Positions 1 through 46,418 of a stretch of DNA of 46,418 bases are shown here, in pieces (the first letter of the stretch is position 1; each line of letters starts with the position of its first letter). A model generated the notes under the pieces. That model searched no databases and was not told the DNA's origin. It saw only the letters and a list, made by a program, of their open reading frames with translations. This DNA is from a virus: positions 1-46,418 of IMG/VR virus record IMGVR_UViG_3300042922_000799; one strand, written 5' to 3'. The translations under genes and the position numbers were made by a program.

Positions 1-110
1 AAGATCAAGCGCGTCGTGAACGTTACCTCACGTCAAAGTGGCAGAGCAATCTGCAATTTAGGTGGTACCGCGTATCAGCGCCCTAATGCCTCGGCATTAG
101 GGCGCTTTTT
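1..110 (+). promoter_or_regulatory. T-box leader of valS, 3' part
   Basis: The T-box core GGTGGTACCGCG lies at 61-72 and is followed at once by a strong intrinsic terminator. This is the antiterminator/terminator half of a tRNA-sensing T-box leader. Since valS lies downstream, it should sense uncharged tRNA-Val, but Stem I and the specifier codon are left of the window, so the amino acid identity is inferred from context only. Confidence 0.9.
78..110 (+). terminator. T-box intrinsic terminator
   Basis: A 12-bp perfect stem pairs 78-89 with 94-105 around the tetraloop CTCG and is followed by TTTTT at 106-110. It is the regulated terminator of the valS T-box leader. Confidence 0.9.
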
Positions 111-439
111 GCTGTGAATCACTGCGACTGGCCCACAAAGTGGGACAGAGCAGATGATGAACAGTACTCGAAGTCACCAAAATTGGTTCACGAAGCGAGC
201 TAGATCGGTTGCCAAAGGCCCTAAGACACAATAGAGGATCACGGAAGTGAGCCATGACCTCTGTAAGAAACGTACTTTTTACGAACAACAAACGAGGCGT
301 CAACAAACAACGGATAATCATCTCTACCACTGCACTCATCCTGAACGATTCGAACATTTTCGTGCTTTACCCAGCAACAGGCACCAAAAAACCACACCAA
401 CCATTACGTTTAAAAAACGTAACTTTAGGAGGACCAACT
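111..439 (+). other. valS 5' untranslated stretch after the T-box terminator
   Basis: These roughly 330 nt hold no convincing gene. Short open frames exist, one of them in frame with valS from 254, but none has a Shine-Dalgarno sequence and the valS site at 428-433 is strong. A perfect 8-bp hairpin (404-411 with 415-422, loop AAA) ends 5 nt before the valS ribosome site AGGAGG. No second T-box motif was seen here. It is an unusually long gap between a T-box terminator and its gene. Confidence 0.5.
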
Positions 440-3085
440 ATGACAGAAACTGAGAATCTATCCACCAAGTACAATCCCCAAGAAGTAGAAGCCGGGCGTT
501 ACCAAGATTGGTTAGAGCATGACCGTTTTAAACCAAGCGGCAACAAAGAAGCAAAACCTTATTCTATCGTGATTCCACCACCAAACGTAACAGGAAAATT
601 GCACTTAGGTCATGCCTGGGATACCACGTTACAAGACATCATCATTCGTCAAAAACGGATGCAAGGGTATGACACCTTATGGCTACCAGGTATGGACCAT
701 GCCGGGATCGCTACCCAAGCCAAAGTAGAAGAAAAGCTGCGGGAACAAGGGATTTCTCGCTATGACCTTGGTCGGGAAAAATTTGTTGAACAAGTATGGG
801 ATTGGAAAGAAGAATATGCCGGTCACATTCGGGAACAATGGGCGAAACTAGGTTTATCTTTAGACTATAGCCGTGAACGGTTTACGTTAGATGATGGATT
901 ATCCGAAGCGGTTCGTAAAGTTTTCGTGACGCTATATGAAAAAGGCTTGATCTATCGTGGCGAGTACATCATCAACTGGGATCCGCAAGCCCGCACGGCA
1001 TTATCTGATATTGAAGTGATCCACAAAGACATCGAAGGTGCTTTTTACCACATGTCTTACGAATTAGCGGATGGCAGCGGCGTGGTGGAGATCGCAACGA
1101 CTCGCCCAGAAACGATGTTGGGGGATACAGCAGTCGCGGTTCATCCAGAAGATGAACGCTATCAAGCATTGATTGGTAAGAAAGTGATCTTGCCTTTGGT
1201 CAATAAAGAGATCCCAATCATCGCTGATGAGTACGTGGACCAAGAATTTGGAACAGGGGTCGTAAAAATCACTCCTGCCCATGACCCGAATGACTTCGAG
1301 GTCGGTAACCGCCATGACCTACCACGGGTCAATGTCATGAATGATGACGGAACAATGAATGACTTAGCAGGTACCTATGCAGGCATGGATCGTTTTGCTG
1401 CTCGCAAGCAAATCGTGAAAGATTTAGAAGCGTTAGGTCGTCTGATCAAAATCGAAAAAATGGTCCATAGCGTAGGTCACTCAGAACGGACAGGCGTAGT
1501 AGTCGAACCTCGTTTATCGACACAATGGTTCGTAAAAATGGAACCATTAGCAAAACAAGCCATCGACAACCAAGAAACCGACGATGCGGTGGACTTTTAT
1601 CCGCCACGTTTCAACCAAACATTCTTACGTTGGATGGAAAATGTCCATGACTGGGTTATCTCTCGTCAGTTGTGGTGGGGCCATCAAATCCCAGCTTGGT
1701 ACCACAAAGAAACGGGGGAAATGTATGTAGGACTTGAAGCGCCAGCAGATGCCGAAAATTGGCAGCAAGATCCAGACGTATTGGATACATGGTTTAGTTC
1801 TGCTTTATGGCCGTTTTCAACGATGGGGTGGCCAGATGAAAACAATGAAGATTTCCAACGCTACTTCCCAACGAATACATTAGTAACTGGTTACGACATC
1901 ATTTTCTTCTGGGTAAGCCGTATGATTTTCCAAAGCTTGGAATTTACTGGCAAACGACCATTTGAAAATGTCTTGATCCACGGATTGATCCGTGATGAAC
2001 AAGGTCGCAAAATGAGTAAGTCTCTTGGAAACGGGATCGATCCGATGGAAGTCATTGAACAATACGGTGCTGATGCATTGCGTTGGTTCTTATCAAATGG
2101 CTCTGCACCGGGACAAGACGTGCGTTTCAGCTATGAGAAAATGGATGCTGCTTGGAACTTCATCAATAAAATTTGGAATGCTTCCCGTTTTGTCTTAATG
2201 AATGTCAGCGAAATGACTGCAGAAGACATTGATTTTTCTGGTGAAAAATCAGTGGCGGATCGTTGGATCTTGACGCGCTTGAATGAAACGATTGAAAAAG
2301 TCACTGACCTTTTTGAACGCTTCGAATTTGGTGAAGCAGGTCGTCAATTATACAACTTTATCTGGGATGATTTCTGTGACTGGTACATTGAAATGTCGAA
2401 AGAAACGTTATATGGTGACAATGAAGCAGCGAAACAAGTTAACAAGAGCATCTTAGTCCATGTTCTTGATCAAATTTTACGCTTGTTGCACCCAATCATG
2501 CCATTTGTTACAGAAGAAATCTGGAGCAAGCTGCCGCATACAGGGGAATCATTAGTCGTTGCTGAGTATCCACAAGTGGCTCCAGAATGGACGGATGAAA
2601 AAGCGGCGCAAGGGATGGAAGTGTTGAAAGAATTGATTCGTTCGGTTCGAAACATCCGAGCAGAAGTAAATACACCACTTTCGAAACCAATCACTTTGCT
2701 GATCCAAGCAAATGAGCCTGAAATCGAAGAATTCTTGATTGCTAACAAAAACTATATCGAACGCTTCTGTAATCCAGAAGAACTAGAAATCTCTAACAGC
2801 TTGCAAGCCCCTGAATTGGCGATGTCTGCCATCCTATCAGGTGCGACGATCTACTTGCCACTAGCTGGGTTGATCAACATTGAAGAAGAAATCGCGCGTT
2901 TGGAGAAAGAACTAGCGAAGTTCACCCAAGAAGTTCAACGGGTACAAGGCAAACTGGCGAACGAACGCTTCGTTGCCAATGCGCCTGAGGAAGTCGTGGC
3001 ACAAGAACGCAGCAAAGAAGCCGATTATCTTGAAAAACAAAAAGCCGTTCAAGAACGGATCGAACAATTACGCACAATCCAATAG
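440..3085 (+). CDS. valS: Valyl-tRNA synthetase
   Basis: Class I aminoacyl-tRNA synthetase that charges tRNA-Val in the cytoplasm. The 881-residue product has the usual bacterial length. Visible signatures are HLGH (residues 55-58, the HIGH motif) and KMSKS (524-528); the editing domain lies between them and the C-terminal tRNA-binding coiled coil (rich in E/K/R, ending EQLRTIQ) closes the protein. The ATG at 440 was chosen because AGGAGG sits at 428-433 with 6-nt spacing and the product then begins [17 protein letters not shown] as in relatives. The same frame stays open upstream to 254, but without a ribosome site. Expression is expected to depend on the T-box at 1-110. A terminator follows at 3106. 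Confidence 0.97.
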
Positions 3086-3105
3086 GATGAGCACATCACA
3101 CGCAA

Positions 3106-3135
3106 ACAAGCATCTTTCGGAGATGCTTGTTTTTG
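3106..3135 (+). terminator. Intrinsic terminator after valS
   Basis: A perfect 10-bp stem (3106-3115 with 3121-3130) with loop TTCGG is followed by a T-rich tract. It lies about 20 nt after the valS stop and separates valS from folC. Confidence 0.85.
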
Positions 3136-3233
3136 CTTATTCAATAGAAACAGGGCGAACAATTTTCTCGTTTAAAGGAAAGAAATTGGGAAAGCCGTTC
3201 ATTTTTTGTTAAAATAGGAGCGAGGTGAGCGAG

Positions 3234-4547
3234 ATGACAAGCGAAGAAGCAACAGCGTGGATCCATTCGCGTTTGACATTTGGGCAAAGACCTGGATTGA
3301 TGCGTGTCGAAGCATTATTAAAACGGATGGGTAATCCTGAAAAAAAGGTGACCATGATCCATATCGCCGGTACGAATGGCAAAGGATCGACCGTCAGTTA
3401 TTTGCGCAGTCTTTTAGAAGAAGCTGGGCAGCAAGTGGGGACCTTTACTTCCCCACACATTGAAGCGTTCAATGAACGAATTGAAATCAACGGACAATTT
3501 ATATCAGATGAGGACTTGGTCGCTTGGGTGGAAAAAATCCAGCCGCTGGTTGCTGAAATTGATCGCGATGAAACGTTGACGGGCATTACCCAGTTCGAGA
3601 TCATTACCGCTATGGCATTAGGCTATTTTGAAGAAAAAAAGGTCGATGTTGCGATTATTGAAGTTGGCTTAGGGGGACTCTTAGATAGTACCAACGTTAT
3701 TTCTCCTATTTTGACCGCGATCACGACGATCGGCATGGATCACATGGATGTCTTAGGGGATACCATTGAAGCGATCGCTGCCCATAAGGCAGGGATCATC
3801 AAGCCGCAAACACCCCTTGTTACTGGCAATATCGTTGAAAGTGCGCTTTCGGTGATCGATTTGAAAGCTACAGAAGCACAGGCACCCGCTTGTCATGCAG
3901 GGCAAGAGTACCGTGTGACCTATCGTCGTCCCGATGAAGAATGGGGTGAATTATTTGATTTTGAAAATGAGCATGGCAAAATCAAAGGCTTGAAAACACC
4001 GATGTTAGGCCGCCATCAACCAGAAAATGCCGGTGTTGCGATCCAATTATACAGCCTGTATTGCGACCTGCGGCAACTGCCCTTTTCAGCCAAAGAGATT
4101 CGCAATGGCTTGCGAAAAGCCTATTGGCCCGCCCGGATGGAACGAATCAGTAGTGAGCCACTAGTGATTATCGATGGTGCCCATAACGTACACGCCATGG
4201 CTCGTTTAGTAGATACGATGAAAGAAGAGTTCAGCGACTATCGCATCCATGTACTGTTTTCAGCGCTTGAAACCAAAAACGTCAATGAGATGCTTCAGCA
4301 ATTGCTATCGATTCCCCAAGCCGAGATTTATTTAACGACCTTTGATTTTCCCAAAGCATTGCATTTAGCAGACGGCTATCAGGAAATCGATAGCAAACGA
4401 ATCTCAACCGTTTCTTTATGGCAGTTTGGCTTGGCAGAATTATTAGAAAAAATGACCAATGAAGATTTGCTGCTGGTGACAGGATCCTTGTATTTTGTTT
4501 CAGAAGTTCGTGAATTGTTATTGGCAATAGGAGGAAGAAATGGCTAA
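3234..4547 (+). CDS. folC: Bifunctional folylpolyglutamate/dihydrofolate synthase
   Basis: Mur-ligase-superfamily enzyme that adds glutamate to folates (and to dihydropteroate) using ATP. The P-loop HIAGTNGKGST lies near residues 43-53, followed by TFTSPHIEAFNERI, which is typical of FolC. Further family blocks are VGLGGLLDSTN and the C-terminal IIDGAHNVHA. The length, 437 residues, is normal. The ATG at 3234 follows GAGGTGAG with good spacing; a GTG at 3225 with AGGAG before it would add three residues and cannot be excluded. The 3' end overlaps the HAD gene by 8 nt, so the two are probably translated from one message. Cytoplasmic, host core metabolism. Confidence 0.95.
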   Translation: MTSEEATAWIHSRLTFGQRPGLMRVEALLKRMGNPEKKVTMIHIAGTNGKGSTVSYLRSLLEEAGQQVGTFTSPHIEAFNERIEINGQFISDEDLVAWVEKIQPLVAEIDRDETLTGITQFEIITAMALGYFEEKKVDVAIIEVGLGGLLDSTNVISPILTAITTIGMDHMDVLGDTIEAIAAHKAGIIKPQTPLVTGNIVESALSVIDLKATEAQAPACHAGQEYRVTYRRPDEEWGELFDFENEHGKIKGLKTPMLGRHQPENAGVAIQLYSLYCDLRQLPFSAKEIRNGLRKAYWPARMERISSEPLVIIDGAHNVHAMARLVDTMKEEFSDYRIHVLFSALETKNVNEMLQQLLSIPQAEIYLTTFDFPKALHLADGYQEIDSKRISTVSLWQFGLAELLEKMTNEDLLLVTGSLYFVSEVRELLLAIGGRNG

Positions 4548-5214
4548 GTTACGTGGTGTGATTTTCGATATGGACGGCTTGATTTTTGACACGGAGCTGC
4601 TTTATTACCAAGCGACTCAAATCGTGGCGGATCAAATGGGTATTCCCTATACAAAAGAGTTATACCTAGCCTATGTAGGTGTTTCGGATGAAGAAGTCTG
4701 GGCAGCTTATCATGAGAGATTCGATGAAGCCTTTGGTCATCAGATGATTGAAGAATTTATTCAAGCGGCTTTTCAGCAAACGTTGGAAATGTTCCAACGG
4801 GGCGAGGCTGAATTGAAGCCAGGGATCCACGAGTTATTGCATTATCTTGATGAGAAAAAGATTCCCCGAGTGTTGGCGTCTAGTAACCAGCGCAAAGTGA
4901 TCGACACCTTGCTGGAAGCAGCAGACTTAACGGCGGAATTTCCTAAGATCGTCTGCTTTGATGATGTCACACGGGCAAAACCAGATCCTGAGATTTTTGA
5001 AAAAGCTCATGCATTACTGGCGGTACCAAAAGAAGAATTGGTGATCCTTGAGGATTCGGCTAACGGTATTCATGCTGCTCATGGGGCAGGGATCTCAGTC
5101 ATTATGATTCCCGATTTGATCGCGCCGACGACCATCATTGAAGAAAAAGTCTTGAAAGTCTTGCCTTCACTAGAGGATGTCCCAGATTTTCTAGAAACGG
5201 CTTTTTCGATTTAA
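4540..5214 (+). CDS. HAD-family phosphatase, beta-phosphoglucomutase-like
   Basis: Haloacid dehalogenase-superfamily hydrolase of 224 residues. Motif I is FDMDGLIFDTE near the N terminus (catalytic aspartates), motif II is the serine of LASSN, and motif III/IV are KPDPEIF and ILEDSANGIHAA. A helical cap domain sits between motifs I and II, as in subfamily I with a C1 cap. The substrate cannot be read from sequence. It begins inside the last codons of folC with the ribosome site AGGAGG and is the last gene before a terminator-like hairpin at 5252. A host gene. Confidence 0.9.
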   Translation: MAKLRGVIFDMDGLIFDTELLYYQATQIVADQMGIPYTKELYLAYVGVSDEEVWAAYHERFDEAFGHQMIEEFIQAAFQQTLEMFQRGEAELKPGIHELLHYLDEKKIPRVLASSNQRKVIDTLLEAADLTAEFPKIVCFDDVTRAKPDPEIFEKAHALLAVPKEELVILEDSANGIHAAHGAGISVIMIPDLIAPTTIIEEKVLKVLPSLEDVPDFLETAFSI

Positions 5215-5251
5215 CTGTGATTTTTTGCGCATCTTATTCATGAAATACTCT

Positions 5252-5296
5252 CTCCTTTGCGTATCTTTTATTAGACCGACGCAAAGGAGTTTTTTT
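5252..5296 (+). terminator. Terminator hairpin whose 3' arm is the radC ribosome site
   Basis: A perfect 11-bp stem pairs CTCCTTTGCGT (5252-5262) with ACGCAAAGGAG (5279-5289), followed by seven T residues at 5290-5296. It ends the folC-HAD transcript. The 3' arm also holds AAAGGAG, the only Shine-Dalgarno sequence for radC at 5297, so in any readthrough transcript the radC start would be masked. Confidence 0.8.
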
Positions 5297-5770
5297 ATGA
5301 TCAATGAAACAGAGATTCCCCAAAGCTCGTTCCCACGAGAGCGCTTAGTGCAATATGGGGTTGATGCCCTTTCGAACCAAGAACTGTTGGCAATTTTGTT
5401 GCGGACTGGCTCACGGCCCCTAAATGTCTTGGAATTAGCGGCTAGTGTCTTGAATCGTTTTGAAGAATTGTATGAATTAAAAGAAGCGACAATCGATGAA
5501 TTACAAGAAATTCGCGGCGTCGGACAAATCAAAGCCATCGAGATCAAAGCGATGATTGAATTAGGTGTGCGGATCCAGCGGTCTGTTCAACCAAAGTACG
5601 GCAAGATCAACTCCAGTATGGCGATCGCTCATCAGCTGATCCAAGAATTAAAAGACTTTCGTCAGGAGCACTTGCTCGGGATTTATTTGAATACCAAAAA
5701 TGAGATCATTCAAAAAAAGACGATCTTCATCGGATCGTTGAATCAGTCAATAAGTAACAGTAAATACTAA
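5297..5770 (+). pseudogene. radC: radC 5' fragment, interrupted by the prophage
   Basis: N-terminal two thirds of the RadC/YeeS family JAMM-domain protein. The helix-hairpin-helix part (IRGVGQIKAIEIKAMIELG) and the start of the JAMM domain (KKTIFIGSLNQS) are intact. The reading frame then runs into phage DNA and ends after ISNSKY, giving 157 residues where about 225 are usual. The zinc-binding motif HNHPSG is missing here and is found at the other prophage end (46294 onward). The ATG at 5297 follows AAAGGAG. The last 4 bases overlap the convergent integrase gene. The lysogen should lack functional RadC unless the phage excises. Confidence 0.93.
5740..5767. other. attL, left prophage junction in radC
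   Basis: Host radC sequence continues to the TC at 5747-5748 and phage sequence follows. The phage side carries the arm ATAAGTAACAGTAAATAC at 5750-5767, which is the inverted partner (16 of 18) of GTATTTACTGCTATTTAT at 46273-46290. Joining the host halves restores the RadC peptide [14 protein letters not shown] in frame. The TC dinucleotide is the only sequence shared at the crossover, which fits a serine integrase. Confidence 0.88.
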
Positions 5771-7176
5771 AAAATAAAATTGACAATTACATCTTCATCG
5801 CTAAGGGTTACTCTGTCAATAAGTCTACGTGCAATATTAATTTTTAATTCTGTAGCTGCATTTTCCCAGTCAAAGTTTTCAGCTTCGTCTAGAAGCAGCA
5901 TCTTTTCGTTTTTATCGTCCTCCATGTCTAGGGCGGCCAGCTCATGTTTAAGTTCGTCTAAGGTCATATTGATAGAATAGATGCGATCATTTAAGGTGTC
6001 GACTTCGATGTTTCCGAACTGGTAGAGATCAATCAACTTGTTTTTTTCAGTCTCTTTCTTTTTCAAGGCGTTCTCTATGTCCTTTATTTGCTGTACTTTG
6101 TCTATTTTTTCGTTTTCAATATCAAATCGTAACTGTTTGAAGTCTAAAGTCTTGATTGCATCGATTACTTTCGCTTCGACTGCCTCGCATCGTTGGCGCT
6201 TCTGATCGCAGTCCCAATCCTTCACGAGGGACGGCATCATTTTTTTCACTGATCGGCAAGTGTAATAGGCGTAGTTATACTTTTTCCCTTTGTAGCTTCC
6301 GCCACCGCCGGCTTCTCTGAAAACCTTCGCGCTGCATTTTCCGCAGTAAATGAAACCGGCAAGGAGTGATTTCTGATTGTGATTTGTGGTGCTAAATTTT
6401 GCTTTTTCCCTGAATATCTTTTGCGCCTTTTCGAATAGTTCCTGAGAAATGATAGGGGAGTGGTTGCCTTGATAGACTTGGCCATCCCAGCTTATTTTCC
6501 CGATGTAAAGCGGGTTTTGGAGGGCGTACTTTATGATCGTCAGAGTTTTTACTTTGTCTGGGTATTTTTGGACCAGCTTCCGCGTAATATGTTGCTGACC
6601 CTTACCGTGGTTTACATACAAATCAAATATTTCTTGTACAATTTTTGCTTCGTGCTCATTAATGATCAGCTCACCGTTTACGTAATCGTAGCCCAGCGGG
6701 ACGACTCCTGATCCGTGGTAATAGCCTTGTTTTGCACGTTCTGTTCGCCCCATGTGCATTCTTTCTGTGATGGTGTCTCGTTCAAGTTGAGCAAAAACAG
6801 ATAACATACCAATCGTCGCCCGTCCGAATGGGGTGGAGGTATCAAAGCTTTCTAGCATTGAGATGAAATCGACACCGTACTTTTGAAAGACATCCTCAAT
6901 CAAGTATAGAGTGTTTTTCTGCGATCGAGAGAGACGATCTAATTTGTAGACGATAACGATATCAATCTTCTTAGCTTTTACGTCAGAAATCAATTCCTTG
7001 AGGCCCGGACGTTCGAGTTTTGCCCCAGAATAGCCCGGATCAGTATAGGTGTTCACGACATAATAATCTTTTGCTTCTGCGTAGGCTTTGAGTTTACTTG
7101 TTTGCGCTGGTATCGAGTAGCCTTCTTTTGCTTGCTCCATAGTAGAGACTCTTATATAGAGTGCAGCTCTTTTCAT
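5767..7176 (-). CDS. int: Large serine recombinase, phage integrase
   Basis: 469-residue site-specific recombinase that integrates the phage into radC. The catalytic domain starts ALYIRVS with the nucleophile Ser11, followed by YSGAKLERPGL, YKLDRLSRS and FAQLERDTITER, the usual resolvase/invertase blocks. A recombinase domain follows (residues about 165-260), then a zinc ribbon with cysteines in FIYCGKCSAKVF and later CRS, DWDC and RCEA, and a C-terminal coiled coil rich in K/E. Length and order match A118/TP901-1-type large serine integrases. The ribosome site TAGGAG precedes the ATG. The stop codon touches the attP right arm, so int and its attachment site are adjacent. A directionality factor was not recognised in the window. 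Confidence 0.96.
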   Translation of the reverse strand: MKRAALYIRVSTMEQAKEGYSIPAQTSKLKAYAEAKDYYVVNTYTDPGYSGAKLERPGLKELISDVKAKKIDIVIVYKLDRLSRSQKNTLYLIEDVFQKYGVDFISMLESFDTSTPFGRATIGMLSVFAQLERDTITERMHMGRTERAKQGYYHGSGVVPLGYDYVNGELIINEHEAKIVQEIFDLYVNHGKGQQHITRKLVQKYPDKVKTLTIIKYALQNPLYIGKISWDGQVYQGNHSPIISQELFEKAQKIFREKAKFSTTNHNQKSLLAGFIYCGKCSAKVFREAGGGGSYKGKKYNYAYYTCRSVKKMMPSLVKDWDCDQKRQRCEAVEAKVIDAIKTLDFKQLRFDIENEKIDKVQQIKDIENALKKKETEKNKLIDLYQFGNIEVDTLNDRIYSINMTLDELKHELAALDMEDDKNEKMLLLDEAENFDWENAATELKINIARRLIDRVTLSDEDVIVNFIF

Positions 7177-7202
7177 GTAGATATCACTCCTAATTTTTGG
7201 TA

Positions 7203-7230
7203 AAATAGGCGTAGCAAATAAGCCTATTAA
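7203..7230. other. Hairpin upstream of int
   Basis: A 7-bp inverted repeat AATAGGC (7204-7210) and GCCTATT (7222-7228) lies about 30 nt upstream of the int start. On the minus strand it is followed by TTTTACC, so it could be a weak attenuator ahead of int, but the T-tract is too short to call a terminator. Confidence 0.35.
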
Positions 7231-7242
7231 TTTATTTGTTTT

Positions 7243-7279
7243 GCGCGCTCTTACTTTGGTCGGTGGGGCGTGCTTTTTT
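7243..7279 (+). terminator. Plus-strand terminator-like hairpin between lipoprotein gene and int
   Basis: GCGCGCTC (7243-7250) pairs with GGGCGTGC (7266-7273), eight pairs with two G-T wobbles, and six T residues follow. Its T-tract is on the plus strand, opposite to the flanking genes, so it would stop transcription entering from radC rather than end a lysogeny transcript. Confidence 0.45.
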
Positions 7280-7287
7280 ATTGATAG

Positions 7288-8433
7288 TTAGCGATTTTCA
7301 AATGCGTAAATATAGTTAGATAGCGTAGTCCTCACACCGTAAAACTTTGTTAGTTCTCTTAGGGCGGTTACTTCACTTTGAGGTATTTCAACATCCATTT
7401 GCTCATCGCGCCCTTTGAACCGGGCTGTTATTGTTTCTGCCTTTCTTAAAGCGTCTATCTCATCCGCGCTTAAAATTCCAGAGGTTAGAATTTCTTCGAT
7501 GTTTCCGCCACTTAGCACATTTCGTACTGGTCTTGATGTCAGAACAGTGATGTTATCTTCGTCGTTGATATGTAGCAGAACTTCATCGGCGAACAGCCAC
7601 CCGTTTTTTACAAAGCCTATATCGAACATAACGTTTCCGTCATCGACATATGGGACAAGCGTTGTGGATTCAGATATTTCAGATTTTTCTTTGTAAAAAA
7701 GCTTATTTTTACCTTCTATCGAGTCCACTTCTAGAAAAGTATTGTGAATAAGTTCAGCATCGAGTTGTTCTACAATATCAAATACAAAATCGTTAGGTTC
7801 TGGCTGATTTACGTCGATGTACTCTTGAGTTAACTCTAAAAGTTCTTCAAACTTCAATGATTTAATCATCTCGTGTGCAGACTCTCTTCTAGTTTCGTCT
7901 GCAAGAAAGTCGTTAGGGGCTAGGGACAGATAGGTTACGGAGAAGCTAGCGATGCCTTGGATCGCATAGCCGACAACGTGCAAGCCCTCATCTGTAATCC
8001 AATCAATTTTTTGAAACGAAGGATCTCCCTCCAGATTAAGACTTTCTAGAGTGGAAATTGCTTTAGATTGTAAAGTGCTTCCTTCGGGAAACGAAAAGAA
8101 AACACTGATTGGTTTTTCTTCGTGCTCCATATAGTGTAGAGTGATTTTCCCTGATCGGTTCTCACTTAGATGTGTATTTGCTGTCATCCCATCTTCCAAA
8201 TCAAAAGACTTTGTAAAGTCAAATGCATCGTCGTAGAAGCTTCTTGCCTTGTCCATGATTTCGTCTTCGCTCAAGGGTAAAGAGGTTAAGAGTTGCTCTT
8301 CTGGCTCAGAGGTGTCAGTCATCTCCTCAGCATCAGCTGTAACATCTGTCAAGTCGTCTACCGCATCGTTATTAACGCATCCTCCTAATAAAAACATCGC
8401 TGTTATTAATCCAAAAAACATAAATTTATTCAT
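7288..8433 (-). CDS. Phage lipoprotein of the lysogeny module, function unknown
   Basis: 381-residue predicted lipoprotein. The N terminus MNKFMFFGLITAMFLLGGC is a short signal peptide with lipobox and Cys19 as the lipidation site. A low-complexity acidic stretch (DDLTDVTADAEEMTDTSEPEEQ) then leads to a soluble extracytoplasmic region. The ATG at 8433 was chosen because of the ribosome site AGAGGG; a longer frame to 8490 lacks one and would spoil the signal peptide. It lies between int and the repressor, so it is probably expressed in the lysogen. Lipoproteins in this position in Gram-positive phages can block DNA injection by related phages (Ltp of phage TP-J34 is the known case); that role is only a suggestion here, as I recognise no domain. 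Confidence 0.8.
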   Translation of the reverse strand: MNKFMFFGLITAMFLLGGCVNNDAVDDLTDVTADAEEMTDTSEPEEQLLTSLPLSEDEIMDKARSFYDDAFDFTKSFDLEDGMTANTHLSENRSGKITLHYMEHEEKPISVFFSFPEGSTLQSKAISTLESLNLEGDPSFQKIDWITDEGLHVVGYAIQGIASFSVTYLSLAPNDFLADETRRESAHEMIKSLKFEELLELTQEYIDVNQPEPNDFVFDIVEQLDAELIHNTFLEVDSIEGKNKLFYKEKSEISESTTLVPYVDDGNVMFDIGFVKNGWLFADEVLLHINDEDNITVLTSRPVRNVLSGGNIEEILTSGILSADEIDALRKAETITARFKGRDEQMDVEIPQSEVTALRELTKFYGVRTTLSNYIYAFENR

Positions 8434-8482
8434 TTTATTCCCTCTTTCTGCTAAAATATAGTTGTAAGCGCATAACAGAGGG

Positions 8483-8520
8483 TACCCCAATCAAAGCTGC
8501 AAACTTTGAGGGGTATTTTT
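8483..8520 (+). terminator. Plus-strand terminator-like hairpin after the repressor gene
   Basis: TACCCC/GGGGTA (8483-8488, 8510-8515) and TCAAAG/CTTTGA (8491-8496, 8504-8509) form a stem with an AA bulge, followed by TTTTT on the plus strand. As at 7243, the T-tract faces the strand opposite to the genes; on the minus strand only the hairpin, without a T-tract, would end the repressor message. Confidence 0.45.
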
Positions 8521-9187
8521 ATTTGATTACTTTACCTAATACTCTAACTTCTTCTGGGTTCAATTCCCTATCTTCGTACTTATCGTTCAAAGAACGTAAA
8601 ATCACTTTATCCTCGTCAAAATTAAAATAGACTTTTTTCAGTGTGACGCCATCTCCGTTTATTTCAACAACTGCCGTTTCACCGTTTTCAATAGTAATTT
8701 GACATTTATAGAACACAATATCTCCGTCGTGGTAATCAGGCTCCATCGAATCACCGTGTACAACTAAAGCACAATCGGCTTTCTCGGGAACGTTATATTC
8801 CACAACCTCTTCTGCAGCAATGTCTCCGTATGCAAGTTCGGCAGGATTAGCTGCAACTCCGCCGAGCAAAGGAACTACCTTATTATTCTGCTCTTCTAAT
8901 TGTCGCTCTGCATACTCGTATACTTTTTTTTGTCGTTTTGGGACTAATTGATTGTAAATAGTTTCTATTGAAATTTTATTATCGTTATCTAAACCCAGCA
9001 AATAGTCAGAACTAACTTTAAATATCTCTGCTAACTTCTTCAAGTCTTTTCCTTTAGGGAAATTTTCACCGCTCTCCCATTTTGAAACTGTGGTGTAAGT
9101 TTTCATACCTAACATTTCAGATAGTTCTGTTTGTGTCATATTTCTGCTCTCTCTTAAATGTCTTATTTTGTTTCCCATCTTATCCAT
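8519..9187 (-). CDS. CI-like phage repressor with S24 peptidase domain
   Basis: 222-residue repressor that should keep the prophage silent. The N-terminal XRE helix-turn-helix (MTQTELSEMLGMKTYTTVSKWE, residues about 17-38, written here only to locate it) is followed by a linker and a LexA-like C-terminal domain with catalytic Ser147 in HGDSM and a lysine at 184/185. In the hinge where most relatives have Ala-Gly, this protein reads GGVAAN (109-114), so the usual scissile pair is not present. AAGGAGG lies 7 nt before the ATG. It is transcribed from an extended -10 promoter (9211-9238) overlapped by an operator. Divergent from the Cro-like gene at 9380. Confidence 0.92.
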   Translation of the reverse strand: MDKMGNKIRHLRESRNMTQTELSEMLGMKTYTTVSKWESGENFPKGKDLKKLAEIFKVSSDYLLGLDNDNKISIETIYNQLVPKRQKKVYEYAERQLEEQNNKVVPLLGGVAANPAELAYGDIAAEEVVEYNVPEKADCALVVHGDSMEPDYHDGDIVFYKCQITIENGETAVVEINGDGVTLKKVYFNFDEDKVILRSLNDKYEDRELNPEEVRVLGKVIK

Positions 9188-9210
9188 TTGCCAACCTCCT
9201 TGATAAGAAT

Positions 9211-9238
9211 ATTATATCACAATATGATTTAAAATCAA
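9211..9238 (-). promoter_or_regulatory. Promoter of the CI-like repressor
   Basis: On the minus strand an extended -10 TGATATAAT contains TATAAT at 9211-9216, with TTGATT at 9233-9238 as a -35 and a 16-nt spacer. Operator O1 (9225-9237) overlaps the spacer and -35, so the repressor could regulate its own gene. Confidence 0.65.
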
Positions 9239-9339
9239 TGTATATGAAAAAAAATCAGGTTTGTGGTGATTTATATATAATGTAATAAAAAAAATGTGAT
9301 AATAAATCATATATTTCGCTTGTGTATGATTAAAAATCA
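9225..9339. promoter_or_regulatory. Operator array of the lysogeny switch
   Basis: Four 13-bp near-palindromes of the type TGATTT-N-AAATCA lie between the divergent genes: 9225-9237 (perfect), 9245-9257 (TGAAAAAAAATCA, weaker left half), 9297-9309 (TGATAATAAATCA) and 9327-9339 (TGATTAAAAATCA). A half-site TGATTT is at 9267. The outer sites overlap the two promoters. They are the expected binding sites of the CI-like and Cro-like proteins. Confidence 0.75.
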
Positions 9340-9348
9340 TGTTATATT
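9320..9348 (+). promoter_or_regulatory. Early rightward promoter (PR-like)
   Basis: TTGTGT (9320-9325) and TATATT (9343-9348) are separated by 17 nt. Operator 9327-9339 lies wholly in the spacer, so repressor binding would block polymerase. It drives the Cro-like gene and probably the long early operon. Confidence 0.6.
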
Positions 9349-9379
9349 TTAAACATGAGAAATGAAAGGAGGGAAAAAA

Positions 9380-9592
9380 ATGGTAGGCATTGCAGAGTTA
9401 AGAGCTAGAAAAGGAAAGATGTCTCAAAGAGATCTTGCTGAAAAAATTGGTACTACCCAAACATCGATTAGTAATTGGGAGAGTAACCCGTTGTCAATGA
9501 ATGCTGAAAATATCGTAAAGCTAGCCATGTTTTTTGGTGTATCTAGTGACGAAATTTTAGGAATCGAACATCGAGAAAAAGAGGGGGTTTAA
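9380..9592 (+). CDS. Cro-like XRE transcriptional regulator
   Basis: 70-residue protein made almost entirely of one XRE-type helix-turn-helix (MSQRDLAEKIGTTQTSISNW, residues about 14-33, then VKLAMFFGVSSDEILG). First gene of the rightward early transcript and divergent from the repressor, the classic Cro position; it should bind the 13-bp operators. The ATG at 9380 follows AAAGGAGGG with 6-nt spacing; an in-frame ATG at 9362 would swallow the ribosome site. A further operator (9610-9622) lies just behind the gene. Confidence 0.85.
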   Translation: MVGIAELRARKGKMSQRDLAEKIGTTQTSISNWESNPLSMNAENIVKLAMFFGVSSDEILGIEHREKEGV

Positions 9593-9609
9593 TTTTTTTG
9601 CCTTCAATA

Positions 9610-9622
9610 TGATTTTTAATCA
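9610..9622. promoter_or_regulatory. Fifth operator, downstream of the Cro-like gene
   Basis: TGATTTTTAATCA is a near-palindrome (TGATTT-T-TAATCA) like the switch operators, but sits 18 nt after the Cro-like gene. It could allow looping to the main operators or control a second early start. Confidence 0.6.
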
Positions 9623-9726
9623 TATTTAGTGTTTTGTTCTTTGGAGTAACATTCTTTGCTAGGGTTAAACCTCGTTGGAGGAAAACGAGTACAGCAAAAG
9701 AAACAGTACAAAGCGAGGTGAGAAAA

Positions 9727-9921
9727 ATGCCAAGGAAACAAAAAGAATTGAACCTCATCTGTTATTCGAAAGATGGTACACGGTTAAAAATAGACCCGGA
9801 GACGGGGAAATTCGATCCACCTTTTGGACCACCGGAAGATTTGCAGATAGAGATAACCAAGATAATCAATTTACAGCAAAACGGTATTAGAGTTGTGAAA
9901 GCGAAGGAGGGAACTGCATGA
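9727..9921 (+). CDS. Small early phage protein, unknown
   Basis: 64 residues, begins MPRKQKELNLICYSKDGTRL and is of mixed charge with a proline-rich middle (DPPFGPPEDL). No domain recognised. The ATG at 9727 has GAGGTGAG just upstream; the frame is open further left from a TTG at 9634, but that start has no ribosome site. It overlaps the next gene by 4 nt (ATGA), so the two are translationally coupled in the early operon. Confidence 0.7.
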   Translation: MPRKQKELNLICYSKDGTRLKIDPETGKFDPPFGPPEDLQIEITKIINLQQNGIRVVKAKEGTA

Positions 9922-10310
9922 AAACAGTTAGTTTTACAGATGGGAAAATCTCCCACACGGTACACACGAGAGAAGAAGCATTGAATTTGGTTAATAGGTA
10001 CTGGCCTGATGAACCAGAAGTTAGAGCAACAGCTTACGAAACGCTTATCGAAGTAGTTAACGAGGAACTAGCTACGATCCAACGTTTGAACGCAAGTAAT
10101 GATGAAAGAGAGGATTGTGCACCGGGCGAATATTTTGCAGAGTGTAATCGTATTAAATCACTTTGGAGGACCTTTGAAAACACTATATGCTCAGTTAGCG
10201 GCAAAATCCTTTCTGGCGATGAATATGATCGAATGATTGAATACTTCGAAGAAATCGAGCCGTTAGCTTCGCTCTCTAATGCTTTTGCCGGAAAGGAGGA
10301 AGGAGAATGA
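9918..10310 (+). CDS. Early phage protein, unknown
   Basis: 130-residue acidic protein, mostly helical by composition, without a recognised motif. Three cysteines are scattered and do not form a zinc site. AAGGAGGGA stands before the ATG, and the gene overlaps its neighbours on both sides by 4 nt, so it is a genuine member of the early operon. Confidence 0.75.
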   Translation: MKTVSFTDGKISHTVHTREEALNLVNRYWPDEPEVRATAYETLIEVVNEELATIQRLNASNDEREDCAPGEYFAECNRIKSLWRTFENTICSVSGKILSGDEYDRMIEYFEEIEPLASLSNAFAGKEEGE

Positions 10311-10498
10311 CACCGGTAAATGTTATCTACGCCTTAGCGATCATTTGGGCTTTAGCTTTAATTATCTTCACAATAGTGTTCGTAGTGTTTCTTTTGAACA
10401 TGCGCAAAGAATCAAAACGGATGGATGAGCGAATGAAACGTCGTCGAAAAGCTTTTGATAATCACTTAGATGAAATACGAAAGAAGGGATCAGATTGA
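10307..10498 (+). CDS. Small membrane protein
   Basis: 63 residues. One hydrophobic segment (VIYALAIIWALALIIFTIVF, about residues 5-24) is followed by a very basic tail (KRMDERMKRRRKAFDNHLDE). This indicates a single-span inner-membrane protein with a cytosolic basic coiled tail. AAGGAGGAAGGAG precedes the ATG. Function unknown; its stop TGA overlaps the TTG start of another small membrane protein. Confidence 0.7.
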   Translation: MTPVNVIYALAIIWALALIIFTIVFVVFLLNMRKESKRMDERMKRRRKAFDNHLDEIRKKGSD

Positions 10499-10641
10499 GA
10501 AAACCAACCTTACTAGCTGCGCTAGACGGTAGTCACAACCCGAGGAAGCAGCTGATACGAACACAGATCATTTGCTACCTGAGCTTTGCATTAAGTGTGA
10601 TTTTGTTACTTATGCTGATTTGGATCATGGGGGTGAAATGA
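10495..10641 (+). CDS. Small membrane protein with TTG start
   Basis: 48 residues starting at TTG (10495), overlapping the previous stop as TTGA, with AAGGG upstream. A basic N-terminal half (RKPTLLAALDGSHNPRKQ) is followed by a hydrophobic helix (ICYLSFALSVILLLMLIWIM). It ends one base before the next ATG, and its last codons hold the ribosome site GGGGGTGA of that gene. Tight coupling on both sides is the main evidence that it is translated. Function unknown. Confidence 0.6.
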   Translation: MRKPTLLAALDGSHNPRKQLIRTQIICYLSFALSVILLLMLIWIMGVK

Positions 10642-10642
10642 T

Positions 10643-11308
10643 ATGACGCGTATTAAGTGGACAGATGAAGAGGAACAAATTTTGATCGATAATATCCAGT
10701 TTGACCACCATGGTTTTACGAAAAATAAAAAAGAAATGCTGGCACTACTATCGAACCGAAACAAAAACTCTCTTTCTATAAGAATTACTCAGCTTAGAAA
10801 AATTGGAAGGTTGCCAGGTACCGATATAGATGATCCGATTACCCTATATGGGCAACCATTTAGCAAATATGAGGATAAGATTATTATCAATGCTTTAAAG
10901 GCTGGCACCACTTATCAAGAAATAGCTGATGCATTAGGGAGAGGGTATTATTCAGTCAACTCTAGAATTTCAAGCCTTCGGGAAAATGGAGCAGATATCC
11001 CGTATAAGCTGCGATCATATACTGACGAAGAAAACCAATTGATCATTGAGAATATAAGATTTGATGAGTTTGGTTTTGTAAACAACACCGATGAGTTAGC
11101 AAAGTTGCTTTCGAGATCCCGACTTCAGGTAGGACAAAAAATAGCAAATATGCGCAAAACTGGATTAATTAAGATCAAACCTGATAAAGCTAGATCTGGT
11201 ATTAGCAGCAGGTCTCGCGAAGCAGGCAGACGAGGGAACGAACTCTGTTTTGTATTTAACCGAAAAAAAGAGCCTACACCAGTTCCCGCTAGTGTAAGCC
11301 AAAATTAA
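10643..11308 (+). CDS. Three-repeat Myb/SANT-like DNA-binding protein
   Basis: 221 residues built of three related helical repeats. Repeat 1 begins IKWTDEEEQILIDNIQFD, repeat 2 FSKYEDKIIINALKAG, repeat 3 YTDEENQLIIENIRFD; each ends with R/K-I-x-x-[LM]-R-[KE]-x-G (ITQLRKIG, ISSLRENG, IANMRKTG), the third-helix position of Myb/SANT-type trihelical DNA-binding domains. Repeats 1 and 3 are the closest. A basic serine-rich tail follows. It is probably an early DNA-binding regulator or replication accessory protein; the assignment rests on repeat pattern only. GGGGGTGA precedes the ATG. Confidence 0.65.
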   Translation: MTRIKWTDEEEQILIDNIQFDHHGFTKNKKEMLALLSNRNKNSLSIRITQLRKIGRLPGTDIDDPITLYGQPFSKYEDKIIINALKAGTTYQEIADALGRGYYSVNSRISSLRENGADIPYKLRSYTDEENQLIIENIRFDEFGFVNNTDELAKLLSRSRLQVGQKIANMRKTGLIKIKPDKARSGISSRSREAGRRGNELCFVFNRKKEPTPVPASVSQN

Positions 11309-11336
11309 ACCATTTAGTTAAGGAGATTATACCATT

Positions 11337-11927
11337 ATGAAACTGAAACCGCAAAACACTTATCGACATCTATGTAATTTTGCAGCAGCAGCTACCTCAA
11401 GACCTATCCTGCAAGCAATTCATTTTACGCCGGATGGACACATCGAAGCAACGAATTCACACATTTTATTGCGACTCTTAAACCGAATCGATAGCAGAGT
11501 CGATCCATTACCAGATTTGGCACTACATCCGAAGGAACTGAGAGAGTTTGAAGAATCATATCCCGAAACAAGCCGTTTATTTCCGTCAAATTTTACGACC
11601 AATTGGTACTTATCGCGGGAGACTGCAGCAGAGGTTGCGAAGTATCTTAAATCGCTTGACAAAGAGAGCACTGTTCAGCTGTCAATCTCGACTGATGGGA
11701 TGGCGGTTTCAGGTAAAGGATCGGAAGCCTCGTTTCCGCTACACGGTCTAAGCGGTGATCAAACGACTATAGCTTTTAAATGTAAATATCTGATTTGTGT
11801 GATGGCATTTATTGCTGACTGTAGTCCTATGCCTGTCCAGTTCCGCGCACTAAGTCCTATCCGACCAATGGTCTTTAAAATCGACGGGCTATTCGAAGGC
11901 TTGATCGCACCAGTAAGAATAAAATAA
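11337..11927 (+). CDS. Probable phage sliding clamp (divergent DnaN-like)
   Basis: 196 residues. The start resembles the first strand-helix-strand unit of a DnaN domain (ATSRPILQAIHFTPDGHIEA followed by TNSHILLRLL, compare the TDSHRLA block of bacterial clamps). The end matches the last clamp domain: FKCKYLICVMAFI, then RPMVFKIDG and a closing LIAPVRIK like the MPMRL/MPVRI tail of DnaN. Bacterial beta clamps have three domains in about 370 residues; this one has room for two, like T4 gp45 or PCNA, and might therefore form a trimeric ring. It opens the replication module shared with polymerase, SSB and primase-helicase. Ribosome site AAGGAG at usual distance. Confidence 0.6.
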   Translation: MKLKPQNTYRHLCNFAAAATSRPILQAIHFTPDGHIEATNSHILLRLLNRIDSRVDPLPDLALHPKELREFEESYPETSRLFPSNFTTNWYLSRETAAEVAKYLKSLDKESTVQLSISTDGMAVSGKGSEASFPLHGLSGDQTTIAFKCKYLICVMAFIADCSPMPVQFRALSPIRPMVFKIDGLFEGLIAPVRIK

Positions 11928-11940
11928 GGAGGAAAAATTA

Positions 11941-12474
11941 ATGATCAAAATTACAACAACTATCGAAGCAGATACAACAGAAGAGTACAAAGAGGCAGTT
12001 AAATCGCTACATGATCAAGTAGTAAAAGAGGCACAGAAAGCACCTGAGTACAAATTCAGTGACACAGAAGAAAAAAAGCCAGTAAACTCTATGGTCTCGA
12101 TCTCCGGCACAGAACAATCCGCACATGGTCAACCAGCCGTGCCTACTAATCCTGCGCCTGTGACACCGCCAGCAGCTGCTCCAGTTGCACCCACACCTAC
12201 GGCGCCTGTACAACCTGTTACAACCCAAGCGCCGCCAACTGCACCAACAACGGCTGTCTCGACTGCTCCTGCAGCAACGGCACCAGTAGCAGCCGTTCCA
12301 CAATACACGTTCGAGCAGTTGGCTGCAGCCGCTGCGCCCTTAAGCGATGCAGGAAAGCAATCTCGGCTCATAGAGGCAATCAACACGTTTGGAGTAGCAT
12401 CCCTGACCGATTTACCTAAGGAGCAGTACGGCGCTTTTGCAACGAAGCTACGCGAATTAGGGGCAAAGATATGA
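11941..12474 (+). CDS. Pro/Ala/Thr-rich linker protein of the replication module
   Basis: 177 residues with a short charged N-terminal part, a long disordered middle almost entirely of P, A, T and V (about residues 65-120), and a compact helical C-terminal domain of roughly 50 residues ending KLRELGAKI. The layout suggests a tethering or scaffold protein joining two partners. The C-terminal domain looks like one found beside DUF2800 genes in Firmicute phages, recalled without a search. AGGAGG precedes the start and the end overlaps the DUF2800 gene by 4 nt. Confidence 0.7.
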   Translation: MIKITTTIEADTTEEYKEAVKSLHDQVVKEAQKAPEYKFSDTEEKKPVNSMVSISGTEQSAHGQPAVPTNPAPVTPPAAAPVAPTPTAPVQPVTTQAPPTAPTTAVSTAPAATAPVAAVPQYTFEQLAAAAAPLSDAGKQSRLIEAINTFGVASLTDLPKEQYGAFATKLRELGAKI

Positions 12475-13643
12475 TTGATCACAAAGAACGAGATCATGCG
12501 CTTCTATCAGCTAGCGCAGCTGATCGGTGGACGGCTTGCACGCCGTCTGCACGATTGGCAGAACAGTTTCCGGATACAACAAGCGAGGCAGCCGCAGAAG
12601 GTACGTTAGCCCACGAAATTGCCGAATTACGTTTACGTAAATACTTTGTTGAACCGATCTCACAAACAGCGTTCACGCGTCGTTTAAACAAGCTGAAAAA
12701 GAAAGAGTTTTATCAAGACGAAATGCTGCGCCACACAGAAGACTATTTGAATTACATCAAAGAGATCGCGCTTCAGTTCGATCAAAAACCGCATGTAGCA
12801 GTCGAGAAGAAAGTGGATTTCTCTGCCTACGCGCCAGAAGGCTTCGGGACTGTCGATTGTCTGATGATCCATTCAAGCACTCTCTACGTCATTGATTTTA
12901 AGTATGGACGCAATAAGGCGGTAGATGCAAACGAAACGGTTCAGTTACGTCTTTATGCGCTTGGAGCAATGCAAGAATATAGTTTCCTTTATGCAATTAA
13001 AGATGTTGTGATGGTTGTTTTTCAGCCACGTAATCCGATCGGGACCACAGAGTGCCGTATGAGTGCAGAAGAACTCAAAGCATGGGGGGAATCGATCAAG
13101 AACAAAGCACAAGATGCTTTTGATGGAGAAGGTGAACTGTTGCCCGGAGCTCACTGCGGCTTTTGTCCCGCAAAACCTATTTGCAGGGCGCAAGCAGAAC
13201 AGTTCGACCGTGTTGAGGCAAACATCGATCGTGATCCCAAAACGCTTGGAGACGACGAGAAAGCCTATTACCTACAAAACGCCGATGCGGTCATCAGTTG
13301 GCTGAAAGCGTTGAAAGAACACTCGCTAAGTGTTTTGTTGCAAGGCGGTTCAATTCCGGGATACAAACTCGTCGAAGGGCGAAAAGGTCGAGGATACACA
13401 GACCAAGACGCTGCTTTTCAATTCTTACAAGAAAAAGGCATTTCAGAAGCCTTGCTGTACGATCGCGTTCCCTTAACATTGCCCAAAGTTGAAAAAGCTA
13501 TAGGTAAGAAAGAGTACGAGGAACTACTTGTTCAAGGTGGCTACGTAAAACAGCTATCAGGAAAACCAACTTTAGTACCTGATTCAGATAAACGATCGGC
13601 GATTACTGTCACGCCATCGGCGCAAGAGGATTTTGCTACATGA
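12471..13643 (+). CDS. DUF2800 protein, Cas4/RecB-like PD-(D/E)XK nuclease
   Basis: 390 residues of the DUF2800 family. The RecB-like core is visible: a GTLAHEIAELR block near residues 43-53, YVIDFKYG (D-x-K catalytic pair) and ETVQLRLYALG (the Q-containing helix). One cysteine near the N terminus (C23) and three in AHCGFCPAKPICRAQ near residues 229-238 match the spacing of Fe-S cluster nucleases such as Cas4 and AddB, suggesting a 4Fe-4S site. In phages the family sits with DUF2815 and an A-family polymerase, as here, so a role in recombination or replication-end processing is likely. Confidence 0.85.
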   Translation: MIDHKERDHALLSASAADRWTACTPSARLAEQFPDTTSEAAAEGTLAHEIAELRLRKYFVEPISQTAFTRRLNKLKKKEFYQDEMLRHTEDYLNYIKEIALQFDQKPHVAVEKKVDFSAYAPEGFGTVDCLMIHSSTLYVIDFKYGRNKAVDANETVQLRLYALGAMQEYSFLYAIKDVVMVVFQPRNPIGTTECRMSAEELKAWGESIKNKAQDAFDGEGELLPGAHCGFCPAKPICRAQAEQFDRVEANIDRDPKTLGDDEKAYYLQNADAVISWLKALKEHSLSVLLQGGSIPGYKLVEGRKGRGYTDQDAAFQFLQEKGISEALLYDRVPLTLPKVEKAIGKKEYEELLVQGGYVKQLSGKPTLVPDSDKRSAITVTPSAQEDFAT

Positions 13644-13795
13644 GCGCGATTAGGCAGTACAGAGTGAATTATGTCGATTGGAAAGGCCGGGACGCTATGA
13701 TGTTTGTTTTCGCATCCAGCGTTATGGAGGCAAGAGCTCAGGCGATGGTTGGCCAAGGCGTTTTTAAATTGGTAAACGTGGAGGAAGGAAAATGA
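13640..13795 (+). CDS. Small early phage protein, unknown
   Basis: 51 residues (MSAIRQYRVNYVDWKGRDAM to the end VNVEEGK). It overlaps the DUF2800 stop and the next start, each by 4 nt (ATGA). Alternating hydrophobic residues in RVNYVDWKGR and MMFVFAS, then an A-rich helix, suggest a small alpha/beta fold. It has no recognised family. Evidence for expression is the unbroken chain of ATGA overlaps. Confidence 0.6.
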   Translation: MSAIRQYRVNYVDWKGRDAMMFVFASSVMEARAQAMVGQGVFKLVNVEEGK

Positions 13796-13887
13796 ACGAT
13801 TTATCAGTGTTGGGCGTTGTGTTTTGCACAGTCATTATTATGGTTGGTGTGATCGTGTGTAAAAAAGTATCGGAGGATGAAGAATGA
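13792..13887 (+). CDS. Single-span micro-membrane protein
   Basis: 31 residues. Nearly the whole protein is one hydrophobic helix (LGVVFCTVIIMVGVIVC) with a charged tail KKVSEDEE. GGAGGAAGG lies just upstream and both ends overlap neighbouring genes as ATGA. It might assist the following lipoprotein, but nothing in the sequence shows this. Confidence 0.55.
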   Translation: MNDLSVLGVVFCTVIIMVGVIVCKKVSEDEE

Positions 13888-14273
13888 AAAAAGTCAAAGG
13901 ATTTTTATTAGTAGTGGCAGTGGCGCTTGTATTAACGGGTTGTAGCAGACAGGCCGCAAAGGTCTCGCATAATGTTAGCCAAGAGGCCGATAACTTTAAC
14001 GTTGTCAGACGCGTGGCGGTGATTAACACATTATCTAGCAAAGTGGAGTTTGAAGTGATCGGAAACATTTCAGTCAATACCAGCAACGCAAGTAAGCTAG
14101 AAATTATCGTTGAAGCAGAGAAGGGCGTTTACAAAAAACACCTTATCAACATGACACAGTTCAACATGTATGTCGTAGAGGATCTAGAGGGTGCCGATGT
14201 CAACAATTTCAAGTATGAAGTGAATTACATGCCAGAAAGTATTGTTCCTTTCACCATTACGAACAAAGATTAG
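13884..14273 (+). CDS. Phage lipoprotein, beta-sandwich type
   Basis: 129 residues. A basic start MKKVKG, a hydrophobic stretch and the lipobox LTGC (Cys20) mark a lipoprotein exposed outside the membrane. The rest is rich in beta-strand pattern (RRVAVINTLSSKVEFEVIGN, KLEIIVEAEKGVYKKHLI). Similar small beta-sandwich lipoproteins are common in early regions of Firmicute phages; surface exclusion of other phages is possible, unproven. GGAGGATGAAG before the start. Confidence 0.75.
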   Translation: MKKVKGFLLVVAVALVLTGCSRQAAKVSHNVSQEADNFNVVRRVAVINTLSSKVEFEVIGNISVNTSNASKLEIIVEAEKGVYKKHLINMTQFNMYVVEDLEGADVNNFKYEVNYMPESIVPFTITNKD

Positions 14274-14318
14274 TACGTAAGTGACAGAAATACACAACTA
14301 AGAAAAGAGGAATAAGAA

Positions 14319-14597
14319 ATGTTTAAATACGAGAATAAAGAGTTCCGAGCTAATTCTCTCTCTCATGCCTATACGAAATTTTTAGATGAATCTTGGGGAT
14401 CGCACTATGTTGATTACCTAGAACAAAATAATCTTGAACATGAAAAAATTTATGCGACAGAAGATATTGAGGAAGTTGAAAACCTTGTTGATGGATACTA
14501 CAGATTGAAGCAAAAGTTAGAAAATGGTGCTGTTTTCCAAATCGAGGTTTGGGAAAACGGAGATGGGTCATATGATGGGCTTGCTCAGGTAGTTTAG
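14319..14597 (+). CDS. Early phage protein, unknown
   Basis: 92-residue acidic protein (MFKYENKEFRANSLSHAYTK onward) ending in a beta-rich part GAVFQIEVWENGDGSYDG. It has no recognised family. GAGGAA stands upstream of the ATG. It is the last plus-strand gene before a minus-strand two-gene insertion (14657-15088). Confidence 0.65.
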   Translation: MFKYENKEFRANSLSHAYTKFLDESWGSHYVDYLEQNNLEHEKIYATEDIEEVENLVDGYYRLKQKLENGAVFQIEVWENGDGSYDGLAQVV

Positions 14598-14620
14598 TCA
14601 GTAATCCACCAAAATTGTGG

Positions 14621-14648
14621 AAATAAAAAAACTACCCTAAAAGAGTAG
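14621..14648 (-). terminator. Minus-strand terminator of the small-gene cassette
   Basis: Read on the minus strand, CTACTCT (14648-14642) pairs with AGGGTAG (14638-14632) around loop TTT, with one T-G wobble, and a run of seven T follows. It ends transcription of the TTG-initiated gene at 14657. Confidence 0.75.
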
Positions 14649-14656
14649 CAACAGAA

Positions 14657-14770
14657 TCATAAATTATTTTTTTTGGAATCGGAAATTCCGTGTTTAACTG
14701 CCAATCTGATGATTCCATAAAGCATAAATCCTATAAAAATATACCAAATAAAAGCTAAAAAAGTTCCCAA
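14657..14770 (-). CDS. Small membrane protein, TTG start, minus strand
   Basis: 37 residues (begins MGTFLAFIWYIFIGFM and ends SDSKKNNL). One membrane-spanning helix, then a short basic/polar tail. The TTG start has a perfect AAAGGAGG 6 nt away and the gene is followed by its own terminator, which together make it likely to be real. It runs against the surrounding early genes and is downstream of another minus-strand gene. Function unknown; the size and topology would also fit a small toxin. Confidence 0.6.
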   Translation of the reverse strand: MGTFLAFIWYIFIGFMLYGIIRLAVKHGISDSKKNNL

Positions 14771-14825
14771 AGCAATACCTCCTTTTAGGTATTGTAACAT
14801 ATTTTACCAAGTCAGTTATCCGACG

Positions 14826-14855
14826 AAATAAAGAACCGACATTTCAGCCGGTTCT
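14826..14855 (-). terminator. Possible minus-strand terminator between the two cassette genes
   Basis: AGAACCG and CGGTTCT (14832-14838 and 14849-14855) form a 7-bp stem with a 10-nt loop. On the minus strand it is followed by TTATTTCG, a weak T-tract. It lies 24 nt after the stop of the 14879-15088 gene. Confidence 0.5.
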
Positions 14856-14878
14856 AAAAAATATTTAATTCGATAAAA

Positions 14879-15088
14879 CTAATCTAAATAAGATTTTCTT
14901 ATTAAAACATGATCAAAATCGTGCTTAAATTCTACAGTTTTTACGAAAAAGTATAGTCTTAGATAAGAAACTATACCAAAGTCTTCAAAGTTCGAGAATA
15001 GCTCAGGAGAAGTACGTTTCGTTAAAGAAGTTGCTCCTGTCCTTTCGAATTCATCATTTATTAACTTGATATAATCTTTATTAAACAT
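14879..15088 (-). CDS. Minus-strand accessory protein, unknown
   Basis: 69 residues (MFNKDYIKLINDEFERTGAT onward), charged, with an aromatic-rich second half (YLRLYFFVKTVEFKHDFDHV). AAGGTGGTGAG precedes the ATG, and an extended -10-like TGTTAAAAT lies about 25 nt further upstream. No family recognised. As a gene with its own signals, opposite in strand to the early operon, it looks like an independently expressed accessory (moron-type) gene. Confidence 0.6.
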   Translation of the reverse strand: MFNKDYIKLINDEFERTGATSLTKRTSPELFSNFEDFGIVSYLRLYFFVKTVEFKHDFDHVLIRKSYLD

Positions 15089-15199
15089 TTTCTCACCACC
15101 TTATAACCATATTTTAACATAAATAAACGCCAAAAACGGGCTAATATCAAACTCAAAAAATTTCGCAATCGTCAGCGATAGCAAACAGGAGGGATAAGC

Positions 15200-15436
15200 G
15201 TGGAAAGGGCCTTTGGTTATAGTCAAATGAGATTCAACTACATTACTGATTATGCTAACAGTATTGCAGAAAGCGCAGTGCAGATGGAAATGGCATGGCA
15301 AAACAGGAAAAATTTTAGAGATGATGTTGATTTGGAAAAATGGTTAATAAGACAGGCAGAAAGCATTGAGCAAGCAATGAAGGAATTATCTACTTACCTT
15401 GAGCCGGTAGATTCTTTTCACGAGGAGGCAACGTGA
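15200..15436 (+). CDS. Early phage protein, unknown
   Basis: 78 residues starting at GTG with AGGAGG 6 nt upstream. Helical, amphipathic composition (YANSIAESAVQMEMAWQNRK, then KWLIRQAESIEQAMKELSTY) suggests a small helical bundle or coiled coil. It resumes plus-strand transcription after the minus-strand cassette. No family recognised. Its stop overlaps the next start. Confidence 0.65.
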   Translation: MERAFGYSQMRFNYITDYANSIAESAVQMEMAWQNRKNFRDDVDLEKWLIRQAESIEQAMKELSTYLEPVDSFHEEAT

Positions 15437-15882
15437 TGATCCGATACTACTGGATACGACTCAGAATGAAGTACCACTACTATGTTAGTCATGACATGGA
15501 TAAATGGCATGAGCTCTGGGAACAGAAAAATAAGCTCAAGAAACGGAGATTTGTAAGGGAAGAAAATGAAGAAAAATGGCTGCTCTTCCTCAGTGCAGTT
15601 GGAATATTCTTAGGCTCGTTAGCCTTGGTGTTCATGGGTATGCTTTATGGTGGTTTCGTTACCATGGCGCTATGGAACGGGATCATATCACCTACGTTTG
15701 GATTCGCTCAGTTGAGTTTTTTTCAGGGGCTGGGACTTGATCTTTTCGTTAGCTATCTCGTTTATAGCAGCAAAAAGTCACGAAAAGATCAAAATGAGTC
15801 AATTTTTCTGGCATTTTTTGAGGCGACGGTTTCCACTACATTGTTTTGGGGCATGGGTTCGCTCATCATGCTGTTTATTTAG
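15436..15882 (+). CDS. Membrane protein, unknown
   Basis: 148 residues: a basic cytosolic N-terminal part (about 45 residues), then hydrophobic segments around LLFLSAVGIFLGSLALVFMG, GLDLFVSYLVY and TTLFWGMGSLIMLFI, so three or four membrane spans. The ATG at 15436 overlaps the previous stop (TGATG) and has GAGGAGG 7 nt before it; a GTG three bases earlier is an alternative. Function unknown. Confidence 0.65.
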   Translation: MIRYYWIRLRMKYHYYVSHDMDKWHELWEQKNKLKKRRFVREENEEKWLLFLSAVGIFLGSLALVFMGMLYGGFVTMALWNGIISPTFGFAQLSFFQGLGLDLFVSYLVYSSKKSRKDQNESIFLAFFEATVSTTLFWGMGSLIMLFI

Positions 15883-15896
15883 AGGGGGTGATAAGA

Positions 15897-16157
15897 ATGA
15901 AAAAGGTCAAGGATCGCTTGCTTCCCGAAGGAGAGCGACCGATTGAAATAGTACTCGGTGAGAATATCGAAAGGTATTTTTTACAGAGTGACTATAGCAG
16001 CCTGACAGCTTTTGCTAATGATCTTGGGTGCGACTCAACTCGCGTCAAAAATGTCATAGAAGGCAAAGCCGTTTTCAGCGCCCAAATATTACAACGCGCA
16101 GCAAGATTGTTGAATATTAAAACAATCGATCTAGTCGAGGATTGGTGTGAGGAATGA
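15897..16157 (+). CDS. HTH-containing regulator, XRE-like
   Basis: 86 residues. The segment SLTAFANDLGCDSTRVKNVI followed by EGKAVFSAQILQRAARLLNI has the length and pattern of an XRE-type helix-turn-helix. The ATG at 15897 follows GAGGGGGTGA. It overlaps the HELMH peptidase gene by 4 nt, an arrangement like ImmR-ImmA regulator/peptidase pairs, but here within the early operon rather than beside the integrase. Confidence 0.65.
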   Translation: MKKVKDRLLPEGERPIEIVLGENIERYFLQSDYSSLTAFANDLGCDSTRVKNVIEGKAVFSAQILQRAARLLNIKTIDLVEDWCEE

Positions 16158-16438
16158 AAGATATTGTAAAAGTAGGGCCAGTATATTACGACGTTACAGA
16201 AAAGCCTTTTATAGAGATTGATGGCGAGCGTAATTTTGCAGGGAGCTGTGACCGCGATGCAACAGAAATAGCTATTTTGGCTGATCTAAGCGATGAGAGA
16301 AAAGAAGCCACGTTTTATCATGAGTTGATGCACGCAATGTTATTTGAAGCAGGCTATTCGCTAGCTGATCATGACGAGGAACTAATCGATCGAGTAAGCA
16401 AGGTATTACATCAAGTAATTGATGATAACTATAAATAA
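16154..16438 (+). CDS. Small zinc metallopeptidase-like protein (HExxH)
   Basis: 94 residues. The motif HELMH at 56-60 in FYHELMHAMLFEAGY is a gluzincin zinc site, and acidic residues in HDEELIDR about 15 residues later could supply the third ligand, as in ImmA/IrrE peptidases and small phage peptidases. The N-terminal part is beta-rich (VGPVYYDVTEKPFIEIDG). Proteins of this kind near DUF2815 genes are common in Firmicute phages. A substrate cannot be read; cleavage of the adjacent HTH protein or of the CI-like repressor is conceivable. Confidence 0.7.
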   Translation: MKDIVKVGPVYYDVTEKPFIEIDGERNFAGSCDRDATEIAILADLSDERKEATFYHELMHAMLFEAGYSLADHDEELIDRVSKVLHQVIDDNYK

Positions 16439-16460
16439 TATTAATTGGAGGAAATTTATT

Positions 16461-17240
16461 ATGAATACAATGACACAACCAACACGAGTAGTTACAGGAG
16501 AGGTACGTTTTTCTTATGTAAGTTTATTATCACCGAAACCGAATGATTTTGGTGGCGATCCGAAATACCAAACAACCATTTTACTTCCAAAATCTGACGT
16601 AGCAACAAAAGCAAAGATCGATGCAGCAATCGAAGCAGCGAAACAAGTAGGGAAAGATAAAAAATGGAGCGGAGTGATCCCGCCGATGGTCGCCTCTCCG
16701 ATCCATGACGGTGACGGCGTACGACCAAGCGATGGCATGCCTTTCGGGCAGGAATGTAAAGGGCATTGGGTGTTTTCTGCATCGACTACACGTAAGCCGG
16801 AGATCATCGACCTAGACGGCAACAGCGTGTTTGACCCGACTCAAATCTACTCAGGCATGTACGGCCGAATCGCTTTGAACTTTGCTGCCTACTCTGCCCA
16901 AGGGAAAAAAGGGGTTGGGTGCTACATTGCGACCAATGTCCAAAAAACGCGTGACGGTAATCCGTTAGGATCATCAGATCCAGATGCAGCGTCTGACTTC
17001 GGCACACAAGTGAACAGCGCGCCAATGTTTAATCAAGCGCCGCCAGCGGCCCCTCAGCCAGAATATGGACAAGCACCTAACGCTGGATGGGCTGCGCCGA
17101 CAGGACAACAGCCAGCATTTAATCCTGCCCCTCCTGTGCAACCGGAGTACGGACAAGTACCGCCCTCTCAACCGGCAATCGATCCAATTACTGGGCAACC
17201 TTTAGGTGGCCATCCTGCAGGTGGCGGGTATGGATACTAA
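16461..17240 (+). CDS. DUF2815 single-stranded DNA-binding protein
   Basis: 259-residue DUF2815-family protein, the phage SSB-like component of this replication cassette. The N-terminal OB-fold region begins VVTGEVRFSYVSLLSPKP and contains KYQTTILLPKSD and the block IYSGMYGRIALNFAAYS. The C-terminal 80 residues are a disordered P/Q/A/G/Y-rich tail (AAPQPEYGQAPNAGWA and repeats of PEYGQ), as SSBs use to recruit partners. The ATG at 16461 follows GGAGG. Overlaps the polymerase gene by 11 nt. Confidence 0.88.
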   Translation: MNTMTQPTRVVTGEVRFSYVSLLSPKPNDFGGDPKYQTTILLPKSDVATKAKIDAAIEAAKQVGKDKKWSGVIPPMVASPIHDGDGVRPSDGMPFGQECKGHWVFSASTTRKPEIIDLDGNSVFDPTQIYSGMYGRIALNFAAYSAQGKKGVGCYIATNVQKTRDGNPLGSSDPDAASDFGTQVNSAPMFNQAPPAAPQPEYGQAPNAGWAAPTGQQPAFNPAPPVQPEYGQVPPSQPAIDPITGQPLGGHPAGGGYGY

Positions 17241-19224
17241 AATCCATTCTCTCTCAATAGATATCGAAACATTTAGCAGTGTAGACATAAAAAAATCGGG
17301 GCTGTACAAGTACGTGCAGTCCCCTGATTTTGAGGTGCTACTTTTTGCCTACTCGATTAACTACGAGCCTACTCGGTTGATTGATTTTACTGCAGGGGGG
17401 CAGCTGCCACAAGATGTTTTCCACGCGTTACTCGATCCTCAGGTGACAAAGCATGCCTACAATGCAGCTTTCGAATGGTATTGCTTAAGCAAACACTTTA
17501 ACGTTGGAGATTCATTAAGGTGGCTTTCTCAATGGCGAGATACACAATTACACGGTCTTTATTGTGGGTTTACGGTAGGGCTTGGCGCAACTGCAGCAGC
17601 AATTGGATTGCCTCAGGATAAGCGGAAACTAGCGACTGGTTCGGCGCTGATCAAGCTATTTTGTACGCCGACGAAACCGACAACGAAAAACGGCAAGCGA
17701 ACTCGAACACTGCCGCACCACGAGCCAGAGAAATGGGAACTCTTTAAAGAATATTGTGTGCAAGATGTCGAAGTCGAAAAAGAAATCTATCTTCGTCTTA
17801 AGCCGTTCCCAGTTTCCGACCAAGAACAGATGCTGTGGGAGTTGGATCAGCAGATAAACGTCACCGGTGTAAAAGTGGACCAGGATCTCGTTCGAAATGC
17901 GATTCGAATGGCCGAGTTATCCGCAGCAGCTTTTAAAGTAGAGGCTGCTAACCTTACTGGATTGTCTAATCCCAACAGCGCGCCTCAGTTGATCGGATGG
18001 CTGAAAGAAAAAGGCATCGAAGTTGATAACCTGCAAAAAGCGACAGTAAAAGAGTTGCTTGAAAGCGACATTGATGACGAGGTGCGTCGAGTCCTTGAGC
18101 TTAGACAGGAGATGTCCAAAACAAGCGTTAAAAAGTATCAAGCGATGGAGGCGAGTGTTTGCAATGACGGACGTGTACGAGGCTTGCTGCAGTTTTATGG
18201 CGCAAACCGGACGGGGCGATGGGCAGGGCGCTTAGTTCAGGTGCAAAATCTGCCACGTAATTATATCGAGGAGCTAACTTTTGCCCGTGATCAAGTAAAA
18301 GGCGGTAAGAGTAAAGCAATAGAGTTTTGCTTTGGTAGTGTCTCGGACACCTTATCTCAGCTGATCCGTACGGCGTTTATCCCGACGCCCGGAAACTATT
18401 TCATCGTGTCAGATTTCAGTGCGATTGAAGCGCGCGTGATTGCTTGGCTGGCGGGGGAAAATTGGCGGATGGACGTTTTTCGGACACATGGGAAGATTTA
18501 CGAAGCTTCGGCTTCTCAGATGTTTGGTGTTCCGATTGAAAAAATCAGTAAAGGGAATCCGGAGTACGAACTACGCCAAAAAGGCAAAGTTGCTGAATTG
18601 GCATTAGGTTATCAAGGAAGCAGCGGGGCACTGATTGCGATGGGGGCCTTAAAAATGGGCTTGTCCGAAGAAGAGTTGCCGGACATTGTGCGACGGTGGC
18701 GGTCGTCCAATAAGCGGATTGTGGATCTGTGGTATACGTTGGAAAATGCAGCGCTTGAAGTCATGCATACAGGACAACCTGTAGGGGTCCGTGGACTGAT
18801 TTTAAAAAGGGAGTTCGACCTGACGACTGGACTAGATTTTCTCACAGTCACTTTGCCGAGTCAGCGTAAGTTGTATTATGTAAAACCGTTCCTTGGCCAA
18901 AATGATTGGGGCAAAGAATCACTGAATTACTGGGGGATGGATCAGACAACGAAGAAATGGGGAAAGGTTTCTTCGTATGGCGGCAAGCTCGTCGAGAACA
19001 TTGTACAAGCGATCGCTCGAGACTGTTTGGCTGTTACTCTTGTCCGTTTACACCAAAGAGGTTGGCAGACAGTGATGCATGTCCATGACGAAGTGGTGCT
19101 AGATGTACCGCGTAATGTATCGATGGATGAAGTCGTTGCTGTGATGGGTGAGACGATTGGCTGGGCAGAAGGGTTGCCGCTTGGGGCGGATGCTTTTACA
19201 GCTGAATACTATAAAAAAGATTAA
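17230..19224 (+). CDS. A-family DNA polymerase with 3'-5' exonuclease
   Basis: 664 residues. The exonuclease domain begins SIDIETFSSVDIKKSG (DxE motif). Polymerase motif A is DFSAIEARVIAWLAGE, motif B lies in RQKGKVAELALGYQGS, and motif C is VMHVHDEVVLDVP. The protein is PolI-like but lacks a 5' nuclease domain. The ATG at 17230, inside the SSB gene, was preferred because AGGTGGCGGGT is upstream; a longer frame from 17206 is less likely. It is the replicative polymerase of the phage and sits in one operon with clamp, SSB and primase-helicase genes. Confidence 0.95.
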   Translation: MDTKIHSLSIDIETFSSVDIKKSGLYKYVQSPDFEVLLFAYSINYEPTRLIDFTAGGQLPQDVFHALLDPQVTKHAYNAAFEWYCLSKHFNVGDSLRWLSQWRDTQLHGLYCGFTVGLGATAAAIGLPQDKRKLATGSALIKLFCTPTKPTTKNGKRTRTLPHHEPEKWELFKEYCVQDVEVEKEIYLRLKPFPVSDQEQMLWELDQQINVTGVKVDQDLVRNAIRMAELSAAAFKVEAANLTGLSNPNSAPQLIGWLKEKGIEVDNLQKATVKELLESDIDDEVRRVLELRQEMSKTSVKKYQAMEASVCNDGRVRGLLQFYGANRTGRWAGRLVQVQNLPRNYIEELTFARDQVKGGKSKAIEFCFGSVSDTLSQLIRTAFIPTPGNYFIVSDFSAIEARVIAWLAGENWRMDVFRTHGKIYEASASQMFGVPIEKISKGNPEYELRQKGKVAELALGYQGSSGALIAMGALKMGLSEEELPDIVRRWRSSNKRIVDLWYTLENAALEVMHTGQPVGVRGLILKREFDLTTGLDFLTVTLPSQRKLYYVKPFLGQNDWGKESLNYWGMDQTTKKWGKVSSYGGKLVENIVQAIARDCLAVTLVRLHQRGWQTVMHVHDEVVLDVPRNVSMDEVVAVMGETIGWAEGLPLGADAFTAEYYKKD

Positions 19225-19237
19225 AGGATAGACGCGT

Positions 19238-21667
19238 ATGCAAATGCAATTTGACCGAAAAATAATACTATCAAGTGCCGGCAGCCGAAAGGCAACTGTT
19301 TGGCCAAGTCAAAGCATGTACTGGTCGGAAATGGTCGAACGCTTGCGCATGGCTGTCCGGGGACAAGAAACAATCGAGGAGTATTTCAACTTATCGAAAA
19401 GAGAACAGGATGAGTTAAAGGATGTCGGTGGCTTTGTCGGCGGCTCCTTAATAGATCGAAGGAGAAAAGCAAGCCACGTTGCTGGACGTGATCTAGTTAC
19501 CTTGGACTTAGACAATATCCCTGACCGAGGTACCAAAGATGTACTGCAACGTATTCAGGGGTTGGGCTGTGGCTATGCCGTATACAGCACAAGAAAGCAC
19601 GTTGAAAATAAGCCGAGGCTTAGGGTAATCGTTCCTTTGAATAGAACAGCGACAGCGGATGAATACGAGCCAATTGCCAGAAAGCTCGCTGAGCTGATTG
19701 GTATAACCCTAGCTGATCCGACTACGTTTGAGGCGAGCCGTTTAATGTATTGGCCAAGCTGCAGTGCTAACAGTGAATATGTGTTTCATTATGGCGATAA
19801 GCCGTTACTTGATACGGATGGCATGCTGGCAATGTATCAGAACTGGCAAAACATTGACGAGTGGCCGCAAGTTCCCGGCAGTGAAAACACACATGTCCGG
19901 CTAGCAGCTAAACAAGGGAATCCCCTTGAGAAAAAAGGTGTGATCGGCGCTTTTTGTCGAACGTACAACATTTACCAAGCAATTGAAACATTTTTACCGG
20001 GGATATACACGCAGACCGCAGATCTCACTCGTCTTACGTATGTAGGTGGCTCAACGGTTGGCGGAGCGATCGTTTATCAAGATGGCTTGTTTCTTTTCTC
20101 GCATCATGCGACAGATCCGTGTAGCGGTCGGCTAGTGAATGCATTCGACTTGGTCCGTTTACACATGTTCGGTGATCAGGATACCGAAGCGAAGCCAGAC
20201 ACACCTGTGAACAAAATGCCTTCATTCATGGCTATGAGTGCTTTTGCTTTGAACCAAGCAGGCGTGGCCGACATTCTTAATAAGGAACGTTACGAACAAG
20301 CGCGGGCAGATTTTGGTATTGATCCTAGCAGTAATAGCGCGGCAGGATCTCCGGAAGAGTATGGACCTCTAGAAGAATATGACTCAAACTGGGTGAGTAA
20401 ATTAGAAATAAGCGCGACAGGTGCGCCGAAGAAGACAATCGACAATGTGATGATTGTCTTAGAGAATGATCCCGCACTGCGTGGCAGAATCGCCTATGAC
20501 GAATTTGCGAACCGCGGGATGGTTTTGGGCGCTTTGCCTTGGAACAAAGAAACTGAAAAGCGTGAGTGGACAGATTTCGACGATGCAGGGATCCTAAACT
20601 ACATGGAGAAAATCATCCAAGTTGGAACGCCTCAGAAGATCGAGAACGCATTGAAATTAGTTTCTTTCAACAATGCGTTTAATGAAGTAAGGGACTATCT
20701 TAACGGTTTGCAGTGGGATGGTATTCCGCGTTTAGACACCTTGTTTATCGATTATTTGGGCGCAGAAGACAACATTTACACGCGTGCAGCGAGTAGAAAA
20801 TCATTTACTGCTGCGGTGGCCAGAGTGTTGGATCCGGGATGCAAGTACGACTATATGCCAATTTTGTACGGATCCCAAGGATTAGGGAAATCCACTTTTA
20901 TCAAGTACCTTGGCAAAGATTGGTTTAGCGATAACCTGCAGACGGTCGAAGGGAAAGAAGCAGCTGAATTGATCCAAGGTGTTTGGATTGTTGAGATGGG
21001 TGAGTTGACAGGGCTGACTAAATCCGAAGTAAACGCCACAAAGCAATTTTTAAGTCGAACAGAAGACATTTTTAGGCAAGCGTACGGAAAGCGTACAGCA
21101 AAATTTCCACGAAAATGTGTTTTCTTTGGTACGACGAACAACTGGGAATTTCTAAAGGATAAAACAGGTGATCGTCGATATTGGCCAATTGTTTGCAGCA
21201 TACAGTCGCCGAAAAAAAGTATCTTCAATGATCTCAAAGGTGAAGTTGATCAGATATACGCAGAAGCGATGATCCGATACAAAGAAAATGAGCAGTTGTT
21301 CCTAAGCGGAGAAGCCGAGGAAATGGCGAAGAACGCCCAAGAAGAGCATAGGGAATCTAGTGCAAAAGAAGGGCTGATTATCGAATTTGTCAATCGACCA
21401 GTACCTGTTGATTGGGATAAAAAGAGTGTTGCCGAGAGGCGTATGTATTGGGGCGGGGAGTTCGGACAGCCGAACGTTGAGACCGTACCGCGGCGCAAGA
21501 TTTGTGCAGCAGAGGTGTGGACGGAATGTCTGCAAGGAGACATCAAATACATGAAGAAATCGGACACAAGAGAGATCAATGAAATTCTTGAGTCTATGAA
21601 GGGCTGGCAGAGAGTTGCAACTCTCAGATGCGGACCGTACGGAGTGCAAAGAGGCTTCATTAAATAA
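19238..21667 (+). CDS. Primase-helicase, VapE-type ATPase
   Basis: 809 residues. The N-terminal third looks like an archaeo-eukaryotic primase-type domain (VTLDLDNIPD with acidic pair, then YAVYSTRKHVENKPRLRVI). The C-terminal part is a VapE-type superfamily 3 helicase/ATPase: Walker A GSQGLGKST near residues 545-553, Walker B region IVEMGELTG, and FFGTTNN (sensor) with GDRRYWP (arginine finger region). It should prime and unwind at the origin; the iteron region lies right behind the gene. Ribosome site AAAGGA before the ATG; an ATG 6 bases later is possible. Confidence 0.92.
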   Translation: MQMQFDRKIILSSAGSRKATVWPSQSMYWSEMVERLRMAVRGQETIEEYFNLSKREQDELKDVGGFVGGSLIDRRRKASHVAGRDLVTLDLDNIPDRGTKDVLQRIQGLGCGYAVYSTRKHVENKPRLRVIVPLNRTATADEYEPIARKLAELIGITLADPTTFEASRLMYWPSCSANSEYVFHYGDKPLLDTDGMLAMYQNWQNIDEWPQVPGSENTHVRLAAKQGNPLEKKGVIGAFCRTYNIYQAIETFLPGIYTQTADLTRLTYVGGSTVGGAIVYQDGLFLFSHHATDPCSGRLVNAFDLVRLHMFGDQDTEAKPDTPVNKMPSFMAMSAFALNQAGVADILNKERYEQARADFGIDPSSNSAAGSPEEYGPLEEYDSNWVSKLEISATGAPKKTIDNVMIVLENDPALRGRIAYDEFANRGMVLGALPWNKETEKREWTDFDDAGILNYMEKIIQVGTPQKIENALKLVSFNNAFNEVRDYLNGLQWDGIPRLDTLFIDYLGAEDNIYTRAASRKSFTAAVARVLDPGCKYDYMPILYGSQGLGKSTFIKYLGKDWFSDNLQTVEGKEAAELIQGVWIVEMGELTGLTKSEVNATKQFLSRTEDIFRQAYGKRTAKFPRKCVFFGTTNNWEFLKDKTGDRRYWPIVCSIQSPKKSIFNDLKGEVDQIYAEAMIRYKENEQLFLSGEAEEMAKNAQEEHRESSAKEGLIIEFVNRPVPVDWDKKSVAERRMYWGGEFGQPNVETVPRRKICAAEVWTECLQGDIKYMKKSDTREINEILESMKGWQRVATLRCGPYGVQRGFIK

Positions 21668-21688
21668 CAGAAAATCAGGCTAGCAAAG

Positions 21689-21956
21689 TGTAAACATTCT
21701 CAGCTTTTGTAAACATTCCTTGCAAACGAACATTTCTGAGAATGTTTACAATGTTACAGGAATGTTTACACAGAATGTTTACAGAAAAACCCTTGTATAT
21801 CAATACCTATATCTATTTGTAAACATTGTAAACATTTTATTACTAAGAGTTATAAATTAGGTAAATTAGGTAGTATTAGGCAATTTATGCGCGTACCTAA
21901 TTTACCTAAATAGCCTAATTCATAAAAGATATAGGATTTTTCCCAGAATGTTTACA
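21689..21956. repeat. Iteron cluster and inverted repeat, probable replication origin
   Basis: Eight exact copies of TGTAAACATT occur in 268 bp: direct at 21689, 21708, 21818 and 21827, inverted at 21741, 21761, 21774 and 21947. The spacing between neighbours is often 19-20 nt or 13 nt. A perfect 15-bp inverted repeat, TAGGTAAATTAGGTA (21858-21872) and its complement (21894-21908), flanks 21 nt. The surrounding DNA is very A+T-rich and without a gene from 21668 to 21993. Iterons plus AT-rich DNA directly behind the primase-helicase gene indicate an origin of replication. Confidence 0.75.
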
Positions 21957-21993
21957 TCTAGAATTCAAATAATAAAACAAGCAGGTGATTTGT

Positions 21994-22290
21994 TTGAGAG
22001 AAAAAGATATCGAAGCACATTTGCGAGATCAGGTTAAACGTCACGGCGGGATCGCCTACAAGTTTGAGTCGCCGGGCAACATCGGCGTACCAGACAGAAT
22101 TGTCATCCTCCCCAGAGGTAGAATCATTTTTGTGGAATTAAAAGCCCCGGGGCAAAAACCTCGACCAACCCAAGTGAGGCAGATGCAGCGATTAGGTTTT
22201 CTTGGCTGTGATGTGCGAGTGATTGATTCGAAAGAGAAGGTAGACGAATTTATTGACGAGGTGAAGCTGAATGAAGTTCACGCCACATAA
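21994..22290 (+). CDS. VRR-NUC domain nuclease
   Basis: 98-residue single-domain VRR-NUC (PD-(D/E)XK) nuclease. GNIGVPDRIVILPRG and IIFVELKAPGQKPRPTQ contain the PD and E-x-K active-site pieces. Standalone phage VRR-NUC proteins are known as structure-specific nucleases that may cut Holliday junctions. TTG at 21994 was chosen because AGGTGA lies 7 nt upstream; GTG at 21985 is the alternative. It overlaps the helicase gene by 20 nt. Confidence 0.88.
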   Translation: MREKDIEAHLRDQVKRHGGIAYKFESPGNIGVPDRIVILPRGRIIFVELKAPGQKPRPTQVRQMQRLGFLGCDVRVIDSKEKVDEFIDEVKLNEVHAT

Positions 22291-23653
22291 CTACCAAGCT
22301 TACTGCATTGATCGTGTGATAAATCTTCCAGCAGTCGGTTTGTTGTTAGATATGGGACTCGGAAAGACGGTTATTACCTTAAGCGCCATTGCCGAGCTAA
22401 AATTTGCGAGGTTTCAAGTGTCCAAAGTGTTGATCATCGCACCAAAGAAAGTCGCCGAGAGTACTTGGGCTAACGAGCGAGAGAAATGGGACCACTTGTC
22501 ATTGCTACGGATCTCGACCGTGCTAGGCAGTGTAACAAAGCGTGTGAGAGCATTGAACACGCCCGCAGACATTTACATCATCAACCGAGAAAATGTTGCG
22601 TGGCTAGTTGACTATTACCAGCACGACTGGCCGTTTGATATGGTCGTTATCGACGAGTTTAGCAGCTTTAAAAATCATCAGTCACAACGATTTAAGGCGT
22701 TGAAAGCTATACGGCCACGTATTAAAAGGATCGTAGGTCTTACTGGTACACCAGCGCCAAATGGCCTCATCGATCTGTGGGCACAGGTTTATCTCTTGGA
22801 TCAAGGGCAGCGGCTAGGCAAAAATATCGGAGGATTTAGAGAGCGGTATTTTGAGCCAGATCAGCGCAGCCGCGATCGGATTTTCAGTTACAAGCCGAAA
22901 TCGACAACAGAGAATGTAATCAACGATTTGATCGGTGATATTTGCATCAGCATGAAGGCAGAGGACTATCTGGAATTGCCGTCAATCACATATGATATCG
23001 TGCCGGTTGCATTGGACAATAAAGCCCAAAAAGCTTACGAGAAACTTGAAACGGAAATGTTACTGGAAGTAGACGAATCGACAATTGATGCAGGCAGTGC
23101 AGCAGTTTTAACAAATAAGCTATTGCAACTAAGCAACGGGGCTGTTTATGACGAGACCCGCGAAGTTGTTGAGATCCATAAGGCGAAAATCGAAGTGTTG
23201 CAAGAAACTGTCGAACAACTCGGCGGAAAGCCAGCACTGGTTTTTTACAATTTTCAACACGATAAGCAGCGAATCTTGGCAGCTTTGAGCAAATCAAAGT
23301 TAAAGATACGGGAACTAAAAACACCGCAGGATGAAAAAGACTGGAACAATCGGGAAATAGATTTATTGCTAGCCCATCCGGCAAGTGCGGCATACGGACT
23401 GAACTTGCAACAGGGTGGAAACCACGTGATCTGGTTTGGCCTCAACTGGTCCTTAGAACTTTATCAACAGGCCAATAAGAGGCTGCACAGGCAAGGTCAA
23501 ACCGAAAAGGTGATCATCCACCATTTGGTGACTCAAAACACACGAGACGAGGACGTGATGACCGCATTGAGCAATAAAGAGGCCACACAGGACACGTTGA
23601 TGGAATCACTAAAAGCCCGAATCAGGGAAGCGAAAGAAGCAGGAGGCGGTTAA
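22271..23653 (+). CDS. SNF2-family DEAD/DEAH-box helicase
   Basis: 460-residue superfamily 2 ATPase. Motif I is LLDMGLGKT (residues 25-33), the Walker B box is VVIDEFSSFKN, motif III GLTGTPAPNGL, and the C-terminal helicase half has QQANKRLHRQGQTEKV (motif VI with arginine finger). It belongs to the replication/recombination module with the VRR-NUC nuclease directly before it, a fixed pair in such phages; a joint role in branch migration and resolution is inferred. Confidence 0.92.
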   Translation: MKFTPHNYQAYCIDRVINLPAVGLLLDMGLGKTVITLSAIAELKFARFQVSKVLIIAPKKVAESTWANEREKWDHLSLLRISTVLGSVTKRVRALNTPADIYIINRENVAWLVDYYQHDWPFDMVVIDEFSSFKNHQSQRFKALKAIRPRIKRIVGLTGTPAPNGLIDLWAQVYLLDQGQRLGKNIGGFRERYFEPDQRSRDRIFSYKPKSTTENVINDLIGDICISMKAEDYLELPSITYDIVPVALDNKAQKAYEKLETEMLLEVDESTIDAGSAAVLTNKLLQLSNGAVYDETREVVEIHKAKIEVLQETVEQLGGKPALVFYNFQHDKQRILAALSKSKLKIRELKTPQDEKDWNNREIDLLLAHPASAAYGLNLQQGGNHVIWFGLNWSLELYQQANKRLHRQGQTEKVIIHHLVTQNTRDEDVMTALSNKEATQDTLMESLKARIREAKEAGGG

Positions 23654-23654
23654 T

Positions 23655-24176
23655 TTGGAAAAACACATTTATGAATTACCGGATCATCAGTTAAATACTT
23701 TAGCCGATAAAGTCAGCAAGAATCTGATTGATCACGAAATGAGCCAGCGGAAAAAAGTGAAAGACTACGCGTATCATAATACCCGGCTGCTGCTAAGAAA
23801 TTACAATACACTAAAACGTCACTGCGAAATCGTGAACATGCAGCTGAACGAAGATTTAGGCGAGATCTGGAGCGATTGGCGCTTTGACCTCAACACACTT
23901 TTGGAAAACAAGGCAAAAACAGCGAAGCTGATGCGTCACGTTGATTTTGCCCTCGAGGCATTGAAAGAAAGCGACGAGGCTGCCTACTACTTGATCAAGC
24001 GGAAATATTTGTCAGTGAACAGGGATTGTGCAGATGTTGTGATTGCTGATGAGTACAGTGAGTTGGAAGGGCAAGAAATTTCTCGCCGAGGTATATCGAA
24101 GAGGATTAAAGCGGCTTGTACCGAATTAGCTATCTTACTTTTCGGAGCGGATATGATCCTTCTAAAAATGGAATAG
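23655..24176 (+). CDS. ArpU/RinA-like late transcription regulator
   Basis: 173 residues starting at TTG with AGGAGGCGG 5 nt upstream. Mostly helical and basic, with a C-terminal sigma-region-4-like helix-turn-helix (EYSELEGQEISRRGISKRIK, then AACTELAILLFG). Size, position as the last gene before terS, and the repeat-flanked promoter right behind its stop match late-gene activators of the ArpU/RinA type. No diagnostic motif fixes the family, so this is a positional plus pattern assignment. Confidence 0.65.
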   Translation: MEKHIYELPDHQLNTLADKVSKNLIDHEMSQRKKVKDYAYHNTRLLLRNYNTLKRHCEIVNMQLNEDLGEIWSDWRFDLNTLLENKAKTAKLMRHVDFALEALKESDEAAYYLIKRKYLSVNRDCADVVIADEYSELEGQEISRRGISKRIKAACTELAILLFGADMILLKME

Positions 24177-24222
24177 TACCAAGTCGGTTCCACATTGGTA
24201 TCCACTTCCATGTTATTATGAT
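24175..24222 (+). promoter_or_regulatory. Putative activator-dependent late promoter
   Basis: Tandem 11-bp repeats GGTTCCACATT (24186-24196) and GGTATCCACTT (24197-24207) abut, with a weaker third copy AGTACCAAGTC at 24175-24185. They lead into TATGAT at 24217-24222 as a -10; TTGGTA at 24195-24200 is a poor -35 inside the repeats. One-turn repeats in the -35 region suggest an activator, most simply the ArpU-like product encoded next door. Confidence 0.6.
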
Positions 24223-24228
24223 AGTGTG

Positions 24229-24452
24229 AAATTGGTCCATCTATGACCAAGACTTGCCAGGAACACGGCAAGTTGCCTTACGCAGGCTTTGTTAGCGGTC
24301 TGTGCGTGGCGGTTGAAGAGAGGGACGCACAGTTCAATGAGTTTGCCTAGATCAGAGGCGGTATTCTGATCCAGTGTTCAGGTCTCGCCGCGTCGAATGG
24401 GCGAATGAGAAAAGCGAGAAGGGCATCTTCCATTTCGGAAGGTGTCTTTTTT
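24229..24452 (+). ncRNA. Structured leader or small RNA before terS
   Basis: The 297 nt between the regulator gene and terS hold no gene. Successive inverted repeats occur: TTGGTC/GACCAA (24232-24237, 24245-24250), ACTTGCC/GGCAAGT (24252-24258, 24267-24273), GCCT/AGGC (24275-24278, 24284-24287), CTGTGCGT/ACGCACAG (24300-24307, 24325-24332), GATCAGA/TCTGATC (24350-24356, 24365-24371), a bulged TCTCGCC stem, and a terminal terminator hairpin. With a promoter-like element before it and a terminator after it, this may be a discrete RNA of about 225 nt or a regulated leader. It matches no RNA family that I recognise. Confidence 0.55.
24421..24452 (+). terminator. Intrinsic terminator in the terS leader
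   Basis: GGCATCTTCC (24422-24431) pairs with GGAAGGTGTC (24437-24446) around ATTTC, ten pairs with two G-T wobbles, followed by TTTTTT. It ends 21 nt before the terS start, so late transcription must either read through it, escape it or start after it. Confidence 0.75.
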
Positions 24453-24473
24453 GTGCGAAAGAAGGTGAACAAC

Positions 24474-24917
24474 ATGACAATGACCGATAAACAGCGAATT
24501 TTTGCCGATGAATATTTGAAAGATCTAAACGGTACACGAGCCTATAAAGTTGCATATCCTAACGTGAAGAAAGATTCTGTGGCCAAAGCTGCTGCGAGTA
24601 GGCTGTTAACTAATGTTAACCTTAAATCTTATATTGATGAGCAGTTAGAAATCATGCACAACCAGCGTCAAGCAGACGCTGCAGAAGTACTCGAATTCCT
24701 AACAGCCATAATGAGAGGCGAGCAGACTGAGCAGACACTGATTGGCTTAGGGGAAGGCGCACAGGGAATCACTGAAATTGACGTAAGTGCAAAAGATCGC
24801 TTGAAAGCAGCAGAGCTACTAGGCAAGCGTCATGCGCTGTTCACCGATAAAGTGGATCTGCAGACAGGTGATATCGTGATTAATGTCGGGGCGTGGGATG
24901 GCGATGAGGCAGACTAA
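24474..24917 (+). CDS. terS: Terminase small subunit
   Basis: 147 residues, Terminase_2 family. The N-terminal DNA-binding domain reads MTDKQRIFADEYLKDLNGTR and KAAASRLLTNVNLKSYIDE; the C-terminal part ending IVINVGAWDGDEAD is the usual tail. It recognises the packaging site and loads the large subunit. GAAGGTGAAC precedes the ATG at 24474. It overlaps terL by 20 nt. Confidence 0.92.
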   Translation: MTMTDKQRIFADEYLKDLNGTRAYKVAYPNVKKDSVAKAAASRLLTNVNLKSYIDEQLEIMHNQRQADAAEVLEFLTAIMRGEQTEQTLIGLGEGAQGITEIDVSAKDRLKAAELLGKRHALFTDKVDLQTGDIVINVGAWDGDEAD

Positions 24918-26202
24918 GAAAACAAATATCATTTTACGGTTTGATAAACCTGCAAAAGTCTTTAATAAGCATATTTATGACACCTTGTTCGATTATTCTA
25001 AGTTTACTGAGATCCATTACGGCGGAGCAAGCAGCGGGAAATCACACGGCGTTGTGCAAAAAGTAGTCGCGAAAGCCTGTAAGAAATGGGCAAAACCTCG
25101 TAAAGTGTTGTTTCTCAGAAAAGTAGGCAGATCAATCAAGGACTCTATCTTTGCCGATGTTTTGGCTTGTTTGGCAGACTGGGAGTTGTTAGATCGCTGC
25201 AAGGTTAATATGACCGACTTCCGCATTACTTTGCCGAACGGAGCAGAATTTCTTTTCAAGGGCATGGATGATCCTGAGAAAATCAAATCGATCAAAGGTA
25301 TCTCGGATGTTGTTATGGAGGAAGCTACCGAGTTTACGCTTGACGACTATACACAGCTGACATTGCGCTTGAGAGATCGAAAGCACAAGCAGCGACAAAT
25401 ATTTTTGATGTTTAACCCGGTTAGCAAGCTTAACTGGGTTTTTAAGCATTTCTTCGGTGAAGAGGCCGAAGTTGATCCGAAGCGCGTAGGGATCCACCAC
25501 ACGACCTACAAGAACAATAGGTTCTTGGATGCCGAGAACAGGCAAACCATTGAGGAGTTAGAGCAAAGAAACCCTGCCTACTATCGCATCTATGCATTAG
25601 GTGAGTTCGCCACTCTCGACAAATTGATTTTTCCGAAATACGAGAAGCGACTTCTGGACAAAGAGACTCTTAAAACATTGCCGAGCTTTTTCGGACTCGA
25701 TTTTGGATTTACTAACGATCCGTCGGCTTTTGTGCACGTAAAGATTGATGAAAAAAACAAAACGCTATATATCGTCGACGAATACGTGAAAAAGCATATG
25801 CTGAACAATCAGATCGCTGAGGTAATCAAAAGTCTTGGCTATGCAAAGGAACGGATTTACGCAGACTCAGCTGAGTTGAAATCAATAGCAGAAATAGCAA
25901 CCAAAGGAATCCCTCGAATTCAAGCGGTTAAAAAAGGCAAAGGGTCCATAATGCAAGGAATCCAATTCATCCAGCAATATCGGATAGTGATCGATGAGCG
26001 TTGCTTTAAAACCATCGAGGAATTTGAGAACTATACGTGGAAAAAAGATAAAAAGACAGGCGAGTATAAAAATGAGCCTGTTGATACTTACAACCATTGC
26101 ATTGACGCGATTAGGTATGCACTAAGCGAAGCGATCACGAAGCTTAAAAAGAAACCGAATGTCGATAAGAAGATGCAGATGGCCAAGAGATTTTTTGGAT
26201 AG
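24898..26202 (+). CDS. terL: Terminase large subunit
   Basis: 434-residue packaging motor. Walker A is GGASSGKS (residues 42-49), Walker B DVVMEEATEF, the coupling motif region LMFNPVSKLNW, and the RNase-H-like nuclease has FGLDFGFTNDPSAF, IYADSAE and NHCIDAIRYAL with the expected acidic residues. It resembles PBSX/SPP1-type large subunits, which package by headful. ATG at 24898 chosen; ATGs at 24883 and 24904 are close alternatives because the start lies inside terS. Confidence 0.95.
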   Translation: MAMRQTKKTNIILRFDKPAKVFNKHIYDTLFDYSKFTEIHYGGASSGKSHGVVQKVVAKACKKWAKPRKVLFLRKVGRSIKDSIFADVLACLADWELLDRCKVNMTDFRITLPNGAEFLFKGMDDPEKIKSIKGISDVVMEEATEFTLDDYTQLTLRLRDRKHKQRQIFLMFNPVSKLNWVFKHFFGEEAEVDPKRVGIHHTTYKNNRFLDAENRQTIEELEQRNPAYYRIYALGEFATLDKLIFPKYEKRLLDKETLKTLPSFFGLDFGFTNDPSAFVHVKIDEKNKTLYIVDEYVKKHMLNNQIAEVIKSLGYAKERIYADSAELKSIAEIATKGIPRIQAVKKGKGSIMQGIQFIQQYRIVIDERCFKTIEEFENYTWKKDKKTGEYKNEPVDTYNHCIDAIRYALSEAITKLKKKPNVDKKMQMAKRFFG

Positions 26203-26208
26203 GAGTTG

Positions 26209-27780
26209 ATGAAGTTGGAAGAAGAAATCGAAAAAGACGATAGCCAGATTAAGAAAATTAATGAGTTTGAGCAGGGCGTAGGGTCAAGAACTACCGTTGG
26301 AGTTACAACAAATTATGTGGATTTCAGTGTTGAATCTAATATTCATTACCGCTATACGAGCGCAGAGGATCTGCTTAACAATACCGAGACTTTAGCCGCT
26401 ATGATCAGACATCATGCGGAGCACCAAGTACCGCGATTAGAAGTGCTTGACGCATACTACAAAGCAAAAAACAGCAATATTCTATCTAATCGACGCCGTA
26501 AGGAGAAGGATAAGGCGGATCATCGCAGCGCCCATAATTTTGGGAAAGTACTTGCGACTTTCGATGTTGGGTACAACACAGGCAATCCCATTAAGGTCCA
26601 AGTTGAGAAAGGAAAAGCACAAGATACTGTCGATGAATTCAACGTGAACAATGACATAGACGGCCACAACGCGGAAATATGGCTCGACATGGTTAAATAC
26701 GGACGAGCTTATGAAATCATCCATCGAGGGCAGGATGATGAGGATTACATCGACCTCTCAAATGCTTTCGAGACGTTCCTAGTTTACGACACGAATGTTC
26801 GTCGCGAACCAATCGCCGCGATAAGGTATCCAAAGACCCGATTCGGCGATCATGGGGATCAAACATATTTCCAGCCAATCATCTATACCGCCGATAAGGT
26901 CGTGACTTTCGATGAAACGAATCTAGCGACTTTAGCACTCAAGAACCCACAAGACGCGTTTCACGAGTACAAAGAAGTACAGATCACTGAGTTTGCACCA
27001 AATCGATTTCGGATGGGCATTTACGAAGATGTACTGTCACTAATTGATTTATACGATGCTGGACAATCTGACACTGCAAATTACATGACGGATCTCAACG
27101 ATGCACTTTTAGTGATTAGTGGTGACTTCGATCCCGACAAGTATTCGACCGAGGATGCCATTAAGCAGAAAGACGGAAACATACTTATGCTTGAGTCCGG
27201 CACCGACATCAACGGAAATAAGACGAATGTGTCAGCAGGATATATTTATAAGCAGTACGACGTTGCAGGCGTGGAAGCTTATAAAGATCGTATTAGAGCG
27301 GATATACACGAGATGTCGATGGTCCCCGATTTGACAGATCAGAACTTTTCAAGCAATCAATCGGGCGAAGCGATGAAACATAAGCTTTTTGGATTCGAGC
27401 AGATGACGTCTGTTAAGCAACGGCTGTTCAAAAAGGGGCTTATGCGTCGTTACCGTCTTTTGTTTAATCTTCGTGCAGGAATTAATGAGTTATCAAATGC
27501 TGATCTTAATGAGATCAAGGTAACATTCGTACCTAACATGCCAAAAGCGATCCTAGAGGAGCTTAAAGCATTAGTCGAGGCAGGTGCGGAGATCAGTCAA
27601 GAAACGATGTTAGGACTAGCCTCGTTCATTGACAGTGTGAAGGATGAGATTGAGAGGGTAGCAGAAGAGCGCCCAAGTATTCCGAAGGCTCCAGACTATC
27701 CTGAGCAGTTCGGAGGTGGGGGCGATGACATACTGGAAGAAGAGGGAACAGGATTGGATCCAGCAACAAATCGAGAGTGA
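26209..27780 (+). CDS. Portal protein, SPP1 gp6-like
   Basis: 523 residues of the Phage_prot_Gp6 type. The region NFGKVLATFDVGYNTGNPIK with KYGRAYEIIH, and the later SMVPDLTDQNFSSNQSGEAM block, are the usual conserved parts; the C terminus is acidic (GGGGDDILEEEGTGLD). It forms the dodecameric DNA gate at the capsid vertex. Starts 6 nt after terL; AGGAG stands 3 nt from the ATG, and TTG at 26215 has better spacing, so the exact start is open. It overlaps the next gene by 56 nt. Confidence 0.93.
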   Translation: MKLEEEIEKDDSQIKKINEFEQGVGSRTTVGVTTNYVDFSVESNIHYRYTSAEDLLNNTETLAAMIRHHAEHQVPRLEVLDAYYKAKNSNILSNRRRKEKDKADHRSAHNFGKVLATFDVGYNTGNPIKVQVEKGKAQDTVDEFNVNNDIDGHNAEIWLDMVKYGRAYEIIHRGQDDEDYIDLSNAFETFLVYDTNVRREPIAAIRYPKTRFGDHGDQTYFQPIIYTADKVVTFDETNLATLALKNPQDAFHEYKEVQITEFAPNRFRMGIYEDVLSLIDLYDAGQSDTANYMTDLNDALLVISGDFDPDKYSTEDAIKQKDGNILMLESGTDINGNKTNVSAGYIYKQYDVAGVEAYKDRIRADIHEMSMVPDLTDQNFSSNQSGEAMKHKLFGFEQMTSVKQRLFKKGLMRRYRLLFNLRAGINELSNADLNEIKVTFVPNMPKAILEELKALVEAGAEISQETMLGLASFIDSVKDEIERVAEERPSIPKAPDYPEQFGGGGDDILEEEGTGLDPATNRE

Positions 27781-28615
27781 AGCAGCAATAAGTCGTCAGA
27801 TTGCTAGAAGGTATCAGCAAACGCTCGATCAGATTGAAAAAGAGATCAAAGCAAACTGGGACAATTTTGCAGGTAAGAACGGTATTACCATCACCGAAGC
27901 GAAAAAAGCAGCATCTGAGATGGACGTAAAAGCCTATCAACGTAAAGCAAAGCGATACGTTCGAGAAAAGAACTTCTCCAGAACTGCTAATCGAGAGATG
28001 AAGCTGCATAACCTCACGATGCGGGTCAATCGGCTAGAACTCGTTAAGTCTCAAATAGGACTTGAATTGATCGCAATGTCAGATGACATGAACCGATACA
28101 CAGCAGATATTTTGACTAAAGTAGGATTAGCCGAGGCTCGCCGCCGAGCTGGGATCATGAATGAAAATATTTTTCCCGGCTATACGAAGTTCGTGAGAAA
28201 GCTAGTTGGTGCTTCTTTCCACGGAGCGACCTTTTCACAACGTATCTGGTCAAACATGACCGCACTAAAAGCAGAGCTGGATCGCTTATTGACGATGTCG
28301 ATCATCCAAGGCAAACATCCAAATGCTTTGGCTAGGCAGTTGCGCGACCTGTTCAACGCGAAACGTTACGAAGCAGAACGGCTTATGCGCACAGAAACCG
28401 CTCGTATACAACTAGGGGTCCAGTTGGAAAGCTACAAGCAATACGGGGTAGAACATTTTATCTACATCGCTGAACCATCTGCATGCAGTGTTTGTGCAGA
28501 GCTTGCCGACAAAGTCTTTGCTGTTGCGGACTTTGAGATTGGCACGAATGCACCGCCAATGCATCCAAACTGCCGATGCAGCACAGCACCATATGTCAAA
28601 AAAGACGGAGGTTAA
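27725..28615 (+). CDS. MuF-domain head morphogenesis protein, SPP1 gp7-like
   Basis: 296-residue minor head protein. The N-terminal two thirds are helical and basic. The Mu F domain near the C terminus contains RLMRTETARIQL, ACSVCAELADKVF and MHPNCRCSTAPY (conserved C/H residues). It enters the capsid with the portal and may affect DNA ejection. The protein ends right after the MuF motif, so there is no extra toxin domain of the kind some MuF proteins carry. GGAGGTGGGGG precedes the ATG. Confidence 0.9.
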   Translation: MTYWKKREQDWIQQQIESEAAISRQIARRYQQTLDQIEKEIKANWDNFAGKNGITITEAKKAASEMDVKAYQRKAKRYVREKNFSRTANREMKLHNLTMRVNRLELVKSQIGLELIAMSDDMNRYTADILTKVGLAEARRRAGIMNENIFPGYTKFVRKLVGASFHGATFSQRIWSNMTALKAELDRLLTMSIIQGKHPNALARQLRDLFNAKRYEAERLMRTETARIQLGVQLESYKQYGVEHFIYIAEPSACSVCAELADKVFAVADFEIGTNAPPMHPNCRCSTAPYVKKDGG

Positions 28616-28616
28616 T

Positions 28617-28880
28617 ATGCGAAATAAAGTCACATGTCCCGCATGTCGCTGCTTTACGGCCGTCAATTATCACACTGAACGCGTTCGTGGGGATATTAAA
28701 CACACCTATGCGCAATGCGAGAATTGCGACCATAAAGTGACAGTGCACTACACCAATTCTCACATCAGAAAACTTTTGAAACGTCAGCAAAGCACTGTGA
28801 ATATGGTGCAGAAGCGAAAACTCGCTGATAAGATTCAACAGTTAATCTCAGAATTGAGCGAAGAAATAAAGTCTAGCTGA
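28617..28880 (+). CDS. Small zinc-ribbon protein
   Basis: 87 residues. CPAC (residues 7-10) and CENC (34-37) form a four-cysteine zinc ribbon with a beta hairpin between; the C-terminal half is a basic helix (RKLLKRQQSTVNMVQKRKL). It lies one base after the MuF gene (GGAGG upstream) and ends inside a terminator hairpin. Such ribbons in this place could be late regulators resembling Ogr/Com (the Mu com gene product is a zinc-finger translational activator); this is only a hint. Confidence 0.75.
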   Translation: MRNKVTCPACRCFTAVNYHTERVRGDIKHTYAQCENCDHKVTVHYTNSHIRKLLKRQQSTVNMVQKRKLADKIQQLISELSEEIKSS

Positions 28881-28898
28881 TGCTGGGCTTTTTATTTT
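28870..28898 (+). terminator. Intrinsic terminator after the zinc-ribbon gene
   Basis: AGTCTAGC (28870-28877) pairs with GCTGGGCT (28882-28889), eight pairs with two wobbles, loop TGAT, followed by TTTTTATTTT. The stop codon of the zinc-ribbon gene is within the loop. It should lower transcription into the capsid genes unless overridden. Confidence 0.7.
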
Positions 28899-29018
28899 GC
28901 CTTTTCACTTTTAGGCGTAAAAGAAAAAGCAGTCTCGATTGATTGGCGTAACCGATCACTTTATTTCGGCTAGTGGGCGTAACTCACTAAAATTATCGGG
29001 TAGCGGACGTAACCGCGG
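28899..29018 (+). repeat. Array of hairpin elements with a CGTAA loop before the scaffold gene
   Basis: CGTAA occurs at 28916, 28947, 28978 and 29008, a spacing of 31, 31 and 30 nt. The second and third sit as the loop of 7-bp stems: TGATTGG/CCGATCA (28940-28946, 28952-28958) and TAGTGGG/CTCACTA (28971-28977, 28983-28989). The fourth has GCGG/CCGC (29003-29006, 29013-29016) around ACGTAA and touches the scaffold ribosome site. The first overlaps another stem CTTTTA/TAAAAG. Stem sequences differ while pairing is kept, which points to an RNA structure, perhaps a binding site for a protein that controls the capsid genes. Confidence 0.7.
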
Positions 29019-29028
29019 GAGGACAAAC

Positions 29029-29601
29029 ATGAAGAGTAAGAAATTTTTATTGCCGATGAAGCTACAGTTTTTCTCAGAGGATCCAGAAGGCGGCACACCT
29101 CCAGAGGGCGGACAAGGTGCAACACATCCTGATCCAGAAAAGCCAGAAGGTGGAAAAACCTTTTCTCGCGATGAAGTATCTAAAATGCTGAATGCCGAAC
29201 GTGACAAAATCAAAAAAGAGCTTGAAGACAAACAAGCCGAAGCAGAAAAACTTGCCAAAATGAACGCCGAAGAAAAAGCGAAGCACGAGAAGCAACAACT
29301 CGAAGCGAAAGTCGCTAAGCTTGAGCGAGAAGCAGCTTTGAAAGAAATGGCGTCAGAAGCATCTAAAATGCTGTCAGAAGCTGAGTTGCCGCACGATGAG
29401 GATCTGATCGCTCTGGTTACTAGAGAGGATGCAGAAGAAACCAAGAAGGCAGTAGAAGTGATTACTTCGTTTGTTTCAAAGATCAAGAAAGAAAATGCAC
29501 GCCAAATGCCACCTGTTGCAGGTGGACAATTTTCTGGCAGCGACAAAAACAGGAACACTACTAAAGCTGAAATGGCTAAGGAAGTAAGAATTATTAAATA
29601 G
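29029..29601 (+). CDS. Capsid scaffolding protein
   Basis: 190 residues of the DUF4355-like scaffold type. After the N-terminal MKLQFFSEDPEGG comes a disordered acidic/glycine stretch, then a long coiled coil (DKIKKELEDKQAEAEKLAKM onward, residues about 60-115) and a short helical C-terminal part. It directs capsid shell assembly and leaves or is degraded before packaging. GGGAGGA precedes the ATG. It lies just before the major capsid gene. The N-terminal LQ-F-F motif recurs in the capsid protein. Confidence 0.88.
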   Translation: MKSKKFLLPMKLQFFSEDPEGGTPPEGGQGATHPDPEKPEGGKTFSRDEVSKMLNAERDKIKKELEDKQAEAEKLAKMNAEEKAKHEKQQLEAKVAKLEREAALKEMASEASKMLSEAELPHDEDLIALVTREDAEETKKAVEVITSFVSKIKKENARQMPPVAGGQFSGSDKNRNTTKAEMAKEVRIIK

Positions 29602-29613
29602 GAGGATTTGCAC

Positions 29614-30669
29614 ATGAAAAACAAACGCTTAATGAACATGAATCTCCAGTACTTTGCACAAACTTGGAACCCGGATCACGTCTTGGTCCACGAAATGAAA
29701 GACGGTACAATCCCAGATGAATACAACACATTAATCTTAAAAGAAACGATGGAAAATTCGAAAGTGATGCAGCTAGCACGGTTTGAGGAAATGCAGGGCC
29801 GAGAAAAGGAATTTGAATTCTTTGCCGAAGGACCAGGCGCATACTGGGTTGGCGAGGGTGAGAAAATCAAAACCAGCACGGCTAAATGGCTACAAGTCAA
29901 AATGGAAACGCGAAAACTTGGGGTCATCCTACCCGTTTCCCGAGAGTATTTGAACTACAAGATGTCGGACTTTTTTGCGCAGATGCATCCCCGGATTGCC
30001 GAAGCATTTTATAAAAAGTTTGACGAAGCGGTGTTGTTAGACATTGATAACCCGTTTAAGCAATCCATGCAAGAATCGGTGTTAGAAGCAGGAAATATTG
30101 TCACTGGACCTTTAGACTTTGATACGATTTTAGATTTAGAAGACACGCTGGAAGAGCGCGAAATCGAAGCGAACGCCTATATCTCTAACCGTAAAAACCG
30201 CCGCGAATTGAGAGAAGCGTCTAAAGTAATTGGCGGTAATACAGAATTAGCGTATGACCGCAACAGCAATACGATCAATGGTTTACCAGTTGTTGATTTT
30301 GCTTCGCTGCCAAAGGGCGAGCTATATGCAGGCGATTTTGATTATATGCGCTACGGCATTCCGTACAACATCAATTTTAAAATCTCAGAGGAAGCTCAGC
30401 TATCTACCATCAAGAATGAAGATGGATCTCCTGTTAACTTGTTTGAGCAAGAGCTATTTGCATTGCGTGCTACGATGGATGTTGCATTTATGATCATTAA
30501 GGATGAGGCTTTTGCCAAAATCGAGTCTGGCGAAGCGCCAGAGGAACAAGAAACACGTTCAGGTAAAGAACTTAACAAATCTGAAATCAAAGCAATCTTG
30601 GATGAACAAGGTATCGAGTATACGGATAAGGAAACGAAAGACGAGTTACTTGCAAAGCTAGGTGAGTAA
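29614..30669 (+). CDS. Major capsid protein with C-terminal HeH/LEM-like domain
   Basis: 351 residues. HK97-fold major capsid protein by position and by segments such as MNLQYFAQTWNPDH, FFAEGPGAYWVGEGEKI and ILPVSREYLNY. The last 35 residues, KELNKSEIKAILDEQGIEYT followed by DKETKDELLAKL, form a SAP/HeH/LEM-like helix-extended-helix motif joined by a charged linker (GEAPEEQETRSG). Such an extension is unusual for a capsid protein, although some siphoviruses carry it. GGAGG lies 8 nt before the ATG at 29614. Confidence 0.92.
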   Translation: MKNKRLMNMNLQYFAQTWNPDHVLVHEMKDGTIPDEYNTLILKETMENSKVMQLARFEEMQGREKEFEFFAEGPGAYWVGEGEKIKTSTAKWLQVKMETRKLGVILPVSREYLNYKMSDFFAQMHPRIAEAFYKKFDEAVLLDIDNPFKQSMQESVLEAGNIVTGPLDFDTILDLEDTLEEREIEANAYISNRKNRRELREASKVIGGNTELAYDRNSNTINGLPVVDFASLPKGELYAGDFDYMRYGIPYNINFKISEEAQLSTIKNEDGSPVNLFEQELFALRATMDVAFMIIKDEAFAKIESGEAPEEQETRSGKELNKSEIKAILDEQGIEYTDKETKDELLAKLGE

Positions 30670-30670
30670 T

Positions 30671-31000
30671 ATGTCAGTGACCGAAGACGTTAAAGCCCTG
30701 TTATCTGGTACCGTTGAGGAAAAGCTTTCCGTAATTGAAAAACGCACTAAAGAGCGCCTAACTGCATTGTTGGGCGCTTCTGATTTGCCCAAAGAATTTG
30801 AGTCTGTTCTTTATGAAGTGACCCTGAAACGATTCAATCGTATCGGACAAGAAGGCATGACCTCATTTGATCAAGAAGGTCTTAAAATGACCTTTCCGGA
30901 GTCTGATTTTGCCGAGTATGACCGTGAGATTGAAGCGTATAAGCGTAAAGAGCTTGATGAGTTCTTTAAGCCGCGCCGAGGAAGGATTGGGTTCTTTTGA
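30671..31000 (+). CDS. Head-tail connector adaptor protein
   Basis: 109-residue helical protein in the position of SPP1 gp15/HK97 gp6-type adaptors that sit below the portal. The central block RTKERLTALLGASDLPKEFE and YEVTLKRFNRIGQEGM are typical. TAGGTGAG precedes the ATG at 30671; GTG at 30662 would overlap the capsid stop. The 3' end overlaps the next gene as TTGA. Confidence 0.85.
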   Translation: MSVTEDVKALLSGTVEEKLSVIEKRTKERLTALLGASDLPKEFESVLYEVTLKRFNRIGQEGMTSFDQEGLKMTFPESDFAEYDREIEAYKRKELDEFFKPRRGRIGFF

Positions 31001-31329
31001 GATATAACGACGAAATAACCTTCGTAATTAAACTTACAAAGGATGTATACGATACTGTGACAGCAGTGTGGGTACCGGGAGACACCAAGAGAAAAATCGT
31101 TCAAGCGAATGTGACTGATATAGGCCTAGTTCGATCAATTGAGATATTCGGCGATATCCAACAAGGGGCAAAAGTTATCCGTTTGCAGCCGTTGGAAACA
31201 ATGCCGGCATTTGATCAAATCGAGTTTGAAGGACGAATCTATGAACTAGCAACTCACAAAAAACCAGCAGGTCGCAACACTTTGATTGTGAAGGAAGTGG
31301 TGCAAAATGGGCAGAGGGTTTCAAGTTAA
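30997..31329 (+). CDS. Head-tail joining protein (head closure/stopper)
   Basis: 110 residues, beta-rich, starting at TTG overlapping the previous stop. Position and size match the SPP1 gp16-type stopper that closes the portal channel. The pattern IEIFGDIQQGAKVIRLQP with a final VVQNGQRVSS fits a small beta-barrel. GAGGAAGG is upstream of the TTG. Confidence 0.75.
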   Translation: MRYNDEITFVIKLTKDVYDTVTAVWVPGDTKRKIVQANVTDIGLVRSIEIFGDIQQGAKVIRLQPLETMPAFDQIEFEGRIYELATHKKPAGRNTLIVKEVVQNGQRVSS

Positions 31330-31645
31330 AGGTCTTCAAGCCTTAGACCAGAAACTGGCACGAAACATGCAAATGAAAGAAGTCCGGCAAATCGTTCGAG
31401 CGAACGGCGCCGAAATGAACGAGACAGCTCAAAGGAAAGCTCCTGTAGACACAAGTTTCTTACGGCGATCAATCACTTTCAGCATTCTGGATAACGGTTT
31501 TTCTGCTATGTCATTGGCAGGAGCTGATTATGGCGGCTACGTGGAATGGGGCACACGCTTTATGGCGGCACAACCGTACATGAAACCAGCTTATATTGCA
31601 CAAAAAGCTAAATTTTTAGCAGATATGAGGAGGTTAGTCGGATGA
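31307..31645 (+). CDS. HK97 gp10-like tail completion protein
   Basis: 112 residues of the HK97-gp10-like family. Diagnostic parts are AQRKAPVDTSFLRRSI and YGGYVEWGTRFMAAQPYMKP. It helps complete the head-tail joint. Begins within the preceding gene (23-nt overlap) and ends with an ATGA overlap to the next. Confidence 0.9.
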   Translation: MGRGFQVKGLQALDQKLARNMQMKEVRQIVRANGAEMNETAQRKAPVDTSFLRRSITFSILDNGFSAMSLAGADYGGYVEWGTRFMAAQPYMKPAYIAQKAKFLADMRRLVG

Positions 31646-32031
31646 TTAAAAAAATGCCAGACCAAGAAATTTTTGACGAAGTATTTAATATTTGCCAGCA
31701 ATTCACAGAAAATGTTTTTGATCACCGTCCCGCAACAGAAACAGCCTATCCGTTTGTTGATATAGGTGCTACTTATACGACAAATTTACCTACTAAGACA
31801 GCGATCAAAGGCACGGTGACGATTGATTTAAATGTTTGGGGATTGGCGCAACAAAGAAAAGCGGTCTCCGATATCGCAAACCAAATCTTTTTAGCCGCGC
31901 TGGCATTAAGAGAAACACCGAATTATATTGTATCAACGAGCATACGAGCTTCAACAATCGAAATGAGAGAGGATAACACAACGAACACACGACTGTGGCG
32001 CGGGATGTTAAGCCTCTCTATTAATTTTTAG
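31642..32031 (+). CDS. Tail terminator protein
   Basis: 129 residues in the tail-terminator position (SPP1 gp17, lambda gpU type). Segments YPFVDIGATYTTNLPTKT and IKGTVTIDLNVWG have the alpha/beta character of these ring-forming proteins that cap the tail tube. AGGAGG is just upstream and the gene overlaps its predecessor by 4 nt. Confidence 0.82.
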   Translation: MIKKMPDQEIFDEVFNICQQFTENVFDHRPATETAYPFVDIGATYTTNLPTKTAIKGTVTIDLNVWGLAQQRKAVSDIANQIFLAALALRETPNYIVSTSIRASTIEMREDNTTNTRLWRGMLSLSINF

Positions 32032-32044
32032 GAGGAAATTAAAG

Positions 32045-32617
32045 ATGGTAAAAGACACGCAACCAGCTACGAGAGCAGCTTCGAAATCTAGCGCTCCCAC
32101 TGAATTACAAGCAGTACGAGGAATTGATGTTTTCCTATTGTTTCGTCTTTTAAAAGATGCAGATACAGCGTCAGCAGGAAAGCTTGCGTTCCAAACAGAT
32201 CACGATCACGGTAAGACAAAAGATGGAGATTCTACACCTACAAAAGATGGTCCGATTCGCGTACCCGGAACTTTGGACATTAGTTTTTCTTGTACGTCTA
32301 TCTTGTCATTGGGAGATCCAATGGTCGACAAACTAGAAGATGCTTTAGACAACGATGATATTGTTGAGATTTGGGAAATCAATAAAGCAGAGACAAACTC
32401 AGATGGGAAATTTAAAGCGACTTATTACCAAGGCTATGTAACAGGGTTTAACAAAAGCCCGGGAGCAGAAGGTATGGTCGAATTATCGCTTGATTTCGGC
32501 GTCAATGGAACAGGTGCAAAAGGATATGCCACACTGAATGATGATCAATCAACAATCGTACAGTACGCTTTCCGAGATACCACACCGGGCAGTAAGCCTG
32601 AGGCTAACCCAGAATAA
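32045..32617 (+). CDS. Major tail tube protein
   Basis: 190 residues, TP901-1/phi13-type major tail protein. Conserved features are RGIDVFLLFRLL at the front, a charged loop KTKDGDSTPTKDGPIRVPG, and the beta-rich KATYYQGYVTGFNKSPGAEG. Many copies polymerise into the tail tube. AGGAGG precedes the start. A terminator at 32633 follows, which would make this product more abundant than downstream tail proteins. Confidence 0.92.
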   Translation: MVKDTQPATRAASKSSAPTELQAVRGIDVFLLFRLLKDADTASAGKLAFQTDHDHGKTKDGDSTPTKDGPIRVPGTLDISFSCTSILSLGDPMVDKLEDALDNDDIVEIWEINKAETNSDGKFKATYYQGYVTGFNKSPGAEGMVELSLDFGVNGTGAKGYATLNDDQSTIVQYAFRDTTPGSKPEANPE

Positions 32618-32632
32618 AAAAAACAGACGAGT

Positions 32633-32668
32633 AAAAAGGACCGAGCGAGAATCGTTTGGTCCTTTTTT
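32633..32668 (+). terminator. Terminator after the tail tube gene
   Basis: A perfect 10-bp stem AAAAAGGACC/GGTCCTTTTT (32633-32642, 32658-32667) with a 15-nt loop ends in six T. It lies between the tube gene and the chaperone genes and probably works as a partial terminator to lower downstream expression. Confidence 0.8.
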
Positions 32669-32680
32669 AGGAGGAAAATT

Positions 32681-33064
32681 ATGGAAATCACAATCGATGA
32701 GAAGACGTTTAATTTTGTATTTGGCTTTGACTTTCTACAAGAGATAAACAAGCAAAATCGCGTTTATTTGGATAACGGCGTAACCCTAAATGCTGGTGTT
32801 GAAAACGTTGTTTTTAATCTTTTAGGTGGAGATTTCGAGACACTTATTACAACATTGCATACCGCTAATGCGACAGAAAAACCACGAGTAAGCATTGATG
32901 CGTTAGGAAAACATATTGCTGCGGACGAAGATACGGATTACGTTTCCTTGGTGATGGAAGAGCTAAAAAAGTCGGTATTTACCAAGAAGAAAGCGACCGA
33001 ATTCGAGAGAGAAATACTGGGAGCGGAGAAGAAAGCCAAGGCAAAATCCCGGAAGAGCAAGTAG
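32681..33064 (+). CDS. Tail assembly chaperone (gpG-like)
   Basis: 127 residues resembling the TAC_12-type tail chaperone (start MEITIDEKTFNFVFGFDFLQ). It binds the tape measure during tail assembly. AGGAGG precedes the ATG. The C-terminal 30 residues are strongly basic (AEKKAKAKSRKSK). The message holds the slippery heptamer A AAA AAG at 32965, and the -1 frame is open from there into the next gene, so a gpGT-type fusion is expected. Confidence 0.88.
   Translation: MEITIDEKTFNFVFGFDFLQEINKQNRVYLDNGVTLNAGVENVVFNLLGGDFETLITTLHTANATEKPRVSIDALGKHIAADEDTDYVSLVMEELKKSVFTKKKATEFEREILGAEKKAKAKSRKSK
32965..32971 (+). other. Candidate -1 ribosomal frameshift site
   Basis: A AAA AAG is in the correct phase with the first chaperone frame (codons AAA at 32966 and AAG at 32969). 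After slipping back one base, translation would continue without a stop into the 33076-33426 frame, giving about 97 + 151 residues. A downstream pairing TCGGT/ACCGA (32972-32976, 32996-33000) is weak and rather close. Confidence 0.65.
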
Positions 33065-33075
33065 ATTTTGAAGAA

Positions 33076-33426
33076 ATGTACGAACAGATAAAGCTTAATT
33101 GTATCCGTTATTTAGATGTCGGCAGTTTCGTAGATATTGGACGGATGACAATCAACGAATACAAGCTGCGTATGAAAGCAGCTCGCCTGAAAAAGCTTGA
33201 TGAGAGCAGTATTATTTACCGTCAAGCTTGGCTAGTCGCGCAAGCGCAAGGGTACGACAAAAAAGGTAAGCCTGTGTACAAAACGTTCAAAGAATTTTTC
33301 GACTTCCAAAAACAGGAGAATCTCATTCTAGGGATCGATGAAGAAGAAAACTTGAAGCGAGAAATCTTAAAAGATGAAAGCTTTGTCAATATGCTCTTGC
33401 AATCAAACGCAACGGAAGGAGGTTAG
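33076..33426 (+). CDS. Second tail chaperone part (gpT-like), read by frameshift
   Basis: 116 residues from the first ATG (MYEQIKLNCIRYLDVGSFVD onward). No good ribosome site precedes this ATG (only TTGAAGAA), while the same frame is open leftward through residues such as GKIPEEQVDFEEMYEQ to the slippery site. This supports expression as a -1 fusion to the gpG-like protein, as in most siphoviruses. It directly precedes the tape measure gene. Confidence 0.82.
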   Translation: MYEQIKLNCIRYLDVGSFVDIGRMTINEYKLRMKAARLKKLDESSIIYRQAWLVAQAQGYDKKGKPVYKTFKEFFDFQKQENLILGIDEEENLKREILKDESFVNMLLQSNATEGG

Positions 33427-33428
33427 TT

Positions 33429-36400
33429 ATGGCAGAACAGTATAGCGTCAAAGCGGTTTTGTCAGCCGTAGATAGCGGATTCACAAGCACTATGGGGAGC
33501 GCGCGAAAATCCATGTCCGGATTAGAAGAGAACACCCAAAAAACAAACATGTCTATTCTGCAAATGGCTGCGGGAGCTGCTGTGTTCAAGGCCTTAACTG
33601 TTGCTACAAATGTACTTACCGCTTCCGTTGGTAAAGCAGTTGATCGTTACGATACTTTGAAATCTTATCCTAGGGTCTTGCAACAATTAGGTTATAGCAC
33701 CATGGAAGCGGACAGTTCTACTCGGAAGCTTTCCGAAGGGATTAATGGGTTACCTACTTCTTTGGACGAGGTTGTTAGCACTGCTCAGAGGCTGACTATA
33801 CTTACAGGAAATCTAGAGGAATCAACGGATCTTACAATAGCATTGAATAACGCTTTTCTTGCTAGCGGGGCTTCATCTGACAAAGCAGCTCGAGGAACTG
33901 AGCAGTATATCAGTATGCTCAGTCGCGGAGAGGTCAATTTAACTTCATGGAGAACGCTGCAAGAAACAATGGGGTACGCATTAAGCGAGACTGCAAAGAA
34001 AATGGGGATCGCATCAGGCGACGCTAACGAGCTATACGACGCGCTGAATGACGGGCTTTTCACGTTCGATGAATTTAGTGCAGCTTTGGTCGAATGTTCT
34101 GAGCAAGCCGGTGGATTTGCTGAGGTAGCGTTGACTGCCTCTGAAGGGGTCCGGACGTCGTTTGAGAATGTGAAAACAGCCGTTGTCCGCAACCTAGCAA
34201 ATATTATTGAAGCCTTTGATGATATGCTGGTCGAAGTGACGGGGTTAAATATCGCTGGGCATTTGAATAATTTGAAAAATGTCGTTGACACCTCTATGGG
34301 TGCGATGACAAAAGTCATTAAAGTTTTTGGGTCTACATTGTCGACACTCTTGCCGATTGTGAAACCCTTGACACCTGCACTTGTAGGTATGGCCACAGCT
34401 TTGGCAGTTCATAAAGTTGTATCAAAAGCCAGTCAAGCAATTGCAGGCTATCGAATAATGTTGACGGCTTTTAATGCCGCAGTACAAAAATCAACTGCTT
34501 CAACAGCTGCGCAGGCATCAATGCAAAAAGCGGCTACTATCGCAAAACAGCACGGTATGTCAGCAACAGTCGCCCAAACAGTGGCAGATAAGGCGTATAC
34601 AGCAGCGGTACTGCAACAGACGACAGGCGTTAAGATGATCACTGCTGTCCAAGCAGCATATAACGCAGTGAAGCAAAAAGCTATTGCCACGAATATCACC
34701 GGAATAGCAATAACCAAAACCATGATGGCAGTAGCAGCAAAAGACGTTGCGATGGATAAACTTAAACTGATTTCCACAACCGCTAAAACGGCAGCAATGC
34801 TGGCGCACAGCAAAGCTATGATAGCAGGAACAGGTTCTACAATCGCGGCAACAGTTGCAACAGGAGCCTTTGGTAAAGCTCTCTTGTTAGCTATGGGCCC
34901 AATCGGTTGGGTGATTGGTGGAGTCGGCGCGCTAGCTGGTGGAATCTATGTTTTGGTCAAACGTTTCGGATCAGGAACCGAAGAGGGGAAGAAATTCAAA
35001 AAGGAAATTAAAAGCCTTTCAAAGGAGACTGAAAAACTCGTCGATTCTGTGGCAAGTAATGCAGAGGCCCACGCAGAAAATATCGGTCAGATTAACGCGA
35101 GCGCTGGCGCGAATCAGGAACTGGCTAAAAGGGTGCAAGATTTAGCCGCCATAGAAAATAAGTCAGCAGGAGAAAAAGCGCAATTAAAGGCGCTGACAGA
35201 GCAACTAAACGAAGCTGTACCGGGATTGAACGCAGCCTATGATGAACAAACTGACAGTCTAAATCTCTCGGAAGAAGCTATGAGCAACTATATCGAGACG
35301 ATGAAGAAACAGGCAGAAGCCCAAGCATATCAGGATCGGTTGAAGCAGGCTATTGAAGACCGAATTAAAGTAGAAGAGCAACAGAATGCGCTACTAGTCA
35401 AGCAGAAAGAAATTGAAGACGACGGTAATATTACGAAAAAAGAACGTAATAAGCTGGAGAAGGAGATAACTGAACAACTAGAGGAGCTCCAGTTTGCCTA
35501 TATAGACGCGGAAGCAACTGCAACGTACTACGGCGATAAAGTAGCGGAAGCTCACGAAAAATCGGCGCAGGCAGCTACTGAGTCGGCAGAAAAAGCTAGA
35601 ATCAGTTTTGAGGATTTGTCCGAGTCTCAACAAGCTGCGGTTTCCACATTGATCGATCGATACGATGCATTGGCAGCAGGTGCGCAAAACGCATTCGAGA
35701 AAATGCGCCATGAAACCGAAGAAACTACGCAATCTATGCTTGAAACATTGAATCACAACGCGACGCAAACTGAAAAATATGCCGAAAACTTAGCAAAACT
35801 TCACGAGCGTGCGGGTGAAGGAAGCCACGAAAACTTTACGAAATGGCTTGACACCATGACAGAAGATAACGCCGCCGAGCTAGCAGTAATGGTTAACATG
35901 ACTGACGAAGAAATGAAGCAGTACGAGGATGCGTTAGAACGTGGTGCCAAAGCCGGGATGCAAGGAGTAGCGGCAGAGACAGGTTTGGGAGTAGATGAAG
36001 TTGCTGAAACTCTAGGCGTGTTTGCCTCTGAAATACCTCAGACCCTGCGTGAACAAATGGAGGCAGAAATGCCTAGTGTAGGAGCCGCAATCCCAGAGGG
36101 AATGAAGGTCGGGATTGAGGAAGGCAAAGAAGATAGCATAGATGCAGCACGAGAGATGATGAAGCAGCTGATTGAAGCCTCGAAGAATGAGGCAGGGGTC
36201 AACAGTCCTTCCAGAGTCTACAAAGAGATGGGCGGACACTTAATTGACGGGCTTGTTCTTGGTGTTGAAGGTAAGCAATCAAATGCTGTCACAGCAATGC
36301 AGAAGGTTTTGCAAGCGATGCAAAAGGCTGTAGACTCCGAGAGTAAAAACATGTCGAAGAGCTTTGATCAGATTGTTACAGGAGCAGATAGCTCACTATC

Positions 36401-37274
36401 TAAACTTCCAAATGTAGCCAATAAATCGATGGCTGCGATGGAAAGCCAATTTAAATCTGGGGCTCGCACCTCTCAATCTACAATGAGAAATCTTTCCAAT
36501 CAATTGGTACAGGCTTTTAGTCGAACACCTAATCAGATGCAGAATGTCGGTAGAAATAGTATGAATAGCTTAGACACAGGGTTACGTTCACGTCAAAGTG
36601 CCGTACAAACGACAGCCAGTCAGACCCATACAAGGATCATTCAAGCGTTTAACCGTACGCCTAGCCAACTACAAATAGTCGGACGAAACAGCATGACGGG
36701 CTTGAACAACGGCCTACGATCGAACCAAGGCAGCGCGATTAGTACCGCACAAACGACAAGTAGCCGAATCGTAAGCGCCTTTAATGGATTACCGAGTCAG
36801 CTAAATCAATCTGGAAGAAATGCGATGGCTGGATTAACCGCAGGTATAAATGCCGGTGCTGGTGGTGCGATAGCAGCTGCAAACCGGGTAGCAAATCAGG
36901 TATCAGCTACGATTAACAAAGCGCTTGATATTAACAGCCCGTCTCGAGTAACTAAGAAGAGCGGGGCCTTCGCTTCGGAGGGGCTTGAAGTGGGACTTTT
37001 AAGTCGCATTAATCAAGTAGCATCTGCAGCAAGACAGGTTACGGATGCCTTGATCGATAATATTTCGCCTGGCATAGATCTCCAAGCGAATCTTGGTTTT
37101 TCCACATCAGGAGGAATAATTGATAGCAATCTAGGAAAGAACAAAATGTCTATGAGCCCAATTCAAATCGTCAATAAATTGATCCTCGACGGGAAACAAA
37201 TCGCTGGATCTACGAATACTATCTTAGCAAGCGATTATGAAAAATTAGCATATGCGCAAGGAGGTCTGACATGA
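33429..37274 (+). CDS. Tape measure protein
   Basis: 1281 residues. The N-terminal region (KALTVATNVLTASVGKAVDR, YPRVLQQLGYS, SRGEVNLTSWRTLQETMGYA) matches the siphovirus tape-measure N-terminal domain. The middle has Ala/Thr-rich helices, membrane-like segments (about 34860-34960) and long coiled coils. The C-terminal part holds at least three degenerate repeats of about 42 residues, each with S-[RN]-x-P-[SN]-Q-[LM]-x-x-x-G-R-N-[SA]-M. It sets tail length and passes into the host membrane on ejection. At about 0.15 nm per residue the tail should be near 190 nm. AAGGAGG precedes the start. Confidence 0.95.
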   Translation: MAEQYSVKAVLSAVDSGFTSTMGSARKSMSGLEENTQKTNMSILQMAAGAAVFKALTVATNVLTASVGKAVDRYDTLKSYPRVLQQLGYSTMEADSSTRKLSEGINGLPTSLDEVVSTAQRLTILTGNLEESTDLTIALNNAFLASGASSDKAARGTEQYISMLSRGEVNLTSWRTLQETMGYALSETAKKMGIASGDANELYDALNDGLFTFDEFSAALVECSEQAGGFAEVALTASEGVRTSFENVKTAVVRNLANIIEAFDDMLVEVTGLNIAGHLNNLKNVVDTSMGAMTKVIKVFGSTLSTLLPIVKPLTPALVGMATALAVHKVVSKASQAIAGYRIMLTAFNAAVQKSTASTAAQASMQKAATIAKQHGMSATVAQTVADKAYTAAVLQQTTGVKMITAVQAAYNAVKQKAIATNITGIAITKTMMAVAAKDVAMDKLKLISTTAKTAAMLAHSKAMIAGTGSTIAATVATGAFGKALLLAMGPIGWVIGGVGALAGGIYVLVKRFGSGTEEGKKFKKEIKSLSKETEKLVDSVASNAEAHAENIGQINASAGANQELAKRVQDLAAIENKSAGEKAQLKALTEQLNEAVPGLNAAYDEQTDSLNLSEEAMSNYIETMKKQAEAQAYQDRLKQAIEDRIKVEEQQNALLVKQKEIEDDGNITKKERNKLEKEITEQLEELQFAYIDAEATATYYGDKVAEAHEKSAQAATESAEKARISFEDLSESQQAAVSTLIDRYDALAAGAQNAFEKMRHETEETTQSMLETLNHNATQTEKYAENLAKLHERAGEGSHENFTKWLDTMTEDNAAELAVMVNMTDEEMKQYEDALERGAKAGMQGVAAETGLGVDEVAETLGVFASEIPQTLREQMEAEMPSVGAAIPEGMKVGIEEGKEDSIDAAREMMKQLIEASKNEAGVNSPSRVYKEMGGHLIDGLVLGVEGKQSNAVTAMQKVLQAMQKAVDSESKNMSKSFDQIVTGADSSLSKLPNVANKSMAAMESQFKSGARTSQSTMRNLSNQLVQAFSRTPNQMQNVGRNSMNSLDTGLRSRQSAVQTTASQTHTRIIQAFNRTPSQLQIVGRNSMTGLNNGLRSNQGSAISTAQTTSSRIVSAFNGLPSQLNQSGRNAMAGLTAGINAGAGGAIAAANRVANQVSATINKALDINSPSRVTKKSGAFASEGLEVGLLSRINQVASAARQVTDALIDNISPGIDLQANLGFSTSGGIIDSNLGKNKMSMSPIQIVNKLILDGKQIAGSTNTILASDYEKLAYAQGGLT

Positions 37275-38110
37275 TTAATCTTCAAGATAATACAAAGTTT
37301 TATGTCGGTGACATATGCTTAAACGATTTTTTGGCGGAACGATCCACGGATTATTTCATCTTAAAGTGTGAACCGGAATTTCCGAACCCTGAACCTGTCT
37401 TTGAAACTTTCGAGGGCAGTGACGGGCAACGACTAGTTAACAATCGTTTTGACAGTTACTACTTTCACCTCGAGTTCATGACGAAAACACCCGACAAGTA
37501 CGACACGCAATTGTTGATCAATGAACTCAAAACTTTGCTATTTCAGCGCACACCGTTTTACATTCGGTATTCATTGGAGGACGGTAAAAGATTTAAAGTT
37601 TTGACGGACGAAATGCATGAAGAGATGCAGAATACACGTTTTTCAATCTTCACAGTCAGCTTTATTGTTTTTGAAGGGCGTTCGGAGTCCGCTGGGTCCA
37701 GTCTGGATGAGTTTGATCTAGAATCAGACTGGCAATTTTCGCAAGGCATAGTGACTGAGGATTATCAATATACTCACGACACGAGCCGATTTATCATTTA
37801 CAATGCCGGAGACTTTCTTATTGATCCTCGCGAACACGATCTACGAATCAGAGTAGAGGGCGAGAGCGACGGGCAATTAAATATCTTTAATCGAACTACG
37901 GGGGAGAGATTCATTTATTTTCCTGAATTTAGTACTCGAAGAGGAGACTGGGTTGAGCTTGATGGAGTATACCCGAAAAGGAACGGTGTAAACTGCGGAA
38001 TTGACACAAATCACGGTTTGATCACTCTGGTTCCGGGAGAAAATGATATTGAGATACAAAATATCAGCCGAGTAAAGTCTGAGTGGGATTTCCGCTTCTT
38101 ATATAGGTAG
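37271..38110 (+). CDS. Distal tail protein (Dit)
   Basis: 279 residues of the siphovirus Dit family. The N-terminal belt domain (NDFLAERSTDYFILKCEPEF, FETFEGSDGQRLVNNRF, YDTQLLINELKTLLF) and a C-terminal beta-sandwich part are recognisable. It forms the hub ring linking tail tube to baseplate. Overlaps the tape measure gene by 4 nt with AAGGAGG upstream. Confidence 0.88.
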   Translation: MINLQDNTKFYVGDICLNDFLAERSTDYFILKCEPEFPNPEPVFETFEGSDGQRLVNNRFDSYYFHLEFMTKTPDKYDTQLLINELKTLLFQRTPFYIRYSLEDGKRFKVLTDEMHEEMQNTRFSIFTVSFIVFEGRSESAGSSLDEFDLESDWQFSQGIVTEDYQYTHDTSRFIIYNAGDFLIDPREHDLRIRVEGESDGQLNIFNRTTGERFIYFPEFSTRRGDWVELDGVYPKRNGVNCGIDTNHGLITLVPGENDIEIQNISRVKSEWDFRFLYR

Positions 38111-38118
38111 GTGATTGA

Positions 38119-39147
38119 ATGTTAACGATAATGAACTACGAAAAAACAAAAGAAGAAATCCTTGTCGATTATGACAAGGATTCTTTTTATGAAAACTGGC
38201 AGATGAATGAGATCTGGGAAGTTAGTTTTTTGGTGAGAGAAACGCCTAGAAATAAATATGCATTTGATTTGATTGAGTATGAATCTTCTGTTTGGTTTCA
38301 AGGACAAGAATTCATCATTAAACAACTGCAGCCATTTGTTATTGGGGAAGCTGTTTATAAGACTGTCACTGCACTACACGTCTACTACACGATACAAGAC
38401 GGGTATCAGTACAATACAATCACTGGGAGACGAACCCCGTTGCAACTCTTGACACATATTTTTAATGCGGGATCACGAGGCTTTACGTGGCGATTAAGCG
38501 GGGGGTATTCGAGTACCGAAAAGGAAAATTTTGGGGATGCAAATTATTTGCGATTAATAAATGACGTGCTCTCTGATTTTAATATTGCCTTGATGCCAGA
38601 CAACAGGCACTTGCACTTTATGCCAAAAAATAACTTCGGTGAGAAAGTCAACGAGCCAATCCGATACAAATACAATACTGATGACGTTAAGTTCGACATT
38701 AGCACACTTAACTTAAAAACACAGATTAGGGGTTTTGGTGCGTTGAAAGAAGGTGTAGAAACAGATAGCCCTTCAAACAACGATTACGTTTTCCCTCCGA
38801 TCACATACACGTCTCCTGAGTCTGCTAAATGGGGCATCAGGATACAAGATCCGGTACGCGATGAACGTTACCATCATGCTGACAGTATGCAAGAAAGGTT
38901 GGAAAGTGATCTCAGTGACATTCCGGAAATTTCAGGTGTAGTAACACTTAAGTGGCAAACACAGATTAACAAAGGTGATCACGTCCCATTTATATACGAG
39001 CCATTAGGGATTAATACCTATATTCAAGTAGTTGGGATCCGAAACTTCCCTGCGCTGCCTGATAGACCGCCAGAAATAGTCCTTTCCAATACAAAAAAAA
39101 CTATGACAGGGATACTTGTTAGTTTGAAACAGAGAGGAGTGTTGTAA
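38119..39147 (+). CDS. Tail-associated protein (Tal), prophage tail endopeptidase type
   Basis: 342 residues, matching the gp27-like N-terminal part of Tal proteins: VDYDKDSFYENWQMNEIWEV, LIEYESSVWFQGQEFIIKQL and RRTPLQLLTHIFNAGSRGFTW. It ends without a lysozyme or peptidase C-terminal domain, so it is a short Tal that only closes the tube tip. AGGTGATTG precedes the ATG. Confidence 0.87.
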   Translation: MLTIMNYEKTKEEILVDYDKDSFYENWQMNEIWEVSFLVRETPRNKYAFDLIEYESSVWFQGQEFIIKQLQPFVIGEAVYKTVTALHVYYTIQDGYQYNTITGRRTPLQLLTHIFNAGSRGFTWRLSGGYSSTEKENFGDANYLRLINDVLSDFNIALMPDNRHLHFMPKNNFGEKVNEPIRYKYNTDDVKFDISTLNLKTQIRGFGALKEGVETDSPSNNDYVFPPITYTSPESAKWGIRIQDPVRDERYHHADSMQERLESDLSDIPEISGVVTLKWQTQINKGDHVPFIYEPLGINTYIQVVGIRNFPALPDRPPEIVLSNTKKTMTGILVSLKQRGVL

Positions 39148-40161
39148 TTGGGATTTTTAAAATTAGTGACAAACCGTATCGGCTTGGAATGGAAGAAAGC
39201 ATTTAACCATAACGCCGATGAAACGGAACGAGAAATAAGCCGTCTCGATCAAAAAGATAAATACCTCGAAGCAAGAATAAGCAATACAGTACTAAAATCA
39301 GGCGGCAACTCACCGAATGAGGTGATCGACGCACGTGTCAACTGGCGAGGGGATACATTTTTAACGCTACAAGAGCGATTAATCGCCGGAGAGGAATTGT
39401 CAGCACAAGAAAGGCAAGAATTAGTATCTAAAATCGAGGATTTAAGCGATGGCTATGATCAGCTACTTGAGGTGATCCAGATGCTTTACGGTGGATCTGG
39501 CGGAACCCAAGTAATTTACGTCTCTAAAGATGGGAACGACACAACAGGCAACGGAACAGAACGCAAGCCGTTCTTAACAGTTCAAGCAGCCGTCAACAGT
39601 CTACCGCTGCTATCGACCACGCGCTTTAATATACGGATTGGAAGCGGGGCATATCTTGAAGATGTTACCGTTCGAGGTTTTAAGGCAGATAATATTGAAA
39701 TCGTGGCAGAAAATAACTCATCTGTTAGCGCACTAACTGGGAACTTAAGTTGTTTTATTCGATCGATCCAGTTCATTGATTGCAGTACGTATTGCCGTGT
39801 AAGAGGTATTCAGTCTACGGATATCGCAAACTCGCCGGGCTACTTCATCCGGTTTGATCGAGTATCTTATGGCGCTATTGATAATTGTCGGGCAACGGCA
39901 TCGACACTCGCACACGATTCTTACAATACGTTTCATTTTAGTGGTTGCTCGGGTAACGTCTACACCTCATGGGCAAGTCATCAACGCATGGTGATACGTG
40001 CCGAATTTACAGCAATGACTCGTCTGTCTGGAGATGTGGCCGGGAATAACAATACGGTTATATGTGGGGCACGTGGGGCTATTATTTTCCGAGACACCGC
40101 AGCGTCGATCACAGGAACTACAATGGAGCAAAGATCGCTAGGGGGGCAAGTATTCTCATGA
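39148..40161 (+). CDS. Baseplate/receptor-binding protein with beta-helix domain
   Basis: 337 residues starting at TTG directly after the Tal stop, with GAGAGGAG upstream. A helical N-terminal anchoring part (ADETEREISRLDQKDKYLEA) is followed by a linker and a right-handed beta-helix domain starting VIYVSKDGNDTTGNGTERKP and FLTVQAAVNSLP, a pectate-lyase-like fold used in phage tailspikes. It probably binds or cleaves host cell-wall glycans. The next gene overlaps by 4 nt. Confidence 0.75.
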   Translation: MGFLKLVTNRIGLEWKKAFNHNADETEREISRLDQKDKYLEARISNTVLKSGGNSPNEVIDARVNWRGDTFLTLQERLIAGEELSAQERQELVSKIEDLSDGYDQLLEVIQMLYGGSGGTQVIYVSKDGNDTTGNGTERKPFLTVQAAVNSLPLLSTTRFNIRIGSGAYLEDVTVRGFKADNIEIVAENNSSVSALTGNLSCFIRSIQFIDCSTYCRVRGIQSTDIANSPGYFIRFDRVSYGAIDNCRATASTLAHDSYNTFHFSGCSGNVYTSWASHQRMVIRAEFTAMTRLSGDVAGNNNTVICGARGAIIFRDTAASITGTTMEQRSLGGQVFS

Positions 40162-42938
40162 CAGAAAAATCAACTATTCCTCGTTTGTTTCCAGATACCT
40201 TTTCGATTGGTCAGGTGGAGCTCACTGGGCAATACACGGGTCCAATCGTCAGGGGGCGATTATTTATCAACGATCAGCACGTGTCTTGGGGCGGCACTTT
40301 TAACAACGGATTCTTTACCTATTATGTTGGTCCAGATCGCATACAGCGACATGACAAAGTAGAATTAGTCGGATATGACTCGGGCAATAATGAAATTGCA
40401 CGTGCAGTTGTAACGATCAAAGTTGAGACAGAGAATGCGTTATTCAAGAAAAATGAATCCTTGATCAGAATCCAAGCAGAACGTGTGGATCCAATCAGTA
40501 CCAAGGTTGTATTTTTCTCGCATGATCGAGGGACAGCAAAGCTACTATTTAAGCTTGAAAAAGATGGCGCACCACAGCCATTATCAAACGGCACCGTCGT
40601 TCCAATCTGCTTAGAAGGCGGATCAGAAACAAGTGACATGGGACGTTTCCGACACGTATATCATGCGGTGATCGAGGATGCTGCAGAAGGACTTGTGTCA
40701 ATCATCCTTAAAAATAATATCCTTGGCCATCAAGGACGAGTGGACGGAAGCATTTACATCAAACCGCCAAACGATCAGCAACTAGATACAGCTGGTCGAT
40801 TTCTTTTTCACATCGAACGAAGCCCAATCGACGACATGACGGGTGGGGCAGATCAATTTTACTATGACGGATTCCACGAAATTTCCGAAAAAATCGCAGA
40901 AGTAAGAAGTATCGTCTCCGCTATGACAACCGAAGCACAAGCAGAAGTTAACAAAAAGATTGCTGATCTTGAGGCGCAAATCAATCGCTTTTTGCAAGAT
41001 GCACAAAACAAGTTTACTTCACTCGACAGTGAGATTGCAGGAATTAAGCAGATGGTCATTCAGCTGGAGAATAGACTGACCACTGTAAAAAATGAAATCG
41101 AGGCATTGCTGAGTAATATCTCAGTTGCAACTCGTAACTATTTGATTGATTCTCACATTGAGCAAAATAGTAGGAGTGAATTTTTGAATCACCCTTCTTG
41201 GGACCTCGCCCCGCTAATCAATGAGTACGGCATGGATAGAGAGTACACTGTCTCGTTCGATTTGAAAGCTGCTATTCCGGGGACAATACAAGTGTATTCG
41301 CAAAATGGTAGTGCCGCTAAGTATGATATTGGTCGTCATCCTTTAAATGTAACAACTGAGTACCAAAGGTTTAGCATCACGTTTAAACCCAAAAAAGCTG
41401 GTTCCTTTGATACTGAGACGAGATCCTTACTTGCCTTTTTTGGCACATATGACACTGGACGCATTCCTACTGTACGTAATGTCTCTTACGGCCTAGGTAA
41501 TGTGGGTGGAGACTGGATGCCAAACCCAGATCAGCTCGCATTAAAAAGTGACTTGGAAATGACAGCACGTAATTTAGTACCGAACAGCTCATTTTATAGT
41601 GATGCCCATGGATGGGCAGTTAGTCCGCACTTAACAGCTACATTCACAGGGGAATATACGCGTGTCGTCAAGTCAGCGGCAACATCAACAAGAGTAACTA
41701 TCTCAAGAAATGCAATTGATGATAGGTTTAAAACGAACACAGAGTATACATTAGGTTTGATGGTTTACGTTGAGTCATTTTCGCTTCAAGGAAGTTCAAG
41801 TAGCAGCACTGCATTTCTACGGACAAATAACGGGGCTGCATTAGATGCGCCGCTGGGAACGATCGATTGGTCTAAGGTTGGTGAATGGCAATTAGTAACA
41901 GGGACAGGTACCACACGTCCTGGTACTTGGGCAAATCAACCTCAAATTACTATTGCAATCGGCGAAAATACGATCTGCGCCTTTAGAATAAAAGAATTTT
42001 CAATAGTAGAAGGTAAAAAATATCTTGGATGGTCTCCAGCACCTGAAGAAGTCGCATTGAGAAGAAATTTAGTTGAGACCCAACAAAAAGTCCAAGCGCT
42101 CGAAGAGAATACGATCCGCCTCACGAATCAGTTCCCTGACCCAGATTTTCAAAAACGAGAACCACGTCCGTTTAACGAAGGAAGCTTTGCAATGACGTAT
42201 GATGCAAATGGTGTCGTCTTGAATAATACAACCGTAACCAAAGGAAGAGTTTATTGGGCAACACCACCATTGAGTCTAGCGATAGGAAGGTCTTACAATG
42301 TAGCGATGTTTGTAAATACAGATCAGGCATCTGTTAGAAAACAAATCGAGATTGGAACTGTAAACGGGGAAAACATTAAATTTGAATTGCAAAATACCTC
42401 CCCGGTTTGGATCCAAGGAACAATCAAGCTAACCACTTTTGCAGCTTTCTCGATTTGGCTTGAGCCGGCAACTGTTCTAAGAATCAGAGAGCTGCATATC
42501 TATGAAGCCAACACAGACATCACGACAGCGCGCATTGAGCGATTAGAAAAAGATAACTCACTGCCAGCAATAAGTCCTACTTTCGACCGGAGGTTTATTA
42601 GTTACAGTGCAGATAATGGTATCTGGCATTGTCAGGTAGAAAGAACAGGGAATATTGTGGCATTAAGCGGGGCTATTGCAAACACCGAAGCAATCTCAAC
42701 AACTGGAACCGAGAAAATACTCATGGCTAGGCTTCCCGTCGGGTACCGTCCAAAAAAGACAGTTAACAGGGTTATGGCCGGATCAGGGACAGCCATTTTT
42801 AATATGGAGATCGATCCAACTGGCGAAATCTATATGGCTCGGTATCGGGGAGCTACAACCAGTTTTACGTACGCTGCAGTTCAATTTGTAGGTGCATGGC
42901 TAAATGTTGGCACAACATTCTTAGGGGAGGATATCTGA
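40158..42938 (+). CDS. BppU-type baseplate upper / receptor-binding protein
   Basis: 926 residues. The N-terminal 230 residues resemble the BppU domain of TP901-1-like baseplates (FINDQHVSWGGTFNNGFFTY, then FRHVYHAVIEDAAEGLVSII). A coiled coil follows (EISEKIAEVRSIVSAMTTEA and beyond, about residues 235-330), then two or three carbohydrate-binding-type beta-sandwich modules (YTVSFDLKAAIPGTIQVYS; YTLGLMVYVESFSLQGSSSS; YNVAMFVNTDQASVRKQ) and a C-terminal head-like domain. It likely carries saccharide receptor binding. GGGGGG stands before the ATG at 40158. Confidence 0.85.
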   Translation: MTEKSTIPRLFPDTFSIGQVELTGQYTGPIVRGRLFINDQHVSWGGTFNNGFFTYYVGPDRIQRHDKVELVGYDSGNNEIARAVVTIKVETENALFKKNESLIRIQAERVDPISTKVVFFSHDRGTAKLLFKLEKDGAPQPLSNGTVVPICLEGGSETSDMGRFRHVYHAVIEDAAEGLVSIILKNNILGHQGRVDGSIYIKPPNDQQLDTAGRFLFHIERSPIDDMTGGADQFYYDGFHEISEKIAEVRSIVSAMTTEAQAEVNKKIADLEAQINRFLQDAQNKFTSLDSEIAGIKQMVIQLENRLTTVKNEIEALLSNISVATRNYLIDSHIEQNSRSEFLNHPSWDLAPLINEYGMDREYTVSFDLKAAIPGTIQVYSQNGSAAKYDIGRHPLNVTTEYQRFSITFKPKKAGSFDTETRSLLAFFGTYDTGRIPTVRNVSYGLGNVGGDWMPNPDQLALKSDLEMTARNLVPNSSFYSDAHGWAVSPHLTATFTGEYTRVVKSAATSTRVTISRNAIDDRFKTNTEYTLGLMVYVESFSLQGSSSSSTAFLRTNNGAALDAPLGTIDWSKVGEWQLVTGTGTTRPGTWANQPQITIAIGENTICAFRIKEFSIVEGKKYLGWSPAPEEVALRRNLVETQQKVQALEENTIRLTNQFPDPDFQKREPRPFNEGSFAMTYDANGVVLNNTTVTKGRVYWATPPLSLAIGRSYNVAMFVNTDQASVRKQIEIGTVNGENIKFELQNTSPVWIQGTIKLTTFAAFSIWLEPATVLRIRELHIYEANTDITTARIERLEKDNSLPAISPTFDRRFISYSADNGIWHCQVERTGNIVALSGAIANTEAISTTGTEKILMARLPVGYRPKKTVNRVMAGSGTAIFNMEIDPTGEIYMARYRGATTSFTYAAVQFVGAWLNVGTTFLGEDI

Positions 42939-43192
42939 TGGCAATAGATACGGAACGATTTTTAACTGAACTTAGACAGTCACATAAACAAGGTGCCTTT
43001 ACGGAATATGTCCGAGAGTACTGGCATGAGGCTGTAAGTGAGTTAGAAGAGCACCAGCTGCGGATGGACGATGTGAATATGATGGTCGTCGATGCAAAAG
43101 ATGACAGCGAATTTGAGGAAGTGGTCCATGATGTGATTGACGAATTAGAGGAGAACCACGAACTAGGAAACCCAATCGAAGAATTGAACTAG
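42938..43192 (+). CDS. Small acidic phage protein between baseplate and holin genes
   Basis: 84 residues (MAIDTERFLTELRQSHKQGA onward), strongly acidic at the C terminus (HDVIDELEENHELGNPIEEL). Helical; no family recognised. The start overlaps the previous stop and GGGGAGG lies upstream. By position it could be a tail accessory or lysis-associated protein. Confidence 0.65.
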   Translation: MAIDTERFLTELRQSHKQGAFTEYVREYWHEAVSELEEHQLRMDDVNMMVVDAKDDSEFEEVVHDVIDELEENHELGNPIEELN

Positions 43193-43204
43193 GTAGGTGA
43201 TAGG

Positions 43205-43456
43205 ATGGACGCACTAACAGTAACAGAATGGATCGCGATCGCTTCTTTAGCAGGCACTATAATCTTTGGTTTTACCAAGTATTATAGTGCCTTCGCAGAT
43301 ATGAGGAAGACACTTAAAGCATTAAACAAATCAATTGATGGTTTAAATGGTTCGCTTAAGGATATTCAAGACAAGCAATCAGAATTCGGAAAAGAGTTAG
43401 CAACCATAAAAGAGCAGATTAAAACGCTATTTAACATGATTGGAGGAAGAAAATGA
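43205..43456 (+). CDS. XhlA-like holin-associated membrane protein
   Basis: 83 residues with one N-terminal hydrophobic helix (EWIAIASLAGTIIFGFTKYY) and a long heptad-type coiled coil (SIDGLNGSLKDIQDKQSEFG, KELATIKEQIKTLF). Topology differs from hemolysin XhlA (helix at the C terminus) but size and position beside a holin suggest a similar accessory lysis role. AGGTGATAGG precedes the ATG. Confidence 0.65.
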   Translation: MDALTVTEWIAIASLAGTIIFGFTKYYSAFADMRKTLKALNKSIDGLNGSLKDIQDKQSEFGKELATIKEQIKTLFNMIGGRK

Positions 43457-43791
43457 GCATTACACAGTTTATCATCGAAGAAGGGCTTGTGATGATCCTT
43501 GCATTATGGATCATCGGGTATTTTGTTAAGCATGCAAGGATCCTAAGAACTGAATGGATTCCTTTTTTATTGCTGGCAATTAGTTTAATCTTTACACCAC
43601 TTTTACTTGGTGGTTACACGGCAGAACACATCGTGCAGGCAGTGCTAGTGACAGGTGCTGCCGTACTAGGACATCAATTTGTGATCCAAGGGGATCATTT
43701 GATTCATAGCGATGATCCACCGGACTATGGCGATGGTCAGTCAGAAACAGAAAATACAATCTATGAGAATCAAGATCAGTCGAAGGGCTGA
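43453..43791 (+). CDS. Phage holin
   Basis: 112 residues resembling the Phage_holin_5_2 (Hol44) type. Hydrophobic helices: FIIEEGLVMILALWIIGYFV, WIPFLLLAISLIFTPLLLGG and IVQAVLVTGAAVLGHQFVI, then a polar acidic tail. Holins of this family form membrane lesions that let the endolysin reach the wall. Overlaps the preceding gene by 4 nt and ends in a terminator hairpin. Confidence 0.88.
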   Translation: MSITQFIIEEGLVMILALWIIGYFVKHARILRTEWIPFLLLAISLIFTPLLLGGYTAEHIVQAVLVTGAAVLGHQFVIQGDHLIHSDDPPDYGDGQSETENTIYENQDQSKG

Positions 43792-43798
43792 TCTTTTT
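43773..43798 (+). terminator. Terminator overlapping the holin stop codon
   Basis: AGATCAG (43773-43779) and CTGATCT (43788-43794) form a 7-bp stem followed by five T. The holin stop is inside the 3' arm. It would reduce transcription into the endolysin part of the lysis cassette. Confidence 0.7.
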
Positions 43799-43825
43799 CT
43801 ATACCAAAATTTAGGAGGAATCAAC

Positions 43826-44089
43826 ATGGACGAGAAGAAATTTAGTGACAAATGTCGAGAACTAGTAGCCAGTTATACCAATGATCACTTGGATAAAAGT
43901 GATCACAAAGAGATTGCACCGGATGACGTTTTTATTGTTTGGCAAGTTAAGGCACTGCAAAACAACAAGGCACTACTGAGCACAAAGCTATTTGATGGGA
44001 TGTACTACGAGATCACTTACAACGGTGACAAAGATGAGTACTACTTTGATGCGTATAAAAAATGGGAAAACAAAGCTATCAAAGCTTAA
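43826..44089 (+). CDS. DUF6275 family protein
   Basis: 87 residues. KFSDKCRELVASYTNDHLDK, then VFIVWQVKALQNNKALLST and MYYEITYNGDKDEYYFDAYK, match my recollection of DUF6275, a small family found between holin and endolysin genes of enterococcal and streptococcal phages. Biochemical role unknown. AGGAGG lies 8 nt before the ATG at 43826. Confidence 0.8.
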   Translation: MDEKKFSDKCRELVASYTNDHLDKSDHKEIAPDDVFIVWQVKALQNNKALLSTKLFDGMYYEITYNGDKDEYYFDAYKKWENKAIKA

Positions 44090-44109
44090 AAATTAGGAGG
44101 ATAAAAATT

Positions 44110-44361
44110 ATGAGAAACAAAGAGCAGTTTATCAAAGATTTTGAGGCAGTAGCAACACCAGAAATTGTGAAGGAAGTAGATCCGGTAGAAGATGCGGCAC
44201 ACACTATGCACCATACCGGCGGCACCATTTACCAATTAATTGCGCCTTTTACCAAAGAAAACAAACCAGCTTCTTTTAAATTTGAGCTCAAACAACGTGA
44301 AAAGACAGATGATCCAACTGAAAAAATCGATGATTTTTATTATGTAGGGATGGAGGAATAA
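44110..44361 (+). CDS. Small phage protein of the lysis cassette, unknown
   Basis: 83 residues, acidic (MRNKEQFIKDFEAVATPEIV onward). A HTMHHTGGTIYQLI segment precedes a beta-rich FKFELKQREKTDDP part. No family recognised. AGGAGG precedes the ATG at 44110; it ends just before the endolysin start and is probably co-expressed with it. Confidence 0.7.
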   Translation: MRNKEQFIKDFEAVATPEIVKEVDPVEDAAHTMHHTGGTIYQLIAPFTKENKPASFKFELKQREKTDDPTEKIDDFYYVGMEE

Positions 44362-44364
44362 GAA

Positions 44365-45330
44365 ATGACAAAATACAATAACTCAACCTCACACCGTGGT
44401 CATAGTGCCCGCACACCGGGGGCTGCCGGCAACGGATTAAGAGAACATGAAGTTGCACAAACAATTCACGAAAAATTTATCAAAGTGACTAAGGCAGTTG
44501 ACTGCACGGATGACGCTGGAACTACTGCCAATGCTAACCTAGTAAATATTGTTGCAAAAATGAATCGTGTAGGTATTAGCTTTCATGTCAGCCACCACTT
44601 GAATGCATTTAATGGCCAAGCGAATGGTTTTGAAGTTTGGTACTTTGCAGGAAATGAAACAGCACGAAAACTAGCACAAGCAATCTGTAATGAAGTTTGT
44701 AAAGCAACAGGATGGGTAAACAGAGGGGCAAAAGCTACCACGTCTCTTTACGTGATCCGAGCGTCTGTTGGTACCGCTGTGCTGATCGAGTGGGGCTTTA
44801 TTGATAGCAAGCGGGACATGGATATTCTAAGCGAAAAAATGGATGATGCAGTCAATGCAGCCTTGAAAGCGATGGGCTATTCCACTTCTAGCGGAGGATC
44901 AAGCAATGGTGGTGGATCTACAGTAGCAACACCTATACCACAGCCAACTCCTAGCCCTACGCCCACACCAGCACCAACCCAACCGACACAACTTGCAGTT
45001 GATGGATCGCTTGGACCGTTAACGGCGAGACGTTGGCAAGAAGTAACTAAGATGCAGATTCAAGATGGACGCATCAGTCATCAGTGGCGACAAGCTCAGA
45101 ATCAAAATATCCATGCTGCTATTTTTGATACAACGTTGAAAGGATCAAACCTCATCCGGGACACGCAACGACGTCTTGGTATTAAACAAGATGGCTTATG
45201 TGGTCCGCAAACAATTACTGCGATGCAGCGTGCCAAAGGTACTACTGCAGATGGATTTATCAGTGCGCCGCAAAGTCAGTTAGTCATGGCAATTCAGCGT
45301 GATCTAAATGCTGGGCGGTCACCGTTCTGA
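44365..45330 (+). CDS. N-acetylmuramoyl-L-alanine amidase endolysin
   Basis: 321 residues. N-terminal Amidase_3 domain: His13 in HRGHS, Glu27 in GLREHE, the histidine of FHVSHHLNAF and the catalytic glutamate of VLIEWGFID form the zinc-dependent active site. A P/T-rich linker (about residues 185-210) joins a C-terminal peptidoglycan-binding-like region with two related parts, DGSLGPLTARRWQEV and RRLGIKQDGLCGPQTITAMQ. It has no signal peptide, so it depends on the holin. GGAGGAAT before the ATG. A strong terminator follows. Confidence 0.93.
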   Translation: MTKYNNSTSHRGHSARTPGAAGNGLREHEVAQTIHEKFIKVTKAVDCTDDAGTTANANLVNIVAKMNRVGISFHVSHHLNAFNGQANGFEVWYFAGNETARKLAQAICNEVCKATGWVNRGAKATTSLYVIRASVGTAVLIEWGFIDSKRDMDILSEKMDDAVNAALKAMGYSTSSGGSSNGGGSTVATPIPQPTPSPTPTPAPTQPTQLAVDGSLGPLTARRWQEVTKMQIQDGRISHQWRQAQNQNIHAAIFDTTLKGSNLIRDTQRRLGIKQDGLCGPQTITAMQRAKGTTADGFISAPQSQLVMAIQRDLNAGRSPF

Positions 45331-45347
45331 TAGAAAAATAGCTTATT

Positions 45348-45388
45348 AAAAAGGCTGCTTACTCTAATTCGAGTAGGCAGCCTTTTTT
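45348..45388. terminator. Bidirectional terminator between endolysin and minus-strand operon
   Basis: A 17-bp stem (45348-45364 with 45371-45387, one G-T pair) has loop TAATTC, with A-tract on the left and T-tract on the right, so it can stop transcription from both sides. The last codons of the minus-strand 45364-45633 gene are encoded in it. Confidence 0.9.
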
Positions 45389-45633
45389 ATTGTCTCAAAA
45401 TCAATCATGATCTTCGTCTTACCAATCACCGAATATTTTTTCACAACAAACTGCTTCCGACTGTTATACTCACCAGACACAACAATTTGCATCCCCTCGT
45501 CCACATCAGCTAGGAAGTTCAAACTGTGTGTTGCAATCAAACAGTTAACTCCATCAAGCGAGAACCGCACCAAAGGGGTCTTGCTCATCTTCAACACGCG
45601 TATCTTCGATACATAGCCTTTCATCGATTTCAT
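45364..45633 (-). CDS. SOS-operon gene 3: probable OB-fold protein
   Basis: 89 residues. The spacing of strands, KGYVSKIRVLKMSKTPLVRF, CLIATHSLNFL, GMQIVVSGEYN and QFVVKKYSVIG, looks like a single OB-fold nucleic-acid-binding domain. The ATG at 45633 has GGAGG 8 nt upstream; a later ATG at 45588 is possible. It overlaps the previous gene by 80 nt, unusually long. No family was recognised. It ends in the shared bidirectional terminator. Confidence 0.65.
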   Translation of the reverse strand: MKSMKGYVSKIRVLKMSKTPLVRFSLDGVNCLIATHSLNFLADVDEGMQIVVSGEYNSRKQFVVKKYSVIGKTKIMIDFETIKKAAYSN

Positions 45634-45820
45634 AACAATCGCCTCCGTAAGCTTGTACATAATAGCGACAATCCGTTTTACCTAATGCGACAGCAACATA
45701 AAACTCGACACATTTTGCGCCGTATAAAGCTTCCTGTGACTCAGAAATACTGTCCGGAAAATCATTTATAAACTCAGAGAAAGATGGGTAGCCCTGCTCA
45801 TATTGACTGATTATGTTCAT
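45554..45820 (-). CDS. SOS-operon gene 2, unknown
   Basis: 88 residues from the ATG at 45820, just after the stop of gene 1 (TGATATG), with GGCGG upstream. The product starts MNIISQYEQGYPSFSEFI and continues with a beta-rich, cysteine-containing half (AKCVEFYVAVALGKTDCRYY). The frame is open further upstream to 46051, inside gene 1, but those starts have no ribosome site. No family recognised. Confidence 0.6.
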   Translation of the reverse strand: MNIISQYEQGYPSFSEFINDFPDSISESQEALYGAKCVEFYVAVALGKTDCRYYVQAYGGDCYEIDERLCIEDTRVEDEQDPFGAVLA

Positions 45821-45821
45821 A

Positions 45822-46112
45822 TCAGTTACCGCCGGGCCTATACTTAATGCTAGAATCATATTTTCGAAGTATCTTGTCTTGTGTCCTAACATGATCGAAT
45901 AAATAATCTTCGCCATCGATCTTGAATACAAACGCCAGTTCTTCCGAATATCCGCTATAACTGCTGGGGACGGTAAAGTACGGCTTACCAAAATTTTGCA
46001 TAGTCTTAGCAAACTGTTCATATAGCAGGTGAGCTGGGCCCATCCGTTCAATAAACTCGTAGTAGTATCTTTCTAGTGCATAAGTTCTTTGATGCGCTAA
46101 CGGTATTTGCAT
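45822..46112 (-). CDS. SOS-operon gene 1, unknown
   Basis: 96 residues (MQIPLAHQRTYALERYYYEF onward), with an aromatic-rich helical start and a beta-rich second half (FVFKIDGEDYLFDHVRTQDK). AAGGAG lies 9 nt before the ATG at 46112; a GTG at 46121 is less likely. It is the first gene behind the SOS-box promoter. Similar small proteins may accompany UmuC-type polymerase operons in streptococci and enterococci, but no polymerase gene is present here. Confidence 0.65.
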   Translation of the reverse strand: MQIPLAHQRTYALERYYYEFIERMGPAHLLYEQFAKTMQNFGKPYFTVPSSYSGYSEELAFVFKIDGEDYLFDHVRTQDKILRKYDSSIKYRPGGN

Positions 46113-46132
46113 ATCGATCACTCCTTACCGAA

Positions 46133-46161
46133 ATTATACGAACATTCGTTCTCTTTGTAAA
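46133..46161 (-). promoter_or_regulatory. LexA-controlled promoter with SOS box
   Basis: On the minus strand TTTACA (46161-46156) and TATAAT (46138-46133) are separated by exactly 17 nt. The spacer and neighbouring bases hold AGAACGAATGTTCG (46152-46139), matching the Bacillus-type SOS box CGAAC-RNRY-GTTYG at 13 of 14 positions. LexA bound there would block the promoter until DNA damage. Confidence 0.82.
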
Positions 46162-46272
46162 GGGTGATCGGGCAATTTAAGTGCAGCAAACCGTGTTTTA
46201 ATAACATAAACCTCTGTCTTATGTTTAGTATTCGTCCCGCTTAATTAATTTTGTTTGAGAGTATTTTTATTG
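46162..46272. other. Non-coding stretch between SOS promoter and attR
   Basis: No gene seen. It contains a 7-bp inverted repeat AACATAA/TTATGTT (46203-46209, 46219-46225) and A+T-rich DNA running into the attachment arm. It is the leftmost end of the circular phage map beside attP. Confidence 0.5.
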
Positions 46273-46298
46273 GTATTTACTGCTATTTATATCGATCG
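46273..46298. other. attR, right prophage junction in radC
   Basis: The phage arm GTATTTACTGCTATTTAT (46273-46290) is followed by A, the TC core (46292-46293) and host radC sequence GATCGCTCACCC. Joined to attL the core gives in-frame RadC. On the phage side the arms lie symmetrically, one base from the TC core on each side. Confidence 0.88.
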
Positions 46299-46418
46299 CT
46301 CACCCACGGGAGATTTTTCATTGGGCGGTACGCTACAGTGCCGCACGAGTGATCGTCGTTCACAACCATCCCAGCGGTAGTCCCCAAGCCTCAGAGGCAG
46401 ATCTGCTGTTTACACGCC
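46294..46418 (+). pseudogene. radC: radC 3' fragment, JAMM domain, cut by the window end
   Basis: Read in the frame continuing TC|G, the sequence encodes [20 protein letters not shown] and then [22 protein letters not shown] with the following aspartate is the JAMM metal-binding motif of RadC. It has no start codon or ribosome site of its own and is separated from its 5' half by the prophage. The gene continues beyond the window. Confidence 0.95.

Follow-up and report, generated by a model that had tools for sequence, protein, structure and literature searches.

The window analyzed here is the whole 46,418-nucleotide stretch of IMG/VR record IMGVR_UViG_3300042922_000799, which is an Enterococcus prophage record; the closest relative of its scaffold protein is found in E. 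innesii. A leader lies downstream of the terminator that ends a small zinc-ribbon gene (28617-28880) and upstream of the scaffold (DUF4355) and major capsid (PF05065) genes. The leader and its flanks have the following features, the pseudoknot stems being predicted.

28868-28891, plus strand: intrinsic terminator of the preceding variable gene, found by scan (10 bp and a T tract); its sequence differs or is absent in relatives
28899-28901, plus strand: pseudoknot stem S1, 5′ strand (GCC), pairing with 28914-28916; GUC/GAC, GAC/GUC, and GUG/CAC in relatives
28908-28912, plus strand: pseudoknot stem S2, 5′ strand (CTTTT), pairing with 28925-28929
28914-28916, plus strand: pseudoknot stem S1, 3′ strand (GGC), running into a conserved GGCGUAAAAG loop
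28925-28929, plus strand: pseudoknot stem S2, 3′ strand (AAAAG)
28935-28939, plus strand: outer stem P2, 5′ strand (TCGAT), pairing with 28995-28999 in the minimum-energy fold
28940-28958, plus strand: hairpin P3 (element 2), 7 bp with a CGUAA pentaloop, from covariation
28971-28989, plus strand: extra hairpin (element 3), 7 bp with a CGUAA pentaloop, in the window's own sub-group only
28995-28999, plus strand: outer stem P2, 3′ strand (ATCGG), from covariation and the minimum-energy fold
29003-29016, plus strand: hairpin P4 (element 4), 4 bp with loop ACGUAA; stem variants in relatives
29017-29022, plus strand: Shine-Dalgarno sequence of the scaffold gene (GGGAGG, from sequence), adjoining P4; the start codon is at 29029
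29029-29601, plus strand: capsid scaffolding protein gene (DUF4355, PF14265; Pfam E 2e-20; PHROG 172, head scaffolding)
29608-30669, plus strand: major capsid protein gene (PF05065; Pfam E 4e-30)

The N-termini of the scaffold and capsid proteins (29029-29080 and 29608-29660) carry the motifs LPMKLQFF and MNMNLQYFA, which resemble the Prp cleavage site common to ribosomal protein L27 and phage 80alpha proteins (PMC5744158). A radC-like reading frame is cut off beside a minus-strand serine recombinase gene at 5225-7176, which suggests integration of the prophage into radC. The scaffold-capsid region of PQ554527.1 (Acinetobacter phage D2SVT) matches the window as Enterococcus phage B1578 does, with the same span, identity, and E-value, and its host label looks doubtful.

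The zinc-ribbon gene (PHROG 1315, of unknown function, by eye like Ogr/Delta-type zinc fingers) is a variable insert, and phages IME197, EFC-1, phiEf11, B1578, and CSJC have other small genes or none at this place and keep the leader. Its product, which an earlier note on this DNA had listed among possible binding partners, is thus an unlikely one. The upstream terminator is also variable among relatives and is missing in some of them (L013 and L269; L numbers are our handles for loci). A search of the gap after this terminator found no promoter ahead of the scaffold gene, which means that transcription has to come through from upstream. This absence, together with an annotated terminator after the capsid gene in phage P738, would suit an element that controls downstream terminators by transcription antitermination or attenuation; antitermination was another suggestion of the earlier note. 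However, the leader lies downstream of the nearest terminator (28868-28891), the very one that some relatives lack, and no U tracts follow the hairpins in relatives; this explanation is weak, and we consider it very unlikely.

CGTAA starts at 28916, 28947, 28978, and 29008 (spacings 31, 31, and 30), exactly the four positions given in the earlier note. Its description of the hairpins is also borne out: element 2 (TGATTGG-CGTAA-CCGATCA, 28940-28958) and element 3 (TAGTGGG-CGTAA-CTCACTA, 28971-28989) present CGTAA pentaloops on 7-bp stems of differing sequence, G-T pairs being allowed, and element 4 (GCGG-ACGTAA-CCGC, 29003-29016) is a shorter stem at the scaffold ribosome site, of 4 bp with the 6-nt loop ACGTAA and GGGAGG directly 3′. 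Over the whole window the CGTAA motif is hardly more frequent than chance predicts (96 occurrences against 79 expected). Among 1000 first-order Markov windows generated as a chance control for clustering, four CGTAA on the same strand within 92 nt appeared in a single window, and a cluster of three CGTAA hairpins (stems of 4 bp or more) within 100 nt appeared in none. As a whole, the leader has an ordinary folding energy (z = -0.37), so unusual thermodynamic stability is unsupported and the evidence for structure comes from comparison, not stability.

Related leaders were gathered through scaffold homology in phages, IMG/VR, and genomes, which gave 25 distinct Enterococcus leaders, 21 of them aligned (A1). 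In the outer stem, P3, P4, and S2, 96% of the cells of these 21 leaders are paired. Changes on both sides occur at 7 pairs and in 23 cells, against 2.5 and 4.4, respectively, in shuffles, and structures slid by 1-3 columns as a control give at most one double change. P3 is paired in 100% of cells with three pairs changed on both sides, and its stems around the constant CGTAA include TGATTGG/CCGATCA, TGATAGG/CTTATCA, TGACCGG/CTGGTCA, TGACTGG/CTAGTTA, and TGGCTGG/CTGGCCA. The P4 stem appears as GCGG/CCGC, ACGG/CCGU, or GUGA/UCAC, and as GCGA/UCGC or AACAG/CUGUU in other phages, and the first pair of P2 varies between C-G, U-G, and U-A. Compensatory changes thus preserve pairing in relatives, the opposite of the loss of pairing that the earlier note had named as evidence against its proposal of selection on RNA structure. 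This alignment shows that the hairpins and the outer stem are kept under such selection, the stems co-varying around a fixed CGUAA.

The same comparison bears on a role of the array as DNA or as coding sequence. The period in the window is near three helical turns, and the earlier note had left open a DNA-level role, such as a phased protein-binding, packaging, or recombination site. Against this, the spacing drifts between 28 and 31 nt across relatives, the stems change completely yet stay paired, the copy number varies (element 3 occurs in the window, L001, L014, and L015 and is absent from all other relatives), and the array always lies on the same strand and at the same place ahead of the start codon. 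Phased DNA sites were rejected on the spacing drift, and we give a DNA-level site of any sort almost no credence. The frame upstream of the scaffold start contains stops in relatives; with the drift in spacing and the loss of one hairpin, a coding array was rejected as well, and both a coding role and one tied to helical phase are unlikely.

Element 1 had been described as embedded in an alternative hairpin. This local hairpin (CTTTTA-GGCG-TAAAAG) is indeed present in the window, where CTTTTA/TAAAAG competes with a pseudoknot, but relatives favor the pseudoknot instead. In most of them element 1 is not a CGTAA hairpin; the 3′ strand of S1 is followed directly by NUAAAA, and S2 runs from the S1 loop to a site further downstream. 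Element 1 is therefore better read as an H-type pseudoknot with a GNC/GNC stem followed by NUAAAA. S1 is GCC/GGC, or GUC/GAC (L072, staphylococcal, and lactobacillus-order leaders), GAC/GUC (CSJC), or GUG/CAC (L088), and S2 variants in relatives include GCUU/AAGC, GCUC/GAGC, CUGAUUG/CAAUCAG, CCCAA/UUGGG, and CGUGCU/AGCACG. S2 complementarity is 11.0 within leaders compared with 8.99 (sd 0.48) when permuted, and one of 5000 permutations was as good. A pseudoknot grammar, whose anchor (S1 then UAA) was learned from some of the tested sequences, matches 31 of 39 scaffold leaders; shuffled leaders gave 8.1 matches on average, and among 481 other windows 75 matched. On inspection by eye, roughly 25 of those 31 leader matches sit at the expected place. 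The pseudoknot is thus well supported, still as a predicted structure. Masking of the ribosome site by the S1 strand was considered separately and rejected, since 2011 of 3000 permutations of the leaders gave complementarity as good.

A covariance-model search, as the earlier note had proposed, found related leaders upstream of scaffold genes. The model (R1), built from Enterococcus leaders alone, finds the CSJC-type leaders of Streptococcus (E 0.001-0.02). In 106 Enterococcaceae genomes it has 15 matches, 14 of them directly before a scaffold start codon; 13 of these 14 scaffold genes were judged to be DUF4355 (7 checked with Pfam, the rest by sequence), and that of L273 is PF06810. Six further matches were obtained in 398 Lactobacillales genomes, five of which precede DUF4355 genes (three checked with Pfam). 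The match L281 (E 0.016) has no gene following it and was taken as chance. Only two matches, both known already, were found in 400 genomes drawn across the class, indicating that the modeled leader is mainly a Lactobacillales variant. Phages of Streptococcus, lactobacilli, and Geobacillus thus have related leaders, which with few exceptions stand directly before scaffold genes (DUF4355 or PF06810). An early pattern scan of viral contigs gave 58 matches that look like chance; its gap range excluded the known Enterococcus leaders, making it uninformative on distribution. L275, a possible phage satellite, carries a degenerate pseudoknot at 1500-1564 of the minus strand, together with a stem that is perfect but loop-less (TTCGTTGG/CCAACGAA, CGTAA being absent). 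Both stand before a gene other than scaffold, and an ArpU-like late regulator lies upstream of them.

The literature search found no paper on this leader, and the earlier note knew of no described element like it. This claim does not hold, because the GP20-b RNAs (RF03003) share its first loop and an NCGUAA hairpin. GP20-b RNAs, a family of cis-regulatory type in Rfam, were reportedly discovered by Weinberg and colleagues in 2017, and we know of no function assigned to them. Like the window leader, they are phage RNAs directly before a capsid scaffolding gene, with the first loop GGCGUAAAA; by eye, AGGCGUAAAAG at 28913-28923 of the window corresponds to the GP20-b consensus aGgCgUAAAAg, and the conserved GGCGUAAAAG loop after the 3′ strand of S1 is present in GP20-b too. 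A second hairpin with an NCGUAA loop is found both in the window (GCGG-ACGUAA-CCGC) and in L282 and phi OH2 (CGUGG-CCGUAA-CCACG), which score 44.5 and 48 bits with RF03003; other members, such as EJ-1, have a different second-hairpin loop. EJ-1, phi OH2, and Jimmer1 pass the curated cut-off of 36.2 bits. Conversely, R1 matches L282 (26.7 bits) and phi OH2 (25.8 bits) at the scaffold start, and L273 bridges both models, with 32.6 bits for R1 and 31.8 bits, below the cut-off, for RF03003. In 400 Bacilli genomes RF03003 has five matches, all directly before PF06810-type scaffold genes (L273 and L282 checked). Three of the five have an NCGUAA hairpin built like element 4 of the window (CGUGG-CCGUAA-CCACG, CGUGG-ACGUAA-CCACG, and CGAGG-UCGUAA-CCUCG), and an S1-type pairing can be drawn in four, L282-L285 (GUC/GAC, CGUCA/UGACG, and GCCG/CGGC).

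The differences are equally clear. Searched at E up to 10, the window has no RF03003 match, so that it does not reach the curated cut-off and Rfam offers no direct answer. GP20-b precedes a PF06810 scaffold, whereas that of the window is PF14265 (DUF4355). In the window, unlike GP20-b, tandem CGUAA hairpins lie inside an outer stem and P4 runs straight into the Shine-Dalgarno sequence, while in GP20-b members the NCGUAA hairpin is about 20 nt from it and the second hairpin is followed by a conserved UAAAAAAGCGUA tail that the window lacks. Because it is below the threshold, the window leader is called GP20-b-like and not a member; it represents a new branch, one with DUF4355 scaffolds, within a GP20-b-like class rather than a wholly undescribed element.

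The leader is a conserved structured RNA, as the comparisons show, and probably controls the amount of scaffold protein made. Its position before scaffold genes supports the cis-regulatory role foreseen by the earlier note, and the fact that P4 adjoins the Shine-Dalgarno sequence in Enterococcus and lactobacillus-order leaders points to translation. The array would form the 3′ portion of a structured leader at the 5′ end of the scaffold-capsid mRNA (about 28898-29022). In 5′ to 3′ order this leader has an H-type pseudoknot, an outer stem around either one or two hairpins with CGUAA loops, and a final hairpin of that loop type at the Shine-Dalgarno sequence. A protein would recognize the pseudoknot together with the invariant CGUAA loops and could then cover or free the adjacent ribosome site; how fast scaffold is synthesized would be set in this way, and capsid synthesis would follow through coupling. 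The binding protein would most likely be unassembled scaffold, acting in feedback. That the leader is a translational operator of this kind is the explanation towards which we lean, by somewhat more than even chances. Action on translation taken by itself is slightly more probable, and the scaffold as ligand can be named only tentatively.

The DUF4355 and PF06810 scaffolds have no detectable homology (hhalign probability 0.4%), and the leader precedes capsid proteins of differing Pfam families (PF05065, PF20036, PF03864, and none). The latter makes the capsid protein, a binder considered in the earlier note, less likely. Loops common to two non-homologous scaffold families and varied capsids fit a host or shared factor better than a co-evolving scaffold; the scaffold as reader leaves one to suppose that two unrelated families converged or that they have an undetected common domain. 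The leader may then be a translational enhancer or standby site read by a host component, a ribosomal or other conserved RNA-binding protein, with no phage protein involved. In Enterococcus, Streptococcus, and Geobacillus phages alike, the loops GGCGUAAAA and NCGUAA are found ahead of scaffold and capsid families that are unrelated, and both proteins are required in large amounts. On the other hand, the element is confined to scaffold genes and is not seen before other abundant structural genes, and the loops drift in some phages (UCGUUG in A118, GCGUUG in phage 80, ACGAAA in Jimmer1). We know of no host factor with specificity for these loops, and this explanation, though unlikely, is a serious competitor, over which scaffold feedback is narrowly favored.

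A further alternative is that the 5′ pseudoknot is an mRNA stabilizer or processing boundary against 5′-to-3′ decay (RNase J) of the scaffold-capsid transcript, with the hairpins as additional barriers. The pseudoknot begins right after an intrinsic terminator, or close after a tRNA gene (L080 and L199), so that a processed 5′ end is plausible, and the promoterless gap before the scaffold gene agrees with this. Such a role leaves the invariant CGUAA loops and the hairpin adjoining the Shine-Dalgarno sequence unexplained, and it seems improbable. The tRNA genes are found just upstream of the leader at L080:714-787 and L199:1201-1274 (ARAGORN), and by eye in L294 (Bacillus phage 279BB001); they occupy the place of the terminator of other leaders, and a processed 5′ end is possible in all three. 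The CBASS-activating cabRNA of 80alpha-type phages was also considered and set aside; it derives from terS-terL, not from this region.

In other DUF4355 phages, those of Staphylococcus, E. hirae, Vagococcus, and the Javan271 group, a pseudoknot-like element is kept and the CGUAA hairpins are not. This pattern speaks against the favored operator reading, as does the 20-nt distance of the NCGUAA hairpin from the Shine-Dalgarno sequence in GP20-b members. The leaders of L093 (phage 85), L098 (SP276), L096 (EH-TP1), and L008, which belong to staphylococcal, E. hirae, and Vagococcus phages, resemble two tandem pseudoknots without CGUAA hairpins (GUC/GAC, then GCC/GGC, GUC/GAC, or GUG/CAC, each followed by UAAAA). 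Upstream of the scaffold genes of L095 (phage Javan271), L180-L188, L189-L199, and L090, from streptococcal and Lachnospiraceae-like phages, there is a different, conserved hairpin of the form NNNN-UGGGG-C..G-CAAUG-NNNN with a covarying outer stem; it has no Rfam match in the loci scanned, and L090 combines it with the pseudoknot. A pseudoknot-based scaffold leader may conceivably be a general feature of Bacillota siphophages, a generalization that we regard as rather doubtful. The same pseudoknot module would then stand before two unrelated scaffold families, whichever capsid proteins are used, with interchangeable second modules (CGUAA hairpins, tandem pseudoknots, or UGGGGC/GCAAUG hairpins), and would report the state of capsid assembly or recruit a conserved host factor.

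To our knowledge, P22 aside, little has been learned of how the ratio of scaffold to capsid is set in tailed phages. Linking the DUF4355 leaders with GP20-b, and adding the pseudoknot, turns two unexplained elements into one testable class, a single RNA design being used with unrelated families of scaffold and capsid. The leader occurs in tractable phages, including S. thermophilus phages and staphylococcal relatives of the well-studied 80alpha, and may yield a small hairpin-protein pair for expression control.

Among known systems, the coat-protein operator of MS2-type RNA phages is a single hairpin near the start site, with a fixed loop and a changeable stem. The likeness to the window lies in this fixed loop on a changeable stem next to a start site; the MS2-type operator has one hairpin, another loop, and unrelated phages as its carriers. 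P22 is a Gram-negative phage with a different scaffold, and we know of no RNA site of the present kind described in it. Autoregulation by the P22 scaffold is cited in PMC5744158, which raises it as one model that might apply to the 80alpha scaffold; scaffold synthesis is the regulated step in P22, as proposed for the window leader. The repeats of the T4 gene 32 operator are unstructured UUAAA motifs, whereas those of the window are CGUAA hairpins, and its ligand is the phage single-strand binding protein; homology to the window leader is not claimed. The gene 32 operator has a 5′ pseudoknot, after which repeated recognition elements lead up to and into the ribosome site (PMC535899). The window shows a like order, its predicted pseudoknot lying 5′ of the repeats and the ribosome site.
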